This document shows positions 1 to 64,000 of a stretch of 64,000 nt of DNA, in pieces. Origin of the DNA: Rugamonas violacea (GTDB lineage: Bacteria > Pseudomonadota > Gammaproteobacteria > Burkholderiales > Burkholderiaceae_D). The stretch lies in assembly GCF_016461825.1 (NCBI RefSeq), contig NZ_JAEMNU010000083.1:137274-201273 (forward strand), in the 5' to 3' direction. The notes beneath the pieces are model-generated. The model worked only from the letters and a program-made list of their open reading frames with translations. It searched no databases and was not told the origin of the DNA. Positions within the stretch are counted from its first letter, which is position 1. The number at the start of each line of letters is the position of its first letter. The position numbers and the translations under genes were made by a program.

Positions 1-34
1 GGGTTGGCCGGCATCTGCGGCGCGCGGCCGTTCG

Positions 35-62
35 AAAAAAAAGGCGGCGCATTTGCGCCGCC
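35..62 (-). terminator. Rho-independent terminator of the J-domain operon
   Basis: An 8-bp GC-only stem (GGCGGCGC at 43-50, GCGCCGCC at 55-62) with loop ATTT is followed, on the minus strand, by eight U residues (35-42). It lies about 80 bases after the last gene of the minus-strand operon, beyond the octamer repeats. Confidence 0.88.
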
Positions 63-82
63 CTTCCGCCGATCCGCCACGC

Positions 83-146
83 CAACACGCCAACATATCA
101 ACACGTCAACACGCCAACACGTCAACACATCAACACATCAACACGT
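83..146. repeat. Octamer tandem repeat CAACACGT, 8 units
   Basis: Eight consecutive 8-base units of the form CAACAYRY (mostly CAACACGT, CAACACGC or CAACACAT) run from 83 to 146. The array abuts the stop codon (146-148) of the last operon gene. A slipped-strand gain or loss of one unit would not change the protein but would alter the spacing to the terminator. Confidence 0.85.
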
Positions 147-1033
147 CAATCGTAGTCGGCGTCCAGCTCCGAGCCGGCGTAGTTCTCCAACTCGGCGAAC
201 AGGGTCTTCATGGCCGTGCGGCCGCGAATGTTCTGCACCACCGTGCAGTGGTCGCGATAGCTGGCGATGCGATCGAGCAGCACCGGGTGGTGTTGCACCG
301 GCACTTTGGCCAACAGCGCGGCCCAGCCCTCCTCGAAGTCCGGCTTGTTCTTGCGCACCGCCTTGACGAAGCGCTCGAACTCCTTCTGCCCGGTGCGGGC
401 GACAACGCGCCCACCACCCTCGATGGCGAAGATGATGGCCAGCGCGATCACCCCCTCGGCGTTCAGGTCGCTGTCGTTGACCGGGCCGCGCTCGTGATGG
501 CGGCGCAGCCAGCCGGCCAGGCGGACGATGGCCTGCACCTCCTTGCGCTGCTTGAGCATGACGGCGTAGCGCTCGTAGCCCGACCAGTTCTGGTTCGGGT
601 CGGCCTGGCACAGGTCGACGAACAGGTCGCGCAGGCGGCGCTGGGTGTACACCGGGTCCTGGTCGTACTCGCCGACCAGGGCGTCCTCGGGCAGCGCCGA
701 CAACTCGCGGATCAGGCGGTAGCCGGCCTGGAAGGCCGCCTCGGCGCCGTGCTCGATGAGGAAGTCCAGCGCCGCCCCGTCGCCCTCGTCCAGCAGCACG
801 CTGTCGAGGCCCAGCGAGACGCCGCCCACGGTCAGTTGCAGCGCCTTCTGGATGCCGTCGGCGGTGCGCTCGTTGGTGAACTTCTCGGCCACCATGGCGG
901 TGATGCCGGCCAGTTCGTCGGCCAGGTTGACGGCGGCGTCCTCGCGCGGATCGGCGGCCAGTTGCTTGATCGCGCGGGTCAGCCGCGGCAGGTTTTCTAC
1001 GACTAACGCAGGCAGCATGTGTCCGGCTTCCAT
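146..1033 (-). CDS. Uncharacterised protein, fourth gene of J-domain operon
   Basis: The 295-residue product is not recognised. It has no signal peptide or membrane segment and looks soluble and mostly helical, with many Leu/Ala/Glu heptad-like stretches (for example around 15-110). Its start overlaps the stop of the preceding gene as TGATG, so the two are translationally coupled. An internal Met at position 6 is an alternative start. It is the last gene before the terminator at 35-62. Codon use and GC match the neighbours, so it looks like resident DNA rather than a recent arrival. Its function can only be guessed from the operon: a partner or client of the J-domain protein. Confidence 0.8.
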   Translation of the reverse strand: MEAGHMLPALVVENLPRLTRAIKQLAADPREDAAVNLADELAGITAMVAEKFTNERTADGIQKALQLTVGGVSLGLDSVLLDEGDGAALDFLIEHGAEAAFQAGYRLIRELSALPEDALVGEYDQDPVYTQRRLRDLFVDLCQADPNQNWSGYERYAVMLKQRKEVQAIVRLAGWLRRHHERGPVNDSDLNAEGVIALAIIFAIEGGGRVVARTGQKEFERFVKAVRKNKPDFEEGWAALLAKVPVQHHPVLLDRIASYRDHCTVVQNIRGRTAMKTLFAELENYAGSELDADYD

Positions 1034-1812
1034 CAGGAGAAGATGCCGCTGCCCAGGCTGCGGCGCGCGCTGGTGCGGGCAGACACGCTGCGGCTCGACG
1101 GCACCTGCTTGCGCAGGCGGTACAGCAGCTCCTTGGTGGAGCGCTGCAGGAACGCCGGCTCCTCGTCCGGGTCGTCGCTGAACTCGGCGTCGGCCAGGTC
1201 GGCGCTGTGGCGGAACTCGGGGAACAGCTCGAACAGGGCGCGGTCCCAGCCGTCTTCGGAGGCCTTGGCCAGCTCCACCGCCAGCGGCACGACGTCGTTG
1301 TCGGACGAGGTCTGGCCGGTCAGGTAGGGGCCTTTCGAGATGATCTCGCCGGCCACTTCCAGGATCTCCTTGGGCGCCATCGAGAACAGGATGGCGAAGG
1401 CGGTCGAGCCCCAGTCGGTGGCCGAGGCCTCGGCCAGCAGCGCGTGGCGGCGCTCCTCGTCGTCGGTGGCGAAGACCACGCCGTGGATGTGGGCGAACAG
1501 CGACTCGGCGATGCGCTCCGGGTCGTCCTCGATCAGGTCGTCGCCCCAGGTGGCGGCGAAGAAGGCCAGGCTGTCGGCCCAGGCCTTGGGCGGCACCAGC
1601 AGCGTCGCCAGCGACATCTTGCCGCCGTCGAAGCCGGCCATGTGCAGCGCGGTGACCTGCGGCGGGATGTTGTTCAACACCTCGACCACGGCCAGGTCGC
1701 CGTACTGGTCGGCCGCCTCGGAGAAGGCTTGTTCGGCGTGGCCCAGCGAGCCGGCCAACACCAGTTCGGTGACCTGCTTGGTGAGTGCCGGCAGATTGCT
1801 TTTTTCAGTCAT
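1033..1812 (-). CDS. Uncharacterised acidic protein, third gene of J-domain operon
   Basis: This 259-residue soluble protein is not recognised. The body is acidic (runs such as DDLIEDDPE near 90 and EFSDDPDEE near 215), while the C-terminal 35 residues are basic and Ser/Arg-rich, a probably disordered tail. No signal peptide is visible. It starts two bases after the stop of the upstream gene (1815) and shares its stop with the start of the downstream gene. It is therefore the middle of a tightly packed operon with the J-domain gene upstream. Confidence 0.8.
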   Translation of the reverse strand: MTEKSNLPALTKQVTELVLAGSLGHAEQAFSEAADQYGDLAVVEVLNNIPPQVTALHMAGFDGGKMSLATLLVPPKAWADSLAFFAATWGDDLIEDDPERIAESLFAHIHGVVFATDDEERRHALLAEASATDWGSTAFAILFSMAPKEILEVAGEIISKGPYLTGQTSSDNDVVPLAVELAKASEDGWDRALFELFPEFRHSADLADAEFSDDPDEEPAFLQRSTKELLYRLRKQVPSSRSVSARTSARRSLGSGIFS

Positions 1813-1814
1813 GG

Positions 1815-2315
1815 TCAGTCTCCATCCTGGTCGAACATCTGGGCGAACTCGTCGGTCACGTCGTCGTCGTCATGCACGTCGTCGCCGTCGTCGTTGGCCG
1901 ACAACTGGTCGAGCGACTGGTCGTCGTCGTCCCATTTACGCGGGTTCTTGAACAGGAAGGCGGTGATGATGGCCTGGCGCGCCAGGTCGGGCAGGCTTTC
2001 CTCCAGCGCGGCGTACATCTTGGCCGCCTCTTCGCCGGCGCAGGAGGCCATGGCGAAGACGCGCGACGGGTCGCCGAACTCGTAGTCCTCGGCCTCGGCC
2101 AGCAGGCCCTTGGGGTCGGAGAACTGGATGTGGTCGACCAGCGCGAAGGCCAGCATGTTGACGTCCTCGATGCCGGCGCCGCTGGCGTACTCGGAGACCA
2201 GGGCGTCGACCATGTTCTGGTAGTTTTTGCGATCGGGCGGATCGCCCAGAATGCCGTCGATCTGGCCGCCCAGCTCGCGCGACTGATAGGCAAATTCGGG
2301 GTGTACTTTTCTCAT
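1815..2315 (-). CDS. Uncharacterised protein with Asp-rich tail
   Basis: The 166-residue product is not recognised. Residues 1-125 look globular and helical. Roughly the last 40 residues are dominated by Asp (WDDDDQS, DDGDDVHDDDD), a highly acidic tail of the sort seen in chaperone-associated or cation-binding proteins. It follows the J-domain gene after a 137-base gap and precedes the next gene by two bases. The acidic tail and the J-domain neighbour are the only functional hints. Confidence 0.78.
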   Translation of the reverse strand: MRKVHPEFAYQSRELGGQIDGILGDPPDRKNYQNMVDALVSEYASGAGIEDVNMLAFALVDHIQFSDPKGLLAEAEDYEFGDPSRVFAMASCAGEEAAKMYAALEESLPDLARQAIITAFLFKNPRKWDDDDQSLDQLSANDDGDDVHDDDDVTDEFAQMFDQDGD

Positions 2316-2452
2316 GACGTTCTTTCTCTAAATGGTGCTGTCTGGTTCTTGCGGGGCGCCGGACGCCCGTGCTTGCGGTGTGGCTTGTGCCGGCCTGTGC
2401 CGGCCGTTCCTGGATGAAGGCGGCGGCCGGGTCCGGCGCCAAGGCGCCCGTT

Positions 2453-2746
2453 TCAGTTCGCCGGCAGCACGCTGCCGTGCAGATTGAAGACGGCGCGCCA
2501 CATCTGGTAGGCCTCGCCTTCCGCATCGAGGATGATGCGGTGGTTCACGCTCTGGTTGTATTCGTCGCGCTTGACGGGATCGGACAGGATCTCGTAGGCC
2601 TTGGTGATGCTTTTGAAGCGCTGCTCGGCGCCGGGGGCGTCGTTGCGGTCCGGGTGGAAACGCATCGCCAGCGAACGGTAGACCTTCTTGATTTCCTCGT
2701 CGGAAGCGTTGGGCGCGACACCGAGCACATTGTATAAATTTTCCAT
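2453..2746 (-). CDS. Small J-domain (DnaJ-like) co-chaperone
   Basis: This 97-residue protein begins with a J domain (about 1-66) that has the invariant HPD tripeptide at 31-33, followed by helix III ([13 protein letters not shown]). It lacks the Gly/Phe linker, zinc fingers and C-terminal client-binding domain of DnaJ, so it is a class C J protein that would stimulate an Hsp70 ATPase for a particular client. The ATG at 2746 is chosen because a GGAG motif lies about ten bases upstream and the J domain begins at once; a longer frame from 2776 would add ten residues. It is divergent from glnS and heads an operon of three unknown genes. Confidence 0.88.
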
Positions 2747-2999
2747 AAGGAAACTCCGGGCCGAATGCCAAAACAATTAAAGACGAATTATCCTATAGAA
2801 CGAGGGGCAGCGGCGGGCGGCGGCGCCGGCGGCGCCGACATGCTGGCACTTGAGGGGGAAAAGAAGGCGGAAAGACGGAAGAAAGGCGGGCGGAAACGGC
2901 GCGCGAGCCGGCGGACGGCGTCCCGGGCGGCCGCCCGGCGTTGCCGAGCAGGCAAGTTTTGCCGTGATCGGCCGCCGAGCGGCGGGGTGATACGGTAAA

Positions 3000-4802
3000 A
3001 TGCCCTCCAACTCTACCCCTAACAAAGCAACTTCCCAGATGAGCAACGATAAAAACAGCCCCGCACCGGCACTGACCTCCAATTTCCTGCGCGCCATCGT
3101 TGAGGCCGACCTGGCAGCCGGCACCCACAGCCGCGCCGGCCTGCCGCCGGTGATCACCCGCTTCCCGCCCGAGCCGAACGGCTATCTGCACATCGGCCAC
3201 GCCAAGTCGATCTGCCTGAACTTCGGCCTGGCGCGCGACTACGACGGCCGCTGCCATCTGCGCTTCGACGACACCAATCCGGCCAAGGAAGAGCAGGAAT
3301 ACGTCGACACCATCATCGACAGCGTCAAGTGGCTCGGTTTCAGCTACGACCACGCAGGTCCGCAGGGCACCGAGCACCACCTGCACTACGCCAGCGACTA
3401 CTTCGACCAGCTGTATGCCATGGCCGAGTACCTGATCACGGCCGGCTTCGCCTACGTCGACAGCCAGAGCGCCGACGACATGGCCGCCAACCGCGGCAAC
3501 TTCGGCACGCCGGGCAAGAACTCGCCGTTCCGCGACCGCCCGCGCGAGGAGTCGCTGCAACTGTTCCGCGACATGAAGGCCGGCAAGTTCGCCGACGGCG
3601 AGCACATCCTGCGCGCCAAGACCAGCGACGACGCCATGGCCTCGCCCAATATGAACCTGCGCGACCCGGCCATCTACCGCATCCGCCACGCCCACCACGT
3701 GCGCACCGGCGACGCTTGGTGCATCTACCCGATGTACGACTACACCCACCCGATCTCGGACGCGCTCGAGCAGATCACCCACTCGATCTGCACGCTGGAG
3801 TTCCAGGACCACCGGCCGTTCTACGACTGGCTGCTGGCCACCCTGGCCGAGGGCGGCTTCTTCCAGCAACCGGTGCCGCGCCAGTACGAGTTCTCGCGCC
3901 TCAACCTGACCTATGTCGTCACCAGCAAGCGCAAGCTGCGCCAGCTGGTCGACGAGAAGATCGTCGACGGCTGGGACGACCCGCGCATGCCGACCATCGT
4001 CGGCCTGCGCCGCCGCGGTTACACGCCGGAAGCCATCCAACTGTTCTGCGAGCGCATCGGCGTGACCAAGTCGGACGGCTGGATCGACATGAGCACGCTG
4101 GAAGGCTGCCTGCGCGAGGATCTCGATCCGAAGGCGCCGCGCGCCACCGCCGTGCTGCGGCCGCTGAAACTGATCGTCGACAACTTCGGCGAGCACGACA
4201 GCGTCGACTGCCAGTCGCCGGTGCACCCGCACTTCCCCGAGCGCGGCGTGCGCAATTTCCCCTTCACGCGCGAGCTGTGGATCGAGGCCGACGACTTCAT
4301 GGAGACGCCGAGCAAGGGCTACTTCCGCTACTACCCGCCGATCGGCGACGCGCCGGGCAGCCGGGTGCGCCTGCGCCACGGTTTCGTCACCGAGTGCGTC
4401 GGCTACGACAAGGACGCCGACGGCAAGGTCATCGCCGTCCACGTCAAGCACTTCCCGGACTCCAAGTCGGGCACGCCGGGTTCGGACAACTACAAGGTCA
4501 AGGGCAACATCCACTGGGTCTCGGCCGCCACCGCGCTGCAGGCCGAGGTGCGCCTGTACGACCGCCTGTTCAGCGACCCGCAGCCGGACGCCGGCGGCAA
4601 GGACTTCATCGGCGCGCTCAATCCGAACGCCAAGGAAGTGGTCACCGCCTACCTGGAGCCAGGCATGAGCGCGGCCCTGCCGGACCAGCGCTACCAGTTC
4701 GAGCGGCACGGCTACTTCGTCGCCGACCGGGTCGACTCGACGGCCGGCAAGCCGGTGTTCAACCGCATCGTCACGCTGAAGGACAGCTGGGTCGCCAAGT
4801 AA
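3000..4802 (+). CDS. glnS: Glutaminyl-tRNA synthetase
   Basis: This cytoplasmic class I aminoacyl-tRNA synthetase charges tRNA-Gln with glutamine. The 600-residue product has the HIGH signature (LHIGH, about 63-67), a KMSKS-equivalent loop in the form VTSKRKL near 307-313, and the C-terminal anticodon-binding beta-barrels expected of GlnRS; its length is about right for the family. Two in-frame starts are plausible, ATG 3000 and ATG 3039 (MSNDKN). The longer one is kept because the shorter has no clear ribosome-binding site. A strong terminator follows at 4843. Confidence 0.97.
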   Translation: MPSNSTPNKATSQMSNDKNSPAPALTSNFLRAIVEADLAAGTHSRAGLPPVITRFPPEPNGYLHIGHAKSICLNFGLARDYDGRCHLRFDDTNPAKEEQEYVDTIIDSVKWLGFSYDHAGPQGTEHHLHYASDYFDQLYAMAEYLITAGFAYVDSQSADDMAANRGNFGTPGKNSPFRDRPREESLQLFRDMKAGKFADGEHILRAKTSDDAMASPNMNLRDPAIYRIRHAHHVRTGDAWCIYPMYDYTHPISDALEQITHSICTLEFQDHRPFYDWLLATLAEGGFFQQPVPRQYEFSRLNLTYVVTSKRKLRQLVDEKIVDGWDDPRMPTIVGLRRRGYTPEAIQLFCERIGVTKSDGWIDMSTLEGCLREDLDPKAPRATAVLRPLKLIVDNFGEHDSVDCQSPVHPHFPERGVRNFPFTRELWIEADDFMETPSKGYFRYYPPIGDAPGSRVRLRHGFVTECVGYDKDADGKVIAVHVKHFPDSKSGTPGSDNYKVKGNIHWVSAATALQAEVRLYDRLFSDPQPDAGGKDFIGALNPNAKEVVTAYLEPGMSAALPDQRYQFERHGYFVADRVDSTAGKPVFNRIVTLKDSWVAK

Positions 4803-4842
4803 GCCCGGCCGTCCCGCCACCGCGCCAACCGCCCTTCGGGGG

Positions 4843-4880
4843 AATGCCGTTCAGTTAAGACTGAACGGCATTTTTTGTTT
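4843..4880 (+). terminator. Rho-independent terminator after glnS
   Basis: A perfect 12-bp stem (AATGCCGTTCAG 4843-4854, CTGAACGGCATT 4861-4872) with loop TTAAGA is followed by TTTTGTTT. It lies 40 bases past the glnS stop. Confidence 0.95.
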
Positions 4881-4913
4881 TAAGGGGTATAAATGCCCCC
4901 GGAACCAAAGCGG

Positions 4914-5813
4914 CTAACTTTTGAACGTCGAGATTGCCGCGACATGAATCGCTTCACCGACAAGCGACTGGACTACAGCCACTTTGTCGGCCGGTACGAA
5001 AATAGCTTTGATATTTTCTCGCGTAACGCCACCAGGGACACCAACTTCACCTTTAATTGCAGATGAAGCGGCCTGCAGATTGTCCTGGTCGGGTGTCAGT
5101 CCATAGATGACCGGGAAGCCCTCATTGACCAGTGCCAGCATGTCGGGGGAGGCGGCCAATAGATCCATAGCAGCCCGAGCGTTGGCGTGAAATGCAGCTA
5201 CTTCCGGCGTCTCATTGGACGAATTGCTCGCCGCACTGAGCACCGGCGACTTCCTCGCAAGCGAAGTATCGCCTGCATAATTAATGGCCTCAATAACGTT
5301 GTGCTCGTCGACGACTGACAGGTTATTCCGATTAAGACCATCTGCGTCAAAGGAATTACCACGCTCCCCGGTGAACACCGCCGCGCCGGCGTCGATCAGC
5401 GCGCCCATCGGCAACAAGCTGCCACGCAAATCTTCACGTGTCGACTCGTGGAAAGTAATCAGACTACCCGACCTCGATCCATGGAAATGGGTACTCCCAT
5501 TTGAGACGAGACGCAACTTTGCCATGTCAACGCCCCCCGAAACAACCGTTGGCGAGACATTCAACGTAAGCCCTGCCCCCTTAAACTTGCGGCCACCACG
5601 TGCCACCGCCGGAGCTGGCGACGTTCCGGCTGACGCTCCGGCGCCGGGGCTGGCCAACCAGGCCGGCCGATTAGTTTGCAGCGAGGCAATTGACGGCAGA
5701 CTGGGCGTCGTCGGCACAGATGGCGCGGGAGCTGGCGAAGTAGTAGCCGGCGGTGGCTGGGATGAACCGCCACTGAATCCGGGATTGAAATTTGGCCCGA
5801 TATTGTTGCTCAT
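4914..5813 (-). CDS. Possible ADP-ribosyltransferase-like effector with Pro-rich N-terminus
   Basis: The 299-residue product has a disordered N-terminus (about 1-75) rich in Pro, Ser, Thr and Ala, and a globular C-terminal two thirds. The globular part contains FHGSRSGSL (near 109), reminiscent of the HGS/HGT NAD-binding strand of PARP/diphtheria-type ADP-ribosyltransferases. A middle segment with tyrosine (INYAGDTSLA) follows, and then GEVGVPGGVTRENIKAIFVP near 255-274, which could supply the catalytic Glu. This is a pattern reading only, not a family match. GC is clearly below the flanking genes, suggesting transfer. There is no Sec signal. No clear promoter is seen, and the upstream GGAAC is a weak ribosome-binding site. 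Confidence 0.6.
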   Translation of the reverse strand: MSNNIGPNFNPGFSGGSSQPPPATTSPAPAPSVPTTPSLPSIASLQTNRPAWLASPGAGASAGTSPAPAVARGGRKFKGAGLTLNVSPTVVSGGVDMAKLRLVSNGSTHFHGSRSGSLITFHESTREDLRGSLLPMGALIDAGAAVFTGERGNSFDADGLNRNNLSVVDEHNVIEAINYAGDTSLARKSPVLSAASNSSNETPEVAAFHANARAAMDLLAASPDMLALVNEGFPVIYGLTPDQDNLQAASSAIKGEVGVPGGVTRENIKAIFVPADKVAVVQSLVGEAIHVAAISTFKS

Positions 5814-6330
5814 AGTCTGTTCCTATACTTAAGAATAAAGAATGCAGGAGGTAGCAAGAGTCCGCCCACTGGAAAAAGCATATTTTTGCCGGTTCCACGC
5901 CGCAATTCGATTTCATCGCATTGCATTGCATGCTCCCCCTACGCAGTGAAAAGTTGTGAGCTTTTCCATGAGTAGGATAAAACGAGGGATAGTTCATTTT
6001 CTTGCTGCTGGAGCACCTCAGCTCCCCCTCTCCCCTTTATCTGGGGCGGCCACGTGGCCGCGCTTGGCCCGGCCGCTACTTGACGGCCTCCCCCAGCTCG
6101 GCATTGCGCCGAGCTTCCAGCTGGACGCGCTCGGCCGCCTGGAGTGCCTTGCGGGAGATTTCTTTAGCCGTGGCTCGCCCGACCGCCGTGACTATCCTGT
6201 CAGAAGTGACATTTTGATAAAAAGTTCCTTGACTCGCATAAGCAGTCGTTTATATATTTGTGCAATATTGTCCAATCCACCCCGTCCCGCCGGACGTTCA
6301 GCACAAGGAGCAGCTTCGAGCCACCGCACC
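5814..6330. other. AT-rich gap with a gene remnant
   Basis: No intact gene is seen in these 517 bases. The 5' part is the upstream region of the divergent effector-like gene. A minus-strand open stretch (6076-6249) without a start is described separately. The plus-strand frame of the sensor kinase stays open back to 5956, but it has the base composition of non-coding DNA there and no ribosome-binding site. Confidence 0.55.
6076..6249 (-). pseudogene. C-terminal remnant of an unidentified gene
   Basis: A minus-strand frame encodes 57 residues ending ...RNAELGEAVK and a stop at 6076. It is coding-like (helical, Ala/Glu/Arg-rich, GC at third positions) but has no start codon and is closed upstream by TAA at 6250. 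It looks like the 3' end of a gene whose 5' part has been lost. The parent family is not recognised. Confidence 0.35.
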
Positions 6331-8181
6331 ATGCCTGCCTTCCTCGCGCACAAATTCGTCCTCTCCCCCAAAAAACCGGTCTGGTGGAGCGGGGTACTGC
6401 TGTCGCTGGGGGTGGGCGCGCTGCTCTACTTCATCACCGCCCGCTCGATCGAGCACGACGCCGGCCAGCGCTTCAAGCACCAGGCGCGCAACACCCAATA
6501 CGCCATCGCCTCGCGCATCAAGGCCTACACCGACGTGCTGCGCGGCGCGGCCAGCTTTGTCCAGGCCACCGAGCAGGTCAGCCGCAGCAAGTTCCACCAC
6601 TACGTCGCCGGCCTCGACCTGCAGCAGCACTTCCCGGCGATCGACAACATCAACTACGCGCAATACCTGACCGAGGCGCAGCGCGCCGACTTCGAGCGGG
6701 CCATGGACGATCCGGCCGAGCTGGCGCGCGACGGCTACCCGCCGCTGCACATCACCCCGCCCGGCCGCCGCGCCGACTACTCCGTCATCACCATGCTCGA
6801 ACCGGTCCAGCCCTTCGCCGAGAAGTTCGGCCTCGACATCGCCGCCCGCGAGCACGTCGCCAGCGTCTTGGCGCGTGCGCGCGACAGCAACACGCTGAGC
6901 GCCTCGGGCCAGCCGATCGACATCCTCAGCAAGCCGCGCCAGTCCGGCCTGGCGATGCGCCTGCCGGTCTACCGCAACGCGCTGCCGCTGCACAACGTGG
7001 CGCAGCGCCGCGCCGCCTACCTGGGCACGGTGGGCATCGGCTTCAGCGTGCACCGCCTGGTGCAGGGCGCGCTCGACGAGATGCCGGTGCGCGACGTGCG
7101 CCTGTCGCTGTACGACGGCGGCAAGAGCTCCGACCCCATCCTGCGCCAGGCCGAGCCGGGCGACCTGCTGCTGTTCGACAGCCTGCCGCGCGGCGTCCGC
7201 CCGCTGGCCGAGAACCAGCTGTTCTCCATCGTGCTGCCGCTGGACTTCAACGGCCGCGCCTGGAAGGCCCGCTTCAGCGCCCCCAAGTCCGACTGGTACA
7301 CCAGCTTCGACGCCTACCTGCCCTGGCTGGCCCTGCTCACCGGCTTCGCCGGCACCTTGCTGATCTACGCGCTGTTCCACACCCTGTCGTCGTCGCGCCT
7401 GCGCGCCATCAAGATGGCCAAGGCGATGACCCAGGAATTGCGCGACAGCCAGGCCAAGCTGCAGATGTCGCACCACAAGCTGCGCCGCCTGGCCGCCCAC
7501 GCCGACCAGATCAAGGAGCAGGAACGCAAGCGCATCGCCCGCGAGATCCACGACGACCTGGGACAGAACCTGCTGGTGCTGCGCATCGAGGCCGACATGC
7601 TGGCCTCGCGCACGCGCCTGCGCCATCCGCGCCTGCACGCCCGCGCCCGCCTGACGCTGAGCCAGATCGACACCACCATCAAGAGCGTGCGCCACATCAT
7701 CAACGACCTGCGTCCGACCGTGCTCGACCTGGGCCTGGCCGCCGCCGTCGAGTGGCAGATCGCCCAGTTCCGCCAGCGCTCCGGCATGGTCTGCGAGCTG
7801 CACGGCCACCAGCACGACATCGCCATCAACGACCACTGCGCCACCGCCTTCTTCCGCGTGCTGCAGGAATCGCTCAGCAACATCCTGCAGCACGCCAAGG
7901 CCAGCCTGGTGCGGGTCGAGCTGCGCCAGCAGCACGGCATGCTCAGCATGACCATCAGCGACAACGGCGTCGGCATCCGCGCCAACAGCCGCAACAAGAT
8001 CGGCTCCTTCGGCCTGGTCGGCATCGAGGAGCGCATCAGCATCCTCGGCGGCCAGTGCGCCATCAGCGGCAGCGCCAACGCCGGCACCACGGTGACGGTG
8101 TCGGTGCCGATCGAACACCAGGCGCCGGCCGGCTTTGGCGTCGACGACGCCAACGCGGTGGCCGACGATGTGGCGGCCTGA
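6331..8181 (+). CDS. CHASE-domain sensor histidine kinase (HisKA_3 type)
   Basis: This inner-membrane sensor kinase has 616 residues. TM1 (about 16-38) and TM2 (about 330-353) flank an extracytoplasmic CHASE-type ligand domain. A coiled-coil linker follows, then the dimerisation/phosphoacceptor domain with REIHDDLGQN (His407) and a GHKL ATPase with the N-box (QESLSNILQHA) and DNGVGI. The REIHDxLGQ form places it in the NarL/DegS-type family, whose partners are LuxR-class response regulators. No regulator is adjacent, so it is an orphan. The ATG at 6331 is chosen because the hydrophobic N-terminus starts here; the open frame extends upstream through non-coding-like DNA. AAGGAG at 6305 is rather far upstream, so the exact start is uncertain. 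Confidence 0.9.
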   Translation: MPAFLAHKFVLSPKKPVWWSGVLLSLGVGALLYFITARSIEHDAGQRFKHQARNTQYAIASRIKAYTDVLRGAASFVQATEQVSRSKFHHYVAGLDLQQHFPAIDNINYAQYLTEAQRADFERAMDDPAELARDGYPPLHITPPGRRADYSVITMLEPVQPFAEKFGLDIAAREHVASVLARARDSNTLSASGQPIDILSKPRQSGLAMRLPVYRNALPLHNVAQRRAAYLGTVGIGFSVHRLVQGALDEMPVRDVRLSLYDGGKSSDPILRQAEPGDLLLFDSLPRGVRPLAENQLFSIVLPLDFNGRAWKARFSAPKSDWYTSFDAYLPWLALLTGFAGTLLIYALFHTLSSSRLRAIKMAKAMTQELRDSQAKLQMSHHKLRRLAAHADQIKEQERKRIAREIHDDLGQNLLVLRIEADMLASRTRLRHPRLHARARLTLSQIDTTIKSVRHIINDLRPTVLDLGLAAAVEWQIAQFRQRSGMVCELHGHQHDIAINDHCATAFFRVLQESLSNILQHAKASLVRVELRQQHGMLSMTISDNGVGIRANSRNKIGSFGLVGIEERISILGGQCAISGSANAGTTVTVSVPIEHQAPAGFGVDDANAVADDVAA

Positions 8182-8236
8182 GCGCGCGGCCGCCCCCGGC
8201 ATCCTCCGACAGCGTTAGGAATATCCTGACTAAACA

Positions 8237-8250
8237 TTGATAAATATCAA
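8237..8250. promoter_or_regulatory. Perfect FNR/Anr-type box (TTGAT-AAAT-ATCAA)
   Basis: TTGATAAATATCAA matches the FNR/ANR consensus TTGATNNNNATCAA at all ten fixed positions. It lies 77 bases before the start of the first YSG-repeat gene. The spacing fits activation if transcription starts near 8285. This suggests low-oxygen control; it was found by eye. Confidence 0.65.
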
Positions 8251-8326
8251 TATGTATTGGATGGCAATGGACAAAAATCAACTTGCATGCTTTTCATCAA
8301 CCCGTATCACTGAAAGGGAATCACTC

Positions 8327-9217
8327 ATGACCTCGACCACATTCGACGCAATTGCCCAACTGGATCTGGAACCCATCAAAGTCAAGCTGATGCACCGGGA
8401 ATCCGGCGAGGGCTGGACCCTGGAGCACGCCAACGCGATCGAGTTCGAGTATCGCCGCTTCCTGATTTTGATGAAAAAGTTCCCCAACGAGCAAACCGCG
8501 CCGCTGGTCGACGTCGACACCTTCTGGCACTACCACATCCTCGACACGATGAAGTACGCGGTCGACTGCGACGCCGTGTTCGGCCATTTCCTGCACCACT
8601 TCCCCTACATCGGCCTGCGCGGCGAGGACGACGAGCAAGCCCACCTGCGCGTCGGCCAGCGCATGAAGGAGTTGTACGAGCAGACCTTCGGCGAGGACTA
8701 TGTGCGCGCCGACGCCACCTATTCCGGCGTGGCCAACCAGGCCGCCTACTCGGGCGCCGCCGCCGCCGAGACGGCTTATTCCGGCGCCGCCGCCGCGCAG
8801 ACGGCCTACTCGGGCGCCGCCGCCAAGACCGCGTATTCCGGTGCCGCCGCCGCGCAGACCGCCTACTCGGGCGCCGCCGCCAAGACCGCGTATTCCGGCG
8901 CTGCCGCCGTGCAGACCGCTTACTCGGGCGCCGCCGCCAAGACCGCGTATTCCGGCGCCGCCGCCGTGCAGACCGCCTACTCGGGCGCCGCCGCCAAGAC
9001 GGCGTATTCCGGTGCCGCCGCCGCGCAGACCGCCTACTCGGGCGCCGCCGCTAAGACCGCCTATTCGGGCGCCGCCTCCGCGCAGACCGCCTATTCCGGC
9101 GCCGCCGGCCAGACCGCCTACTCGGGCGCCAGCGCCGCCCAGGCCAGCGCGGCCATCGAGAATGCCCGCCTGGCCAGCTTCTACACCGAGCGGCCACGCC
9201 TGAACCCGGCGAACTAA
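8327..9217 (+). CDS. GRDP-like domain protein with 15 tandem YSG repeats
   Basis: The 296-residue protein has two parts. Residues 1-127 form a compact domain resembling the GRDP-like family (glycine-rich-domain-containing protein-like). Conserved FWHYHILDT (His68, His70, Asp73), DC (Asp80, Cys81), LHHFPY (His90, His91) and LRGEDD could form a metal site. Residues 131-278 are fifteen YSG units, mostly alternating AYSGAAAAQT and AYSGAAAKT, a 19-residue (57-bp) higher-order repeat. The tail ends FYTERPRL. There is no signal peptide or membrane segment. The ATG at 8327 follows AAAGGGA; an in-frame ATG at 8237 overlaps the FNR-type box and is not used. It is followed by a terminator and a paralogue. 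Function unknown. Confidence 0.85.
   Translation: MTSTTFDAIAQLDLEPIKVKLMHRESGEGWTLEHANAIEFEYRRFLILMKKFPNEQTAPLVDVDTFWHYHILDTMKYAVDCDAVFGHFLHHFPYIGLRGEDDEQAHLRVGQRMKELYEQTFGEDYVRADATYSGVANQAAYSGAAAAETAYSGAAAAQTAYSGAAAKTAYSGAAAAQTAYSGAAAKTAYSGAAAVQTAYSGAAAKTAYSGAAAVQTAYSGAAAKTAYSGAAAAQTAYSGAAAKTAYSGAASAQTAYSGAAGQTAYSGASAAQASAAIENARLASFYTERPRLNPAN
8710..9160 (+). repeat. Coding tandem repeat, about 57-bp units
   Basis: This is the repeat block inside the YSG-repeat gene. Units read GCC-TAC/TAT-TCG/TCC-GGC-GCC-GCC-GCC with alternating linkers (GCGCAGACC or AAGACC). Synonymous sites differ between units (TAC TCG GGC versus TAT TCC GGC alternate), so the array is not freshly expanded and the peptide appears to be under selection. 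Confidence 0.85.
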
Positions 9218-9245
9218 TAGTGTGATTGTCGTTTAAGCACCCCAG

Positions 9246-9274
9246 CCCCGCCGCCCACCGGCGGGGTTGTTTTT
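9246..9274 (+). terminator. Terminator after first YSG-repeat gene
   Basis: Stem CCCCGCCG (9246-9253) and CGGCGGGG (9259-9266) with loop CCCAC is followed by TTGTTTTT. It separates transcription of the two paralogues. Confidence 0.9.
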
Positions 9275-9390
9275 ACTTCAGCATGTCCGCCACTGTGTCG
9301 CCGTTCAGACACTATCAAATCCGCAGCGATTAACTACAATTTTGCAAGCAACACCTTGTGCAATTCGCCTACACTTTTGGAAGTTTGTGG

Positions 9391-9418
9391 TTGAAATCGG
9401 CATTGCATTGCCTATACT
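9391..9418 (+). promoter_or_regulatory. Sigma-70 promoter of second YSG-repeat gene
   Basis: TTGAAA (9391-9396), a 16-base spacer and TATACT (9413-9418) lie in the 349-base gap between the paralogues. They imply a 5' leader of about 140 bases. Nothing else is evident in the gap besides the terminator. Confidence 0.6.
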
Positions 9419-9566
9419 GGGATAGTTGACGCAAGGCAATTCGACTGTTTGGCCAAGCCAGCCAATCGAACGCAGCGCCTTCCGGTGCCGAATCCACGCA
9501 CCGCCCGGCCGCACGATTTCACCCCATCCTCCATAGCACACTCATTATTTCAAAGGGTTTTCATCC

Positions 9567-10313
9567 ATGATTTCCAATGACAGCTTCAAAGTGATCGCCG
9601 CTCTCGACCTCGAACCGATCAAGGTCAAACTGATGCACGCCGAGTCGGGTGAGGGTTGGTCGCTCGACCAAGTCAACGCCGTCGAATTCGAATATCGCCG
9701 CTTCTTGTATCTGATGAAAACCTATCCGCAGGAGCAGACGGCGCCGCTGTTTGACGTCGATATCTTCTGGCATTACCACATTCTTGACACGATGAAATAC
9801 GCCGCCGACTGCCAGGCCGTGTTCGGTTACTTCCTGCACCACTTCCCCTACCTCGGCCTGCGCGGCGAGGATGACGAGGCGGCTCACCACCGCGTCGGCG
9901 AGCGCATGCGTGAACTGTATGAGGCGACCTTCGGCGACAGTTATCTGCGTCCCGCCGCCCAGGCGTATTCCGGTGTGCCGGCGCAACAGGCCAGCGCCTA
10001 CTCCGGCGTGCCGGCCGTCGCCTACTCGGGCGTGCCGCAGCAGCAGGCCATGGGCACCGCCTATTCCGGCGTGCCGGCCGTCGCCTACTCGGGCGTGCCG
10101 GCGCAGCAAGCCAAGGGAACCGCCTATTCCGGCGTGCCGAACGTGGTGTATTCGGGCGTGCCGGCGCAGAAGATGGCATACTCTGGTGTACCGACGCAGA
10201 ATATGTCGGCCTACTCCGGCGTGCCGCAGCAGCAAGCGGCGGCCTATTCCGGAGTGCCGAGCGCGTCGACCACGGAGAATTTGTATTCGACCCGGCCGCG
10301 TCTGAGCGCCTAG
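9567..10313 (+). CDS. GRDP-like domain protein with 10 YSGVP repeats
   Basis: This 248-residue paralogue of the gene at 8327 has the same N-terminal domain (1-128) with FWHYHILDT (His69, His71, Asp74), DC (81-82), LHHFPY and LRGEDDE conserved. It is followed by ten AYSGVP units (133-232) separated by short Gln/Ala/Met/Gly/Val linkers, and a tail ending YSTRPRL. The two repeats share only YSG, so domain and tail are conserved while the repeat chemistry has diverged. No export signal is seen. It has its own promoter at 9391 and is followed after 67 bases by a small Pro/Ala gene. Function unknown. Confidence 0.85.
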   Translation: MISNDSFKVIAALDLEPIKVKLMHAESGEGWSLDQVNAVEFEYRRFLYLMKTYPQEQTAPLFDVDIFWHYHILDTMKYAADCQAVFGYFLHHFPYLGLRGEDDEAAHHRVGERMRELYEATFGDSYLRPAAQAYSGVPAQQASAYSGVPAVAYSGVPQQQAMGTAYSGVPAVAYSGVPAQQAKGTAYSGVPNVVYSGVPAQKMAYSGVPTQNMSAYSGVPQQQAAAYSGVPSASTTENLYSTRPRLSA

Positions 10314-10325
10314 GCGCCTCAGCCA

Positions 10326-10353
10326 GTGCCGCCGTCTCGCTTGACGGCGGCAC
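10326..10353 (+). other. Intercistronic hairpin
   Basis: An 11-bp stem (GTGCCGCCGTC and GACGGCGGCAC) with loop TCGCTT lies between the second YSG-repeat gene and the small gene at 10381. There is no U tract, so it is more likely an mRNA-stabilising or partly terminating hairpin than a full terminator. Confidence 0.6.
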
Positions 10354-10380
10354 GCCCGGCCCTCATTTCAGGAGCGCATC

Positions 10381-10587
10381 ATGAGCATCAGCGCCATCCC
10401 CTCCAGCAGCAGTGCGGCGAGCAGCGCCAGCGTAGTGCCGGCGGCACCGACCAAGCAGGCCGAACCGCCCAAGCAGATCGACAAGCCGGCCGAACGTGTT
10501 GCCCCGCCACCAGCTCCGACCGCTTCCACACCATCGGTCAACACCAGCGGACAGAAGATCGGCACCACCATCAGTACCTCGGCCTGA
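10381..10587 (+). CDS. Small Pro/Ala/Ser-rich protein
   Basis: This 68-residue product is made almost entirely of Ser, Ala, Pro, Thr, Val, Lys and Gln. It is probably disordered and has no Cys, Trp or Tyr. GGAG lies seven bases before the ATG. It follows the YSG-repeat pair in the same direction and may share the transcript of the second one through the hairpin at 10326. Not recognised; the reading frame is supported by the ribosome-binding site and context rather than by homology. Confidence 0.55.
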   Translation: MSISAIPSSSSAASSASVVPAAPTKQAEPPKQIDKPAERVAPPPAPTASTPSVNTSGQKIGTTISTSA

Positions 10588-10734
10588 TCGGCTGGCGCCG
10601 CCCGCCGATCAGGCGGCGCGCGCCCTGCCCGAGCCGGCAAACCTGGCCGCGACGCGGCCGGCTTGTTTGCGTCCGGTCGCTTCGTCGGCCGCTTCCTTGC
10701 AGCACTCCGGCCACAGCCGTGGCAAAAAAAAGAC

Positions 10735-10761
10735 GAAAAAAAACGCGAGCCATAGCTCGCG
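10735..10761 (-). terminator. Terminator of the HTH gene (minus strand)
   Basis: Read on the minus strand, stem GCGAGC / GCTCGC with a four-base loop is followed by a run of U (10736-10743). It lies about 50 bases after the stop of the HTH gene. The rest of the 10588-10809 gap holds only GC-rich palindromic DNA. Confidence 0.8.
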
Positions 10762-10809
10762 CCTATTCAGCCTTGCGGCCGTCGCGGCCGCTATGGCCGC
10801 GTGACGACT

Positions 10810-11049
10810 TTATGCCGCCATCAGCTCGCGCAGTTCGCGGATGCTGAAGTCGCTGATCTCGTGCATGCGGATCAGGATGGTCGCGCCAATCGGCAGCGTG
10901 TTGTGGCGGATCTTGCTGATCACCGGTGGTGCGACTTCCAGCGCGCGCGACAGGGCCGCGTCGTTTTTCAGCTGCAGTTTTTCGATGATGGCATCCAAAA
11001 CGCGATTTGGATTGTAGGTAGGCGACGCCGTGATTTCTTTGATAGACAT
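10810..11049 (-). CDS. Small helix-turn-helix (XRE/Cro-like) protein
   Basis: The 79-residue protein has a central helix-turn-helix: the segment DAALSRALEVAPPVISKIRHN (split here as DAALSRALEV and APPVISKIRHN, about 34-54) has the spacing of Cro/XRE DNA-binding helices. It has little beyond the DNA-binding domain, so it may be an accessory regulator. ATG 11049 (MSIKEI) is preferred over the upstream frame, whose Phe/Ile-rich extension is encoded by AT-rich promoter-like DNA. It ends in its own terminator at 10735. Confidence 0.75.
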   Translation of the reverse strand: MSIKEITASPTYNPNRVLDAIIEKLQLKNDAALSRALEVAPPVISKIRHNTLPIGATILIRMHEISDFSIRELRELMAA

Positions 11050-11298
11050 AATGGTTTCAATCAGGTTTTTGGCCGCCTTTTGGATAAAAGCGACACTAAA
11101 ATAAAAAATTTTTAGCTGAAATGCCAAGGCAGCACTGTAAAACGCAGTCGTTTATGCCGGTTTCGAGCGCACAGTCCACATAATACACCCTTCTGTTAAC
11201 GTTCGGCTAACGCAGGTGATATTTTTGTGATTTTTTGATAGATTTCACCGCTATTTCTTATGCTAGGAAGCTTTTTGATATAGAAATAGCAATGAAAA

Positions 11299-11544
11299 TC
11301 AACGGGATCGGCTGACGCCGGCGGCGAGGAAGCACCATTCAACGGCCAACAGCGTGGCCAATTGCGCAATAGTGCTGGGGAGGAAAAGGCATTGGTTGCC
11401 AGAGGATGCATTGAGCGAGGAATAGCCGTACCAGCCTAGTTGCTGTCGGATTTCCGCCGGGGTTGGCGGTGGACGGCGGTCGAACTCGCGCAAATGCATA
11501 TACGCCCGGACCTGTTCTTTGGTTGGATGCAGGATGGTAGACAT
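11299..11544 (-). CDS. 81-residue protein downstream of an FNR-type box
   Basis: Unrecognised small protein. The N-terminal half is charged and Pro-rich (MSTILHPTKEQVRAYMHLRE, then PPPTPAEIRQQLGW). The C-terminal half is more hydrophobic (IAQLATLLAVEWCFLAAG, about 61-77) and could be one membrane helix. The ATG at 11544 is preceded on the minus strand by CAAGGAGTGCAT, a strong ribosome-binding site. A perfect FNR-type box lies 143 bases upstream with a matching -10, so it is probably an oxygen-regulated gene. Confidence 0.6.
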   Translation of the reverse strand: MSTILHPTKEQVRAYMHLREFDRRPPPTPAEIRQQLGWYGYSSLNASSGNQCLFLPSTIAQLATLLAVEWCFLAAGVSRSR

Positions 11545-11660
11545 ATGCACTCCTTGAAGAGGTCGCCAATCAATCACCGTGGCGACACGGCAACACATAA
11601 CATACACCAATTAACGGCCGGCAAACCCAAATCTGCAGTCGCGGCCACGATTTTGCTCAC

Positions 11661-11700
11661 AATATCGTCATGCGAAAAACCCGGACTTGATGCACATCAA
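11661..11700 (-). promoter_or_regulatory. FNR-type promoter: TTGAT-GCAC-ATCAA with GATATT -10
   Basis: TTGATGCACATCAA (11687-11700) sits in a near-perfect 20-base palindrome with GAC/GTC flanks. Reading on the minus strand, GATATT (11661-11666) is centred 30 bases downstream, close to the arrangement of class II FNR-activated promoters. The gene served is the 81-residue ORF ending at 11299. The remaining 11545-11899 gap has no other gene. Confidence 0.65.
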
Positions 11701-11899
11701 GTCGCCACCGTCAGCCGCTAGATGGAGTCAGTTTGCGCCGCAAAGCTTACAGCCAGCTTTCATCGTTGCCTTGCAAACAGGCATGTTGCTTTTTTTGGCG
11801 AGGCCGACGCCCGGCGCCGCCCGTCCCTGTCCGCTTTTTCGGCGCGCTCACTGGCGCTGTTCGCGCCCGTATAGTGATAGTGTATTTCCTTGCCAATTA

Positions 11900-12796
11900 T
11901 TAAGTTGGAACTCCAACGCAGGCGGCCAAGGTCGCGGCCACCGTCGGGTAGCGCAGCCGCACGCCGAGCTCGTTTTTCAGCCGCCCGTTGCGCATGCGCC
12001 GCGACTCCGACATGAACGACAGCAGCGCCGGCGTGACCACCTGGCGCAATTGCTCGCGCGGCAGGCGCGGTGGACGGGCCAGGCCGAAGGCGTCGGCCAC
12101 GGCGTCGAAGTAGGCGCCCATCTTCATCTCGCTGTCGTCGACCGCGTGGTAGACCCGGTTCGGCGCGCCGCGCCACAGCGCGCGGGCGACGATGGCGGCC
12201 AGGTCGTCGGCGTGGATGTGGTTGGTGTAGACGTCCTCGGCCTCCAGCAGCGCCGGCGTGCCGGCCTGCAGACGCTTGAGCGGCAGGCGCTCGGCGCCGT
12301 AGATGCCGGGCACGCGCAGGATCGCCAGCCGGCCTTGGGCGCGGCCGGCCCAAGCCCGCAGCACCCGCTCGGCGTCGACCCGGCGCTGGGCGCGGCCGTT
12401 GTGCGGCGCCGGCGGCCGCGTCTCGTCGATCCAAGCGCCGCCGCAGTCGCCGTAGACGCCGCTGGTGCTGACATAAACCAGCCGCGCGCGCTCAGGTAAA
12501 ATGGCGCACAGATTGCGCGTGCGCCGGTCCAGCACACCGTCCGCTTGCGGCGGCGCCAAATGGACAATATAGTGCGCCAGACCGGCCAGCCGGCGCAGCG
12601 TGGCCGGCCGGTCCAGGTCGGCCAGCAGCGGCACGGCGCCCAGCGCGCGCAGCTCGGCGCGGCGCTCGGGCCGGCTGGTGACGGCGAACACGCGGAAGCG
12701 CCCGCGCAGCAGCGGCAACAGGCGCATGCCGACGTCGCCGCAGCCGAGGATGAGCAGGCGCGGCAAGTTGATTTTTTGACTCAGAGTTTTTTTCAT
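11900..12796 (-). CDS. NAD(P)-dependent epimerase/dehydratase family protein
   Basis: This 298-residue extended-SDR fold protein has the nucleotide-binding motif ILGCGDVGMRLL near 15-26 and VYVSTSGVYGD near 108-118, where the Tyr-containing active-site segment lies. The substrate is unknown; many bacteria carry a cytosolic NAD(P)-binding 'SDR family oxidoreductase' of this length. The start ATG (12796) is only 12 bases from the start of the divergent reductase gene, so each promoter must lie inside the other gene. Confidence 0.85.
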   Translation of the reverse strand: MKKTLSQKINLPRLLILGCGDVGMRLLPLLRGRFRVFAVTSRPERRAELRALGAVPLLADLDRPATLRRLAGLAHYIVHLAPPQADGVLDRRTRNLCAILPERARLVYVSTSGVYGDCGGAWIDETRPPAPHNGRAQRRVDAERVLRAWAGRAQGRLAILRVPGIYGAERLPLKRLQAGTPALLEAEDVYTNHIHADDLAAIVARALWRGAPNRVYHAVDDSEMKMGAYFDAVADAFGLARPPRLPREQLRQVVTPALLSFMSESRRMRNGRLKNELGVRLRYPTVAATLAACVGVPT

Positions 12797-12808
12797 ATCA
12801 AGGATTGT

Positions 12809-13837
12809 ATGACGTTCCAGATTATTGTTCAGCCCAGCGGCCATCAATTCAGCTGCGAGGAAGACGAAACCGTGCTGGCGGCCGCCATGCGCGCCGGCGT
12901 CGGCCTGCCCTACGGCTGCAAGAACGGCGCCTGCAGCTCCTGCAAGGGCAAGGTGGTGTCCGGCTCGGTCAGCCACAAGGCGCACCAGCAGCGCGCCCTG
13001 ACGCCGGAAGAGGAGGCCCAGGGCTTCTCGCTGTTCTGCTGCGCCAGCGCGCACAGCGACCTGGTGATCGAGGCGCGCGAGGTGGCCGGCAGCAGCGACT
13101 ATCCGCTGAAGAAGATGCCGTCGCGCGTCGCCGGCATCGAGAAGGTGGCCCCCGACGTCGTCGTGCTGACCCTGCAACTGCCGGCCAACGAACGCCTGCA
13201 ATACCGCGCCGGACAATATATCGAATTCATGCTGCGCGACGGCAAGCGCCGCAGCTACAGCATGGCCACCGCGCCCGACGGCGAGGCGCCGATCACGCTG
13301 CACATCCGCCACATGGCCGGCGGCCTGTTTACCGAGCAGGTGTTCGGTAGCATGAAGGAGCGCGACATCCTGCGCTTCGAAGGCCCGCTCGGCACCTTCT
13401 TCGTGCGCGAGGATTCGGACAAGCCGATGGTGCTGCTGGCCTCCGGCACCGGCTTCGCGCCGATCAAGGCCATCGTCGAACACATGATCGCCCGGCAGTC
13501 GACCCGCAGCATGACCTTGTACTGGGGCGGCCGCCGCCCGCAGGACCTGTACATGGACGCGCTGTGCCGCCAGTGGGCCGAGCAGTTGCCCAACTTCCAG
13601 TACGTGCCGGTGGTGTCGAACCCGCTGGCGGAAGACCAATGGCAGGGCCGTGGCGGCTTCGTCCACCAGGCCGTGATGGCCGACCTGCCCGACCTGTCCG
13701 GCCACCAGGTCTACGCCTGCGGCGCGCCCATCGTGGTCGACTCGGCCAAGCGCGATTTCGTCGCCCAGTGCCAGTTGCCGGCCGAGGAATTCTACGCCGA
13801 CGCCTTCACCACCGAAGCCGACCTGAACCGGCCCTGA
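12809..13837 (+). CDS. Ferredoxin-NAD(P)H reductase (CDP-6-deoxy-glucoseen reductase-like)
   Basis: The 342-residue iron-sulfur flavoprotein reductase has an N-terminal plant-type 2Fe-2S domain with CKNGACSSC (about 37-45) and the fourth Cys in FCCAS. An FAD-binding domain follows with RSYSMA (about 149-154), then an NAD(P)-binding domain with ASGTGFAP and a terminal YACGAP. This is the family annotated as CDP-6-deoxy-delta-3,4-glucoseen reductase (AscD-like), which in many Burkholderiales is a housekeeping electron-transfer protein rather than a sugar enzyme. AAGGA precedes the ATG at 12809; the longer frame runs back through the divergent gene. Confidence 0.88.
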   Translation: MTFQIIVQPSGHQFSCEEDETVLAAAMRAGVGLPYGCKNGACSSCKGKVVSGSVSHKAHQQRALTPEEEAQGFSLFCCASAHSDLVIEAREVAGSSDYPLKKMPSRVAGIEKVAPDVVVLTLQLPANERLQYRAGQYIEFMLRDGKRRSYSMATAPDGEAPITLHIRHMAGGLFTEQVFGSMKERDILRFEGPLGTFFVREDSDKPMVLLASGTGFAPIKAIVEHMIARQSTRSMTLYWGGRRPQDLYMDALCRQWAEQLPNFQYVPVVSNPLAEDQWQGRGGFVHQAVMADLPDLSGHQVYACGAPIVVDSAKRDFVAQCQLPAEEFYADAFTTEADLNRP

Positions 13838-13897
13838 GGCCGCCGCAGCGCCGCCCACGGCTTGCCGGAACGCCGGCAACACCCGGCGGCACAAACT

Positions 13898-13925
13898 GGG
13901 GTCAGACCCCCGCGGGTCTGACCCC
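13898..13925. repeat. Palindrome GGGGTCAGACCC-CCGC-GGGTCTGACCCC
   Basis: A perfect 12-bp inverted repeat lies between the reductase and the MFS gene. I recall GGGGTCAGACCC palindromes as widespread in Oxalobacteraceae genomes, so this is probably one copy of a REP-like family. It has no U tract but could also weaken read-through. Confidence 0.7.
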
Positions 13926-14009
13926 GGCTCCTCGCCTTTGGGGTAAGCCGGCATTCCCGGCAACCTGAAATGCCCTTTCCTCACGCGCGCCGCCGCGCCG
14001 AAAGTTTCC

Positions 14010-15281
14010 ATGTCCCAGCCGTCCGATGAAAATGGTTTCCGCGTCCTGCGCCACCGCAACTTCACCTTCTACCTGACGGCCCGCGTGCTCGGCACCATCG
14101 CCGTGCAGATGCAAAACGTGGCGATCGGCTGGCAGGTCTACGCGCTGACCGGCAACCTGTTCGACCTGGGCCTGATCGGCCTGGCCCAGTTCGCCCCCTT
14201 CCTGCTGCTGATCCTGCTGGCCGGCCACGTCGCCGACCGCTACAATCGGCGCAACATCGTCGCCCTCTGCCTGACGGCGCAACTGGCGTGCAGCCTGCTG
14301 TTGCTGGCGCTCAGCCACAGCGGCCTGAGCGTGGTGTGGCCGGTGTTCGCCATCCTGGTGCTGTTCGGCAGCGCCCGCGCCTTCATGGGGCCGGCCACCC
14401 AGGCCATGCTGGTCAACCTGGTGCCGCCGGCCAGCCTGGGCCAGGCGGTCGCGCTGAGCTCGTCGAGCTTCCACGTCGCCGTCATCGCCGGGCCGACCCT
14501 GGGCGGCCTGCTCTACCTGGCCGGACCGAACATCGTCTACCTGATCGCCGCGCTGCTGCTGTTGCTGTCGGTGGTGCTGATGTGGCTGGTGCGCGCCGCG
14601 CCGCAGGCCAGCAACCGCGAACCGGCCACCTGGCACAGCGTGCTCGAAGGCCTGCGCTTCGTCTGCTCGCGCCCCATCGTGCTGGGCGCCATCTCGCTCG
14701 ACCTGTTCGCCGTGCTGTTCGGCGGCGCCACCGCGCTGCTGCCGGCGCTGGCCCACGACGTGCTGCACATCGGCCCGAGCGGCCTGGGCCTGCTGCGCAG
14801 CGCGCCCGGCATCGGCGCCGCTTTGTGCTCGGTGGCGCTGGCCTTCTTCCCGATCACCCGCCGGGTCGGCCTGTGGATGTTCGGCGGCGTCGCCGTGTTC
14901 GGCGCCGCCACCATGGCGCTGGGCGCCACCACCAGCTTCGTGGTCGCGCTGGCCGCGCTGTTGCTGATGGGCGCCGGCGACATGGTCAGCGTCTACATCC
15001 GCCACCTGCTGGTGCAGTACGAGACGCCGGACGCCATTCGCGGCCGCGTCAGCGCGGTCAACTCGGTGTTCATCGGCGCCTCCAACGAGCTCGGCGAGTT
15101 CGAGTCCGGCCTGACCGCCGGCTGGTTCGGCCTGGTGCGCGCCGTGCTGTTCGGCGGCGCCGCCACGCTGGCCGTCACCGGCGCTTGGACCTGGTTGTTC
15201 CCGGTGCTGACCCATATGGACCGCTTCCCGCACGACCAAAAAGCGCTGGACGCCAAGGAGCGCGACGCCAAAACGGCCTGA
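14010..15281 (+). CDS. MFS transporter (EntS/MFS_3-like)
   Basis: This 423-residue inner-membrane protein has about 12 predicted hydrophobic helices, starting after a 20-residue cytoplasmic N-terminus. It carries the MFS loop motif GHVADRYNRRN between helices 2 and 3, and an N-terminal pattern (VLRHRNFTFYLTARVLGTIAVQMQ) typical of the MFS_3 group that includes the enterobactin exporter EntS. It is likely a drug or siderophore exporter; the substrate is unknown. It stands alone between the reductase and a DUF1345 gene. Confidence 0.88.
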   Translation: MSQPSDENGFRVLRHRNFTFYLTARVLGTIAVQMQNVAIGWQVYALTGNLFDLGLIGLAQFAPFLLLILLAGHVADRYNRRNIVALCLTAQLACSLLLLALSHSGLSVVWPVFAILVLFGSARAFMGPATQAMLVNLVPPASLGQAVALSSSSFHVAVIAGPTLGGLLYLAGPNIVYLIAALLLLLSVVLMWLVRAAPQASNREPATWHSVLEGLRFVCSRPIVLGAISLDLFAVLFGGATALLPALAHDVLHIGPSGLGLLRSAPGIGAALCSVALAFFPITRRVGLWMFGGVAVFGAATMALGATTSFVVALAALLLMGAGDMVSVYIRHLLVQYETPDAIRGRVSAVNSVFIGASNELGEFESGLTAGWFGLVRAVLFGGAATLAVTGAWTWLFPVLTHMDRFPHDQKALDAKERDAKTA

Positions 15282-15469
15282 GGCGGCCGGTGTGCTGGCG
15301 GCGGCGAGGATGGTGGCGCGGATAATGGCGCGGACGATGGCGCCGGCAAACGGCCGGCACCGCGCCGCCAGCGGCACCGTCCGCACCGTCCTTGTCGCCG
15401 AGCAGCAATAGGCGCCGCCCCGCCCGCATTGCTTGTAAGATGGGCGCTAACCCACTTTCAGCGCCTGCC

Positions 15470-16135
15470 ATGTCCGTTCCTATACCCTTCCGCAACTTCG
15501 TGCGCAGCCGTCCCCACCTGAGTCTGGCGATCGCGCTGGGCGCCGTGGTCAGCCCCTTCCTGCCGGCCGCCTGGCCCTTCCTGACGCGCCTGCTGGCGGC
15601 CTGGGACGTCGCCGTCTGGGCCTATCTGCTGACCATGGGCTGGATGATGATGCGGGCCGACCACGGCCAGGTCAAACGCGCCGCCGCCTTGCAGGACGAA
15701 CGCTCGCCGGTGATCCTGGCGACACTGTGCGCGGCGGCGATGATGAGCTTGCTAGCCATCGTCTCGCAGTTGTCGGCCTTGAAGGACTTGCCGGACGGCG
15801 ACAAGGCCTGGCATTACGGCTTCGTCATCGCCACCCTGCTCGGCTCCTGGTTTTTGGTCGGCACGCTGTTCTGCTTCCACTACGCCCACCTGTACTACCG
15901 CGACGACGGCGGCCACAAGCCGCTCGCCTTCCCCGACCAGCAGCTGGAGCCGAACTACTGGGACTTCCTCTACTTCGCCTTCACCATCGCGGTGGCGGCG
16001 CAGACCGCCGACGTGTCGGTGCACACGCGCACCATGCGCAAGGTGGTGCTGGGCCAGGCGGTGCTGAGTTTCTTCTTCAACCTGGTCATATTGGGGCTGT
16101 CCATCAATATTGCAGCGGGTCTGATTAATTCCTGA
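15470..16135 (+). CDS. DUF1345 family membrane protein
   Basis: The 221-residue integral membrane protein has about five hydrophobic helices and the conserved C-terminal region YYRDDGG...LEPNYWDFLYFAFTIAVAAQTADV typical of DUF1345 proteins. Their function is unknown; the YFxFTIA(V/M)xxQTxDV segment resembles an ion-channel selectivity region, but no transport role is established. ATG 15470 (MSVPIP) is preferred; an in-frame ATG 30 bases upstream would add ten residues. Confidence 0.85.
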   Translation: MSVPIPFRNFVRSRPHLSLAIALGAVVSPFLPAAWPFLTRLLAAWDVAVWAYLLTMGWMMMRADHGQVKRAAALQDERSPVILATLCAAAMMSLLAIVSQLSALKDLPDGDKAWHYGFVIATLLGSWFLVGTLFCFHYAHLYYRDDGGHKPLAFPDQQLEPNYWDFLYFAFTIAVAAQTADVSVHTRTMRKVVLGQAVLSFFFNLVILGLSINIAAGLINS

Positions 16136-16192
16136 GTGGCTAGCTCGGCTATGCATTCTGGAGTACCGGCGGTGGCAAAAAAAAGGAGTAAT

Positions 16193-16333
16193 ATGAAGTC
16201 ATGTGCACAGCGTTTCAACCAGATGCACATTGGCCGCGCCATGGCGACGCAAGCTGCGCCACGCGGCCCTCGAAGCAACTGCTTTGACCTGGGTTGGACG
16301 GGTTTATCTTTTTGTATAACCGGGAGTAAGCAT
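16193..16333 (+). other. In-frame 5' extension of the HPF-like gene with strong ribosome-binding site
   Basis: AAAAAAAAGGAGTAAT precedes an ATG at 16193 that is in frame with the HPF-like gene and would add 47 residues (starting MKSCAQRFNQ). The extension has unusual composition for an HPF protein. It may be a leader, an alternative long form, or an upstream ORF that feeds translation into the real start. Confidence 0.4.
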
Positions 16334-16699
16334 ATGCAGATCAAAGTCAACACCGATACCACCATCGAACATCATGCCAGTCTGGATGAACACGTGCAGA
16401 CCGTCGTCGGCGCCGCCCTCAATCGCTTCGGCGAACAAATCAGCCGGGTCGAAGTCCACCTGAGCGACAAGAACAGCCAGAAATCGGCCGACGGCGACAA
16501 TCGCTGCCTGATGGAAGCGCGGGTCGCCGGCTACCAGCCGATCGCCGTCAGCGACCATGCCGCCACGCTGCACCAAGCCATCGCCGGTGCCGCCGACAAA
16601 CTGAAACGGGCCATCGACAGCGCCCTCGGCCGCCTGAACGACAGCAAGCGCCACACCCCGGCACCGGTCGCCGTCGAGGCTGAAGCGGAAGAAGAATAA
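16334..16699 (+). CDS. HPF/RaiA-type ribosome-associated protein
   Basis: This 121-residue short HPF-like protein has the beta-alpha-beta start (MQIKVNTD), a central segment SRVEVHLSDKNSQKSADGDNR cut here as SRVEVHLSDKN and ADGDNR, CLMEARVAGYQPI, and helix DHAATLHQAIAGAADKLKRAIDSALGR (positions about 72-99). Family members bind the 30S subunit at the decoding centre and help ribosome hibernation. A short acidic tail (EAEAEEE) follows. GGGAG lies eight bases upstream of ATG 16334, and this start matches the family N-terminus. Confidence 0.85.
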   Translation: MQIKVNTDTTIEHHASLDEHVQTVVGAALNRFGEQISRVEVHLSDKNSQKSADGDNRCLMEARVAGYQPIAVSDHAATLHQAIAGAADKLKRAIDSALGRLNDSKRHTPAPVAVEAEAEEE

Positions 16700-16777
16700 G
16701 TCCCCCCGGCCGGCATGCCGCCGGCCCCTCACACGGAGCAGACAGCCGCCCCTCCCCGCCCACGCGGGGCCGGCGGC

Positions 16778-17557
16778 TTAGTTTTGTGCCAGCTGGCGCA
16801 GGTAGCGCAACCCCTGCAGGGCGCGCGTGCCGTACCACGACAGCATTTCCCCGTCGACCAGCAGGACCGGCTTGCCGATCTGTTTTTCCAGCGCGTCGGC
16901 GTGCGCCTCGGTGAAGCGATAGGGTTCGCTCGACAGCAGCACGCCGTCGATTTGTTCGAGCAACTGCGGCGACCAGTCGAAGCGCGGATAACGCCCGGCG
17001 CCCAAGGCCGGCACGCGCCAGCCGATCTGCGCCAGCATGTTGGCGATATAGGTGTCGGCCGACACGCTCATCCATGGGTCTTGCCAGATGCAATACAACA
17101 TGGTCTGCGCCGGGCCGCGCGGCGCGGCCTGCAAGGCGGCGTATTCGGCGGCGAAGGCGGCGCACCAGGCCTCGGCCGCTGGCTCGGCGCAGAAGATGCC
17201 GCCCATCAGCCGCACCAGCGCCAGGTTGTCGAACGGCGTGTTGGGATGGGTCACCACAATGTGCGGGACGAACTCGGCCAGCGCCGCGACGGTGGGCTTT
17301 TCGTTCTCGTCGATGTTGACCACCAGATGGGTGGGCGCCAGCTTGCGGATCTTCTCGACGTTGACGTCCTTGGTGCCGCCCACCTTGGGAATCGCGGCCA
17401 CCGTCTCGGCCGGGTGGATGCAAAAGCCGGTGCGCCCGAGCAACTGGCCGGCCAGGCCCAGTTCGCACAGCAACTCGGTGATCGAGGGCACCAGCGAGAC
17501 GATGCGCGCCTGGGGCGCGGCCGCGTGCGCGGTGCCGATTGCGTCGATGAAACTCAT
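16778..17557 (-). CDS. BtuF-like periplasmic-binding-fold protein (cobalamin/metal-chelate receptor family)
   Basis: The 259-residue protein starts with RIVSLVPSITELLCELGL (about 18-35), the signature of type III binding proteins with a helical backbone (BtuF/FhuD group). VGGTKDVNVEKIRKLAPTHLVVN and a DPWMSVSADTYIANMLAQIGW region (split; about 155-175) follow. Relatives bind cobalamin or other metal chelates for ABC import. No signal peptide is visible from ATG 17557, and extending the frame to 17680 does not add one; no btuC or btuD is adjacent. It may act in the cytoplasm or belong to a deacylase-like side branch. Confidence 0.82.
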   Translation of the reverse strand: MSFIDAIGTAHAAAPQARIVSLVPSITELLCELGLAGQLLGRTGFCIHPAETVAAIPKVGGTKDVNVEKIRKLAPTHLVVNIDENEKPTVAALAEFVPHIVVTHPNTPFDNLALVRLMGGIFCAEPAAEAWCAAFAAEYAALQAAPRGPAQTMLYCIWQDPWMSVSADTYIANMLAQIGWRVPALGAGRYPRFDWSPQLLEQIDGVLLSSEPYRFTEAHADALEKQIGKPVLLVDGEMLSWYGTRALQGLRYLRQLAQN

Positions 17558-17802
17558 GATTGCGTCCTGCGCTGGGATAACGGCGCTATTGAACCACAAG
17601 CGGCCCGCGTTGGCGATAGCGCGCCGATTCGTCTGCGATGCAATACGTTGTTTCCGTCGAACCATACAAATAGAGCGCACGTCACGTGCCGAAATCCAAG
17701 AAGAATATTATGAATAAATTAATAATTTAATGATAATATTTATGCTGCGATTTCTCAAATAGCCTTGTTTACCATTCATGACTTGAAGATAGGGAACAAA
17801 AA

Positions 17803-19866
17803 ATGCGTATCAGAAAAGCATTCGGCCTGTGTCTAACTGGCCTATCGGGACTCTCCATTTCGTTCAGTGCGCAAGCGGACAGCAGCGACAACATCTGCTT
17901 TCCCTTATATCGCGATGCCGGGGCGATCCCGATGACGGCCAGCTGCAAATTTGATGCCGTTGGCGCGGATTTCGGATTGGGCACCTATTTCTGTGGAAAT
18001 AGCCCACCGATTGATCGCTATTGCGGCGAGGTGCTGAAGAAAAATTCATGCGATGCCGATGTCGGCCACCCGATCAACAGCAGTAACGGCAACAAGCATT
18101 TGACCGAAACCGATTTCAACGGCACCGGCCTATTTCCGCTGACCTTAGAACGCTACTACGACAGCTCCCCTCGCGCGCAACAACAAGGCGCGCTCGGCAC
18201 ACTCTGGCGCTCAAGTTTGGACCGCAAAGTGAGGGCGCCGCGCTCAGACAAGGCACTCGTTTACCGCCCGGACGGTACCGTCGTTTTCTTCACCGGCAGT
18301 GTGGGAAACTGGTTGGCCGGCAAAGGCGTCACCGACGTGCTGAAGCAACTGCTGGACGCCGCCGGCCAGACGACGGGCTGGTCGTTTCGCGACGCGGCGT
18401 CGGATACGGTCGAAACCTACGACGCCGGCGGCCACTTGACAAGCATCACCGCGCGCAACGGACAACGGCAGACTTTTACTCTCAGCACCAATCTGACCCC
18501 ATCCACCGTCGCGCCCAAAGCCGGCCTGCCCATCGCCGTAAGCGACCACTTCGGCAAAAAAATGACCTTGACCTGGGACAATGCATCCCGCCTGGCCACG
18601 CTCACCGACCCCGGCAACCATACCTACAGTTACGGCTACGACGCCGAAGGACGGTTGACCAGCGTCACCGCCCCCAGCGAGACGACGCCGCTGTCCAGCA
18701 AGCGCTACCTGTACAACGAGCTGGCCTTGACGGCGAATGTATCGATCCCGTCCGCGTTGACCGGCATCATCGATGAAAACGATAAACGGCTGGCGACCTA
18801 TCATTACGACGCCGAGGGCCGCGCCGTCGCGACGGAATACGCCAGCGGCGTGGACAAATACCAACTGAGCTATGGCGTCGGCGCCACCACCATCGTCGAT
18901 CCGTTGCAGACCAGCCGGGTCTACACGTTCAAAAAGGTACTCGGCGCGCCCAGGCTGACGGGCATCAGCCAGCCCGGCGGAGCGGGTTGCTCGGCGGCAT
19001 CCAATACCATCAGCTACGACGGCAACGGCAACGTGGCGTCGCGCACCGATTTCACCGGCACGCAAACGATTTACACCTACGACTTGGTACGCAATCTCGA
19101 AATCAGCAGGATCGAGGCGGCCACCCTGCCGGAAGCGCGCACGATCACCACGGAATGGCACCCAAGCCTCAGGCTGCGCACCAAGATCGCCGAACCCAAA
19201 CTACTGACCACGCAAAGCTACGATGCGGCCGGCAACCTCATCACCCGCACGCTGCAGGCCACCAGCGACGCCACCGGCGCGCAAGGCCTGAAACCCACGT
19301 TCAACGGCGTCGCGCGCAGCTGGACTTACACCTACAACACGGCCGGCCAGTTGCGCACGGCCACCGGCCCGCGCAGCGATGTGCTCGAGCGCACCACCTA
19401 CACCTACGACGATGCCACCGGCCAGCTCGCCACGATCACCAATGCGGCCGGACAGGTCACCCGCGTCAACCTTTACGATGACGTCGGCCGCCCCACCGTG
19501 GTGACCGAGCCCAACGGTGTCGTCACCAAGCTCGACTACTATCCGCGCGGCTGGCTCAAAAGCAGCAGCACACTGGCGCCGGGCGCCGGCACGGGCGACA
19601 CCACCGGTTACGCCTATGACGACGCGGGCCTGCTGAAAACGGTCAGCCTGCCCGACGGCAACACCATAAGTTACCGCTACGACGACGCCCAGCGCCTGAC
19701 CGGCGTCACCGACAAGCTGGGCAACACCATCAACTACATCCTCGACAACAAAGGCAACCGCACCGAGGACACCGTCAAGGATCCGGGCGGCGTGCTGAGT
19801 CGCCAAACAACGCGCGTCTACGACGCGCTCAACCGCATGCGGCAACAGACGGGAGGTATGCAATGA
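17803..19866 (+). CDS. Exported RHS-repeat protein, N-terminal half
   Basis: The 687-residue product has a Sec signal peptide (about 1-25, cleavage after AQA). A DUF6531-type segment (VGHPINSSNGNKHLTETDF, about 88-106, then LERYYDS) is followed by many YD/RHS repeats such as YGYDAEGRLTSV and YTYDDATGQL. It lacks the RHS core end (DPxGL) and toxin tip. It ends in ATGA overlap with the next ORF (19863), which continues the repeats but has its own signal peptide. The two together have the length of a normal RHS shell protein. The upstream gap (17558-17802) is AT-rich and promoter-like. Confidence 0.88.
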   Translation: MRIRKAFGLCLTGLSGLSISFSAQADSSDNICFPLYRDAGAIPMTASCKFDAVGADFGLGTYFCGNSPPIDRYCGEVLKKNSCDADVGHPINSSNGNKHLTETDFNGTGLFPLTLERYYDSSPRAQQQGALGTLWRSSLDRKVRAPRSDKALVYRPDGTVVFFTGSVGNWLAGKGVTDVLKQLLDAAGQTTGWSFRDAASDTVETYDAGGHLTSITARNGQRQTFTLSTNLTPSTVAPKAGLPIAVSDHFGKKMTLTWDNASRLATLTDPGNHTYSYGYDAEGRLTSVTAPSETTPLSSKRYLYNELALTANVSIPSALTGIIDENDKRLATYHYDAEGRAVATEYASGVDKYQLSYGVGATTIVDPLQTSRVYTFKKVLGAPRLTGISQPGGAGCSAASNTISYDGNGNVASRTDFTGTQTIYTYDLVRNLEISRIEAATLPEARTITTEWHPSLRLRTKIAEPKLLTTQSYDAAGNLITRTLQATSDATGAQGLKPTFNGVARSWTYTYNTAGQLRTATGPRSDVLERTTYTYDDATGQLATITNAAGQVTRVNLYDDVGRPTVVTEPNGVVTKLDYYPRGWLKSSSTLAPGAGTGDTTGYAYDDAGLLKTVSLPDGNTISYRYDDAQRLTGVTDKLGNTINYILDNKGNRTEDTVKDPGGVLSRQTTRVYDALNRMRQQTGGMQ

Positions 19867-22169
19867 AACGCCACGCCAGGCAATTGATCACCGCGCTGCT
19901 GGCCGCCGCGCTGGCCCCGGCCGCTTTCGCGCAGGCGCGGCAAAACAGCACCTACCGCTACGAATACGACGCCGAAGACAGGCTGACCCGGATCACCAAC
20001 CCGCAGGCCCAGGCCAGCGACCACGGCCGTGACGGGCTGGGCCGCCTCAAGCAGCAGTTGGCACCGGCACCGGTGACCGGCGCCGCCCGGCCCGCCATCA
20101 AGCTGGGCTACGACGGGCGCGACCAGCTCACTTCGGTGGCCGATCCGCGCCAGCTGCTCACCACTTACACGGTGGACGGCTACGGCCAGAGCCGGCAGCA
20201 GACCAGCCCCGACACCGGCGCCACCGCCACCACCTTCGACGGCGCCGGCAACCTGCTGAGCCGCACCGACGCGCGCGGCAAGGTCAGCACCTACACCTAC
20301 GACGCCCTAAACCGCCTCACCAGCCGCACCTTCAGCGGCGCGCCCACGGTCCAATACGAGTACGACGGCGGCGTCGGCGGTCCCGCCGGCGCCATCGGCC
20401 GCCTCAGCAAGATCAGCGATCCCGCCTCGCAAACCAGCTTTGCCTATGACGCGCGCGGCCGGCTGGCCAGCACGGTGCAAACGGTCTACCTCAACACCCC
20501 GGCGCTCGTGCGCACGACCCGCTACACCTATGTCGACAGTGGCCCGGGCACCGGCAAGCTGGCCAGCATCGCCTACCCGAGCGGCAACCGGGTCAACTAC
20601 GGCTACGACACCGCCGGACAGCTGGCCGGCCTGACGCTCAACCCGGCCGGGACGGGCGGCGTCACCGATGGTGCCACCCGCATTGCACTGCTCAGCCAGA
20701 TCAGCTACGCCCCGTTCGGCGCCCCGCAATCCTGGACCTGGGGCAACCACAGCGCCACCAGCCCCAACCTGTATGCGCGCCTCTTCGATCTGGACGGCCG
20801 CCTCGTCGCCTACCCGCTGGGCAACGCCGCGCGCAACGGCCTGCAACGCATCGTGCGCTACGACGCCGCCAGCCGCATCGCCGCGTTCGAGCATACGGGC
20901 GGCGCCTCGGCATCGCCCGCGCCGGCCAGCTTCGACCAGCGCTTCGGCTACGACAACCTGGACCGCCTGACCAGTTTCACCAGCAACAGCGGCACGCAAG
21001 GCTACGGTTACGACGCCAGCGGCAACCGCAGCACGCTCAGCTACGGCGCGGCCAGCTACAACTACGTCACGTCGCCTGCCAGCAACAGGCTCGACAGCAC
21101 CTCCGGCCCCCTCCCCGCCAAGCGCTACGACTATGACGACGCCGGCAACCTCATCCGCGAGCTGAACACCAGCTACACCTACCGGGACTTCGGCCAGCGG
21201 GTGCAGATGTGGCGCAGCGCCACCGACAACGCCAGCTACGAGCATAACGGACTGGGGCAGCGGATCAGCAAGCGCAGTCCGTTGCTGGCCAGCGGCGCCA
21301 ACGTCTACGCCTATGACGAGGCGGGCCATTTGCTGGGCGAATATGACGCCGCCGGCGTGGCGCTGGAGGAAACTGTCTACCTGGGCGACTTGCCGGTGGC
21401 GGTGCTCAAGCCCGGCGCGCCGTCCGCGCCGAACATCTATTACGTGTATGCGGACCAAATCAACACCCCACGCGTGATCACCAGCGCGGCCGGCAACGCA
21501 ATTGTCTGGCGCTGGGATGCCGCCGATCCCTTCGGCGTGGCCCATCCGCTAGAGAACCCCGGCGGCGGCGCTGCCTTCGTGTACAACCTGCGCTTCCCCG
21601 GGCAGTTGTTTGACTTCGAGACGATTACCCATTACAACTACTACAGGGATTACGATCCGCAGACCGGGCGGTATGTGCAGAGCGATCCGATTGGGCTGGC
21701 GGGGGGCATCAACACATATAGCTACGCGCTCGGAAATCCGGTCAAGTACACGGACCCTACCGGTAGATTTGTTCCGCTGGTGATCGCCGGAGTTTGCGCT
21801 GCCGGCGGATGCGAAGCAATCGGCGGCGCGCTTGCTGGCGCGGCAATCTGGTGGGGCCTTAACCACAATAAAATGAAGGGCCCGATTCGCAATGATTCCG
21901 AGGGCGAGAAAGTTTGCCCACCCCGACCAGATTTTGATTGGAATGATCCATCAGTCCCGCCTAAAGGCCCAGATGGCACGGAATGGCCGTGGCGTGGCCC
22001 GGATGCTCCGGGAGGCCCTCGTGGAGGGTATGTGAACCCAAGTAACCCGGACCAAAGTGCTCATCCAGACTTAAATCATCCAGCGCCAGTGGGCCCGCAT
22101 TGGGACTTTACTGATCGTAAAACTGGTGGCTGGCGCATATACCCCGATGGTTCAGTAAGGCCAAAATAA
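19863..22169 (+). CDS. Exported RHS-repeat protein, C-terminal half with toxin tip (possibly Ntox37-like)
   Basis: This 768-residue ORF begins with its own signal peptide (1-23, AFA) and carries YD/RHS repeats through the hyperconserved core FPGQLFD...YYRDYDPQTGRYVQSDPIGL...YSYALGNPVKYTDPTG (about 575-635). The variable C-terminus (637-768) is Pro/Gly-rich, with YVNPSNPDQSAHPDLNHP, VGPHWDFTDR and WRIYPDGS. From memory this pattern resembles polymorphic toxin type 37, but I could not check it. RHS shells encapsulate and release such tips. Translation is coupled to the upstream ORF (ATGA) and to the immunity candidate (TAATG). GC drops after the core, as usual for an exchanged tip. Confidence 0.87.
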   Translation: MKRHARQLITALLAAALAPAAFAQARQNSTYRYEYDAEDRLTRITNPQAQASDHGRDGLGRLKQQLAPAPVTGAARPAIKLGYDGRDQLTSVADPRQLLTTYTVDGYGQSRQQTSPDTGATATTFDGAGNLLSRTDARGKVSTYTYDALNRLTSRTFSGAPTVQYEYDGGVGGPAGAIGRLSKISDPASQTSFAYDARGRLASTVQTVYLNTPALVRTTRYTYVDSGPGTGKLASIAYPSGNRVNYGYDTAGQLAGLTLNPAGTGGVTDGATRIALLSQISYAPFGAPQSWTWGNHSATSPNLYARLFDLDGRLVAYPLGNAARNGLQRIVRYDAASRIAAFEHTGGASASPAPASFDQRFGYDNLDRLTSFTSNSGTQGYGYDASGNRSTLSYGAASYNYVTSPASNRLDSTSGPLPAKRYDYDDAGNLIRELNTSYTYRDFGQRVQMWRSATDNASYEHNGLGQRISKRSPLLASGANVYAYDEAGHLLGEYDAAGVALEETVYLGDLPVAVLKPGAPSAPNIYYVYADQINTPRVITSAAGNAIVWRWDAADPFGVAHPLENPGGGAAFVYNLRFPGQLFDFETITHYNYYRDYDPQTGRYVQSDPIGLAGGINTYSYALGNPVKYTDPTGRFVPLVIAGVCAAGGCEAIGGALAGAAIWWGLNHNKMKGPIRNDSEGEKVCPPRPDFDWNDPSVPPKGPDGTEWPWRGPDAPGGPRGGYVNPSNPDQSAHPDLNHPAPVGPHWDFTDRKTGGWRIYPDGSVRPK

Positions 22170-22801
22170 TGGATAAAATCGTTTCGATATCGTTACCAGT
22201 CGATGTGGCGTTGGAATACATCCAAGACGTTTTCCACGATGCGGGCGCGTCCGGCAAGGGCTCAGAGGACTATACACTAGCACCAGAGAACATATTTGCC
22301 CTTGCACCCGAGAGTGTCGATAGCAGTCAACTGTTGGATTTTCTTCATGGAGGGGTTTTGGAGCCCATGCCGAAGGTTTTCGACGGTCGAACATTAGTTC
22401 AATGTGTCCCGTCTACGGTCGAGATTGCGGCCAAAATTGTATGCGAACAATTAACGCTATCTGAGCAACCTGCGTTATGGCTGCACGAAGCTCTTCTGAC
22501 GCAAGAGGAGCTAGGGGCAAGGAACTTGCCGCATGTATCCGTTGACGGAGCGATTTACCTCGTGTTTACTGGCAGCTTTGATTCAAGCCGTGTTGCAGAG
22601 TTAATTCGGTACAGCCAACAAAGCTGGCATTTTCTTGCTTTCGTCGTTGACGGCACGAACACCCCGGGCTCCGTCGCTGAACTTATTCGTGCCGCCAAGT
22701 TTATCTTGATTGGTGCTTATGACGGGGAAAGTTTTCTGTACCTCGATGGCCCCGCGCAGGTGCGCACCAGTGCCGACAAACGTACACGAACGGAGCAGTG
22801 A
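22169..22801 (+). CDS. Candidate immunity protein for the RHS toxin
   Basis: The 210-residue soluble protein is not recognised. Its start shares the last base of the toxin stop (TAATG), its GC is well below the RHS core, and its position directly behind a polymorphic toxin tip is where the cognate immunity gene lies. Composition is mixed alpha/beta with acidic N-terminal stretches and no signal peptide, consistent with cytosolic neutralisation of a toxin with a cytosolic target. Role inferred from position only. Confidence 0.65.
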   Translation: MDKIVSISLPVDVALEYIQDVFHDAGASGKGSEDYTLAPENIFALAPESVDSSQLLDFLHGGVLEPMPKVFDGRTLVQCVPSTVEIAAKIVCEQLTLSEQPALWLHEALLTQEELGARNLPHVSVDGAIYLVFTGSFDSSRVAELIRYSQQSWHFLAFVVDGTNTPGSVAELIRAAKFILIGAYDGESFLYLDGPAQVRTSADKRTRTEQ

Positions 22802-22839
22802 GGTAAGAGTTGGCCGCGTCAACGTCAGTTGACGTGGGC

Positions 22840-22903
22840 CGTATCCCGTTCATATCTTGCTCGTATCCTGTCGTAGTCTATTCGTATCTAGTCGTATCCC
22901 GTC
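22840..22903. repeat. Six degenerate CGTATCNNGT units at 10-11 bp spacing
   Basis: CGTATCCCGTT, CATATCTTGCT, CGTATCCTGT, CGTAGTCTATT, CGTATCTAGT and CGTATCCCGTC follow one another without gaps. The period is one helical turn. Confidence 0.7.
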
Positions 22904-23106
22904 TGGGCTGCTGAAAAATCCACTGGGGTACGAAAACCCCCGCAAGACACTGTGGTGACGGGGTGCGCGGGGAGTCCCCGCAGCCCCCTCCAATTCCTCA
23001 CACATCACGCAACCCTCCGGGTTGGCCAGAAAGCCCGCCGTTGCAGGCTTCCCACGTATGACACTATCTCATTCCGCGTATGACGCTACCCGCCAAAAAT
23101 GACCAT

Positions 23107-23135
23107 ACCGCCCGCCGTTAGGGGCGGTCTTTGTT
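23107..23135 (+). terminator. Terminator-like hairpin
   Basis: ACCGCCC (23107-23113) and GGGCGGT (23122-23128) with an eight-base loop is followed by CTTTGTT. It could end the RHS-immunity transcript. Confidence 0.6.
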
Positions 23136-23218
23136 AAACACGGGCGGTGCTGCTCTTCTATTTTAAATAAAAAAAGCCGCCCCCAACCCGCCCAATTTAA
23201 GAATAGATGACGTGACGT

Positions 23219-23725
23219 ATGCTTATAATTAAAAAAATACGGGACGAAAAGTTTCTTATTCTTCTATGGGTTCTCATTCCTGCCCTCATAATTAGCATTT
23301 CTTCTTATGGTTTTTTCATCGGAGATGTAATGGGGGGGGTGCTGTTAAGTTTTTTACCTGCCGCCTTCATTACCGTTATTTCCGTTGCGGCGGCGTTGTT
23401 TGCTAAAAAATCAGTATTCAAGTTGGCCCGATATGTGTGGTTGACGGTGAATCTTACGGCGTTGCTTGTCGCGACGTTATCGGCAAATCGCCCCATTGCA
23501 GACGCAGTGGAAGGTGCAGAGACGCTTTTGGCTTACGCAATGTTAATTCTGTCTTTTCCTTTTGGCCTTCTGGTACCGTACGTAATAATGATAAATTTCT
23601 TTGTTTTGAAAAATTCAAGTGGCATTGCCAGCTTGTGCGGCATGTGGTTCGGCTTCTTCATGGTTGGTTATATTCAATGGTTCTTGCTTTTCCCGCTTAT
23701 AATTAATAAGATCCGGCCAAGATAA
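23219..23725 (+). CDS. Small membrane protein, possible orphan immunity protein
   Basis: The 168-residue protein has four strongly hydrophobic segments (about 13-32, 38-62, 72-92, 103-126) plus a C-terminal one, and basic ends. It is low in GC and not recognised. It lies between the active RHS toxin/immunity pair and a decayed copy of a toxin tip, so it may be the immunity gene of a displaced tip. Membrane immunity proteins usually guard against pore-forming or periplasm-acting toxins, so a match to the neighbouring remnant is not assured. Confidence 0.55.
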   Translation: MLIIKKIRDEKFLILLWVLIPALIISISSYGFFIGDVMGGVLLSFLPAAFITVISVAAALFAKKSVFKLARYVWLTVNLTALLVATLSANRPIADAVEGAETLLAYAMLILSFPFGLLVPYVIMINFFVLKNSSGIASLCGMWFGFFMVGYIQWFLLFPLIINKIRPR

Positions 23726-23727
23726 TA

Positions 23728-23908
23728 CAACTACACAGGGATTATTCTACGCAAACCGGGCAATCTACCGGACTTAACGAAACTTGACTTCTATAGCTTA
23801 TCCAGACTTAAATCATCCTAGCCCAGTGGGGCACATTGGGATTTCACTGATCGTAAAGCTGGCGCCTGGCGCATATATCGCAATGGTTCAGTAAGGACTA
23901 AGGGCACT
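23728..23908 (+). pseudogene. Decayed RHS core end and toxin tip
   Basis: Bases 23728-23776 resemble the RHS core end (compare 21634-21685: ACAACTAC..AGGGATTA..CGCA.ACCGGGC). Bases 23797-23905 closely repeat the tip-coding DNA at 22064-22160, with the peptides YPDLNHPSPVG and HWDFTDRKAGAWRIY recognisable in two frames separated by a one-base deletion. The middle of the tip is missing. It is a displaced, inactivated toxin cassette. Confidence 0.78.
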
Positions 23909-23931
23909 TCGAAAACCACCAAATTGTCGCT

Positions 23932-24027
23932 CCGCATCGGCGGACCGCCGCGTAGGCGGGAACCCATGCTGAGCCAATGGACATGCGGGGTATAGATTCC
24001 CGCCTGCACGGCGGTCCGCCGATGCGG
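23932..24027. repeat. Long inverted repeat with GGCGGGAACCC motif
   Basis: A 31-base arm (23932-23962, CCGCATCGGCGGACCGCCG...) is matched by its complement at 23997-24027 with only a few mismatches around a 34-base loop. It contains GCGGGAACCCATGC, also found at 57221 and 60706, marking a dispersed palindrome family. No gene lies in 23909-24181. Confidence 0.75.
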
Positions 24028-24181
24028 AATGACGGTTTTTCCAGATTTCCATAAGGCGGGCACCGCACACAAAATATTACAAAGGTAAAGTCCGGCCGGC
24101 TGCCGGCGGCGCGGGGATTGCGCTATGATCGACGTTCAGCTTGCTTGTAAGAACGTTGTTATACGTTTTTGAAAGATTACC

Positions 24182-25174
24182 TTGAAACAGATCTGCACCT
24201 TCGGCGCCTCCAATTACCGCATCGGCGACCTGCAACTGCTGCGCGACTCCGACGACGAGGCGGCCATCGCCAAGCTGCTGGCCGACTGCCCCATCGTCCG
24301 GGTGGCTAGCGGCGAGGTGGTGGCCGACGCCAGCCGCGCCCGCCTCTACATCGTGCTCAGCGGCGCGCTGGCGGTGGCCGCCGACACCCGCACCGGTATG
24401 GCCGACGGCACCGTCAGCAAGGTCTTGCCGGGCGAGAGCGTGGGCGAACAATCGGTGCTCGACGAGGAGGCCAATTTGTCGTCGATCAGCGCGCTGGAGG
24501 ACAGCGAGTTGCTGCTCATCGAAGCCGAACTGGTGTGGCAATTGATCGACGAGTCGAACGCGCTGGCGCGCAACCTGCTGCGCCTGCTGTCCTTCCGCAT
24601 CCGCGCCGCCAACGCCCAGTTGCGCCGGCGCCAGAAGCTGGGCGAGTTCTACCGCCAGTTGTCGATGATCGACGGCCTGACCGGGCTGTACAACCGGGCC
24701 TGGCTGAACGACCTGCTGCCGACCATGATCGCCACCGCGCACGGCGCCGGCACGCCGCTGGCGCTGATCATGATCGACCTCGACCACTTCAAGAAGTTCA
24801 ACGACCAGCACGGCCACCTGGCCGGCGACGAGGCCTTGCGCGCCGCCGCCCACGTGCTCAGCGGTGCGCTGCGGCCGACCGATTTCGCGGTGCGCTACGG
24901 TGGCGAGGAGATGATGGTGCTGCTGCCGGACACCAACAGCAAGGTCGCGCTGCTGGTCGCCGAGCGGCTGTGCGAGCGCATGCAGAACGCCGTGGTGTTC
25001 GGCGACATGCGCCTGCCGCTGCCGCATATCACCGCCTCGCTGGGTGTGGCCAGCCTGCGGCCGGGGCAGGACGGCGAGGCGCTGATCGCGGTGGCCGACG
25101 CCGCCCTCTACCGCGCCAAGGACCAGGGCCGCAACCGCGTGGTCACCGAGCCGGCCGCGGCGGCGAATGAGTGA
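24182..25174 (+). CDS. Cyclic-nucleotide-binding-fold diguanylate cyclase
   Basis: The 330-residue cytoplasmic protein combines an N-terminal CAP_ED-like sensory domain (about 15-125, with PGESVGEQSVLDEE) and a GGDEF domain (about 160-325). The active site is GGEE (240-243), and an RxxD inhibitory I-site (RPTD, 231-234) sits five residues before it. It should therefore make c-di-GMP with product inhibition. The start is TTG at 24182: an in-frame TGA lies a few codons upstream, the next ATG is deep inside the sensor domain, and GAAAG precedes the TTG. Confidence 0.9.
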   Translation: MKQICTFGASNYRIGDLQLLRDSDDEAAIAKLLADCPIVRVASGEVVADASRARLYIVLSGALAVAADTRTGMADGTVSKVLPGESVGEQSVLDEEANLSSISALEDSELLLIEAELVWQLIDESNALARNLLRLLSFRIRAANAQLRRRQKLGEFYRQLSMIDGLTGLYNRAWLNDLLPTMIATAHGAGTPLALIMIDLDHFKKFNDQHGHLAGDEALRAAAHVLSGALRPTDFAVRYGGEEMMVLLPDTNSKVALLVAERLCERMQNAVVFGDMRLPLPHITASLGVASLRPGQDGEALIAVADAALYRAKDQGRNRVVTEPAAAANE

Positions 25175-25230
25175 ATGGAAGCGCGGCCGAGCTGACTGAG
25201 CGGAGCTATGGCCAGCCGGCGGCAAAGCGG

Positions 25231-25905
25231 CTAGGCGGCCTTGGCGAAGGCGACGCGCGCCGTGCTCTTGCCGCCGGCGCTCGCGCTCACGCCGAGCGTG
25301 CTGCCGGCGCCGGCTGCCGTGTCGGCCGCCGCGTCGTCGCCGGCCGGCTTGGACTTATGTGCCGCCAGGAAGTCGGCATAGCCCTTGTCGACCAACTCCT
25401 GGGTCTTGTCAATATTGCTGGCGATGCCGCCGCCCAGCACGTTCAGGCCGCGCAGGATGCCGCGCGCCTCCGAGAAGCCGGTGGCGGAACCGCCGCGTAT
25501 CGTGTCTAGGAACTTCTGCAACACCACGTCCGGGTCCTCGCCCGGATGCTGCTGGCGGAAGGCATCGTAAAAAGCCGTCGACAAGGCTACAATGCGGCCC
25601 GCCGTGCCCTCCGGCGTGTTGTCTTGCGACACCGCGTTCTGGATCGCGTTGTCGCCGAACTGGTCCTTGAGCGCCTCGTTGACGCCGGTCAGCGCCGACT
25701 TGAGCAGCAGCGCCAGCGGATCGTTGCCGGCGCCGATGGACACCGTCAGCGAGGCCTGCACGATGGAGGCGTTGAGCTGCCCTTTGGCCTTCTGCACGGC
25801 GCTCAGGCCGCTGTCGTCCTTGGTTTTGACATTCTCTGTGGCCGGGGCGGCCGGGGCCGCCGTGGCGGCGCCAGCAACGGCGCCGACGGAAACGGGATTT
25901 GACAC
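25231..25905 (-). CDS. DUF5610 domain protein
   Basis: The 224-residue soluble protein has a disordered Ala-rich N-terminus, a core with LNASIVQASLTVSI, NDPLALLLKSA, NAIQNAVSQDNTPEGTAGRIV and GFSEARGILRGLNVLGGGIA, and an Ala/Gly/Ser tail. I recognise the core as DUF5610, of unknown function. The start is read as GTG 25905, since AAGGAGAG lies five bases upstream on the minus strand; an ATG at 25941 would add twelve residues and lacks such a site. It lies tail-to-tail with the diguanylate cyclase and divergent from sbcB. Confidence 0.8.
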   Translation of the reverse strand: MSNPVSVGAVAGAATAAPAAPATENVKTKDDSGLSAVQKAKGQLNASIVQASLTVSIGAGNDPLALLLKSALTGVNEALKDQFGDNAIQNAVSQDNTPEGTAGRIVALSTAFYDAFRQQHPGEDPDVVLQKFLDTIRGGSATGFSEARGILRGLNVLGGGIASNIDKTQELVDKGYADFLAAHKSKPAGDDAAADTAAGAGSTLGVSASAGGKSTARVAFAKAA

Positions 25906-26034
25906 GATAGCTCTCCTTGGTCCAGCATTCTGTGCGAGCATACGGGCGGCGAGCGCCCCCGGCCGGAACAGAATTGCAATAATTATAATAACGGCAGAAA
26001 ATCAGAAAACTGTAGCCCTTTTTTTAGTGAACTC

Positions 26035-27483
26035 ATGAGCACCCATACCTTCCTCTGGCACGATTACGAAACCTTCGGCGCCCAGGCGCGCCGCGACCGG
26101 CCGGCCCAGTTCGCCGCCATCCGCACCGACGCCGAGCTCAACGAGATCGGCGAGCCGATCATGTTGTATTGCCAGCCGGCAAATGATTTCCTGCCCGACC
26201 CGCAGTCCTGCCTGATCACCGGCATCACGCCGCAGCAGTGCCTGGAGCTCGGCGTGCCCGAGCACCAGTTCGCCGCCACCATCGAGCAGGCCTTCGCCAA
26301 GGCCGGCACCATCGGCGTCGGCTACAACACCATCCGCTTCGACGACGAGATCACCCGCTTCATGTTCTGGCGCAACCTGATCGACCCGTACGCGCGCGAG
26401 TGGCAACACCAGTGCGGCCGCTGGGACCTGCTCGACGTGGTGCGCATGACCCACGCCCTGCGCCCCGAGGGCATCGAGTGGCCGCTGCGCGAGGACGGCA
26501 AGCCCAGCTTCCGCCTGGAACACCTGGCCGCCGCCAACGGCCTGCTGCACGAGTCGGCGCACGATGCGCTGTCCGACGTGCGCGCCACCATCGCGCTGGC
26601 CCGCCTGATCCGCCAGAAGCAGCCCAAGCTGTTCGACTTCTGCTTCGCGCTGCACAAGAAGGACCGCGTCGCCGACGAGATCGGCATGCAACTGGCGCCC
26701 GCCCTGCGCGCGCCCTTCCTGCACGTGTCCGGCATGTTCCCGACCGAGCGCGGCTGCCTCGGCCTGGTCTGGCCGCTGGCGCAGCACCCGTCGAACAAGA
26801 ACGAGGTGATCGTCTGGGATTGCAGCCACGACCCGCGCGAGCTGTTCACGCTGGACGCCGACACCATCCGCACCCGCATGTTCACGCGCGCCGACGCGAT
26901 GCCCGAAGGCATGACGCGGCTGCCGGTGAAGAGCATCCACCTGAACAAGTCGCCGATGCTGGTGGCCAATCTGAAGACGCTGACGCCGGCCATGGCGGCG
27001 CGCTGGGGCATCGACCTTGAACAAGGCCGCGCCAACGCCGCGCTGGCGGCGGCCGGGCCGGACATGGGCGCCGTCTGGGCCCTGGTGTTCCAGCGTCCCG
27101 CCGCGGCCGAGTCGCTCGACGTCGACGAGGATTTGTACGGCGGCTTCGTCGGCAACAACGACCGCCGCCTGCTCGACTCGCTGCGCAAGGAAAGCCCGGC
27201 CAAGCTGGCGAGCCTGCGGCCCTCGTTCGACGACCAGCGCCTGCAGGAATTGCTGTTCCGCTACCGCGCGCGCAACTTCCCGCAGACGCTGAGCGAAGCC
27301 GAGCAGGCGCAATGGGAGGAGCACCGCGCGGCGCGCCTGTTCGACGGCGCCGGCGGCGCGCGCACGGTCGACCAGTTGTTCGGCGAAATCGACCACCTGC
27401 AGGAGACCGCCGACGAGCGCGGCGAGGAGATCCTCGGCGCGCTGTACGACTACGCCGAGATGGTGGCGCCGGCGCGCTACTAA
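26035..27483 (+). CDS. sbcB: Exodeoxyribonuclease I
   Basis: This 3'-5' single-strand DNA exonuclease of recombination and mismatch repair has 482 residues, the family's usual length. It carries the DEDD motif I WHDYETFG (Asp10, Glu12), motif II around GYNTIRFDDE, and motif III HESAHDALSDVRATIALA (about 173-190). The C-terminal ExoI-specific SH3-like and helical regions are present. It is followed by a terminator facing pyrF. Confidence 0.96.
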   Translation: MSTHTFLWHDYETFGAQARRDRPAQFAAIRTDAELNEIGEPIMLYCQPANDFLPDPQSCLITGITPQQCLELGVPEHQFAATIEQAFAKAGTIGVGYNTIRFDDEITRFMFWRNLIDPYAREWQHQCGRWDLLDVVRMTHALRPEGIEWPLREDGKPSFRLEHLAAANGLLHESAHDALSDVRATIALARLIRQKQPKLFDFCFALHKKDRVADEIGMQLAPALRAPFLHVSGMFPTERGCLGLVWPLAQHPSNKNEVIVWDCSHDPRELFTLDADTIRTRMFTRADAMPEGMTRLPVKSIHLNKSPMLVANLKTLTPAMAARWGIDLEQGRANAALAAAGPDMGAVWALVFQRPAAAESLDVDEDLYGGFVGNNDRRLLDSLRKESPAKLASLRPSFDDQRLQELLFRYRARNFPQTLSEAEQAQWEEHRAARLFDGAGGARTVDQLFGEIDHLQETADERGEEILGALYDYAEMVAPARY

Positions 27484-27502
27484 GCGCCGGCGGCAAGACA
27501 AA

Positions 27503-27539
27503 AAAATGGCCGGGGCGCGCGTGGCGGCCCGGCCATTTT
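27503..27539. terminator. Bidirectional terminator between sbcB and pyrF
   Basis: AAAATGGCCGGG (27503-27514) and CCCGGCCATTTT (27528-27539) form a 12-bp stem whose A/T ends give a U tract in both directions. The convergent genes sbcB and pyrF flank it. Confidence 0.9.
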
Positions 27540-27556
27540 CACATCAGCTCAGCAAC

Positions 27557-28378
27557 TCAGCCGCGGTGCAGATTGATCGCGTCGCGGGTTTCCAGCGCCA
27601 CCCGGCGGGCGGCGGCGGCGAAGTCCTCGCCCGGCTGGCGCGCGGCGTACAGAATGGCGCGCGAGGAATTGATCATCATGCCCATGCCGTCGGCGGTCTT
27701 GCCCGAACCGACGGTGGCGGCGATGTCGCCGCCCTGGGCGCCGATGCCCGGCACCAACAACGGCATGTCGCCGACGATGGCGCGCACCTGCGCCAGTTCC
27801 TCCGGGAAAGTGGCGCCGACCACCAGCGCGCACTGACCGTTGCTATTCCACTTCTCGGCCACCAGGCGCGCCACGTGCTGGTACAAGGGCTTGCCGTCGA
27901 CCTGCAGGAATTGCAGGTCGGAGCCGCCGGCGTTCGAGGTGCGGCACAGGATGATCACGCCGCGGTCGCTCCACTCCATGTACGGCTCGACCGAGTCGGA
28001 GCCCATGTAGGGGTTGACGGTGACGGCGTCGGCGCCGTAGCGGTCGTAGGCCTCGCGGGCGTACTGGCGCGCGGTGGCGCCGATATCGCCGCGCTTGGCG
28101 TCGAGGATCAGCGGAATGTGCGGATGCTTGGCGCGCAGGTAGGAACAGATGTTCTCCAGTTGGCGCTCGGCGCCCAGCGCCGCGAAGTAGGCGATCTGCG
28201 GCTTGAAGGAGCAGGCCAGGTCGGCGGTGGCGTCGATGATCTCGGTACAGAACTTGAAGATGCCGTCCGGATCGTTCTGGAACTGCGGCGGCAGCTTGGC
28301 CATGTCCGGGTCCAGGCCCACGCACAACAGGGAGTCGTTGGCCGTCCACGCGGCAGACAATTTATTAATGAAATTCAC
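27557..28378 (-). CDS. pyrF: Orotidine 5'-phosphate decarboxylase
   Basis: This enzyme performs the last step of UMP synthesis, decarboxylating OMP. The 273-residue protein belongs to the longer PyrF subgroup. It has GLDPD near 21-25, FKPQIAYF, and the catalytic DAKRGDIG (about 92-99) with the Lys/Asp tetrad, and ends with the phosphate-binding [10 protein letters not shown] region. It is transcribed alone toward the shared terminator. Confidence 0.96.
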
Positions 28379-28533
28379 GACACACCCTTCTATTCAGTTG
28401 CAAACCCTCCATTGTACCGCGCCGGCCGCCGACCGGGCCGGGCGGCCCGGGCGGTGGACGGAATCGGCGCGACGCGAACGCCGGTCGCCGCCCGGCTGAG
28501 GTATATTCAAGGTATCTTATTGCGGGAGTCAGC

Positions 28534-29160
28534 ATGTCCACCACCTTGCCACCGAATTCCTTCTGGTCGCGCCTGCTGCGGCTGAGCCTGTTTGCCGGCC
28601 TGCTCGGCGCCCTGCTGTCGGGCTGCGGCTACAACGATTTCCAGAGCCGCGACGAGGCCAGCAAGGCGGCCTGGGGCGAGGTCGTCAACCAATACCAGCG
28701 CCGCGCCGACCTGATTCCCAACCTGGTCAACACCGTCAAGGGTTACGCCAGCCACGAGAAGGACACGCTGGAGGCGGTCACCCGCGCCCGCGCCGCCGCC
28801 ACCAGCTTCCAGATCACGCCCGAGGTGCTGAACAACCCGGCCGCCTTCCAGAAGTTCCAGCAGGTGCAGGGCGAGCTGTCGGGCGCGCTGTCGCGCCTAA
28901 TGGCGGTGTCGGAGAAGTATCCCGACCTGAAGGCCGACACCAGCTTTCGCGACCTGCAGTCGCAGCTCGAAGGCACCGAGAACCGCATCACCGTGGCGCG
29001 CCAGCGCTACATCGTCACCGTGCAGGAGTACAACATCCTGGCGCGCAGCTTCCCCAGCAACCTGACGGCGATGATGTTCGGCTACCAGGTCAAGCCCTCG
29101 TTCACGGTGGAGAACGAAAAGGCCATCTCGACCGCGCCGACCGTCAATTTCGGCAAGTGA
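28534..29160 (+). CDS. LemA family protein
   Basis: The 208-residue protein has a hydrophobic N-terminus ending in a lipobox-like LLSGCGYN (Cys about 30) and a long helical LemA core (NQYQRRADLIPNLVNTVKGY, then ENRITVARQRY and YNILARSFPSNL). LemA proteins are membrane-anchored coiled-coil proteins, often encoded beside TPM-domain genes as here. The cellular role is unclear; they have been tied to membrane stress. It is first gene of a three-gene operon; the next start is four bases after its stop. Confidence 0.9.
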   Translation: MSTTLPPNSFWSRLLRLSLFAGLLGALLSGCGYNDFQSRDEASKAAWGEVVNQYQRRADLIPNLVNTVKGYASHEKDTLEAVTRARAAATSFQITPEVLNNPAAFQKFQQVQGELSGALSRLMAVSEKYPDLKADTSFRDLQSQLEGTENRITVARQRYIVTVQEYNILARSFPSNLTAMMFGYQVKPSFTVENEKAISTAPTVNFGK

Positions 29161-29164
29161 TCCG

Positions 29165-29980
29165 ATGAAGCCGCCGCCGCTGCACTCCCTGGCGCTGTTG
29201 CTTGTGCTCTGGCTGGCCGCAGGCCTGCCGGCGTCGGCGCAGCAGTTGCTGGCGGTGCCGGCGCTGAGCGCCCACGTCACCGACCAGGCCGGCATGCTCG
29301 ACACCCAGCAGCACGGCGCGCTGGAAGCCGTGCTGGCCGACTACGAGGCCAAGACCGGCAGCCAGATCGCCGTGCTGCTGGTCAAGAGCACGGCGCCCGA
29401 GGCCATCGAGCAATACAGCATCCGCGTCAGCGACGCCTGGAAGCTGGGCCGCAAGGGGGTCGACGACGGCGTGCTGTTGCTGGTGGCGAAGGACAATCCG
29501 CCGGCCCTGCGCCGCCTGCGCATCGAGGCCGGCCGTGGCGTGCAGGGCGTGCTGACCGACGCCCAGTCCAAGCGCGTGCTGCAGGACGTCATCGCGCCGC
29601 ACTTCCGCCAGAACGATTTCTACGGCGGCCTGGTGGCCGGCGTGGGCGCCATCAGCACCTTGCTGAACCAGGAGAAATTCCCCGCCGGCGGACAGAATGC
29701 GGCGCCCGGCGAGGCGGAAAGCGACCTGGTCCTGTGGCTGCCGCTGCTGTTCTTCGCCGCTCTGGTGGCGGTGGCGCTGCTGCGTTCGCGCGGTGGTCCG
29801 CGCGTGGCGCGCGGCAGCTGGGGCGCCGGCGCCAAGGGCGTGCTGCTGGGCGCCGTGCTCAACGAGCTGAGCCAATCGGGCCGCCATGGCGGCGGCTTCG
29901 GTGGTGGCGGCGGCGGCGGCGGTGGCTTCTCCGGCGGCGGCGGCGGTTTCGACGGCGGCGGCGCCTCGGGGAACTGGTGA
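29165..29980 (+). CDS. TPM-domain protein (YgcG/PsbQ-type) with Gly-rich tail
   Basis: The 271-residue protein has a signal peptide (1-25), a TPM domain (about 35-165: VTDQAGMLD, GSQIAVLLV, DAWKLGRKGVDDGVLLLVA, IEAGRGVQGVL), a transmembrane segment near 188-208, and an extreme Gly-rich C-terminus (about 240-268) ending SGNW. The architecture suits an inner-membrane protein with the TPM domain in the periplasm. It sits between LemA and a second TPM gene (stop/start overlap TGATG), the usual LemA-TPM-TPM trio. Confidence 0.9.
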   Translation: MKPPPLHSLALLLVLWLAAGLPASAQQLLAVPALSAHVTDQAGMLDTQQHGALEAVLADYEAKTGSQIAVLLVKSTAPEAIEQYSIRVSDAWKLGRKGVDDGVLLLVAKDNPPALRRLRIEAGRGVQGVLTDAQSKRVLQDVIAPHFRQNDFYGGLVAGVGAISTLLNQEKFPAGGQNAAPGEAESDLVLWLPLLFFAALVAVALLRSRGGPRVARGSWGAGAKGVLLGAVLNELSQSGRHGGGFGGGGGGGGGFSGGGGGFDGGGASGNW

Positions 29981-30558
29981 TGAGCGAGCAGATGAACGAT
30001 ACGAACAATCCCAACGATACCAACGATACAGCACGCGATCCAAGCAGCGCCGCCCTGTTCGGCCGCTGCGCGCGCGCCTGGCGCCACCTGTGCAGCACCA
30101 CCGGCGCCGGCCGCCGCGCCTTTCCGCCGGCCACCTTGGCGGCGATCGAGGCGGCCATTCAGGCCGGCGAGCGGCAGCACCGCGCCGAAATCCGCCTGAT
30201 CGTCGAGGCCGCGCTGCCGCTCGCGGCCGCCTTCGACAATGTCTCCAACCGCGCGCGGGCGCGCCAGTTGTTCGCCCAGTACGGCGTATGGGACACCGAG
30301 GAGAACTGCGGCGTGCTGGTCTACATCAACCTGGCCGAGCACGCCGTCGACATCGTCGCCGACCGCAACGTCGGCCGGCTCGTCGCGGCCGCCGACTGGC
30401 AGGCCGTCTGTGCCCGCCTGACCGAGGGCTTCGCCCGGGGCGACTTCCACGCCAGCACGCTGGCCGCGCTGGCGCAGCTGAACGCGCTGCTGCAACGCCA
30501 CTTCCCGGCCGACGGCCCCCGTCCCAACCAGTTGCCCAACGACGCCATCATCCTGTAG
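29980..30558 (+). CDS. TPM-domain protein, soluble
   Basis: This 192-residue partner of the preceding gene has a hydrophilic N-terminus, then the TPM-like fold (RRAFPPATLAAIEAAI, ENCGVLVYINLAEHAVDIVADRNVG in two parts, FARGDFHAS). It has no clear signal peptide, so this copy probably acts in the cytoplasm, complementing the exported one. Its ATG overlaps the upstream stop. Confidence 0.85.
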   Translation: MSEQMNDTNNPNDTNDTARDPSSAALFGRCARAWRHLCSTTGAGRRAFPPATLAAIEAAIQAGERQHRAEIRLIVEAALPLAAAFDNVSNRARARQLFAQYGVWDTEENCGVLVYINLAEHAVDIVADRNVGRLVAAADWQAVCARLTEGFARGDFHASTLAALAQLNALLQRHFPADGPRPNQLPNDAIIL

Positions 30559-30623
30559 GTTAGAATCCGCCATCGCAACAGGGCGCCACAAGCGCCCTCA
30601 ACCCTCGCTAGGAAGACCATCCG

Positions 30624-31388
30624 ATGAAACTATCCCAACAAGTCGCCATTGTGACCGGTGCCACCCAAGGCATCGGCCTGGCCTGCGCCAAACGCCTGCT
30701 GGCCGAAGGCGCCAGCGTGATGCTGGTCGACATCAAACCGGAGGGCGCCGCCGTCGCCGCCGAACTGGGCGAACAAGCCCGCTTCTTCGCCGCCGACGTC
30801 AGCCAGAAGGCCGATGTCGACGCCATGGTGGCGGCCACCTTGGCCGCCTTCGGCCGCATCGACATCCTGGTCAACAACGCCGGCGTCACCCACGCCGCCG
30901 ATTTCCTCGATCTGACCGAGGACGACTTCGACCGCGTGCTGCGCATCAACCTGAAGTCGATGTTCCTGTGCGGCCAGGCGGCGGCGCGCGAGATGGTCAA
31001 GCACCAGCGCGGCTGCATCATCAACATGTCCAGTGTCAACGCCGAGCTGGCGATTCCGAACCAGGTGCCCTATGTCGTGTCCAAGGGCGGCATCAACCAG
31101 CTGACCAAGGTGATGGCGCTGAACCTGGCGCCGTTCGGCGTGCGCGTCAACGGCATCGGCCCGGGCACCATTTTGACCGAGTTGGCCAAGCAGGCCGTGC
31201 TGTCCAGCCCCGAAGCGCGCAACACCATCCTGTCGCGCACCCCGCTGGGCCGCTGCGGCGAACCGGAGGAGGTGGCCGGCATCGCCGCCTTCCTGGCCAG
31301 CGCCGACGCCAGCTACATGACCGGCCAAACCATGTACGTCGACGGCGGCCGCCTGGCGCTGAATTACACGGTGCCGGTCAAGGACTGA
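30624..31388 (+). CDS. SDR family oxidoreductase
   Basis: This 254-residue classical short-chain dehydrogenase has the cofactor motif TGATQGIG (11-18), an acidic residue after beta-2 (VDIKPEG, favouring NAD), NNAG (about 86-89), and catalytic Ser/Tyr-x3-Lys in MSSVNAELAIPNQVPYVVSKGG. The C-terminal DGG motif is intact. The substrate is unknown; the FabG-like layout suggests a 3-oxoacyl or polyol substrate. Confidence 0.9.
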   Translation: MKLSQQVAIVTGATQGIGLACAKRLLAEGASVMLVDIKPEGAAVAAELGEQARFFAADVSQKADVDAMVAATLAAFGRIDILVNNAGVTHAADFLDLTEDDFDRVLRINLKSMFLCGQAAAREMVKHQRGCIINMSSVNAELAIPNQVPYVVSKGGINQLTKVMALNLAPFGVRVNGIGPGTILTELAKQAVLSSPEARNTILSRTPLGRCGEPEEVAGIAAFLASADASYMTGQTMYVDGGRLALNYTVPVKD

Positions 31389-31399
31389 GAGTGGGAGGA

Positions 31400-31560
31400 A
31401 GATGAGGAGAGGTTCGTGGAGATATTCGCAAAACATATGTCTGGTATCCGAAACAACAATTAGACATATATGTGGCGGCGCAGCATAATGCACCTGTCTC
31501 CACTATTCTCCTCCAAGAAAATAGTTTTAAGCCCGCTTTAACCAGCGGGCTTTTTTTTGT
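31400..31560 (+). ncRNA. Structured 3' region or small RNA with terminator
   Basis: Two nested inverted repeats precede a strong terminator. GTGGAGA (31416-31422) pairs with TCTCCAC (31497-31503), and inside it ACATATGTCT (31433-31442) pairs with AGACATATATGT (31462-31473). The terminator is AAGCCCGCT / AGCGGGCTT (31529-31552) with eight T. It could be the SDR gene's 3' UTR or a released sRNA. Confidence 0.4.
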
Positions 31561-31639
31561 CCATTTTTCGGCGCCGGCCGTTTCCGCCGCCAGACCGGGT
31601 GCGCCGCGCCGCCGTCCCGGCTGGTCTTTGCGCACTGTC

Positions 31640-31842
31640 ATAACAGCGTCATATTGCCCCCTTATACTGATTCACATCTGCGGTACATGCAACCGATGTG
31701 CATGACCACAGGCAGGTGCGCCGGGCCAGTTTCGGCGCACCACTCCCCTTTCTCCGGCGCCGCTGCCGCAGCGACGCCAAGCACCTCTCTCTTGACCCAT
31801 AACCGGGTTTTTTAGCCCGCTATCAACAGCGGGCTTTTTTTG
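31640..31842 (+). ncRNA. Candidate intergenic small RNA with promoter and terminator
   Basis: ATAACA (31640-31645), a 17-base spacer and TATACT (31663-31668) form a promoter. About 165 bases later AGCCCGCT / AGCGGGCT (31814-31835) plus TTTTTT ends the unit. Within it GGTGCGCC...GGCGCACC (about 31717-31742) is a strong hairpin, and no ORF with a ribosome-binding site is seen. The unit ends 50 bases before the VanZ-like gene. Confidence 0.45.
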
Positions 31843-31889
31843 TCCGGCGAACATGGTATCGTTCGCCTCTTTCGTTTGCCCGGTTCATC

Positions 31890-32291
31890 ATGCGCACCCT
31901 GCTCAGCCAATTATTCCTCACCGCCAGCCACGCCAAACTGCGCTACTGGAGCGCGATGGTGTTGTATCTGCTGATTCTGATCCTCGGCTCCATTCCCGGC
32001 GCCCGCAGCGACATCGGCAACGTCGCCTCCGGCCTGCTGCTGCATTCCTGTGCCTACGCCGGCCTGGCCTTCCTGGTCTTCACCGGCGGCAGCGGCGCGC
32101 CGGCTTGGCGCGCCGGCAAGGCCCTGCTGACCATCATGCTGATGGGCGCATTGGACGAGTACGTGCAGAGTTTCTTTCCCTACCGCCACGGCGCGCTGTC
32201 GGACTGGCTGGTCGACTGCAACGCCGCCCTGCTCACCTCGCTGCTGATGTGGGCGCTGTGGCGCCGCTACAAGGTGCTGCCGGCGGCCTGA
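31890..32291 (+). CDS. VanZ-like membrane protein
   Basis: The 133-residue protein has about four hydrophobic helices and the VanZ-like pattern: YWSAMVLYLLILILGSIPG at the first helix, HSCAYAGLAFLVF, and LDEYVQSFFPYRHGALSDWLVD near 89-110. VanZ-family proteins are small integral membrane proteins, one of which lowers teicoplanin susceptibility; most, including this one, are of unknown role. Confidence 0.85.
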   Translation: MRTLLSQLFLTASHAKLRYWSAMVLYLLILILGSIPGARSDIGNVASGLLLHSCAYAGLAFLVFTGGSGAPAWRAGKALLTIMLMGALDEYVQSFFPYRHGALSDWLVDCNAALLTSLLMWALWRRYKVLPAA

Positions 32292-32312
32292 TCGAGGCGC
32301 CGCCGGCAGTCC

Positions 32313-32663
32313 TCAGCCGTGCGACAAGCCGTCGTTGAGGTCGGCGCCGGCCTGGCCGCCATTCGCCGCCGCGTCCTTGCCGTCGCCAAACTCCAACTTG
32401 CTCTGGGCCTGGTCCAGCGCCAAATCCAAACCGATCCGGCGCAGGATGGTGCGGGTCTGGCGTCGGCTGTCGGCATTGCCCGGCAGACCAATCGAGCGCT
32501 GCGCATCGAGCCGCATATCCAGCAGCTGCTCGGCCTTGGCCAGGCGCACCAGCCCCTGCAGGGCCTGGCCAAACACATGGCGCTTGTGCGCATCCAGCTG
32601 CTCGCCGTAGGTAGAAACAATTAATTCCTCAATAATATTTTCCGTTGCTCGCATCCGCATCAT
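32313..32663 (-). CDS. Uncharacterised 116-residue protein
   Basis: Not recognised. Soluble and helical, with Leu/Ala/Gln-rich segments (VFGQALQGLVRLAKAEQLLDM, split; about 30-50) and a Gly/Ala/Asp tail. AAGGGG lies before ATG 32663. It converges with the VanZ-like gene. No functional clue is visible. Confidence 0.65.
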   Translation of the reverse strand: MMRMRATENIIEELIVSTYGEQLDAHKRHVFGQALQGLVRLAKAEQLLDMRLDAQRSIGLPGNADSRRQTRTILRRIGLDLALDQAQSKLEFGDGKDAAANGGQAGADLNDGLSHG

Positions 32664-32812
32664 AGTGCCCCTTGGATTTCGACCGAACGATTATTGCTTG
32701 CTCACAGCCGGATTCTTTTGAGATTTATCAACTGTTTCGTTTTAGGAATGAAATTGCCTGCCTGTCAAAGATTGCAGGCCATTCCGACAAGCGTGCTCAA
32801 CAGATTTTCGAT

Positions 32813-32826
32813 TTGATTTAGCTCAA
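32813..32826. promoter_or_regulatory. FNR-like half-degenerate box TTGAT-TTAG-CTCAA
   Basis: Nine of ten consensus positions match FNR/ANR. TATATC at 32871 could be a -10 for the lipoprotein gene, which would put the box near -61. The 32664-32981 gap contains no gene. Confidence 0.35.
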
Positions 32827-32981
32827 TGCACAGGCGAAGGCGACAGAACAAAAACGACGCATTTTTCTCTTATATCAAGTGGACGTTTTTCCGTGAGGAA
32901 GACGGACGACGGTAAGGACTTTATTCAACTATTTGATTGAATAAAATGCGTGGGCAAAACAATCAACCTCGGGAGATCGGC

Positions 32982-33557
32982 ATGAATATTCAACAACGTA
33001 GGGCCTGGCTGGGTGCGGCATTCCTGCTGGCCGTCAGCGCCTGCAGCACCGACAGCAACCGCTACAACAACAGCTCCACCGACAGCACCACGGACGGCAG
33101 CACTCTCAACAGCACCAGCAGTGGCACCACCAGCAGCTCGGGAACGGGAACGGGAATGGGGAGCGGCGGCAGCGCCGGCAATACCAGCGCCACCGAGACG
33201 AACAATGGCATGGCAGGTGGCACCGCCGGCATGGGCGACCAGCCGCGCAGCAGCGCTCAAAGTGCGCAGAGCACACCGGGCACGCCTAACGTTCCCGGCA
33301 TGACGCCATCCAGCAACGTGGCGGCATCGTATGGCGCGGTGCAGGCGATCGACCAGATGCAAAGACAGGATATTTCGGCCGGCACGATCGGCGCGGCGGC
33401 GGCCGGCGGCGGCATCGGCGCGCCCACCGACAAGGTCTACCGCATCACCGTGCATCTGGACGACGGCAGCAACCAGATGGTGGTGGTCGACGCAATGCCG
33501 AACTACAAAATCGGCGACCGGGTACGCTACAGCAATGGCGTGGTGGAGCGGTATTGA
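32982..33557 (+). CDS. Lipoprotein with Ser/Thr/Gly-rich linker
   Basis: The 191-residue precursor has a signal peptide ending in lipobox VSAC (Cys about 20). A 100-residue low-complexity linker of Ser, Thr, Asn and Gly follows, and then a small C-terminal domain (about 140-191: VYRITVHLDDGSNQMVVVD, KIGDRVRYSNGVVERY) resembling the glycine-zipper/SlyB-linked beta fold seen in outer-membrane lipoproteins. ATG 32982 follows CGGGAGA; an upstream in-frame ATG at 32937 would hide the signal peptide. Probably an envelope lipoprotein; specific role unknown. Confidence 0.8.
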   Translation: MNIQQRRAWLGAAFLLAVSACSTDSNRYNNSSTDSTTDGSTLNSTSSGTTSSSGTGTGMGSGGSAGNTSATETNNGMAGGTAGMGDQPRSSAQSAQSTPGTPNVPGMTPSSNVAASYGAVQAIDQMQRQDISAGTIGAAAAGGGIGAPTDKVYRITVHLDDGSNQMVVVDAMPNYKIGDRVRYSNGVVERY

Positions 33558-33610
33558 GCAAGGCCGCGGCAGCGCCGTCCGCCGATCGGCCTCAGTAGCT
33601 CGGCTCGGCC

Positions 33611-34591
33611 TCAGTAGATGCGTTCAACCTCGTAGCCTCGGCGTTTGAGCAATTGCGGCACGCTGTTCTCGCCGAGCAAATGCAGCAGGCCAACGCCGAC
33701 GAAGGGCCGTTGATCGTGCTGCATGATGCGTTCGATGGCGCTGACCATTTCCGGGTTGCGTTTGCCCAGCAAGGTTTCCTGCAAAAAACTCGCCGAAATC
33801 GTGGGGCCGCTGGTCAGGTCGCGCCACAACGCGTTCATGCGCGGTGCGTCGGCGGCACTCCAGGCGTCGACCAGGTTCTGCGAATTGCGTAGCGCGCGGC
33901 CATCGTCCAGGTCGGCGAGGTTTTCACGTAGATACTGCTCCTGCTGCCGGTCGTCCAGCGAGTCGAACAGGGCCAACTGATAATCGGCGCTCTCCAGTTC
34001 GCGCACCGTCTTGTCCTGGCGCTTGGCGGCGGCCAGCAGGAAATATTCAACCCCCTGGCCGCGTTCCAGACCCTGCCCCTCCAGTTGCATTCCGACCAGA
34101 ATGTTGGCCACCAACCAGGGTTTGTACTGCTCCACCGAGCGCAGCGGTAGACCGGCCTTGGTCAGCGCCTGCACCAACTGGCGCAGCGTGGCCGGTGCCA
34201 GATGGTGGACGATACTGTCGCCGGCCGGATAGCGGCCATGCTTGTCCAGCGCCTGCTGGAAGGGCAGATTGTCGCGGATATCCAGCTCGATGACCAAGGC
34301 GCCGGCGTCTGCCAGCGCGCGGGTCACCTCGGGTTCAAGGGGAAAGAAAGCCTGCTTGCCGACATGGATGGTGCCGAACAGATAGGCGCTGCGGCCCTCG
34401 TGGCGCACGCGAAACAACGCGCCCCGGCGCTGTGGCACATCCGTCGTCTCCAGCTCGATGGGCACCGCAAAGGCCGCCGGACCGCCCGGCACAGTCATTT
34501 CCACCGCGCCCGCCGGCTGGCCAAGCAACAGGAAAAATACGGCGCATAAAGAAGAGCGCAAGGCGGAGCGCAGCGGTAATGTCGAGCACAT
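33611..34591 (-). CDS. TraB/GumN family protein
   Basis: The 326-residue exported protein has a signal peptide (about 1-29) and the TraB/GumN fold with GTIHVG (73-78), VIELDI, and a C-terminal PFVGVGLLHLLGENSVPQLL region (GLLHL carrying a conserved His). Relatives are putative metallohydrolases of uncertain substrate. ATG 34591 is preferred because AGGGGAA precedes it and the signal peptide starts there; the frame extends to 34696 without a better start. Confidence 0.88.
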   Translation of the reverse strand: MCSTLPLRSALRSSLCAVFFLLLGQPAGAVEMTVPGGPAAFAVPIELETTDVPQRRGALFRVRHEGRSAYLFGTIHVGKQAFFPLEPEVTRALADAGALVIELDIRDNLPFQQALDKHGRYPAGDSIVHHLAPATLRQLVQALTKAGLPLRSVEQYKPWLVANILVGMQLEGQGLERGQGVEYFLLAAAKRQDKTVRELESADYQLALFDSLDDRQQEQYLRENLADLDDGRALRNSQNLVDAWSAADAPRMNALWRDLTSGPTISASFLQETLLGKRNPEMVSAIERIMQHDQRPFVGVGLLHLLGENSVPQLLKRRGYEVERIY

Positions 34592-34663
34592 ACAGTTTCC
34601 CCTGCCGGCGGCGGGCGCACGCTGGCATCGAACAGCTTGGATGAATGAGAATAAATTGGAATA

Positions 34664-34717
34664 AAAGAAGGCCGCAGAATGCGTTACCGTTTCCAATGGT
34701 AAAGCATGATGCGGCCT
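34664..34717 (-). terminator. Terminator of the M20 peptidase gene
   Basis: On the minus strand AGGCCGCA and TGCGGCCT, with an internal paired segment (TTACCATTGG / CCGTAA-like), are followed by TCTTTTATT. It lies between the M20 gene and the TraB-like gene. Confidence 0.7.
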
Positions 34718-34743
34718 CGGGGAATGGTTTTATCGATTACTGG

Positions 34744-34759
34744 CGATTTTTAAAAATCG
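34744..34759. repeat. Perfect palindrome CGATTTTTAAAAATCG
   Basis: A 16-base perfect palindrome lies in the AT-rich gap after the M20 peptidase gene. It may be an operator or a DNA-bending site; no assignment. Confidence 0.5.
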
Positions 34760-34823
34760 ATTACAACATGAAATAATTACATCAATTGGCAATAATATAT
34801 CGACGAAAATTGCGATATTCAAA

Positions 34824-36434
34824 TCAATGCTTGTTGATTGAATCAGATTTTGCCGTCGCCAATTCCACCAGCACCGCCGTATACATTTGCAGATTCAACA
34901 GCAGTTGTTTCTCGGTAATGAACTCGTGCTCGGAATGGCCGCTGTAGACGGTTCCCGGCATGGCCGGACCGAAGCTGACGGCGTTGGGGAACAGCCGCGA
35001 GTTGGTGCCGCCGCCGATGGAGATCGGCTTGGCGTCGGCGATGCCGGTGTAGTGGGCGAACACGCCGAGCAACGTGGCCAACTGCGGCGCGTCGTCGCGC
35101 ACCCAGGGATCGCCGATTTCGGCGCTCAGGCGCGCCTGCGGCATGCGCGCGTTCTTCCACACGTCGAAGGCTTGTTGCACTTCGGCCGACAACGCGGCTT
35201 TGCTCTTGCCGCGCGGACGGCGCAGATTGATGTTGAGCTCGATCCCCTCGGCGGTCTGCTTGAGGACGGTCGGCGCCACCGTCATCGGCCCCATGAAGCC
35301 ATCGCTGTAGGCGATGGCGCCGAAGCGCTCGCCGGTCAGGCCGGTGCCGACCATGTCGTTGAGAAAGTTGACCATCGCGGCGGCGGCCGTGCCGTCCCAG
35401 GGCTGCACGTTCAGCGCGTCGGCCAGCATGCTGATGGCGTTGAGGCCGTCCTCCGGCTTGGACGAGTGGGCGGCATGGCCGCGCGCCACCACGGTCAGCT
35501 GTAGCCGATCGCGCAGGAACTGGTAACGCATCCCGGCCTGCCCTTCGGCGCGGCGGCGGATCGCCTGCTCCAACTCGGCACCGGCGGCCTCGATGACGGC
35601 GCTGGCATCCTCCGGAATCTGGCTGCCGAAGAAGCCGCCCTTGAAGGCGGCCAGGCGGGCCGCGCCGGCCGGCGCCGAGGCCGCGCTAGAGGTCAAAGCC
35701 GAGGCCGGCTGTAGCGTTGGCGTTGGCGTCGGCGTCGGCGTCGGCATGGTCACGGTCAACGCACCCCAGCCCTTCTCCGCCACCACCACCGGATATTCGG
35801 CGTCGAGCGTGATGTTCATCTGCGGCGGCTTGTGCTTGGCGAGGAAGGCTTGCAACGGCGCCCAGTCCGACTCCTCGCCCATGTAGACGTACAGCTCGAT
35901 GCGCTTGCGCAGGCCCGGCTGGCGGTCCTTGATCGCCTTCATCGCATACAGCGCGGTGGCGATCGGCCCCTTGTCGTCCTCGGTGCCGCGACCGAGCAGG
36001 CGGCCCGGCTCGCTGACACGGTCCAGCACGAACGGCGACTTGGCCCACTTCGACGGGTCGACCGGCTGCACATCGCCGTGGGTGATCACGCCAACCCGTT
36101 CGCTGCCCTTGCCCAGGCCGATCACCAGCACCATGCCGTAGTCGTGAAAATCGAAGCCGAGACGGCGCGCCTGCTCGCGCAGATAGCGCTTGAAACCCTG
36201 CTGCTGTGGATTGCGCTCAAATGGAACGGCCGGGTCGGCCACCGTATTGAAACTGACCATGCGCTCCAGGCTCTCGACGACGTCGTCGCGATAGGTCGCC
36301 AGCGCGTAGTCGGCGGTGGCCAGGGCCGCCGCGCCGGGTGGCGCGGCCGAGGCGGCGAGCGGTGCCAGCAGGACGCCGGCGAGCAGGGGCAACAGCGACG
36401 ATACGGCGAGTTTCTTCAGCATGGGAGTCGGCAA
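34824..36434 (-). CDS. Exported M20 family metallopeptidase (dipeptidase-like)
   Basis: The 536-residue zinc peptidase has a signal peptide (about 1-30) and M20 signatures: THGDVQPVDPSKW (first metal ligand and catalytic Asp), GRGTEDDKGP (bridging Asp), MGEESD (catalytic Glu and ligand), and HAAHSSKPEDG in the lid domain. This group resembles PepV/carnosinase-type dipeptidases, here probably periplasmic. A 35-residue insertion of (TP)n and Ala/Ser (about 226-260) encoded by GGCGTC hexamers interrupts the lid region. ATG 36422 (MLKK) is an alternative start. Confidence 0.9.
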   Translation of the reverse strand: MPTPMLKKLAVSSLLPLLAGVLLAPLAASAAPPGAAALATADYALATYRDDVVESLERMVSFNTVADPAVPFERNPQQQGFKRYLREQARRLGFDFHDYGMVLVIGLGKGSERVGVITHGDVQPVDPSKWAKSPFVLDRVSEPGRLLGRGTEDDKGPIATALYAMKAIKDRQPGLRKRIELYVYMGEESDWAPLQAFLAKHKPPQMNITLDAEYPVVVAEKGWGALTVTMPTPTPTPTPTLQPASALTSSAASAPAGAARLAAFKGGFFGSQIPEDASAVIEAAGAELEQAIRRRAEGQAGMRYQFLRDRLQLTVVARGHAAHSSKPEDGLNAISMLADALNVQPWDGTAAAAMVNFLNDMVGTGLTGERFGAIAYSDGFMGPMTVAPTVLKQTAEGIELNINLRRPRGKSKAALSAEVQQAFDVWKNARMPQARLSAEIGDPWVRDDAPQLATLLGVFAHYTGIADAKPISIGGGTNSRLFPNAVSFGPAMPGTVYSGHSEHEFITEKQLLLNLQMYTAVLVELATAKSDSINKH

Positions 36435-36488
36435 AGCTTATCAAAAAGAAAGGCTTTCGAGGATAGCACAGCCCTTCTTTTGACGTAC

Positions 36489-37286
36489 TCAGCGGTAGTT
36501 GGCCATGATGTGCTGCACCGCGCCATCCCTGAGCAGCTGGGCGATCGCGGCGTTGACCTCGGCCAGGCTGGCCTGGCCGCGCGGCGACACCGCACACTGC
36601 CCCAGATAGTGCTTGACCAGCAACGGCGGGTGCACCTGCAGCCGGCTGCCGACTTTCTGATGATAGTCCAGCGAGCTTTGCTGGGTGAGCACATGGTGCA
36701 TGCGTCCCACCGCCATCTTGCGAAAATTGCTTTCGTTCGAAGGGCCGTCGTCGCGCACGAAGGCGCCGCCCAACGCCTGCTCCAATATCGGATAGGTGTA
36801 GCCGAGCACGGTGGCGATGGGCTGGCCGGCCAGCTCGGCCAAGGCGTGTGGACGTGCTGCCGATACCTGGGTCACCAGCACCTCGCTCATCGGGAAGAAG
36901 GGCTCGCTCCAGAGAAATTGTCCCGGCAGCCAGGCCGGCACATACATGCACAACAGGTCGGCCTGGCCGTCGTTGAGCGCCAGCGCGATGCGCTTGCGCG
37001 GCAAGGCGAGAAAGCGCGGCGTCTTGCCCATTTTCTGCGCCAGCGCGCGGCCCAGTTCCATGTGTATGCCGCCGGACAACTGCCCGCCATGGAATTGCGC
37101 CATCGGCATTTCCGTGCCGGTGTCGACCAGCACCACCAGCTCGCCCGCCTGTGTGCGATGGACAGCGGCGGCGGCGGCGGCGGCCGATACTGCCAGCGGC
37201 CAGCCGGCGGCGCAGGCCAGCAACAGCGCCAAGGCGCCCCTGCGGCGGCGGCCGGGCGGCGCGCGGTGATAGTGATCGGTGTGCAT
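36489..37286 (-). CDS. Amino-acid-type periplasmic solute-binding protein
   Basis: The 265-residue protein has an N-terminal signal peptide (about 1-36) and a family 3 solute-binding fold: ELVVLVDTGTEMPMAQFHGG, GIHMELGRALAQKMG, LNDGQADLLCMYVPAW and AEVNAAIAQLLRDGAVQHIM. No ABC permease or ATPase is adjacent, so it may be an orphan receptor. ATG 37286 (MHTDHY) is preferred over 37328 because the signal peptide begins here. Confidence 0.83.
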   Translation of the reverse strand: MHTDHYHRAPPGRRRRGALALLLACAAGWPLAVSAAAAAAAVHRTQAGELVVLVDTGTEMPMAQFHGGQLSGGIHMELGRALAQKMGKTPRFLALPRKRIALALNDGQADLLCMYVPAWLPGQFLWSEPFFPMSEVLVTQVSAARPHALAELAGQPIATVLGYTYPILEQALGGAFVRDDGPSNESNFRKMAVGRMHHVLTQQSSLDYHQKVGSRLQVHPPLLVKHYLGQCAVSPRGQASLAEVNAAIAQLLRDGAVQHIMANYR

Positions 37287-37455
37287 ATGCGTCCTGGCCC
37301 GGCTTCCATCCATCCCAAGCGGTGCCACGTCGGCGCCGCATGCACCAATTATAAGCGCAGCGCCGCCCGGTGCGCTCGACTCACTGGCAAACCGATACCC
37401 ACATCTTGACCAGGGCCTTCATTGAAAGCGGCCGCAACGGCCCGATATGTGGGCC

Positions 37456-38445
37456 ATGATCCCATTCTCCATCCTCGACCTGTCGCCGATCGCCGAAGGC
37501 AGCAACGCTTCCGCATCGCTCCGCAACACCCTCGACCTGGCGCAGCACGCCGAACGCTGGGGCTACCAGCGCTACTGGCTGGCCGAACACCACGGCATGC
37601 CCGGCATCGCCAGCGCCGCCACCGCCGTGGTCATCGCCCACGTCGCCGGCGGCACCTCGACCATCCGGGTCGGCGCCGGCGGCATCATGCTGCCCAACCA
37701 CTCGCCGCTGGTGGTCGCCGAACAGTTCGGCACGCTGGAAGCGCTGTTCCCCGGCCGCGTCGACCTGGGGCTGGGCCGCGCCCCCGGCTCCGACCAACTG
37801 ACCGCGCGCGCCCTGCGCCGCAACCTCGACAGCGACGCCGACGCCTTCCCGCAGGACGTTCAGGAACTGCAAGACTACCTGTCCGACAACCCGCGCCAGC
37901 GCGTGCTGGCGGTGCCCGGGCGGGGCGCCAAGGTGCCGCTGTGGATCCTGGGATCGAGCACCTTCGGCGCCCAGTTGGCGGCCCACCTCGGCCTGCCGTT
38001 CGCCTTCGCCTCGCACTTCGCGCCGCAGATGATGCTGCAGGCGCTGGAGCTATACCGCAACAACTTCCAGCCCTCGGCCCAGCTCGACAAGCCGTATGTG
38101 ATGCTCGGCTTCAACGTGTTCGCCGCCGACAACGACGCCGACGCGCACTTCCGCGCCAGTTCGATGCAGCAAGCCTTCGTCAACCTGCGCAGCGGCCGCC
38201 CCGGCCAACTGCCGCCGCCGCGCGCCGGCTACCTCGACCAATTGGCGCCGCCGGAACGCGCCATGCTCGACGCCGTGCTGTCCTGCTCGGCCATCGGCGC
38301 GCCGGCCCGCGTCGCCGAACAGCTGCAAGCCTTCATCGCCCGCACCGGCGCCGACGAGCTGATGATCACCTCGCAGATCTTCGACCACGCCCAGCGCCTG
38401 CGCTCGTACGAGATCACGGCCGAACTGCACCAACAGTTGGCCTAA
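37456..38445 (+). CDS. LLM-class flavin-dependent oxidoreductase (luciferase-like)
   Basis: The 329-residue TIM-barrel protein shows the luciferase-like monooxygenase pattern: [45 protein letters not shown], and [14 protein letters not shown]. This N-terminal set matches the YhbW/MsnO8 group, which uses FMN from a separate reductase; the substrate is unknown. ATG 37456 (MIPFS) is chosen over 37447 because family members start with this strand. Confidence 0.9.
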
Positions 38446-38575
38446 ACAGTTGGCCTGAGCGCGCCGCCGCAGCGGCAAGGACCGCAAGGATGGCGACAGC
38501 GGCAACATCGGGGCCGCACGGCAGCGATTTGCCGGGCCGGTTAAAATAGCCTGCTACCGAACTCAGGAGCACGCC

Positions 38576-39838
38576 TTGACCCAGCCGCACACCCAACGCG
38601 CGCCCCACCCGCAGCCGCAAGATTCCCACACTACTTCGGCGCCGGCGCCGGCGCCGGCGCCGGCCGACATCGCCCCCGGCATGGTCTGGTTGCTGGCCAT
38701 CGCCAGCGGCCTGATCGTCGCCAACCTGTACTACGCGCAAACCCTGGTCGGCCCGATCAGCCGCGCCACCGGCCTGACGCCGGGCGCCGCCGGCCTGATC
38801 GTCACGCTGACGCAAATCGGCTACTGCCTCGGCCTGCTGTTCATCGTGCCACTCGGCGACCTGCTGGAAAACCGCCGACTGATCTTCACCGCCCTGCTGA
38901 CCTCGGCCGTGGCCCTGCTGGCCGCCGCCTGCACCAGCAGCGCGCCGCTGTTCCTCGCCGCCGCGCTGTGCATCGGCCTGGGCTCCGTCGCCGCCCAGGT
39001 GCTGGTGCCCTTCGCCGCCCACCTGTCGCTGCCGCACACGCGCGGCCAGACGGTCGGCAAGGTGATGAGCGGGCTGCTGCTCGGCATCATGCTGGCCCGC
39101 CCCGTCGCCAGCCTGGTGGCCGACGCCTTCGGCTGGCACAGCATCTTCGTGCTGTCGGCGCTGGGCACGGCGGCGCTGGCCTTCGTGCTGCGCCGCAAGC
39201 TGCCGCTGCGCCAACCCGACTCGACCTTGCGCTATCCCGCCCTGCTCGCCTCGATGTGGCATCTGCTGCGCGCCACCCCGGTGCTGCGCCGCCGCGCCCT
39301 CTACCAGGCCTGCATGTTCGGCGCCTTCAGCCTGTTCTGGACCACCGTGCCGCTGGTCTTGGCCGGCCCCTACTTCCGGCAGAGCCAGACCGGCATCGCC
39401 ATCTTCGCCCTGGTCGGCGTGGCCGGCGCGATCGCCTCGCCGATCGCCGGCCGCCTGGCCGATCGCGGCCACACCCGCGCCACCACCGCCGTCGCGCTGG
39501 CGATCGGCGCGCTGGCCTTCGTGCTGCCGCTGTTGCTGCAATGGGGACGTGTGGCCGACCTCGGCCTGCTGGTGTTGACCTCGATTCTGCTGGACATGGG
39601 CGTGTCGGCCAACCTGGTGCTGGGCCAGCGCGCCATCTTCTCGCTCGGCGCCGAGGTGCGCAGCCGCTTGAACGGGCTGTACATCGCCATCTTCTTCGCC
39701 GGCGGCGCGCTCGGCTCCTCGCTGGGCGGCTGGATGTTCGCCCAGCACGGCTGGCGCGGCGTGTTGTGGAGCGGACTGGCCTTCCCCACGGCGGCGCTGC
39801 TGGGCTATGCCAGCGAGTTCATCGGCAAACGCAAATAG
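38576..39838 (+). CDS. MFS transporter
   Basis: This 420-residue, 12-helix transporter has a disordered Pro/Ala-rich N-terminus, then [17 protein letters not shown] and the motif-A loop [10 protein letters not shown]. The ANLYYxQPL-like first helix is typical of the YnfM/YgaY-type drug or sugar efflux group. The start codon is TTG at 38576, with CAGGAG seven bases upstream and no in-frame ATG before the first helix. It may be co-transcribed with the luciferase-like gene 130 bases upstream. Confidence 0.88.
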
Positions 39839-39848
39839 ACGACCGCGC

Positions 39849-40337
39849 TCAGTGCGACCACAGCCGCACCTGGCCCTGCAAGGACACGGTGCCGTTGATG
39901 TTCAGGCTGCCCAGGTTGCCGCTGACGGCGGCGTTCGGATCGGTCTGCACGCTGAGCGATTCGAAGCCGAAATTGGTGTAGTGCACATAGCCGGGCAGAC
40001 CGATCTGGATGTAGTCGCCGCCACCGTCGCCGCGCTGCTTGACGCCCAGGCTGACGGCGAACATGTCGACCACGCCGCGCACATTCTTGATGACCACATA
40101 GCGCGTCTGGCCGTCGCCGTTGAAGCCGAGCGAGAGCCGGCTGTCGCTGACGGCGCCGACCAGGGTCGGATCGTTCAGCACGACGTGGGCGGCGAAGCTG
40201 ATGCCGTCGCCGCCGCTGACCTGCGACAACTCCGCGTCGTCCAGCGGACGCAGCGGCTGCCCGGCCGCCCGCGCGCCCAAGCTGCCCAACAGCAGCATGG
40301 CGGCCAGCGCCGTGCGAAGGAAAGTGGCGCCGCCCAT
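39849..40337 (-). CDS. Exported FilA-like/DUF6160-like protein with GG-type leader motif (1)
   Basis: The 162-residue protein has a signal peptide (about 1-25), then DDAELSQVSGGDG (33-45), which is strikingly like a double-glycine bacteriocin leader, followed by a beta-strand-rich region. It ends LQGQVRLWSH, an end shared with its relatives. It is the last gene of a tight minus-strand run; its ATG is one base after the upstream stop. I assign it to the loosely defined FilA/DUF6160 group from the leader motif, length and strand pattern. Confidence 0.75.
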   Translation of the reverse strand: MGGATFLRTALAAMLLLGSLGARAAGQPLRPLDDAELSQVSGGDGISFAAHVVLNDPTLVGAVSDSRLSLGFNGDGQTRYVVIKNVRGVVDMFAVSLGVKQRGDGGGDYIQIGLPGYVHYTNFGFESLSVQTDPNAAVSGNLGSLNINGTVSLQGQVRLWSH

Positions 40338-40338
40338 C

Positions 40339-41250
40339 TCAGCGCCTGAACTTGATGTCGAGATACTGGATTTGCATCGAACCGATGCGCGAGGAACCCA
40401 GATCCACCGTCGGCTGGCCCGGGCTGCTGAAGGAGATGTTGTCGATCACCAGGCCGCCGGCCGGCGCCGCGCCGCTGCCGTAGCGCGCGTCCGGCCAATC
40501 GATGCCGATGTGCAGGCGCGGGCCGGTCTCGTCGGTCAGCGCGTTGATCACCGCCGGCTGCGCCGCCACGTCGGCGATGGCCCACGGCGTCTGGTTGAAG
40601 TTGCCGTTGGCGTCGACGCCGCCCAGGTGGATGCCGCTAAGGGCCATCTGCTCGCCGCTGTTGTCGCGGCCGCGCGGCCGCAAGGCCAGTTGGCCGACGT
40701 CGAGCCGCAGCGCGGCGCCGAAGGCGACACCGTCATTGACCTGCGGCGTGGAAAACTGCAGCCCGCCGCCATACATCACCACATCGCTCATCACCACGCT
40801 GCCGTTGCCGCGCGCGATGCCATCGGCGTTGACGCCCCAGTCGTAGGCGAACTGCCAGCGCTGCTCGCCATTGCTGTTGAGCGGAAAGGCCAGCTTGACG
40901 ACGTCGGCCAGGCCGGCCGCGCCGGCGACGATGTCGAGCCGGTAAGGGTCGGAAAACGGCAGCGGATTGTCGCTGCGCGCGGCGGCGAAATTGTCGACGT
41001 AGACGCTGGCGCCGAGCGCCGTGGTGTAGGTGACGCGGGCGTCGCCGCTCATGGCGAAGCCGTTCAGGTCGAAGCTGACGCCGTCGCGCCCGCGCACGTT
41101 CGACAGGGCGCCGTCGCTCAGCGCCTCCATCGCCAGCGCCGCCGGCGCCGCCACGCCGGCGCCGACGCCGACAAGCAGGCCGAACGCGACCAGCAGCGCG
41201 GCGCGGCGCGGTACTAGAGAAGTGCGTGGCGCAGTGCCTGGCGCGCGCAT
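40339..41250 (-). CDS. Exported FilA-like protein with leader motif (2)
   Basis: This 303-residue protein has a basic N-terminus and hydrophobic core (about 17-40, cleavage near ALA). SDGALSNVRGRDGVSF (45-60) corresponds to the leader-like element. The remainder is beta-rich with DNG/NSNG turns and GGLVIDNISFSSPG near the end. No cysteines are seen. Two bases separate it from the upstream gene. Likely a surface or periplasmic structural protein of the same system as its neighbours; family assignment from motif and context. Confidence 0.72.
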   Translation of the reverse strand: MRAPGTAPRTSLVPRRAALLVAFGLLVGVGAGVAAPAALAMEALSDGALSNVRGRDGVSFDLNGFAMSGDARVTYTTALGASVYVDNFAAARSDNPLPFSDPYRLDIVAGAAGLADVVKLAFPLNSNGEQRWQFAYDWGVNADGIARGNGSVVMSDVVMYGGGLQFSTPQVNDGVAFGAALRLDVGQLALRPRGRDNSGEQMALSGIHLGGVDANGNFNQTPWAIADVAAQPAVINALTDETGPRLHIGIDWPDARYGSGAAPAGGLVIDNISFSSPGQPTVDLGSSRIGSMQIQYLDIKFRR

Positions 41251-41252
41251 GC

Positions 41253-42113
41253 TCAGCGCACCTTCGGCAGGTTGGGCGGCACCAGGCCGTTGGTGCTGAT
41301 GGCCTGCAACTTGTCGCGCCAGTTCAACCAAATGCCGGCCTGCGCCATGTCGGGCATGGTGGTGGTGCCGGACGGCGCCTGGAACTGCACGCCGGTTTTC
41401 AACGCGGAAATCCAGAAGTCGCGGCTCGGTCCGCTGGCATCGCCGGCCCGCACGCCGCCCAGTTGCGCCAGCGGCAGACAGGGCGCGGTGCAAGCGCCGT
41501 CCCAGCGCTTGCCGCCGCCCAGCGTGTCGCTGCGCGAATCGAGCAGCAAGGCGCTGCCGTCGGCCGCCGTGGCGCCGACCTGCAGCGAGCCGGACAGGGT
41601 GTTCAATTTGAGGCCGATGTCGCCGCTGATGGCGTCGAAGCCGAAGCGCATGCCGATCACTTCGCGCGTCGCGTTGTCGGCCGCGCTGCGATAGACGAAT
41701 TCAAAGTACGGGTTGCTGATGTGGACCAGGCGCTGCGCCTCGCCGGCGTCGCTGCGGCCGAACTGCAGATAGGGCATGTCGATGTCGGCGCCGCCGCCGT
41801 TGCGCGCGGCGTAGTTGTACTCGCCCAGGCGCATGTTGCGGAAGTTGGCGCTCAGCGAGATGTCGGCATCGAGCGCGACGCGGGTGAAGTCGAAGCCGCC
41901 CAGGCTGCTGTTGTTCATCGCCAACAGGCCCTGGCCGCGCGAGTTGGACATCTCCTCGTCGTTCAGCGGCTGGAGTTGCGCCCAGCTCGACGGCATCGCC
42001 AGGGCCGCCATCAACAAGGGCAGCGCGTGCAGCGCGCGCGGCAAACGCCGCGGCGACAGGCGCGGGGTGCGCGGGACGGCAAACCGGCCCGGCGGGAATG
42101 GGGTGATTGTCAT
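41253..42113 (-). CDS. Exported FilA-like protein with leader motif (3)
   Basis: The 286-residue protein has an Arg/Pro-rich N-terminus then a hydrophobic stretch (about 29-45, WAQ). NDEEMSNSRGQG (51-62) is the leader-like element. A beta-rich body follows with one Cys pair (GACTAPCLP, about 208-216) that could form a disulfide in the periplasm. It lacks the D of the DG element. First gene of the three-gene run 42113-39849, 137 bases downstream of the nearly identical pair. Confidence 0.72.
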   Translation of the reverse strand: MTITPFPPGRFAVPRTPRLSPRRLPRALHALPLLMAALAMPSSWAQLQPLNDEEMSNSRGQGLLAMNNSSLGGFDFTRVALDADISLSANFRNMRLGEYNYAARNGGGADIDMPYLQFGRSDAGEAQRLVHISNPYFEFVYRSAADNATREVIGMRFGFDAISGDIGLKLNTLSGSLQVGATAADGSALLLDSRSDTLGGGKRWDGACTAPCLPLAQLGGVRAGDASGPSRDFWISALKTGVQFQAPSGTTTMPDMAQAGIWLNWRDKLQAISTNGLVPPNLPKVR

Positions 42114-42249
42114 GGTCGTTTCGATCGCGCAGTGGGCGAGCGTTCTGCGCCCGCACGGAGGGATGACAGGCCGCCGGCATCGCCGGCGGCTTATCGGTCC
42201 AGGCGGGAGCGGCCGCGGGCGCGGCCGTCCAGCCCGGACCTTCAGACGA

Positions 42250-42762
42250 TTAGTGCGCCCAGATCCAGACTTGGGTGCCGCGCAGATCGATCTGGTTCAT
42301 CGCCATCGAACCGTAGGAAGCGGTGCTGTGGCCCATCTTGATCGAATCGACCGAGACGTTCAGCAGTTTGCCGGCGGCCACTTGCACGTCGGCCGGGATG
42401 GCGATCTGCACCACGTCGCCGCCCGATGCCGCGTTGTAGAAGGTGCCCGGATTGGTCACACCGGCGGCGCCGGCGGCTTGCAGGAAGGAGTTGCGCGACA
42501 GGATGTCGATGCTGGCGGCGATCAGGCCGTTGATTTTGATGCCGTTGAAGCTGACCGAACCACCACCCAGGCCGTTGGCGTCGACCGCGTCGGTATCGGT
42601 GTAGACGAAGGAATCGATCTTGATGTTCAGGTTGGCCGCGATCGACACGCCGTCCTGGCCGCTGACGGTGCTCAGCTCGGCGTCCTGGATCGGGGTCATG
42701 GCCGAGGCGGACAGGGCCAGGGTTGCCAAGGCTGCTGCGACTGCGGTTTTGATGATTTGCAT
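42250..42762 (-). CDS. Exported FilA-like/DUF6160 protein, copy A of a duplicate pair
   Basis: The 170-residue protein has a clean signal peptide (1-21, ASA), the leader-like DAELSTVSGQDG (27-38), then strand-rich sequence ending IDLRGTQVWIWAH. Only two residues differ from copy B (Ala/Val in the DTD(A/V)VDAN segment and His/Asn in IKMG(H/N)STAS). GGAGA precedes the ATG. Equal strength of signals in both copies suggests high-level expression. Relatives in Acinetobacter are called FilA of a putative pilus system, with no proven role. Confidence 0.82.
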   Translation of the reverse strand: MQIIKTAVAAALATLALSASAMTPIQDAELSTVSGQDGVSIAANLNIKIDSFVYTDTDAVDANGLGGGSVSFNGIKINGLIAASIDILSRNSFLQAAGAAGVTNPGTFYNAASGGDVVQIAIPADVQVAAGKLLNVSVDSIKMGHSTASYGSMAMNQIDLRGTQVWIWAH

Positions 42763-42915
42763 GGTGTCTCCAGAATTTGGTTTTGGTTAATTGTTATGGT
42801 GTTTTTTTCAAGACTGCGGAGCCAGTGTAGGGTCCGCTTCGCTGCCGGTCCAGCGTGCTGCGCTGACTTTCGCGGCCAACCATCAGGCCTGGGAAGCCAG
42901 CGCAGCCTTAGCCGA

Positions 42916-43428
42916 TTAGTGCGCCCAGATCCAGACTTGGGTGCCGCGCAGATCGATCTGGTTCATCGCCATCGAACCGTAGGAGGCGGTGCTGTTGCCC
43001 ATCTTGATCGAATCGACCGAGACGTTCAGCAGCTTGCCGGCGGCCACTTGCACGTCGGCCGGGATGGCGATCTGCACCACGTCGCCGCCCGATGCCGCGT
43101 TGTAGAAGGTGCCCGGATTGGTCACACCGGCGGCGCCGGCGGCTTGCAGGAAGGAGTTGCGCGACAGGATGTCGATGCTGGCGGCGATCAGGCCGTTGAT
43201 TTTGATGCCGTTGAAGCTGACCGAACCACCACCCAGGCCGTTGGCGTCGACCACATCGGTATCGGTGTAGACGAAGGAATCGATCTTGATGTTCAGATTC
43301 GCCGCGATCGACACGCCGTCCTGGCCGCTGACGGTGCTCAGTTCGGCGTCCTGGATCGGCGTCATGGCCGAGGCGGACAGGGCCAGGGTTGCCAGGGCTG
43401 CGGCGACTGCGGTTTTGATGATTTGCAT
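42916..43428 (-). CDS. Exported FilA-like/DUF6160 protein, copy B of a duplicate pair
   Basis: This 170-residue near twin of copy A has the same signal peptide, DAELSTVSGQDG element and WIWAH end. ATG 43428 is preferred (GGAGATAAAC before it); a frame start at 43440 would add four residues. The spacer 42763-42915 separates the copies, and a similar but diverged spacer-like stretch occurs at about 43660-43730, implying the duplicated unit once included flanking DNA. Confidence 0.82.
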   Translation of the reverse strand: MQIIKTAVAAALATLALSASAMTPIQDAELSTVSGQDGVSIAANLNIKIDSFVYTDTDVVDANGLGGGSVSFNGIKINGLIAASIDILSRNSFLQAAGAAGVTNPGTFYNAASGGDVVQIAIPADVQVAAGKLLNVSVDSIKMGNSTASYGSMAMNQIDLRGTQVWIWAH

Positions 43429-43924
43429 GTTTATCTCCAAGAATAGTTGTATGAGTGCGAAGGTTGATTTGCGAATTACCGTCTTGCTCTTATGTCACGG
43501 CCGCCCCGCCCTGGCCCCCGATCGGGGCCCTGCCGCCAGGGATTCCCCCCTGGAATTGCCGCCGGTATCGGCAATCCTGGGACTGCGTCGCGCCGGGCCG
43601 GCCTGCCGTGAAAATCTTAATATTTGGATATTAATTAAATTAATCATAGGGGCCGCTCTCCACCCCGGTCTAGCCTTTCGCACTGACTTGCAAAGCCAAG
43701 CACTTGGCCTTGGGAGCCACACAGAGTGAGCGCGGTGTTGCGCCGCTGTTGCTTGCGTTAGCATAAGTTTTGAAGGTTTTCTAAAGGTTTTCTTAGAGCT
43801 TCCTTTCTAAAAAAACAGATGCCGGGCCGAAGCAAAGCATGCGTTAATAAATAACAAAAAAATAAGAAGTGTTGTCGGCCTAATAAAGCACGACCGTTCT
43901 ATTCATATAAAAAATGGAGACAAG
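43429..43924. promoter_or_regulatory. Divergent control region between FilA-like genes and C39 operon
   Basis: No gene is seen in these 496 bases. The left part is GC-rich with hairpins such as GGCCCC-CGATC-GGGGCC near 43513. The right part (43740-43920) is AT-rich with A and T tracts, a likely promoter region for both directions. Confidence 0.5.
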
Positions 43925-44038
43925 ATGATCACAGTATTCGGGCGCCACGCGTCCGGGGCGGGCGCGCGCCGCGCGCCGTCCCGCCCCCTCCTCGCCGTCC
44001 CGCGGCCGTCGTGCGGCGCCACCGGCCGCGCCGCCTGA
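43925..44038 (+). CDS. 37-residue leader ORF before C39 peptidase
   Basis: GGAGACAAG precedes ATG 43925. The product is Arg/Ala/Pro-rich and ends four bases before the C39 peptidase start, which itself has no visible ribosome-binding site. It therefore looks like a translational-coupling leader rather than a functional protein; a frameshifted true N-terminus of the peptidase is the alternative. Confidence 0.4.
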   Translation: MITVFGRHASGAGARRAPSRPLLAVPRPSCGATGRAA

Positions 44039-44042
44039 TCCC

Positions 44043-44810
44043 ATGCTGATGCTCCTGCTGGGCGTAGTCGCCGCCATCATTGGCGGCGCCGGTGTCATGT
44101 CCCGACACGAACCGCTGGACCGTCCGAAAGGGCAGTTCGAGATGCCGCAAGCCATGCTGGGCGGCGGCCAGTACACCCAGAGCGTGGCGCTGGAACCGTT
44201 CTCCGAATTGAAGTACCGCCACATCGTGCGCCAGGCCTTCGACTACAGCTGCGGCTCGGCCGCGCTGGTGACCATCCTGACCTACCACCTGGGCCTGAAG
44301 GTCAACGAGCAGCAGGCCATGGAGGGCATGCTGGAAAAGGGCGAGAAGGAAAAGATCATCGAGCGGCGCGGCTTCTCGCTGCTCGACATGAAGCGCTACG
44401 TCGCCTCGCTGGGCGTGACCGGCGCCGGCTTCAAGGCCGACATCAAGGATCTGCTGACCCTGGACCAGCCGGCCATCGTGCCGATCGACTATGCCGGCGC
44501 CAAGCACTTCGTGGTGCTGCGCGGCATCCGCGACGGCGTCGTCTACATCGCCGACCCGTCGGCCGGCAACATCGTCTTCTCGCTGTCCGAATTCGCCGGC
44601 CTGTGGGACAAGAACACCCTGTTCATCATCTCGCCGGCCAAGGGCCAGAGCGCGGTGGCCCGGCTGGCCCTGTCGGACCGCGAACTGGGCGTGGTCGACA
44701 TGGACCGCGTCAGCAACCAGGGCCGGCTCGACGCCCTCAACCACGCCAGCCACCTGCTGGAGCGGGCCGTCAACTCCGGCACCACCGGCACCTGGATGCA
44801 CCGTCAATAA
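44043..44810 (+). CDS. Periplasmic C39-family cysteine peptidase (FilB-like)
   Basis: The 255-residue protein has an N-terminal membrane anchor or signal (1-20) and a single C39 peptidase domain: Gln64 (oxyanion hole), Cys70 in DYSCGSAAL, His155 in KHFVVLRG and Asp171 in IADPS, so the catalytic set is complete. It lacks the ABC transporter parts of bacteriocin exporters, so it would act outside the cytoplasm on proteins already exported by Sec. In bacteriocin systems this fold cuts after GG/GA. The leader-like motifs in six neighbouring proteins make them the obvious substrates. It opens the operon with two barrels behind. Confidence 0.85.
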   Translation: MLMLLLGVVAAIIGGAGVMSRHEPLDRPKGQFEMPQAMLGGGQYTQSVALEPFSELKYRHIVRQAFDYSCGSAALVTILTYHLGLKVNEQQAMEGMLEKGEKEKIIERRGFSLLDMKRYVASLGVTGAGFKADIKDLLTLDQPAIVPIDYAGAKHFVVLRGIRDGVVYIADPSAGNIVFSLSEFAGLWDKNTLFIISPAKGQSAVARLALSDRELGVVDMDRVSNQGRLDALNHASHLLERAVNSGTTGTWMHRQ

Positions 44811-44847
44811 TTTTTGCAGCGTTCACTTTTCTCCACAAGGATCCCGC

Positions 44848-45948
44848 ATGACTCTTCGCACTCTGCCCGCCGCTGTGAAAGCTGCATTCGCATTGACGCC
44901 CCCCCTCGCGGCCACGCTCGCGGCCACCCTCGCGGCCGCCCTGCTGGCCGCGCCGGCGCTGGCGCAAACCGCGCCGGCCGGCGCCCCGGCCGCGTCGACA
45001 CAAGACGGCAACACCGCCAAGCCGGCCGACGCCGCCGCCGCCCGCGACGCCCTGGCCAAGAAGGAGGGCGAGGGCGACCAGAGCGCCCTGCTGAAACAGA
45101 CCCTGACCGCCGTCGACAAGCAATACTCGCTGATCCGCCGCAGCCAGTTGCAGGTCAGCTACGACCTGAGCTACAGCTACATCGGCCAGGAGAAGATCGT
45201 CACCGACCTGGCCGGCGGCGGCATCACCCTGTTCGACATCGAGAACACCAGCGCCCACACCATCACCAACACCCTGTCGGCCGACTACGGCCTGCTCGAC
45301 AATCTGACCGGCAACGTCACCCTGCCCCTGATCTCGAAATACTCCGAGTCGCGCGGCAACAGCGGCCTGTCCAACTCGCTGGGCGACATCGGCCTGGGCG
45401 CGCGCTGGCAGCCCTTCGAGGCGCACCGCGACACGCCCAACATGACCGTCACCGGCAGCATGCGCCTGCCCAGCGGCCGCAGCCCGTTCAAGATCGTCGC
45501 CGGCAGCGGCCAGGCCACCGGCGCCGGCGTCACCTCCTTCACCGGCGGGCTGAACGTCAACCGCATCGTCGACCCGGTCGCCCTGTTCGGCTCGATCAAC
45601 GTCACCGCCAGCCTGCCGGCCAAGAACCTGTGGCAGGTCAACGGCACGCGCGTGCTGACCCGGGTCCAGCCCGGCGCCTCGGTCGGCTTCGGCCTCGGCT
45701 TCGCCTACGCGCTGTCGTACGGCATTTCGACGACGATCTCCTTCCAGGAAGCGATCTCGGCCGGCTCCAAGCTGAGCTTCGCCGACGGCCTGAAGGTCAA
45801 GACGGCGATGCAGACCTCGGGCATCCTCAACCTGGGCCTGGGCTACCGCGTCTCGCCCAAGACCACCGTCAACCTGTCGGTCGGCATCGGCCTGACCGCC
45901 GATTCGCCCAATCTGACGGTGGGCCTGAATCTGCCGCTGGCCTTCTAA
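44848..45948 (+). CDS. Outer-membrane beta-barrel-like protein
   Basis: The 366-residue protein has a signal peptide ending ALAQ (about 40), a disordered Ala-rich linker with a short helix (DQSALLKQTLTAVDKQYSL), then alternating strands with aromatic/Gly pattern (YDLSYSYIGQEKIV, LGDIGLGARWQPF, NMTVTGSMRLPSGRSPF) ending in the barrel-closing LTVGLNLPLAF with terminal Phe. This is like DUF3187/phenol-degradation MetA-type barrels. Second gene of the C39 operon; the next ATG follows its stop directly. Confidence 0.78.
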   Translation: MTLRTLPAAVKAAFALTPPLAATLAATLAAALLAAPALAQTAPAGAPAASTQDGNTAKPADAAAARDALAKKEGEGDQSALLKQTLTAVDKQYSLIRRSQLQVSYDLSYSYIGQEKIVTDLAGGGITLFDIENTSAHTITNTLSADYGLLDNLTGNVTLPLISKYSESRGNSGLSNSLGDIGLGARWQPFEAHRDTPNMTVTGSMRLPSGRSPFKIVAGSGQATGAGVTSFTGGLNVNRIVDPVALFGSINVTASLPAKNLWQVNGTRVLTRVQPGASVGFGLGFAYALSYGISTTISFQEAISAGSKLSFADGLKVKTAMQTSGILNLGLGYRVSPKTTVNLSVGIGLTADSPNLTVGLNLPLAF

Positions 45949-47619
45949 ATGCGCGCGCGCCCCACCGCCGCCGGCCGCGCCGGCGACCGCGCCAGCGCGC
46001 CGGCCAGCGTGGCGCCGCTGCGCCTGCTCGCCGTGGCGGCCGCCGCCGCCGCCGTGTGCGCGGCGCCGGCGCCGGCGCGCGCCGCGCTGACCGAAAACCT
46101 GACCACCAGCGTCACCGCCATGGCGCTGGGCAACGCCGTCACCGCCGATCCGCCCGGCATCGACTCGATCCACTTCAACCCGGCCGGCCTGGCCCGCCTG
46201 ACCGGCGACAGCGAAAGCTTCCACGCCTTCGGCGCCTCGATCCGCTCGGCGTCGAGCTTCCACGCGCCGCCCGGCTTCGACGTCGGCGGCTGGACCAACG
46301 ACCCGACCAGCGGCCAGAGCGGCGGCCCGGTGCGCCAGGGCATGTACGTGCCGGCTTACGGCAAGCCCGGCTGGCGCCTGCCCGGCGTCATCATCCCCGG
46401 CATCGGCATGTCCTGGAACAAGGCCGGCTCGCCGTTCACCTTCGCCACGCAAAGCTATATGTCGCAGGCGATGAGCCTGGACCGCACCACCGACATCAAC
46501 GACCCGGCCCAGTTCGGCGGCCGCCAGGTGCAACTGCAGCGCCTGGTGTACGTGGCGCCGTCGGTCGGCTACAAGTACTCCGACACCTTGCGCTTCGGCG
46601 TCTCGGTGCCGATCGCCCACTCGGCCTTCGTGGTCGACACCAATATGCGCTTCCCCAACGAGCTGCTGGGCGTGTTCGGCAAGCTGCAGCAGGGCTGGTG
46701 CCCCGAGGACGGCGGCAACATCATCGACACCTTCGGCTTCGGCGTCTGCGGCGGCGGCAAGGACGGCATGGTCAGCCCGTTCAAGAAGGCCGCCCACATG
46801 CGCCTGGAGATGACGGCGCCGTTCGACCCGACCATCAACCTCGGCGTGCTGTGGGAGCCCAGGCCCTGGTTCGCGCTGGGCGCGGTCTACCAGGGCGGTT
46901 CGAAGACCAGCTACAGCGGCACCTATGTGTTCGACACCGAGCCGATGCTGCGCAACTTCGTCCAGGGCCTGAACGCCAGCCTGCTCGGCCCGATCGCCGG
47001 CGCCGTGCTGGGCTTCCCCTCGTCGATCCCGGCCCAGCAGAAGGGCAACTTGAGCGCCACCATCCCCTTCCCCTCGCACCTGCAGGTGGGCGTCAAGCTG
47101 AAGCCGATCAAATACGTCCAGCTCAACGTCGACGCCAGCTACGCCAAGTGGGGCGAGTGGAAGGAGCTGAGCTTCCAGTTCGACCAGAGCGTCAAGCTGC
47201 TCGAGGTGGCGCGGCTGTACGGCATCCCCAATTCGAGCAAGCTGACCATTCCGCGCGGCTACAAGAGCGTGGTCAACTTCGCCTTCGGCCTGCAATTGTT
47301 CCCGACCGAAAAGCTGACCCTGCGCATGGGTTACGAGCCGCGCAAGAGCTCCATCCCGGCCAACAAGATCGACCTGATCGCGCCGCTGCCCGACACCAAG
47401 CTCTACGGCCTGGGCCTGAACTACAAGCTGAGCCCGCACAGCGACATCAGCATCAGCGGCTCCTACATGGTCGGCAAGTTCAACGTGCCGGCCAACACCG
47501 ACTGCAACCTGAACTGCAACACTTTTTTGAACGTGATCTACAACCCGTATGCCGGCCAGGATGTCTCCGGCGACATCCGCGTGCGCTATATGGGCGTCAA
47601 CTTCACCCACCGCTTTTGA
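45949..47619 (+). CDS. OmpP1/FadL-like outer-membrane protein
   Basis: The 556-residue barrel has a signal region (about 20-45) and the FadL family hallmarks: an N-terminal hatch-like segment (TAMALGNAVTADPPGIDSIHFNPAGLARL, about 54-82) with NPA, and a series of strands ending YMGVNFTHRF. FadL-type proteins let hydrophobic molecules cross the outer membrane. In this operon it could serve as channel or assembly platform. Two Cys-containing loops (QGWCPEDGG...GVCGGG; TDCNLNCN) are unusual for the family and may be disulfide-bonded. Confidence 0.82.
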   Translation: MRARPTAAGRAGDRASAPASVAPLRLLAVAAAAAAVCAAPAPARAALTENLTTSVTAMALGNAVTADPPGIDSIHFNPAGLARLTGDSESFHAFGASIRSASSFHAPPGFDVGGWTNDPTSGQSGGPVRQGMYVPAYGKPGWRLPGVIIPGIGMSWNKAGSPFTFATQSYMSQAMSLDRTTDINDPAQFGGRQVQLQRLVYVAPSVGYKYSDTLRFGVSVPIAHSAFVVDTNMRFPNELLGVFGKLQQGWCPEDGGNIIDTFGFGVCGGGKDGMVSPFKKAAHMRLEMTAPFDPTINLGVLWEPRPWFALGAVYQGGSKTSYSGTYVFDTEPMLRNFVQGLNASLLGPIAGAVLGFPSSIPAQQKGNLSATIPFPSHLQVGVKLKPIKYVQLNVDASYAKWGEWKELSFQFDQSVKLLEVARLYGIPNSSKLTIPRGYKSVVNFAFGLQLFPTEKLTLRMGYEPRKSSIPANKIDLIAPLPDTKLYGLGLNYKLSPHSDISISGSYMVGKFNVPANTDCNLNCNTFLNVIYNPYAGQDVSGDIRVRYMGVNFTHRF

Positions 47620-47675
47620 CCCTGGCAGCATGGCCGGGCACGCCGCCCGGCCGGATTTTTATAGGAGTGTAAGCA

Positions 47676-48227
47676 ATGTCCGCAGCAAACCAAGCCAAGA
47701 CCGCCGTCCTCATCCTCGCCTTCTGCGCCGCCGGCCTGGCCGGCGCCGCCGCGCCGGTGCCGCCGGCCAAGCAGGAGCTGGTCAACAAGATCCTGCAACT
47801 GTGGCGCATCGACGCCATCGGCCAGACCATGCTGCAGGCGCCGGTGGCCGACGCCGTGCAACAGGCCCGCGCCATGCTGCAGGGCCGCGCCGCCGCCGAC
47901 AAGCGCGACGCCGCCATGAGCGACGTTGTCGCCGAGGCGAAAAAATTCATGGAGGAGGCCAGCCCGATCACCGTCGGCAGCGCCGACAAGCTGATCCCCT
48001 CGACGGTGGCGCCGTTGCTGGCCGAGCGCTTCTCCGAGGACGAGCTGCGCCAGCTGATCGTGATCCTCGAATCGCCGGTGAAGAAGAAGTTCGAGTCGAT
48101 GGTGCCGGAGATGCAAAAGCTGCTCGGCGAAAGCGTCGCCAAGGATACCCGCGGCGTCATCGACCCCAAGCTGCAAGGCCTGAAGGAGCGCATCGGCCTG
48201 CGCCTGCGCGCCGCCGTCACGCCTTGA
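47676..48227 (+). CDS. DUF2059 domain periplasmic protein
   Basis: The 183-residue protein has a signal peptide (about 1-25) and a helical DUF2059 domain: VNKILQLWRIDAIGQTML near the start, then LAERFSEDELRQLIVILESPVKKKFE (about 109-134) and the terminal helix. Function of DUF2059 is unknown. Fourth gene of the C39 operon, with GGAG 8 bases before its start. Confidence 0.85.
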   Translation: MSAANQAKTAVLILAFCAAGLAGAAAPVPPAKQELVNKILQLWRIDAIGQTMLQAPVADAVQQARAMLQGRAAADKRDAAMSDVVAEAKKFMEEASPITVGSADKLIPSTVAPLLAERFSEDELRQLIVILESPVKKKFESMVPEMQKLLGESVAKDTRGVIDPKLQGLKERIGLRLRAAVTP

Positions 48228-48340
48228 TGCCACACCGCCCCACCGCAATGCAGCAACAGCGCAACACAGCAGCACAGCCGCGGCGCAGTCCGCGGCCCGC
48301 GTTTAGTCCAACCGCAGTGGTGACATACAGGAGGTCCACC

Positions 48341-48409
48341 TTGTCTACGCACTTCACTGAACCATCTTCGGCGCGCCCCTTCCGCCCCACCGCGGAGGAC
48401 GCGACATGA
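48341..48409 (+). CDS. 22-residue mini-ORF coupled to AraC gene
   Basis: AGGAGGT, an almost complete anti-SD match, precedes TTG 48341. The short frame ends with TGA overlapping the AraC ATG (ATGA at 48406). The gene after it has its own GGAGG. This is likely a coupling or regulatory leader. Confidence 0.35.
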   Translation: MSTHFTEPSSARPFRPTAEDAT

Positions 48410-49461
48410 GTTATTCATCGGCACTGCACCTGGTGCGCGGCGTCAAGTCGCGGCTGGCCCTGTCCGGCGTCGAGGCCGAGGCGCTGTTCGCCGAAGCCGG
48501 CCTCGACGAGGGCGACGGCCTGGCCTGCGACGCGCTGACCCTGTCCGACAAGCTCAGCCACCTGTGGGAATTGCTGGTGGAAAAATCCGGCGATCCCCTG
48601 CTCGGCCTGAAGATTTCCACGCCGCACCGGCTCGGCTGGCTCGGCGTGATGGGCCAGATCATGCTCGACTCGCCCACCGTGCAGAGCACCATCGAGCGCT
48701 GCCACGGCCACACCCGGGTCGGCATGCTGCTGCCGGGACGCCAGCGTGTGGTGCCGCAACAACGTTACGACTTCGTCTGGTGCGTGCTGCTGCGCACCCT
48801 GCGCTGCGCCGCCGGGCGCGACGACGCCACCCCGGTGGTGGTCGAGTACGCCTTTCCACAACCGGCCAACGCCCAGGTCTACAGCGAAACCTTCGGCTGC
48901 CCGGTCAAGTTCAACATGCCGCACAACGTGATGGAGTTCTCCGACACCGAGCTGGTCATGGCGCTGCCCAACCAGCCGCTGGAAAACGGCGACGGCCGCC
49001 GCGCGCTGGCCAGCCTGGCGCGCGCCGCGCCGCCCTGCTTCACCACCAAGGTGCAGTCGATGCTGGCCAGCCTGCTGCCGAAGGGACCGCCGCACCGCGA
49101 CGAGGTGGCGGCCAACCTGATGATGAGCGAGCGCACCCTGCAGCGCCGCTTGGCCGAGGAAGGCACCAGCTTCACCAGCCTGGTCGACGACACCCGCCGC
49201 GAACTGGCGCGCCAGGCGCTGCGCAGCGGCGAACTGTCGCTGAAGATGCTCAGCTTCCAGCTCGGCTTCTCCGAGCCGAGCGCCTTCTACCGCGCCTGCA
49301 AGCGCTGGTTCGGCATGGCGCCGTCGGACATCGTGCAGATGGCGCACCAGCCCGGTCCGCCACCGTTGTTGACGGCCACGCCGCCAGCGCCGCCGGCAAC
49401 GACTGCAGCACCGGCGCCCGCCGCATCGCCCGATGGCCTGCGCCACAAGCTGATCGCCTGA
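48406..49461 (+). CDS. AraC-family transcriptional regulator (arabinose-binding-like N-terminus)
   Basis: The 351-residue regulator has an N-terminal domain like OruR/ArgR-type AraC proteins (LSDKLSHLWELLVEKSGDPLLGLK, about 46-69; RLGWLGVMGQ). The C-terminal AraC DNA-binding domain spans about 230-325, with MMSERTLQRRLAEEGTSF and LSLKMLSFQLGFSEPSAFYRACKRWFG. A Pro/Ala tail follows. Its position in the C39 operon suggests it controls the exported-protein system. Confidence 0.87.
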   Translation: MSYSSALHLVRGVKSRLALSGVEAEALFAEAGLDEGDGLACDALTLSDKLSHLWELLVEKSGDPLLGLKISTPHRLGWLGVMGQIMLDSPTVQSTIERCHGHTRVGMLLPGRQRVVPQQRYDFVWCVLLRTLRCAAGRDDATPVVVEYAFPQPANAQVYSETFGCPVKFNMPHNVMEFSDTELVMALPNQPLENGDGRRALASLARAAPPCFTTKVQSMLASLLPKGPPHRDEVAANLMMSERTLQRRLAEEGTSFTSLVDDTRRELARQALRSGELSLKMLSFQLGFSEPSAFYRACKRWFGMAPSDIVQMAHQPGPPPLLTATPPAPPATTAAPAPAASPDGLRHKLIA

Positions 49462-49510
49462 ACACACGCCCGAACACTTTGTAGCCCAACCACCACAACC
49501 GGAGTCCGCC

Positions 49511-50203
49511 ATGGGATGGCTGTCACATAATCACCACAAATCGATGTTCGGCCAGCTGCTCGTCAGGAAGAAGCTGATTTCGCAGGAGCAGCTCGACGCC
49601 GCCATCGAACACCAGCGCAAGACCGGCCAACGGCTGGGCGACATTTTCGCCGAGTGGGACATCATCACCCACGAGCACGTCAACGACATCCTGCACACCC
49701 AGCGCAACCTGCGCCTGGCGGCGGCCATCGCCACCTCCCTGCTGGCGCCGCTGGAAGCCTATGCCGTCGAGGCGCTGCCGGCGCTGACCATCACCACGCC
49801 GGTGCTGCTGACCAAGCAGCAGTCCGGCTTGCAAGCGCTGACCGAGGACGAGATGAGCGACACCGCCGCCCAGGGCATGAGCGAGGATCTGGTGGCCCAC
49901 GTCAAGGAGCAGATCAAGCACAACGGCGTGGCGGCGGTCGGCGACATCGCCAAGATCGTCAACCCGGTGCTGGGTTTCCTCGAATCGGACGTGAGCATGA
50001 AGAACGTCGTCTACGATCCGAGCAAGGCGGCCGCCACCATCAACAAGGACGGCTCGCTGACCCTGAGCCTGCCCACCTCGATCGGCGAGATGAACTTCCA
50101 GAACATCCGCATCAAGGGCACCGACGGCCCCAGCTTCGGCAGCATCGCCATCAAGGGCATCGACCTGAGCGGCACCGTCATCACCGTCGCCTTCCACCAC
50201 TGA
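49511..50203 (+). CDS. MshEN-like domain fused to FilA-like exported segment
   Basis: The 230-residue protein starts with a stretch like the N-terminal domain of GspE/PilB-type ATPases (MFGQLLVRKKLISQEQLDAA, then IEHQRKTGQRLGDIF; about 12-63), a c-di-GMP-binding-type fold. A hydrophobic segment (about 68-87) follows, then TEDEMSDTAAQGM (111-123), the leader-like element, then a FilA-type C-terminal part ending GTVITVAFHH. The order implies a cytoplasmic sensor end and an exported end, or an unusually long export signal. Sixth gene of the operon. Confidence 0.72.
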   Translation: MGWLSHNHHKSMFGQLLVRKKLISQEQLDAAIEHQRKTGQRLGDIFAEWDIITHEHVNDILHTQRNLRLAAAIATSLLAPLEAYAVEALPALTITTPVLLTKQQSGLQALTEDEMSDTAAQGMSEDLVAHVKEQIKHNGVAAVGDIAKIVNPVLGFLESDVSMKNVVYDPSKAAATINKDGSLTLSLPTSIGEMNFQNIRIKGTDGPSFGSIAIKGIDLSGTVITVAFHH

Positions 50204-50207
50204 CGCC

Positions 50208-50879
50208 ATGAACCGCCCACTCTCGCGTCTCGCCCTGCGTGCGCCGCCGAGCCCGTCCCGGCCGCCGTCGCTATGGCCGCTGCTGCTGGCCATCGCGCTG
50301 TGCGGCGGCCGCGCCGGCGCGCAGAACGCCGCGCCACCGCCCTACATCGCCCACGAGCGCCTGTCGGAGGAGCAGATCGAGGTGATCGAGCTGAACCGGC
50401 CGGCCCTGCCCGGCAAGTCCTTCGCCGCCGCCACCATCATCGACGCCCCGGTGCCCAAGCTGTGCGCCATCGTGCAGGACTACCCGGCCTACGCCGCCTA
50501 CATGCCCAACACCAAAAGCGCGCAGGTGGTCGCCGCCAACGAGCACAATGTGCTGGTCGACATGACGCTGGAACTGCCGTTGGGAAAAATCAAACGCTAC
50601 CGTTTGCAGCTCGACGCCAAGCAACGCGGCGCCACTTGCCAGTTGAACTGGAAGCTGGTGCCGGGCGAGCTGAAGATAGAGGACACCATCGCCGACACCA
50701 CCGGCTACTGGATGTTCAGTCCGCTGCCGCTCAATCCGGCCAAGTCGGTGGTCGAGTACGTGGTCTACGCCGACCCGGGGCCGGTGCCCTACGGCCTGGG
50801 CTGGATCGTCGACATGATGAGCAAGAAGAGCCTGCCGCGCACGCTCGAAGCGCTGCGCGGACAGGCGAAGAAGATGTAA
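50208..50879 (+). CDS. Exported START/SRPBCC-like protein
   Basis: The 223-residue protein has a signal peptide (about 20-40) and a SRPBCC/polyketide-cyclase-like fold: AATIIDAPVPKLCAIVQDYPAYAAYMPNTK and the long C-terminal helix SKKSLPRTLEALRGQAKKM. Such folds bind hydrophobic ligands. Last gene of the C39 operon; starts four bases after the preceding stop. Confidence 0.8.
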   Translation: MNRPLSRLALRAPPSPSRPPSLWPLLLAIALCGGRAGAQNAAPPPYIAHERLSEEQIEVIELNRPALPGKSFAAATIIDAPVPKLCAIVQDYPAYAAYMPNTKSAQVVAANEHNVLVDMTLELPLGKIKRYRLQLDAKQRGATCQLNWKLVPGELKIEDTIADTTGYWMFSPLPLNPAKSVVEYVVYADPGPVPYGLGWIVDMMSKKSLPRTLEALRGQAKKM

Positions 50880-50912
50880 GCGGTGGCAGGCTGCACTGTT
50901 AGCTTGCAGAAA

Positions 50913-50941
50913 TTGACAACACGGTCAGTACGCTTTAGTAT
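50913..50941 (+). promoter_or_regulatory. Strong sigma-70 promoter of the NYN gene
   Basis: A perfect TTGACA (50913-50918), 17-base spacer and TAGTAT (50936-50941) predict a start near 50948, about 50 bases before the terminator hairpin in the leader. Confidence 0.7.
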
Positions 50942-50997
50942 ACAAGTACCACTCATCTCTCGCGGCGTCATTCAGTTGGCTCTTGCTTGAGACGGAG

Positions 50998-51022
50998 AAG
51001 CCGCTCTATTGGGCGGCTTTTT
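50998..51022 (+). terminator. Leader terminator (attenuator candidate) before NYN gene
   Basis: AAGCCGCTC (50998-51006) pairs with GGGCGGCTT (51011-51019, one G-U pair) around loop TATT, followed by five T. It lies between the promoter at 50913 and the gene start at 51045. GCGGC at 50962-50966 could pair with the left arm instead. Confidence 0.75.
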
Positions 51023-51044
51023 CACATCTACAGGGAGTGAATCT

Positions 51045-51764
51045 GTGCCAACGAGCCGAGCAGCCGTCAGGAGGACAGCAGTCTACATTGATGGCTACAA
51101 CTTGTACTATGGGCGGTTGCGGGGTACAAAATTCAAGTGGTTCGATGTTGTTCAGTTCTTCGAGTCCTTGCTTGTTCAGCGCGATCAGAACGAGGTGCTA
51201 GAAAAAGTAATTTTCTTCACGGCACCCGCGTTAGCTACCTTCGCGACACATGGTGTCGCTTCCGTTGAAGCTCAATCGGCCTACCATCGTGCCTTGAAGA
51301 CTTTGTATGGCGACCGCGTTGAAATGGTCTACGGCAATCATTCGTACGATAAGAATGGCTCATTGATAGCTGCCTTCGTCGAGGGACAGCCGCATGACCG
51401 GAGCAACCGGGTTAGAGTTTGGAAATTGGAAGAAAAGAAAACCGACGTCAATCTCGCTATCCGGATGTATCGGGATGCCAACAAACGGCTCTACGACCGC
51501 GTTATTTTGGTATCGAACGATAGCGATGCCGAGCCTGTGCTTGAGGCGATACGCGAGGACTTTGGCAGTATTATGATTGGTGTCGTTGCCCCTATTCGCC
51601 CTCCTGTTCATGGGGCAACAATACATCGCCGTCTTAGTGGTTCGCTTGCACGTCTCGCACACTGGACTATGAATAATCTGAGCGATGATCAACTGCTTCA
51701 GGCGCAACTTCCGAGCCTCGTGCCGACCAAGAAAAAACCAATTCGGAAACCGGCGCATTGGTAG
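51045..51764 (+). CDS. NYN-domain (PIN-like) ribonuclease
   Basis: The 239-residue protein belongs to the NYN/LabA group: VYIDGYNLYYG near the start gives the first catalytic Asp, KKTDVNLAIRM (about 133-143) the second, and VILVSNDSDAEPVLEAI (about 156-172) the third cluster. Such proteins are predicted metal-dependent RNases. The start is taken as GTG 51045, because GGGAG sits seven bases upstream; an in-frame TTG at 51009 would lie within the terminator hairpin. GC is far lower than in neighbours and the gene is bracketed by terminators, suggesting an acquired single-gene island. Confidence 0.85.
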   Translation: MPTSRAAVRRTAVYIDGYNLYYGRLRGTKFKWFDVVQFFESLLVQRDQNEVLEKVIFFTAPALATFATHGVASVEAQSAYHRALKTLYGDRVEMVYGNHSYDKNGSLIAAFVEGQPHDRSNRVRVWKLEEKKTDVNLAIRMYRDANKRLYDRVILVSNDSDAEPVLEAIREDFGSIMIGVVAPIRPPVHGATIHRRLSGSLARLAHWTMNNLSDDQLLQAQLPSLVPTKKKPIRKPAHW

Positions 51765-51797
51765 TCGACGGCACGGTTCATTATGATGTTCGCCTGC

Positions 51798-51823
51798 ACG
51801 GCCGCCGCGAGGCGGCCGTTTTC
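51798..51823. terminator. Terminator between NYN and M28 genes
   Basis: ACGGCCGCC (51798-51806) and GGCGGCCGT (51811-51819) with loop GCGA, followed by TTTTC, ends the NYN gene. The convergent M28 gene stops 12 bases beyond. Confidence 0.85.
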
Positions 51824-51833
51824 ATTGCAAAGC

Positions 51834-53465
51834 TTACTTGGCGGCGCGCACTTTGCCGAAGGCGTCGCCCGCCTTCCAGGTCGGCATCGCCGGCGCGTCG
51901 GCGACACGGCGGCCCAGGTTCAGTGTGAACTGCGCCTGCTGCGTCATGCCCGACAAATCCCAGCTGGCATCGTACTCGTCGCTCACTTGGTGGTAGCGCG
52001 CGGAATAGGCGTCGACCAACTTCTTGGCGGCGGCCGGATTCTTCACGTAGTCGTGGCCCGCCTCGATCGAGAAGGCCGGCACGCCGCCCTTGGCGAAGTT
52101 GAAGTGGTCGCTGCGGAAGTAGCCGCCGGCCAGATCGGGCTCGGCTTCGGAAATGCGCATGCCCATCTGCTTGGCGGTGGCTTCGGCCATCTTGCCCAGC
52201 TCGGTGCGCTCGCTGCCCTGCGTGCCGATGTCGCGCGTCACGCCGACGAAGTTCAAGCTGTCCAGGTTCAGGTTGGCGGCCGTCTTGGCCATCGGCCACA
52301 ACGGCGCCGTGGCGTAGGCGGCGCTGCCCAGCAGGCCCTGCTCTTCGGCGGCGACCCACAGGAACATCTGGCTGCGGCGGGCCGGCGAGTGCACCGCCTC
52401 CTTGGCCATGGCCAACAGCGCGGCGCTGCCGGAGGCGTTGTCGACGGCACCGTTGAAGATGGTGTCGGCGCCCGTGCCTTGCTTGCCCAGGTGGTCCCAG
52501 TGCGCGCTGTAGATCACCACTTCGTCCTTCAATTTCGGATCGCTGCCGGGCACGATGCCGGCCACGTTGAACTGCTCCAGCAGGCGCACGGCGGCCTTCA
52601 TCTCGCCGCTGACCTTGGCGGCCAGCACCACCGGTTTGAAGTCCTTGCGTTCGGCGCCGGCGCGCAGCGCGTCCAGGTCCTGGCCGGCGGCCTTGAACAG
52701 GCTGCGCGCGGTGGCGTCGGTCATCCAGCCATGCAGGCCGCTGCCAACGGCGCCCTCGGCCAGCTGGAAGCGTTCCGGACCGGCCCAGCTGTTCTGCACC
52801 ACGCTCCAGCCGTAGGAGGCGGTGGCGTCGGTGTGGATCAGCAACACGCCGGCGGCGCCACGCCGCTTGGCTTCCTCGAATTTGTAGGTCCAGCGGCCGT
52901 AGTAGGTCAAGCCCTTGCCGTTGAAGCGGTTCGGCTGCTCGGCGGTCGGCTGCGGATCGTTGACCATCATGACCACCACCTTGCCGCTCACATCGACACC
53001 CTTGAAGTCGTCCCAACCCTCTTCCGGCGCGCTGATGCCGTAGCCGACGAAGACCATGCCGTTGTCGAAACTGTGCACCGGCTTGGCGTCGCCCGGCGCC
53101 CAGACCCAGTCCTGGCCGAAGCTCAGCGGCAGCGTCTGGCCGCCCGCTTCCAGGTGCAGGGTGCTCTCGGCCGGGGTCGACTTGACGCCGGCGATCTTCA
53201 CCGACTGGCGGAAACTGTTGCCGTTGGCCGGCTTCAGGCCCAGGGCCGCCGCCTGCGATTCCAGGTAGGCAACGGTCAGGTCGCCGCCGCGCTGGCCGGT
53301 GCCACGACCTTCCAGCACGTCGTTCGAGAGGAAGGCCAGATGGGCGCGCAACGGCGCTTCCTGCACCACCGGCGCGGTTTTGCCTTGCTGGGCGTGGGCG
53401 GGGAAAGCCAGCGCCAGGCTGATGGCCAGGGCGGAGGCTACGAAGGATGGGGACATTTTTTGCAT
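51834..53465 (-). CDS. Exported M28 family metallopeptidase
   Basis: The 543-residue protein has a signal peptide (about 1-25), an inserted PA domain (about 150-260), and the M28 zinc site: YSAHWDHLG (His, catalytic Asp), GAVDNASGSAALL (bridging Asp), VAAEEQGLLGS (catalytic Glu and ligand), and a late SDHFNFAKGGVPAF. Members are aminopeptidases or glutamate carboxypeptidase-like enzymes acting in periplasm or medium. Confidence 0.93.
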   Translation of the reverse strand: MQKMSPSFVASALAISLALAFPAHAQQGKTAPVVQEAPLRAHLAFLSNDVLEGRGTGQRGGDLTVAYLESQAAALGLKPANGNSFRQSVKIAGVKSTPAESTLHLEAGGQTLPLSFGQDWVWAPGDAKPVHSFDNGMVFVGYGISAPEEGWDDFKGVDVSGKVVVMMVNDPQPTAEQPNRFNGKGLTYYGRWTYKFEEAKRRGAAGVLLIHTDATASYGWSVVQNSWAGPERFQLAEGAVGSGLHGWMTDATARSLFKAAGQDLDALRAGAERKDFKPVVLAAKVSGEMKAAVRLLEQFNVAGIVPGSDPKLKDEVVIYSAHWDHLGKQGTGADTIFNGAVDNASGSAALLAMAKEAVHSPARRSQMFLWVAAEEQGLLGSAAYATAPLWPMAKTAANLNLDSLNFVGVTRDIGTQGSERTELGKMAEATAKQMGMRISEAEPDLAGGYFRSDHFNFAKGGVPAFSIEAGHDYVKNPAAAKKLVDAYSARYHQVSDEYDASWDLSGMTQQAQFTLNLGRRVADAPAMPTWKAGDAFGKVRAAK

Positions 53466-53630
53466 GGGATCCTAATCGCGAATGGGGTTTGGGTGCGGTC
53501 TGTGCATTTGCCGCGCCGCACATTGTATGTCAGCCGCGCGCGGCGCCGAAGCGCGACCTCTTGCGCAGTGCAGCATTCGGCGCGCCGTGTCGGCCGGCGC
53601 CGGCAGCACCACCGGCCCGACCCCGACCCC

Positions 53631-53680
53631 GGCTACGGCTACGGCTACGGCTACGGCTGCGGCTGGGGCTGGGGCTGCGG
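53631..53680. repeat. Hexamer repeat GGCTAC / GGCTGG / GGCTGC
   Basis: Four GGCTAC units run into GGCTGC and GGCTGGG variants in the gap between the M28 gene and the nucleoside-recognition gene, just after the latter's stop on the minus strand. No gene lies in the gap (53466-53682). Confidence 0.75.
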
Positions 53681-53682
53681 CC

Positions 53683-54621
53683 TCAGGCCAGCAGCAGGTG
53701 GGCCAGGCTGCGCAGGGCGATGCCGACGCAGGCGCCCAGCGCGGCCTGGCGCCACACGCCGGCGACGCGGCGGCCGGCCGAGATCAGGATCGCCACGCCG
53801 GGCAGGTCGAAGGGGTTGAGCAGGAAGCCGGCGCTGCGGTTGAGCATGGCGGCGTCGGCCGTGCCGTGCTTGATCATCTCGTCCATCACACCCATCCAGG
53901 CGGTGGCGCCGCCGAGGAACTTGGTGACCGCCGGCAGCACCAGCGCGGCGTCGAGGCGCAGCATGGCCATCGGCGCGGCCAGGGCGCGGGTCAGCATGTC
54001 GATGGCGCCGACCGAGCGCAGCAAGGTCACCGCCACCAGCGACAAGATCAGCATCGGCAGCGCCGCCACGGCGATGCGGAAGGATTCGGCGCCGGCGCGG
54101 TTGATGACGTCGAGCACGCCCTTGGCATCCTCGGCCACCGGGTGCGGCAGCGACTGGTCCTGGCTCAACTCGGCAGCGTTGAGGCGCCGGCCGAACAAAT
54201 AATAAGTGGAGGCGGCGGCGGCCAGGCCGCCGGCCAGCGAGAACAGCAAGGTGAAGCCGAAGTGCAGGCCCAGCGCCGTCATCGGGATCGAGATATTCGC
54301 CTGCGCCGTCGCCAACACCATCGCCAGGGTGGCGGCCAGGTGGCGGTCGGAGACGCCGCGCTGGTCCATCATGGCCAGGGTGGCGATGGGCGCGGCGAAG
54401 CTGACGAAGCTGATCTGCAACATGGCGAAGATCGACAGCCCGGTCAGGCCCAGCGGCAACAGCAGCGGCGCCAGGCGCGCCACCAGCCAGTCGAGGATGC
54501 CCTTGGCTTCGAGCAGGCGCATCAACGACAACATCACCACCATCACCGGCAGCAGGATGAAGAAGGCCAGCTCGACGGCGGAGCGGCCGGCGCGCAGAAT
54601 GATCTCGGTCAGAAGTTCCAT
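53683..54621 (-). CDS. Nucleoside-recognition (Gate) domain membrane protein
   Basis: The 312-residue membrane protein has about eight hydrophobic helices. Two 'nucleoside recognition' blocks are visible: one near 20-140 with LLEAKGILDWLVARLAPLLLPLGL cut as LLEAKGILDWL and LAPLLLPLGL, the other near 185-300 with FLGGATAWMGVMDEMI. The family, related to spore maturation and transporters, has no defined substrate. It is divergent from gluQ. Confidence 0.87.
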   Translation of the reverse strand: MELLTEIILRAGRSAVELAFFILLPVMVVMLSLMRLLEAKGILDWLVARLAPLLLPLGLTGLSIFAMLQISFVSFAAPIATLAMMDQRGVSDRHLAATLAMVLATAQANISIPMTALGLHFGFTLLFSLAGGLAAAASTYYLFGRRLNAAELSQDQSLPHPVAEDAKGVLDVINRAGAESFRIAVAALPMLILSLVAVTLLRSVGAIDMLTRALAAPMAMLRLDAALVLPAVTKFLGGATAWMGVMDEMIKHGTADAAMLNRSAGFLLNPFDLPGVAILISAGRRVAGVWRQAALGACVGIALRSLAHLLLA

Positions 54622-54713
54622 GGCCTATCTTAACCTCTGCGGCGCTGAAGGGCATCGCCAAAAAACCCCGCGGTTGCGCAGCGGCGCAGCGCCGCGCACG
54701 CTAAAATTGCGCC

Positions 54714-55649
54714 ATGAGTGAACAAGCACAATACATCGGGCGCTTCGCCCCCTCGCCCACCGGCCCGCTGCACCTCGGCTCGCTGGTGGCGGCCATGGCC
54801 AGCTATCTGGACGCCCGCCTGCACGACGGCCGCTGGCTGGTGCGCATCGAGGACGTCGACGGCGACCGCAACGTGGCCGGCGCCGACCAGCACATCCTCG
54901 CCTCGCTGCAACGCTGCGGCATGCGCTGGGACGGCGAGGTCGCTTGGCAAAGCCGGCGCGGCGGCCTGTACCAGTCCGCGCTGGAGCAACTCGGCGCCCT
55001 GGTCTACCCCTGCGCCTGCTCGCGCAAGGAGATCGCCGACTCCCAGCTGAGCCTGACGGGCCGGCAGGCCCAGTCGCAAATCTACCCCGGCACCTGCCGC
55101 CACGGCCTGGCGCCCGGCAGGGTCGCGCGCGCGCTGCGCCTGCGCGTGCCGTGCGGCGCCGAGCCGCTGCGCGTGCTAGGCTTCGACGACCGCTGGCAAG
55201 GTCCGCTCGGCCAGGACTTGTGCGACGAGGTCGGCGACTTCGTCGTCAAGCGCGCCGACGGTTTCTGGGCCTACCAGTTGGCCGTGGTGGTCGACGATGG
55301 CGTCCAAGGCGTCACCGACATCGTCCGTGGCGCCGACCTGATCGACTCGACGCCGCGCCAGCTGTATCTGCAACACTTGCTTGATCTACCGCAGCCGACC
55401 TATTTGCACGTGCCGGTGGTCAGCAACCAAGCGGGCGAGAAGCTGTCCAAACAAACGGGCGCGCAGGCCTTCGACAACGGCGCCCCGGTCGAGCAACTGT
55501 TGAACAGCGCGCTGCTGCCGGCCGCGCGCCTGCTCGGCATGGAGCTGGCCGCCGGCAGCGTCGAACAATTCTGGCGCGTCGCCGTGCCGGCCTGGGCTCA
55601 GGTACTGGCCGGCACAAGGGGAAAGGCACCGCAATGGAAATCGAACTGA
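54714..55649 (+). CDS. gluQ: Glutamyl-Q tRNA(Asp) synthetase
   Basis: This tRNA-modification enzyme glutamylates queuosine in tRNA-Asp. The 311-residue protein is a truncated GluRS: HLGS in place of HIGH (about 20-23), a zinc site built from CACS (about 100-103) and YPGTCRHG, KLSKQTG as the KMSKS equivalent (about 242-248), and no anticodon-binding domain. It overlaps the CYTH-CHAD gene by 16 bases. Confidence 0.95.
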   Translation: MSEQAQYIGRFAPSPTGPLHLGSLVAAMASYLDARLHDGRWLVRIEDVDGDRNVAGADQHILASLQRCGMRWDGEVAWQSRRGGLYQSALEQLGALVYPCACSRKEIADSQLSLTGRQAQSQIYPGTCRHGLAPGRVARALRLRVPCGAEPLRVLGFDDRWQGPLGQDLCDEVGDFVVKRADGFWAYQLAVVVDDGVQGVTDIVRGADLIDSTPRQLYLQHLLDLPQPTYLHVPVVSNQAGEKLSKQTGAQAFDNGAPVEQLLNSALLPAARLLGMELAAGSVEQFWRVAVPAWAQVLAGTRGKAPQWKSN

Positions 55650-57160
55650 AACTGCTGCTCGACGCCAACGACAACGAACGGCTGCGCCAACATCCGCTGA
55701 TCGCCGCCCACAGCGACGGCCAGAGCAGCCACCAGAACCTGCTGGCGCGCTATTTCGACACCTCCGACTTCGCCCTGCGCCGCCAGCAGGCCGGCCTGCG
55801 CGTGCGCCAGGTCGACGGCAGCTGGATACAAACCATGAAGGCGGGCGGCAGCGTGCACGGCGGCCTGCACCAGCGCAACGAATGGGAAGGCCCGGTGAAG
55901 CGCGCCTGGCCCGAGCTGGGCAAGCTGAAAAAAATGATGGGCGCCGACACCGACTGGCGCGCCCTGCTCGACGGCGACCTGGCCAAGCGGCTGGAGACCA
56001 AATTCACCGTCCGCGTCGAGCGCGACAAATGGGACGTGCGCCTGGGCGACGACGCCATCGAACTGGTGCTCGACCACGGCAGCGTCGAACACCAGGAGCA
56101 CGCCAGCCCCGTCAACGAGATCGAATTGGAATTGAAGTCGGGCAGTGCGCAGGGCCTGTACGCCTTCGCCCTGGCCTTGCTGGAGGACATCCCCCTGCGC
56201 CTGAGCAACATCAGCAAGGCCGAGCGCGGCTATGCGCTGTGCAGCCAGTCCGGCACCACGGTGCGCAAGGCGCGCCCGCCGGCGCTGCCGGCCGGCGCCA
56301 GTGTGCTGCAGGGCATGCAGGCGGTGATCGACAGTTGCCTGCAACAGATCCAGGACAACGAGGACGGCGTCATCCACAGCGACAACCCGGAGAGCCTGCA
56401 CCAGATGCGCGTCGGCGTGCGCCGGCTGCGCTCGGCGCTGAAGTTGTTCGACGGCGCCGCGCCCTGCCCGGCCGGGCTGGTGGAGGAAATCGGCTGGCTG
56501 GGCGGCGCGCTCGGCGGCGCGCGCGACTGGGAGGTGCTGGCGGCCGGCACGCTGCAAAGGCTGGCCGACACGCCGGCCGCGTTGCGCCACCTGCTGGCGA
56601 TCCAGCAGCCGGTGCTGCGCCAGGCCAGGCAGGCCCGTCACGACGCCGCGCAGGCGCTGCTGTCGCCGCGTTACACCCGGTTGCTGCTGCGCTTGTGCAG
56701 CTGGCTGCTGGAGTTGCCGGCGCAAGCCGGACAAGACGGCGCCGCGCTGGCCCGGCCGCTGAAAAAATTCGCCCGCGACACCATCAAGCGCAACCACGAA
56801 CGCCTGCTCGCACGCGCCAAGGCCATCGACGGCGGCGACGCCGCCAATCTGCACCGTCTGCGCATCGCCGGCAAGAAGGCGCGCTACGCGCTGGAGTTCT
56901 TCCAGACCCTGTACCGCGCCGGCGGCGTGCGCCGGCAGATCGGCGCGCTGAGCGCGATGCAGGACGAGCTGGGCCGCCACAACGACCTCAGCGTGGCCGG
57001 TCGCCTGCTGGCCCAGCTGCAGCAGGAACACAGCGGCAGCGCCGAGTCGATCGCCTTCGTGCGCGGCTACCTGTTGGCGCAGCAGGGCCACGAGACCGAC
57101 GGCCTGGCCAAGGCCTGGCAGGCCTTCAAGATGCTGCCGCCGCCCCGCCCAGCCGGCTGA
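55634..57160 (+). CDS. CYTH-CHAD protein (inorganic triphosphatase-like)
   Basis: The 508-residue protein has an N-terminal CYTH domain with the signature ExExK (Glu2, Glu4, Lys6 in MEIELKLLL) and RLRQVDG/ELELK-type strands through about 200. A C-terminal CHAD domain follows (about 225-490), with HQMRVGVRRLRSALKLF and LHRLRIAGKKARYALEF. CYTH tunnels hydrolyse triphosphates, and CHAD binds polyphosphate. It resembles YgiF plus CHAD and may link polyphosphate with PPPi turnover. Confidence 0.92.
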   Translation: MEIELKLLLDANDNERLRQHPLIAAHSDGQSSHQNLLARYFDTSDFALRRQQAGLRVRQVDGSWIQTMKAGGSVHGGLHQRNEWEGPVKRAWPELGKLKKMMGADTDWRALLDGDLAKRLETKFTVRVERDKWDVRLGDDAIELVLDHGSVEHQEHASPVNEIELELKSGSAQGLYAFALALLEDIPLRLSNISKAERGYALCSQSGTTVRKARPPALPAGASVLQGMQAVIDSCLQQIQDNEDGVIHSDNPESLHQMRVGVRRLRSALKLFDGAAPCPAGLVEEIGWLGGALGGARDWEVLAAGTLQRLADTPAALRHLLAIQQPVLRQARQARHDAAQALLSPRYTRLLLRLCSWLLELPAQAGQDGAALARPLKKFARDTIKRNHERLLARAKAIDGGDAANLHRLRIAGKKARYALEFFQTLYRAGGVRRQIGALSAMQDELGRHNDLSVAGRLLAQLQQEHSGSAESIAFVRGYLLAQQGHETDGLAKAWQAFKMLPPPRPAG

Positions 57161-57209
57161 GACAGCTGGGTCGGCCGGCGCCCAAACGCACGCCGAAAAA
57201 CCGCCAACC

Positions 57210-57241
57210 GTCGTTCCCGCGAAAGCGGGAACCCATGCCGA
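57210..57241. repeat. Dispersed palindrome GTCGTTCCCGCG-N4-GCGGGAACCCATGC
   Basis: GTTCCCGCGAAAGCGGGAAC is a perfect hairpin followed by CCATGCCG. The same core recurs at 60691 and, modified, at 23950. It belongs to a REP-like family and lies between the CYTH-CHAD gene and a convergent LysR gene. Confidence 0.75.
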
Positions 57242-57319
57242 GCCAAACCGCGCGCGGAGCATGAACTGCGCCGGCACAGCGGTCCGCCGACGCCGAGTAA
57301 CGGCTTGGTAAAGCCGCCC

Positions 57320-58279
57320 CTATGGCGCCGACGCCCGCGCCTTGCGGCCGATCTTTTTGTAGAAGCCCTCCAGCTCGCGCCGCACCAGGTCCTGGCCGTT
57401 GTCGATCACATAGTCCTGGAAGGCCGCCGCCACCTTGGGGATCGGCTGGTCGGTCAGGTGCATCACGTGCCAGTCCGCCTCGACCGGATTCTCCTGCATC
57501 GGCAGGATCGCCAGCAGGCCCGTCTCGAACTCCAGCGCGCAGGCGTGCACCGACAGGAAGCCCAGCCCCAATCCGGCCGACACCATGCGCTTGATCGCCT
57601 CGTTGCTCGACACCTCGGAACCGATGTTGAGCGGATGCCCGGCGTCGCGGAACAGCCGCTCGATCGCCGTGCGCGTGCCCGAACCGCGCTCGCGCACCAG
57701 CAGGTTGCACGCCATCACATCCTGCAAGCTCACCTTGCGCTTCTTCATCAGCGGGTGCGCCGGACTGGCGACGAAGGCCATCGGGTGGCGCGCGAAGCGG
57801 GCCGCGTTGGTGCGCAGCTCGCGCGGCGGCGTGCCCATGATGGCCAGGTCGATCTCGTGGCGCGCCAGCATGTTGACGATCTCGGCGCGGTTGCCCACCT
57901 GCAACTTGAGGCGCACGTCGGGCCGCTCCAAGGTGAACGGCACCAACAGCGGCGGCAGCAAGTGCTCGGCGGTGGTGACCGCGCCGATGCGCAAGGTGCC
58001 GCTGGTGACGCCCTGCAGCGCGGCCAGCTCGTCGGCCGCCTGCTCCCACAACCGCAGGATGCGCTCGGAGAAATCGACCATCACCTCGCCGGCGGCGGTC
58101 AGCTGGATGTTGCGGCCGACCTTGCGCGTCAGCGCGATGCCGGCGATCTCTTCGAGTGTGCGCAATTGCAACGAAACGGCCGGCTGCGTGACGTGCATCG
58201 CGTCGGCCGCGCGCGACACGCTTTCATGGCGGGCGATCAGCACCAGCGACTGGAGCTGGCGGAAACTGGCGTGATGCAT
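57320..58279 (-). CDS. LysR-family regulator (CbbR/CysB-like group)
   Basis: The 319-residue regulator has an N-terminal winged HTH (LVLIARHESVSRAADAMHVTQPAVSLQLRTLEE, about 12-44) and a LysR effector domain (about 92-300; SGTLRIGAVTTAEHLLPPLLV). The pattern is that of CbbR-type regulators. It is divergent from the HAD-like gene 130 bases away, which is its likely target. The shared AT-rich region probably holds its binding site. Confidence 0.9.
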   Translation of the reverse strand: MHHASFRQLQSLVLIARHESVSRAADAMHVTQPAVSLQLRTLEEIAGIALTRKVGRNIQLTAAGEVMVDFSERILRLWEQAADELAALQGVTSGTLRIGAVTTAEHLLPPLLVPFTLERPDVRLKLQVGNRAEIVNMLARHEIDLAIMGTPPRELRTNAARFARHPMAFVASPAHPLMKKRKVSLQDVMACNLLVRERGSGTRTAIERLFRDAGHPLNIGSEVSSNEAIKRMVSAGLGLGFLSVHACALEFETGLLAILPMQENPVEADWHVMHLTDQPIPKVAAAFQDYVIDNGQDLVRRELEGFYKKIGRKARASAP

Positions 58280-58409
58280 AAGGCTTTCCTTATCAATTAT
58301 CGAATATCTTTAATTTTTCTTTTAGTTATTCTACAACTATATTAGGCACATTCACTGCTGTTTTGACTGCTGTCCTTCGATTTCCCCACCTTTTTAGCGG
58401 GAGCATTCC

Positions 58410-59111
58410 ATGAGCATCGACGTAATCTTCCTCGGCCTCGACGGCGTACTGTTCGACACCGAAGCGCTGCACCTGGCGGCCTGCAACACCGCCTTCGCCC
58501 AAGCCGGCCTGTCGCTGCGCTGGACCCTGCCGGCCCTGCGCGCCGCCGCCGCGACGCACGGCTACGCCCGCGCCGTCGGCGCCGCGCTGGTCTGCGAACC
58601 GCTGGCGCGCGACAAGGCCCGCGTCGCCGAGCTGTTCGCCGCCAAGCACGCCCACTTCCAGCAGGCCGTGGCGCGGCAGGCGCTGAAGCCGTCGCCGGCC
58701 GCGCTGGCGCTGATCGAGGACGCCCGCGCCGCCGGCTGCAAGCTGGCCGTGCTGTCGGACCTGCCGGCGCCGGTGAGCGCGCAGTTGTTGCAGCAATGCT
58801 TCGGCGACGACGTCAACAGCCTGTTCGCCGTGGTGGCCGGCGGCGTCAACTTCGACGGCCCGGCCGGCATCGGCCCGCACGCCCGCGCCCTCAACGCGAT
58901 GGGCCTGCAGCCGGCGGCCAGCATCGCCATCGACGCCGCCAAGCCCAGCCTGCGCGCCGCCGAAGCGGCCGGCCTGTGGACGGTGTCGGTGGCGCCCTAC
59001 GGCGCCGAGGTCCTGCGGCCGCAGCAGTTCATCACCTTCGACGCGCTGCGCGAACTGCGCACCAGCCCGTTCACGGCCAATCCGCAAGAGGAGCAGGAAC
59101 TGGCCGCCTAA
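58410..59111 (+). CDS. HAD-like protein lacking the nucleophile Asp
   Basis: The 233-residue protein follows the CbbY/phosphatase-like HAD layout: a first strand with LGLDGVLFDTE, a helical cap (about 18-85), CKLAVLSDLPAPVS for motif II (Ser), and AIDAAKPSLRAAEAAGL for motif IV. In motif I, DxDG has become GLDG (Gly9), so the phosphoaspartate nucleophile is absent while the acid/base Asp11 remains. It is therefore probably not a classical phosphatase. Divergent LysR gene as neighbour. Confidence 0.85.
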   Translation: MSIDVIFLGLDGVLFDTEALHLAACNTAFAQAGLSLRWTLPALRAAAATHGYARAVGAALVCEPLARDKARVAELFAAKHAHFQQAVARQALKPSPAALALIEDARAAGCKLAVLSDLPAPVSAQLLQQCFGDDVNSLFAVVAGGVNFDGPAGIGPHARALNAMGLQPAASIAIDAAKPSLRAAEAAGLWTVSVAPYGAEVLRPQQFITFDALRELRTSPFTANPQEEQELAA

Positions 59112-59127
59112 GCTGCCATATCCATAT

Positions 59128-59232
59128 GTAAGGCCGCTTCAAAATGGCCGTGGCCAGGCGCGGCGACGCAGACAGTGCGTTGGCACGGCAAGGAGCCGCA
59201 ACGACGCTAAGGACGTTTTGAAGCGGCCTTAC
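59128..59232. repeat. 105-bp hairpin element with 17-bp perfect terminal inverted repeats
   Basis: GTAAGGCCGCTTCAAAA (59128-59144) and its exact complement (59216-59232) enclose about 71 bases of GC-rich DNA. The element lies between the HAD-like gene and the NADH dehydrogenase gene, size and ends resembling a MITE or REP-type palindrome. Confidence 0.75.
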
Positions 59233-59278
59233 AGCACCATCCTGTCGCACCACCATTCACCAACTCTGGAGGCGAACC

Positions 59279-60580
59279 ATGGACACCATCGTTATCGTAG
59301 GAGGCGGCGCCGGCGGACTCGAACTGGCCACCCGTCTGGGCGACACCCTGGGCAAGGCCAAGCGCGCGCGCGTGCTGCTGGTCGACCGCTCGCCGGGCCA
59401 TTTCTGGAAGCCGCTGCTGCACACCGTGGCCTCCGGCAAATGCGACCCGCAGGTGACGCAGATCGAATTCTCGGCCCAGGCGGCCGAGCACGCCTTCGAA
59501 TTCGTCCAGGGCGAGGTGATGTCGATCGACCGCGCCAGCCGCAGCGTCGAGCTGGCGCCGCGCTGCGTCGACGGCCTGGAGCTGCAACCGCGCCGCCGCC
59601 TGGCCTACGACAAGCTGGTGCTGGCGCTGGGCTCGGTGACCAACTTCTTCAACGTGCCCGGCGCGGCCGAGAACGTGCTCACGCTCGACAACGTCGGCGA
59701 GGCCGAGACCTTCCGCAAACGCTTCGTCGCCGCCTGCATCCGCGCCGGCGAGCACAAGGCCGGCGGCGACCCGGCGCTGGGCCAGGTCAGCGTGGTGATC
59801 GTCGGCGGCGGCGCCACCGGCGTCGAACTGGCGGCCGAACTGAGCCATGCCGCCCGCTCGCTGGCCGAGTATAAGGTGCACGCCCTCGATCCGCTGCAAG
59901 ACGTACACATCAGCGTCATCGAGCGCGGCCAGTACCTGCTGCCGCACCTGCACCCGCAGTTGTCGGAGCGCGCCGCGCGCCATCTGCGCTCGCTCGGCAT
60001 CCGCGTGTTGACCGGCACCGCCGTGGCCAGCGTGACGCCGCGCGCCGTCATCGACGTCGCCGGCCGCGAACACCCGGCCGACCTGATGCTGTGGGCCGCC
60101 GGCGTCGAGGCGCCGGCGCTGTGCGCCAGTCTCGGCCTGGCGGTCAACCGCCTGCGCCAGATCGTCGTCGACGCCACCCTGCAGGCCGGCGGCGACGCCA
60201 GCGTCTACGCCTTCGGCGACTGCGCCAGCTTCACCTGTCCGCACAAGGGCACGGCGGCGCCGCCGCGCGCCCAGGTGGCGCACCAGCAGGCGATGTTCCT
60301 GGCCGACCTGCTGGCGCGCCGCGACACGCCGCGCAAGCCCGACTTCCGCTACCGCGACTACGGCTCGTTGGTCTCGCTGGGGCCGTTGGCGGCGGTCGGC
60401 GTGCTGACCGGCGCGGTGAGCGGCAAGAGCCTGCATGTGGGCGGCGCGGCGGCGCGGCTACTGTATCGCCTGATGTACCAGAAGCACATGCTGGCTTTAC
60501 ACGGCATGGCGCGGATGGCGGCGCTCAGCCTGGTCGACTGGTTGCGCGGCAAGCTGGTGCCGCCGGTCAAGCTGCACTGA
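59279..60580 (+). CDS. ndh: Type-2 NADH dehydrogenase (NAD(P)/FAD-dependent oxidoreductase)
   Basis: The 433-residue flavoprotein transfers electrons from NADH to quinone without proton pumping. VIVGGGAGGLELATRLG (5-21) binds FAD, VVIVGGGATGVELAAELS (about 172-189) binds NADH, and YAFGDCASF near 308 carries the FAD-proximal Asp. The C-terminal amphipathic helices (LLYRLMYQKHMLALHG...) attach it to the membrane. The last codons, CTG CAC TGA, are part of a 13-bp tandem array. Confidence 0.9.
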   Translation: MDTIVIVGGGAGGLELATRLGDTLGKAKRARVLLVDRSPGHFWKPLLHTVASGKCDPQVTQIEFSAQAAEHAFEFVQGEVMSIDRASRSVELAPRCVDGLELQPRRRLAYDKLVLALGSVTNFFNVPGAAENVLTLDNVGEAETFRKRFVAACIRAGEHKAGGDPALGQVSVVIVGGGATGVELAAELSHAARSLAEYKVHALDPLQDVHISVIERGQYLLPHLHPQLSERAARHLRSLGIRVLTGTAVASVTPRAVIDVAGREHPADLMLWAAGVEAPALCASLGLAVNRLRQIVVDATLQAGGDASVYAFGDCASFTCPHKGTAAPPRAQVAHQQAMFLADLLARRDTPRKPDFRYRDYGSLVSLGPLAAVGVLTGAVSGKSLHVGGAAARLLYRLMYQKHMLALHGMARMAALSLVDWLRGKLVPPVKLH

Positions 60581-60687
60581 AACGCTGCACTGAAACACTG
60601 CACTGAAACACTGCACTGAAACGCTGCACTGAAACACTGCACTGAAACGCTGCACTAAAACGCTGCACTGAAACGCTGCACTGAAAC
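60571..60687. repeat. 13-bp tandem repeat GCTGCACTGAAAC, nine units
   Basis: Nine head-to-tail copies of (G/A)CTGCACT(G/A)AAAC begin inside the last codons of ndh and run to a REP-like palindrome at 60691. Each unit has the ndh C-terminal Leu-His-stop. The rest of the gap to 60791 is palindromic DNA. Confidence 0.95.
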
Positions 60688-60690
60688 CCC

Positions 60691-60720
60691 GTCGTTCCCG
60701 CGCATGCGGGAACCCATGCC
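60691..60720. repeat. Dispersed palindrome, second copy
   Basis: GTCGTTCCCGCG-CATG-CGGGAACCCATGCC repeats the element at 57210. Bases 60721-60780 add further GCGGCGCATG inverted repeats. Confidence 0.75.
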
Positions 60721-60791
60721 GCGCCAAACAACATGCGGCGCATGGCGGAAACGCATGCGCCGCATGGCGGGAACCACAAGTGTTTCAGCAA

Positions 60792-61217
60792 TCAGTAATC
60801 GAACTTCGAGCTGCGCGGATTGCGCTTGAAAAAGGGCACCGGTTCGGCCTCGGCGCGCAGCCGCTCGCGCTCCATCTTGACCATCAGCGCGTGCTGGGCG
60901 CGCTCCTCGCGCTCGTCGTCGAGCTGGCGTTGCTTGGCGATGCGCTGCTGGCAGTCGCGGAACAGCGTGACCCGCTGCGACATGGCGACCACCCACAGCA
61001 AGCCGATCAAAAACAGCACGGCGGCGTAGGCGGTCTGCCAGATCGCGTAATTCTGCTCGATGACGGGGAACAGCGGGCGGGCGTCGGCCAGGAAATCCTG
61101 GCCGAAGAAGGCCAGCACGACGGCCGCCAGGCCCAGGCCGATGGTGCTGACGATATGCCAACCGCTGGTCTTCAGGCGTTGGCTCAGATAAAGCGCGGTA
61201 TCGATGGAGTTGATCAT
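60792..61217 (-). CDS. Small membrane protein with coiled-coil tail
   Basis: The 141-residue protein has two hydrophobic segments (about 25-45 and 63-84) and a basic, Gln/Glu/Arg-rich helix (about 90-132) that looks like a cytoplasmic coiled coil. Not recognised. ATG 61217 (MINSID) is preferred over the longer frame to 61376, whose extra sequence is Arg/Pro-rich and overlaps the short gene upstream. Confidence 0.65.
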   Translation of the reverse strand: MINSIDTALYLSQRLKTSGWHIVSTIGLGLAAVVLAFFGQDFLADARPLFPVIEQNYAIWQTAYAAVLFLIGLLWVVAMSQRVTLFRDCQQRIAKQRQLDDEREERAQHALMVKMERERLRAEAEPVPFFKRNPRSSKFDY

Positions 61218-61308
61218 GTGTGGGTGGAAAGCGGTGTCGGCGCGGCGGCAAGCCCGGCGCATGGTCCGCCATTCTACGCTATTTCCATGTGGAAATATAT
61301 TTCCCCAC

Positions 61309-61440
61309 TCATTCCTTATCGCCGTTTGCCATCTCGGCGGCGGCGGCGTCCCTCGCCCGCAGACACTGGACGACAATCAATTTAACGGCAATACTCAGGC
61401 CCATTCCGGCGCAACCGACAACCACCAGCCAATCGCTCAT
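61309..61440 (-). CDS. 43-residue single-pass membrane protein
   Basis: AAGGGGGAAACATC precedes ATG 61440, a strong ribosome-binding site. The product has one hydrophobic helix (WLVVVGCAGMGLSIAVKLIVV, about 4-24, cut) followed by a charged tail (RARDAAAAEMANGDKE). It lies 91 bases upstream of the 141-residue membrane protein on the same strand and probably shares its transcript. No family recognised. Confidence 0.6.
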   Translation of the reverse strand: MSDWLVVVGCAGMGLSIAVKLIVVQCLRARDAAAAEMANGDKE

Positions 61441-61453
61441 GATGTTTCCCCCT

Positions 61454-61467
61454 TGCTTAATTAAGCA
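61454..61467. promoter_or_regulatory. Perfect palindrome TGCTTAATTAAGCA between divergent genes
   Basis: This 14-base perfect palindrome abuts the ribosome-binding site of the 43-residue gene and lies 80 bases from the LysR gene start. It is a plausible operator in the divergent region. Confidence 0.45.
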
Positions 61468-61547
61468 TCAGGCCAGACTGTAACGCCGCGCGCACCGTCG
61501 GCGCCAATATCAAATGTAGGCCCCAGCTATCTCGAAAAGGCATAGGC

Positions 61548-62492
61548 ATGATCTCGCTCAAACAGATGAAGTATTTCGTCGAAATCGTCGACGCCGGCAG
61601 CTACTCGCGCGCCGCCGAGCGCCTGTACGTGGCGCAATCGGCGCTGAGCCGCCACATCAAGGAACTGGAGAACGAGCTGCAAGCCGTGCTGCTCGAACGC
61701 GATGCGCGCCACTTCGAGCTGACCGAGGCGGGCCGCCTGTTCCACCAGCGCAGCAAGCGCCTGCTGCAGGAACTGGCCGAGACGGTGCAGCACACCCAGC
61801 ACGTCAGCAAGGGCGAGCAGGGCACGATCCGCCTGCTGCACTCCAGCTCGGTGACCCTGACGGCGGCCATCGGCGCCGTGCTGCAGCGGCTGCTCGACGA
61901 CTTCCCCGGCGTCACCCTGGAGGTCTCCAAGGCCTCGTCCGACCACCAGGTCACCGACATCGAGGAGAGCCGCGCCGACCTCGGCCTGGTGCGCCTGCCG
62001 GTGCTGCGCCGCCACGCCAACATCGAGCTGCGCGAGGTGTTCAGCGAACGCCTGATGGTGGCCGTGCCGCGTGGCCACCGCCTGGCCGGGCAGGCCGCCA
62101 GCGACATCGCCGGCCTGCGCGGCGAACGCTTCGTCTCGCTGCCCCACCCCGAGCGCGGCGGCCTCAGCTACCTGGTCGCCGGCCTGTGCCAGACCCAGGG
62201 CTTCTTCCCCACGGCGGCGCGCGCCACCTCGCGCAAGACCTCGCTGCTGAACCTGATCGAAGCCGGCTTCGGCATCGCCATCGTGCCCGACAGCATGCGC
62301 GAGGTGGCGCCGGCCGGCGTGTGCTTCGTCGATTTGCCGCCGCAACAGGCCGGCTCCGCCGTCGGTTTGATCCAGCGGCGCGAAACGGCGCCGATTGTGG
62401 CAAAATTCGCAACTGCGTTCGAGCAGGCGCTGCGCGCGCTGCCCGTCCCACAACGTGCCCCAGGCAAACACCCCACCCAGGAACAGCAATGA
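61548..62492 (+). CDS. LysR-family transcriptional regulator
   Basis: The 314-residue regulator has a winged HTH (MKYFVEIVDAGSYSRAAERLYVAQSALSRHIKELE, about 7-41) and a LysR substrate domain (GTIRLLHSSSVTLTAAIGAV, then SSDHQVTDIEESRADLGLV). The SxRxxxxAQPALSxQI-like form is near BenM/CatM-type regulators. Its stop overlaps the DinB-like gene (ATGA), so the two are co-expressed; the divergent small membrane genes are another possible target. Confidence 0.9.
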   Translation: MISLKQMKYFVEIVDAGSYSRAAERLYVAQSALSRHIKELENELQAVLLERDARHFELTEAGRLFHQRSKRLLQELAETVQHTQHVSKGEQGTIRLLHSSSVTLTAAIGAVLQRLLDDFPGVTLEVSKASSDHQVTDIEESRADLGLVRLPVLRRHANIELREVFSERLMVAVPRGHRLAGQAASDIAGLRGERFVSLPHPERGGLSYLVAGLCQTQGFFPTAARATSRKTSLLNLIEAGFGIAIVPDSMREVAPAGVCFVDLPPQQAGSAVGLIQRRETAPIVAKFATAFEQALRALPVPQRAPGKHPTQEQQ

Positions 62493-63031
62493 CGACACGC
62501 CAGCATTTCGCCTTGATGGCGAGCTACAACGAAACGATGAACCAGCAGGTCTACGCCGCCGCCGCGCGGCTGACGCCGGCCGAGCTGAGCGCCGAGCGCG
62601 GCGCCTTCTTCGGCTCCATCCTCGGCACGCTGAACCATCTGCTGGTGGCCGACACCATCTGGCTGCAACGCATGGCCACCCTGCCTGCCCGCCCCCCGGC
62701 GCTCGACCCGGTGCGGGCGATGCCGGCGCCGAGCGGCCTGGGCCAGCTGCTCGAGACGGAACTGGCGCCGTTGCAGGCGCGCCGGCGCCAACTCGACGCC
62801 CTCATCCACGCCTTCGTCAACGAACTCGGCGAGGACGAGCTGGCCCGGCCCCTGCACTACAGCAACACCAAGGGCGTGCCCTTCGACAAGCGCCTGTCCA
62901 GTCTGCTGACCCACCTGTTCAACCACCAGACCCACCATCGCGGCCAGGCCAGCACCTTGCTGTTCCAGGCCGGCCAGGACATCGGCGTGACCGACCTGCT
63001 GGTGCTGATCCCCAACGAGGCGGCCAGCTGA
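62489..63031 (+). CDS. DinB family protein
   Basis: The 180-residue four-helix-bundle protein has the DinB metal triad: HLLVADTIWLQR in helix 2 gives the first His (about 51), and HLFNHQTHHRGQ (about 140-151) the other two. DinB/YfiT-like proteins are thiol- or nickel-dependent enzymes of mostly unknown substrate. ATG overlaps the LysR stop. Confidence 0.92.
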   Translation: MTTRQHFALMASYNETMNQQVYAAAARLTPAELSAERGAFFGSILGTLNHLLVADTIWLQRMATLPARPPALDPVRAMPAPSGLGQLLETELAPLQARRRQLDALIHAFVNELGEDELARPLHYSNTKGVPFDKRLSSLLTHLFNHQTHHRGQASTLLFQAGQDIGVTDLLVLIPNEAAS

Positions 63032-63154
63032 GTCATCACCGCCGGCCATAGCATATATTGCGAATCGAAAGTGGTGGCGAATCTTGTTCGGCGATATACT
63101 CATTGGCAACTGCGCGCGCTCCTCACGCACTCATCCTTCACCCATGGGAGGGCT

Positions 63155-64000
63155 ATGCCCGTCGCTTACCGTGCCAACGCCGACTTCGCCAAGCTCAACC
63201 ACCCGCTGCGGGTGCCCTTGGCCGCCGAGATCCATTCGCGTCCCTTCCTGGCGCTGCAAGCCCCCGAGACGCTGACCCACTTCGCGCTGTACGCCCCGGT
63301 CGAGCCGGGCGCCCAGCACAACCACCGCGCCGTCCAGCACCGCATCCTGCAAGACCTGTGCATCCACTACGGCGTCGCCGTGCCGCATCCGCAGGCGCGC
63401 TACTTCTACCACGACTTCGACCGCTTCCGCCTGAAATGGGAATGCCACACCGAGTTCGCCACCTACACCTTCGTCGAGCGCGGCGCCGAGGCGGCCGGCT
63501 GGCGCCAGGCCTTCGAACGGGCGCCGCTGCAACACGTGCCGCAGGAATGGCTGGCCGGGCTGCACGGCAAGATCATCGTCGCCGCCCACGTCGTGCTGAG
63601 CAAGGACGCGCCGGCGCCGGCCCCGGCCGACGCGACGGGCCAGCCGCACCACACTGGCGGCCCCCCTGGCGGCACCCCTGGCGGCGACCCGCGCGACGAC
63701 CTGCGCCGGGAGCTGCGCGAACTGTTCCAGGGCAATGTGCTGGTCGGCGGCAGCGTCGGCGGCGGCGGCGGCGAGATCTGGACCGACTTCAAGATCCAGC
63801 CGGACGGCTTCAGCCGCTTCGTCGTGCGCGACCTGAGCCTGCGCGAATTCCAGGCCGGCCGCCTGGTCGGCCGCCTGCTGGAGATCGAAACCTACCGCAC
63901 CATGGCGCTGCTCGGCCTGCCCCAGGCCGAGGCCAGCCAGCCAGCCCTCAACGGCATCGAGAGCGAGCTGGCGGCGCTGACCGCCACCTTGGTGCAAAGC
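63155..64000 (+). CDS. DUF3422 family protein, 3' end outside the window
   Basis: The first 282 residues are visible and the gene continues past the edge. The N-terminus LNHPLRVPLAAEIHSRPFLAL (about 14-34), cut here as LNHPLRVPLA and EIHSRPF, and the SRFVVRDLSLREFQAGRLVGRLLEIETYR region (two parts) are typical of DUF3422 proteins, about 430 residues with C-terminal membrane helices. Function unknown. A Gly/Pro-rich insertion (about 165-175) is unusual. GGGAGGG precedes the ATG. Confidence 0.88.
   Translation, partial: MPVAYRANADFAKLNHPLRVPLAAEIHSRPFLALQAPETLTHFALYAPVEPGAQHNHRAVQHRILQDLCIHYGVAVPHPQARYFYHDFDRFRLKWECHTEFATYTFVERGAEAAGWRQAFERAPLQHVPQEWLAGLHGKIIVAAHVVLSKDAPAPAPADATGQPHHTGGPPGGTPGGDPRDDLRRELRELFQGNVLVGGSVGGGGGEIWTDFKIQPDGFSRFVVRDLSLREFQAGRLVGRLLEIETYRTMALLGLPQAEASQPALNGIESELAALTATLVQS

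Follow-up and report, generated by a model that had tools for sequence, protein, structure and literature searches.

Organization of the Locus

The window, that is, the whole 64,000-nucleotide stretch of Rugamonas violacea DNA analysed here, contains what is very probably a Fil-like filament cluster, this confidence being a joint one for the whole explanation given below. The features are listed by their positions in the window.

39849..40337, minus strand: P1, DUF6160-like exported protein, 162 aa (PF19657 22.2 bits, below the cut-off of 27; NF050077 FilA 15 bits)
40209..40244, minus strand: P1 leader motif LDDAELSQVSGG, positions -12 to -1, with a true GG
40339..41250, minus strand: P2, exported DUF6160 protein, 303 aa, start codon chosen in this analysis (PF19657 33.2 bits, cut-off 27)
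41086..41121, minus strand: P2 leader motif LSDGALSNVRGR
41253..42113, minus strand: P3, DUF6160-like exported protein, 286 aa (PF19657 18.7 bits, below the cut-off of 27)
41931..41966, minus strand: P3 leader motif LNDEEMSNSRGQ
42250..42762, minus strand: P4, DUF6160 protein, relative of the solved pilus-like subunit 9XFV
42655..42690, minus strand: P4 leader motif IQDAELSTVSGQ, predicted cut behind Q36
42916..43428, minus strand: P5, copy of P4 (PF19657 73.1 bits)
43321..43356, minus strand: P5 leader motif IQDAELSTVSGQ
44043..44810, plus strand: FilB-like stand-alone C39 peptidase with an N-terminal hydrophobic helix
44848..45948, plus strand: FilC-like outer-membrane barrel, distantly FapF-like, gene start chosen in this analysis (NF050079 262 bits, cut-off 630; NF058560 FapF 73 of 700)
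45949..47619, plus strand: FilD-like FadL-type barrel (NF050080 413 bits, cut-off 970; PF03349 132 bits)
47676..48227, plus strand: DUF2059-like exported protein (PF09832 18.6 bits, below the cut-off of 23.6)
48406..49461, plus strand: AraC-type regulator (NCBIfam matches, all below their cut-offs)
49511..50203, plus strand: P6, MshE-type c-di-GMP-binding-family domain, membrane segment, leader motif, and P4-like C-terminus
49838..49873, plus strand: P6 leader motif LTEDEMSDTAAQ

The P4 and P5 genes share 502 of 513 bases (98% identity), and relatives of the DUF2059-like protein occur in 68 of the 93 loci searched, the window included. The arrangement resembles the Fil cluster of Acinetobacter (NCBIfam FilA-FilD), in which FilA-, FilB-, FilC-, and FilD-like genes also lie side by side, and A. 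baumannii FilA (locus L212) carries the same leader, MDDAALSAATGQDG. However, every window protein scores below the curated cut-offs (bits/cut-off: FilA 40/220, FilB 226/475, FilC 262/630, FilD 413/970), P1-P3, an AraC gene, and P6 with its c-di-GMP domain are added, and the substrate genes lie on the opposite strand.

The sequence-only reading of this DNA had counted six exported proteins. This holds for P1-P5, whereas P6 is not plainly exported: a domain of the MshE-type c-di-GMP-binding family comes first (NF053729 60 bits, cut-off 38; E 0.00036 against the MshE structure 5htl), followed by a membrane segment and then the motif, and the C-terminus is P4-like as compared by eye.

The Stand-Alone C39 Peptidase

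The window C39 protein (PF03412 70.6 bits, cut-off 22) has 255 aa and consists of the C39 domain alone, lacking the ABC exporter part of classical C39 members, and its predicted fold is that of a C39 peptidase. The complete catalytic set that had been read from the sequence, Gln64, Cys70, His155, and Asp171, is indeed there, and these residues are invariant in all 130 aligned rows (90/90 FilB-type and 40/40 FapD-like). Judged by its sequence, the protein is a FilB/FapD-type stand-alone C39 enzyme, which scores 122.7 of 330 bits with the FapD equivalog, below the cut-off. The N-terminal export signal assigned to it earlier stands as a hydrophobic segment but not as a normal signal: the N-terminus is a short hydrophobic helix with basic residues behind and none ahead of it, and since both a basic n-region and a clear signal-peptidase site are lacking, it looks like an anchor rather than a normal signal peptide. 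The missing basic n-region also makes the topology of FilB uncertain. In a peptidase tree, the enzymes split by leader type as assigned to each locus by this analysis (FilB 90/90, support 0.985; FapE type 9; AG type 2).

The Leader Motif and Its Conservation

All six neighbours of the C39 gene (P1-P6) carry, behind an export or membrane segment, a twelve-residue motif that aligns in one ungapped register with a hydrophobic residue at -12, L/M at -7, G/A at -2, and Q/R/G at -1, which bears out the earlier observation of leader-like motifs. The double-glycine consensus (L/I-12, E-8, L-7, I/V-4, G-2) is matched by P1, P4, and P5 (3/6), while P2 lacks E-8, P3 has M-7 and S-4, and P6 has M-7, T-4, and A-2. 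GG or GA at -2,-1 is found in P1 alone, and the remaining five end in GR, GQ, or AQ.

A lack of conservation of the motif in orthologues had been named in advance as an outcome that would count against the proposal, and the proposal withstands this check. The twelve-residue pattern is present in 310 of 327 P1-P5-like ORFs from related loci and the window, and 12 of the 17 others match the tag profile (printed E <= 0.01). At -1, 270 of the 310 leaders have Q or R, where classical C39 sites have G or A. By a crude rule, 239 of the 310 leaders are 15-17 aa long; microcin leaders are given as 15-18 aa in the cited part of PMC10233263. When 65 control genomes were compared with the tag profile (E <= 0.01), 54 had no match and 11 had one each (best 3e-5), two of which are C39-register leaders adjoining another C39 gene. 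A chance origin was rejected on the control genomes and control ORFs, the motif lying far from chance. Its being a mere part of the signal peptide was likewise rejected, as the P6 motif sits behind a linker of changing length.

Compared with C39 ABC exporters (PCAT1, ComA, and the microcin exporters), the window leader lies behind a Sec signal peptide and no ABC domain is present. In addition, the -1 residue here is mostly Q or R, in contrast to the double-glycine leader peptides of those exporters, and most of the substrates are not short peptides but proteins whose open frames run from about 80 to 800 codons.

A Solved Filament of the Family

PDB entry 9XFV ("Pilus-like-alpha", 25 chains, 'bacteria pilus (like)', numbering 38..210) is known here as a deposited structure only, and a search for an open paper describing it found none. 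P4 is 54% identical to it over 124 aligned residues, and the P4/P5-family profile matches chain positions 1-173 (E 2.7e-58), so that the homology spans the whole mature subunit. The chain matches residues 38-210 of a P5-type protein from locus L066 with 100% identity; that protein reads IDDSTLSTVSGQ at residues 26-37, and its gene ends 2.4 kb ahead of a FilB gene. The first residue of the chain is therefore precisely the predicted +1, directly after the motif (GQ|DG). A signal peptidase I site does not have Q at -1, and for this reason a second cut appears to be needed. In the predicted model of P4, the beta fold begins at residue 39 and includes neither the leader helix (27-31) nor the low-confidence residues 32-34. 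The start at 38 in 9XFV could also reflect disorder of earlier residues; the match to +1 is nonetheless exact.

Genome Distribution and Modularity of the Tag

The co-occurrence of DUF6160 with C39 genes, proposed earlier as a profile check, was found in the genomes. Among 377 sampled, FilB scored above 200 bits in exactly the seven with a DUF6160 match (7/7 versus 0/370), where one of the seven lies below the Pfam cut-off and the 200-bit threshold was set after the score gap (133/137 to 211) had been seen. A second count gave 4/4 versus 1/296 genomes. The FilB and DUF6160 models on which this rests were curated independently.

In some genomes, the signal-peptide-plus-leader unit occurs on many scattered, mostly unrelated proteins. 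Among 22 tagged proteins from G406, G495, G625, and G306 (full sets 17, 21, 16, and 5), 164 of 231 pairs are alike in signal peptide plus leader and 12 of 231 in the remaining sequence. DUF6160 as one conserved fold throughout was rejected, the remainders of these 22 proteins being mostly unrelated. Where FilB loci have no local tag, tags were found elsewhere in the genome in 5/5 cases (E <= 0.01). A FilB match was looked for and not found in genome G150 (680 contigs), which has eight tags.

FapD-Like Loci and the Fap System

The cited parts of PMC5557850 already describe FapD of the Pseudomonas Fap amyloid system as a C39 enzyme of the periplasm on which secretion depends; it functions with an OmpA signal peptide, and its Cys38 is required for FapC secretion (C38A abolishes it). 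According to the same parts, FapE alone among the Fap proteins gave no N-terminal peptides, and the target of FapD is described there and in the cited part of PMC6173800 as unclear and still to be established. The Fap system resembles the window in its stand-alone C39 enzyme adjoining a FapF-type barrel and in its Sec-exported substrates. In the window, however, the filament subunits themselves bear the leader, several of them, and it ends in GQ/GR/GG versus RG[KR][FY] in the Fap system.

A neighbour with a C39-register motif was found in 40/40 FapD-like loci. The strict pattern plus hydrophobic stretch lies downstream in 34/40 of them, compared with 4/2186 ORFs elsewhere and 1/1132 control ORFs. 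In 5/5 Fap-type loci tested, the leader-bearing neighbour is FapE-like (67-137 bits, cut-off 250), and no FapE match (NF058559, E<=0.1) was found among ten window proteins scanned, P5 being left out. No FapB or FapC model turned up in any scan. In C. metallidurans, the N-terminus of the FapD-like enzyme resembles, by eye, an ordinary signal peptide.

Proposed Route and Alternatives

The idea that Sec export comes first and that a C39 enzyme in the periplasm then makes a second cut, at a double-glycine-type leader, gains support from four lines: the filament chain starting at the predicted +1, the co-occurrence of two independently curated models, the modularity of the leader, and the same peptidase-leader pairing in FapD-like loci. 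With high confidence in the explanation as a whole, the DUF6160 proteins would be pilins of a pilus-like filament, taken across the inner membrane by Sec. Removal of the signal peptide by signal peptidase I would leave a leader of about 15-17 residues, in the same register as classical double-glycine leaders. A membrane-anchored, periplasm-facing FilB-type C39 peptidase would then cut behind G-(Q/R/G), so that the mature protein would begin at or next to the first beta strand. Mature subunits would reach the surface, most likely via the FapF-like FilC barrel, and assemble there. P6 would be a substrate that stays in the membrane, with a cytoplasmic portion that may sense c-di-GMP.

It is unlikely that another periplasmic protease cuts the leader while the C39 enzyme acts elsewhere, for example on the barrel, the genes being linked for other reasons. 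FapF was also weighed as a FapD target by Rouse 2017 (in the cited part of PMC5557850), and G150 has tags with no FilB match; yet the motif is in the register of C39 leaders, the scattered tags accompany FilB even when unlinked, and the peptidase tree splits by leader type, though co-inheritance of linked genes could give the same split.

Slightly less probable still, the motif might belong to the mature protein and serve in its structure or assembly, with the C39 domain as a chaperone and 9XFV merely lacking a disordered N-terminus. Flexible ends are often missing from cryo-EM models, and some C39-like domains are inactive chaperones according to the cited part of PMC5557850. Against this reading, the catalytic residues are invariant in 130/130 rows, the tag is borne by proteins with mostly unrelated remaining sequence, the first residue of the deposited chain is exactly +1, and the C38A change in FapD abolishes secretion (same part of PMC5557850).

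That FilB faces the cytoplasm and removes signal peptide and leader together, giving a cytoplasmic form, is very improbable. Basic residues do follow rather than precede the hydrophobic helix of the window FilB. With the signal peptide ahead of the leader, however, a cut of this kind would prevent export, whereas one member of the family does occur in a filament. FapD is also functional with the signal peptide of OmpA (cited part of PMC5557850), and the C. metallidurans enzyme apparently has an ordinary signal peptide.

Implications

Beyond Sec export and FilB trimming in the window, a wider reading, held with distinctly less assurance and favoured somewhat over its negation as a joint claim, is that exported stand-alone C39 enzymes are general post-Sec leader peptidases with clade dialects: GQ/GR (FilB), GG (most FapD-like), GK/GR (FapE), and AG (a third clade). 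As parts of that same reading, the leader in FilB bacteria would serve as a mobile address tag, carried by as many as about 20 exported, mostly unrelated proteins per genome and probably a ticket to the FapF-like outer-membrane channel, and the missing substrate of FapD would be FapE, cut behind RG[KR].

An exact predicted cut site is thereby given for FapE and for the FilA/DUF6160 proteins, and the orphan domain family DUF6160, a pilus-like filament of recent structure, and a C39 enzyme are joined in one assembly route. The findings suggest that leader processing of the bacteriocin type was relocated to the periplasm and that some bacteria have made it into a genome-wide sorting tag.

Cluster Content and Family Assignment

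The cluster at 39849-50203 comprises the following features:

Within 39849-50203, minus strand: five exported proteins, P1-P5
Within 39849-50203, plus strand: a stand-alone C39 peptidase, two outer-membrane barrels, a DUF2059-like protein, an AraC regulator and P6

The best NCBIfam names are FilA for P4 (40 bits against a cut-off of 220), FilB for the C39 peptidase (226 against 475), and FilC (262 against 630) and FilD (413 against 970) for the barrels; the cluster is termed Fil-like, with every score under its curated cut-off. The window is a close relative of Rugamonas rubra, its C39 protein sharing 95% identity with locus L013. The gene set was found again in Oxalobacteraceae and other Burkholderiales, and a smaller form occurs in loci labelled gammaproteobacteria. 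The P4 (42250-42762) and P5 (42916-43428) coding sequences are 98% identical (502/513 bases) with dissimilar flanks, a pattern suggestive of gene conversion, or of strong purifying selection since the duplication.

P6 is ordered as a c-di-GMP-binding-family domain, a membrane segment, a linker of varying length and the leader motif, and its relatives occur in 44 of the 93 loci searched (window included). In the window (49511-50203), an MshE-type domain is joined via the membrane segment to the leader motif and a P4-like C-terminus. Through this predicted domain, P6 could couple filament assembly directly to c-di-GMP.

The Leader Motif

The sequence-only reading had described leader-like motifs in six proteins, and a gap-free twelve-residue motif is indeed present in all of P1-P6. 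Its conservation in orthologues was also borne out: the leader pattern was found in 310 of 327 P1-P5-like ORFs from related loci and the window, and a sequence profile (the tag profile) matched 12 of the 17 that the pattern missed. Among the 310, position -2 is G in 295 and A in 15, -7 is L/M in 309, -1 is Q/R in 270 with a GG ending in 32, and -4 is V/I in 261, the search pattern itself having constrained five of the twelve positions and left -4 free. The motif shares the register of the classical double-glycine leader, LSX2ELX2IXGG (as quoted in PMC3897388). By a crude signal-peptidase rule, 15-17 residues of leader would remain in 239 of the 310, close to the 15-18 residues given for microcin leaders in PMC10233263.

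Distribution of FilB and Tagged Proteins

A profile search for the co-occurrence of DUF6160 and C39 genes, which the same reading had proposed, upheld the pairing. At the level of the order, 300 genomes were searched: the Pfam model detected DUF6160 (E <= 0.001) in five, and FilB was present in four, all inside those five, at a threshold of 200 bits placed in a score gap (at least 211 versus at most 137) and chosen after the gap was seen. The sole exception, G150, is an assembly in 680 contigs. Across 377 genomes of the class, DUF6160 and FilB mark an identical set of seven, three of which belong to one family, so that the Fisher value overstates the independence of the co-occurrence; one of the seven, G306, falls under Pfam's own DUF6160 cut-off.

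At E <= 0.01, the tag profile matched 5-21 proteins in each of the 11 DUF6160 genomes, and a single protein in 11 of 65 control genomes (best 3e-5). Among 22 tagged proteins (231 pairs), 164 pairs are alike in signal peptide and leader, and 12 in the remainder. In three genomes (G406, G495 and G625), the DUF6160-family matches are 12-13 short proteins spread over many contigs, those of G406 reading like ELAPMTDAELQAVSGQ followed by unrelated residues. In these genomes (loci L100-L116), one kind of signal peptide and leader is found on 16 to 21 proteins per genome, those compared being mostly unrelated beyond it.

The tag lies inside the fetched stretch in 75 of 80 named FilB loci; for the remaining five, whole-genome search located 3-8 tags elsewhere, as predicted in each case. 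In an A. baumannii record, FilA is accompanied by five more tags in a second leader-bearing cluster (L227, 365000-376000), 1.4 Mb from the fil genes.

FapD-like Loci

In 37 of 40 loci fetched around lower-scoring, FapD-like C39 genes, a downstream gene product carries L or M at -7, R at -3 and G at -2, with -1 mostly occupied by G, K or R; one further locus carries VSADTLAGIQGG, and two encode exported proteins in tandem that bear an AG form, e.g., LTEAQMDQVSAG. A stricter pattern, which also demands a hydrophobic stretch, gave a downstream match in 34 of the 40 loci (100 ORFs tested). Of the other ORFs, 2186 in number, four matched, two of them being the gene upstream of C39, and a control set of 1132 ORFs gave one match. 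In all five Fap-type loci tested, the motif-bearing neighbour is FapE-like (67-137 bits, cut-off 250) and its motif ends in RG[KR][FY]; none of five GG-type neighbours scored against FapE is FapE by score. The AG tag was strong in 3 of the 300 order genomes, each time sharing a contig with a C39 gene. In a tree of 138 C39 rows, four clades stand apart (support 0.957-0.996): FilB with 90 rows, the FapE type with 9, the GG type with 29 and a further 8 second copies, and the AG type with 2.

According to Rouse et al. (PMC5557850), FapC secretion requires FapD Cys38, the FapD target is called unclear, and FapE alone lacks peptides from about its first 70 residues. The predicted FapE leader site fits these data.

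Several other arrangements were observed. In L186 and L168, a third kind of C39 gene is preceded by genes for small exported proteins in tandem, whose AG-type leader reads AQMDxVTAG. Many of the FapD-like loci, L155, L161 and L213 among them, carry a further RGG motif in the product of the gene upstream of C39, with a repeat-like end behind it, e.g., VIQNSGNNVLIQNATILNV; scanning four such genes against Pfam and NCBIfam gave no convincing family. Another stand-alone C39 gene is present in the window's own genome, at L159 (contig C153, 1-8700); it is FapD-like and comes with a GG-type neighbour of its own, LPDSALEQARGGF.

Proposed Mechanism and Significance

The most likely working is a sequence of Sec export, FilB cleavage, FilC passage and filament formation. 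Briefly, filament subunits would be exported by Sec and lose their signal peptide; FilB would then recognise the remaining leader and cut behind G-(Q/R/G), after which the subunits would pass through FilC, by analogy with FapF, and assemble into a pilus-like filament. The role of the leader may be to hold subunits back from early assembly or to address them to FilC.

Already known are FapD as an export system's periplasmic C39 enzyme, the Fil names in NCBIfam and, as a deposited structure, the filament (9XFV). A search of the open literature found no paper that describes the leader, its cleavage site, the rule of pairing or the tag's use across whole genomes. The new element would therefore be a C39 leader processing shifted behind Sec.
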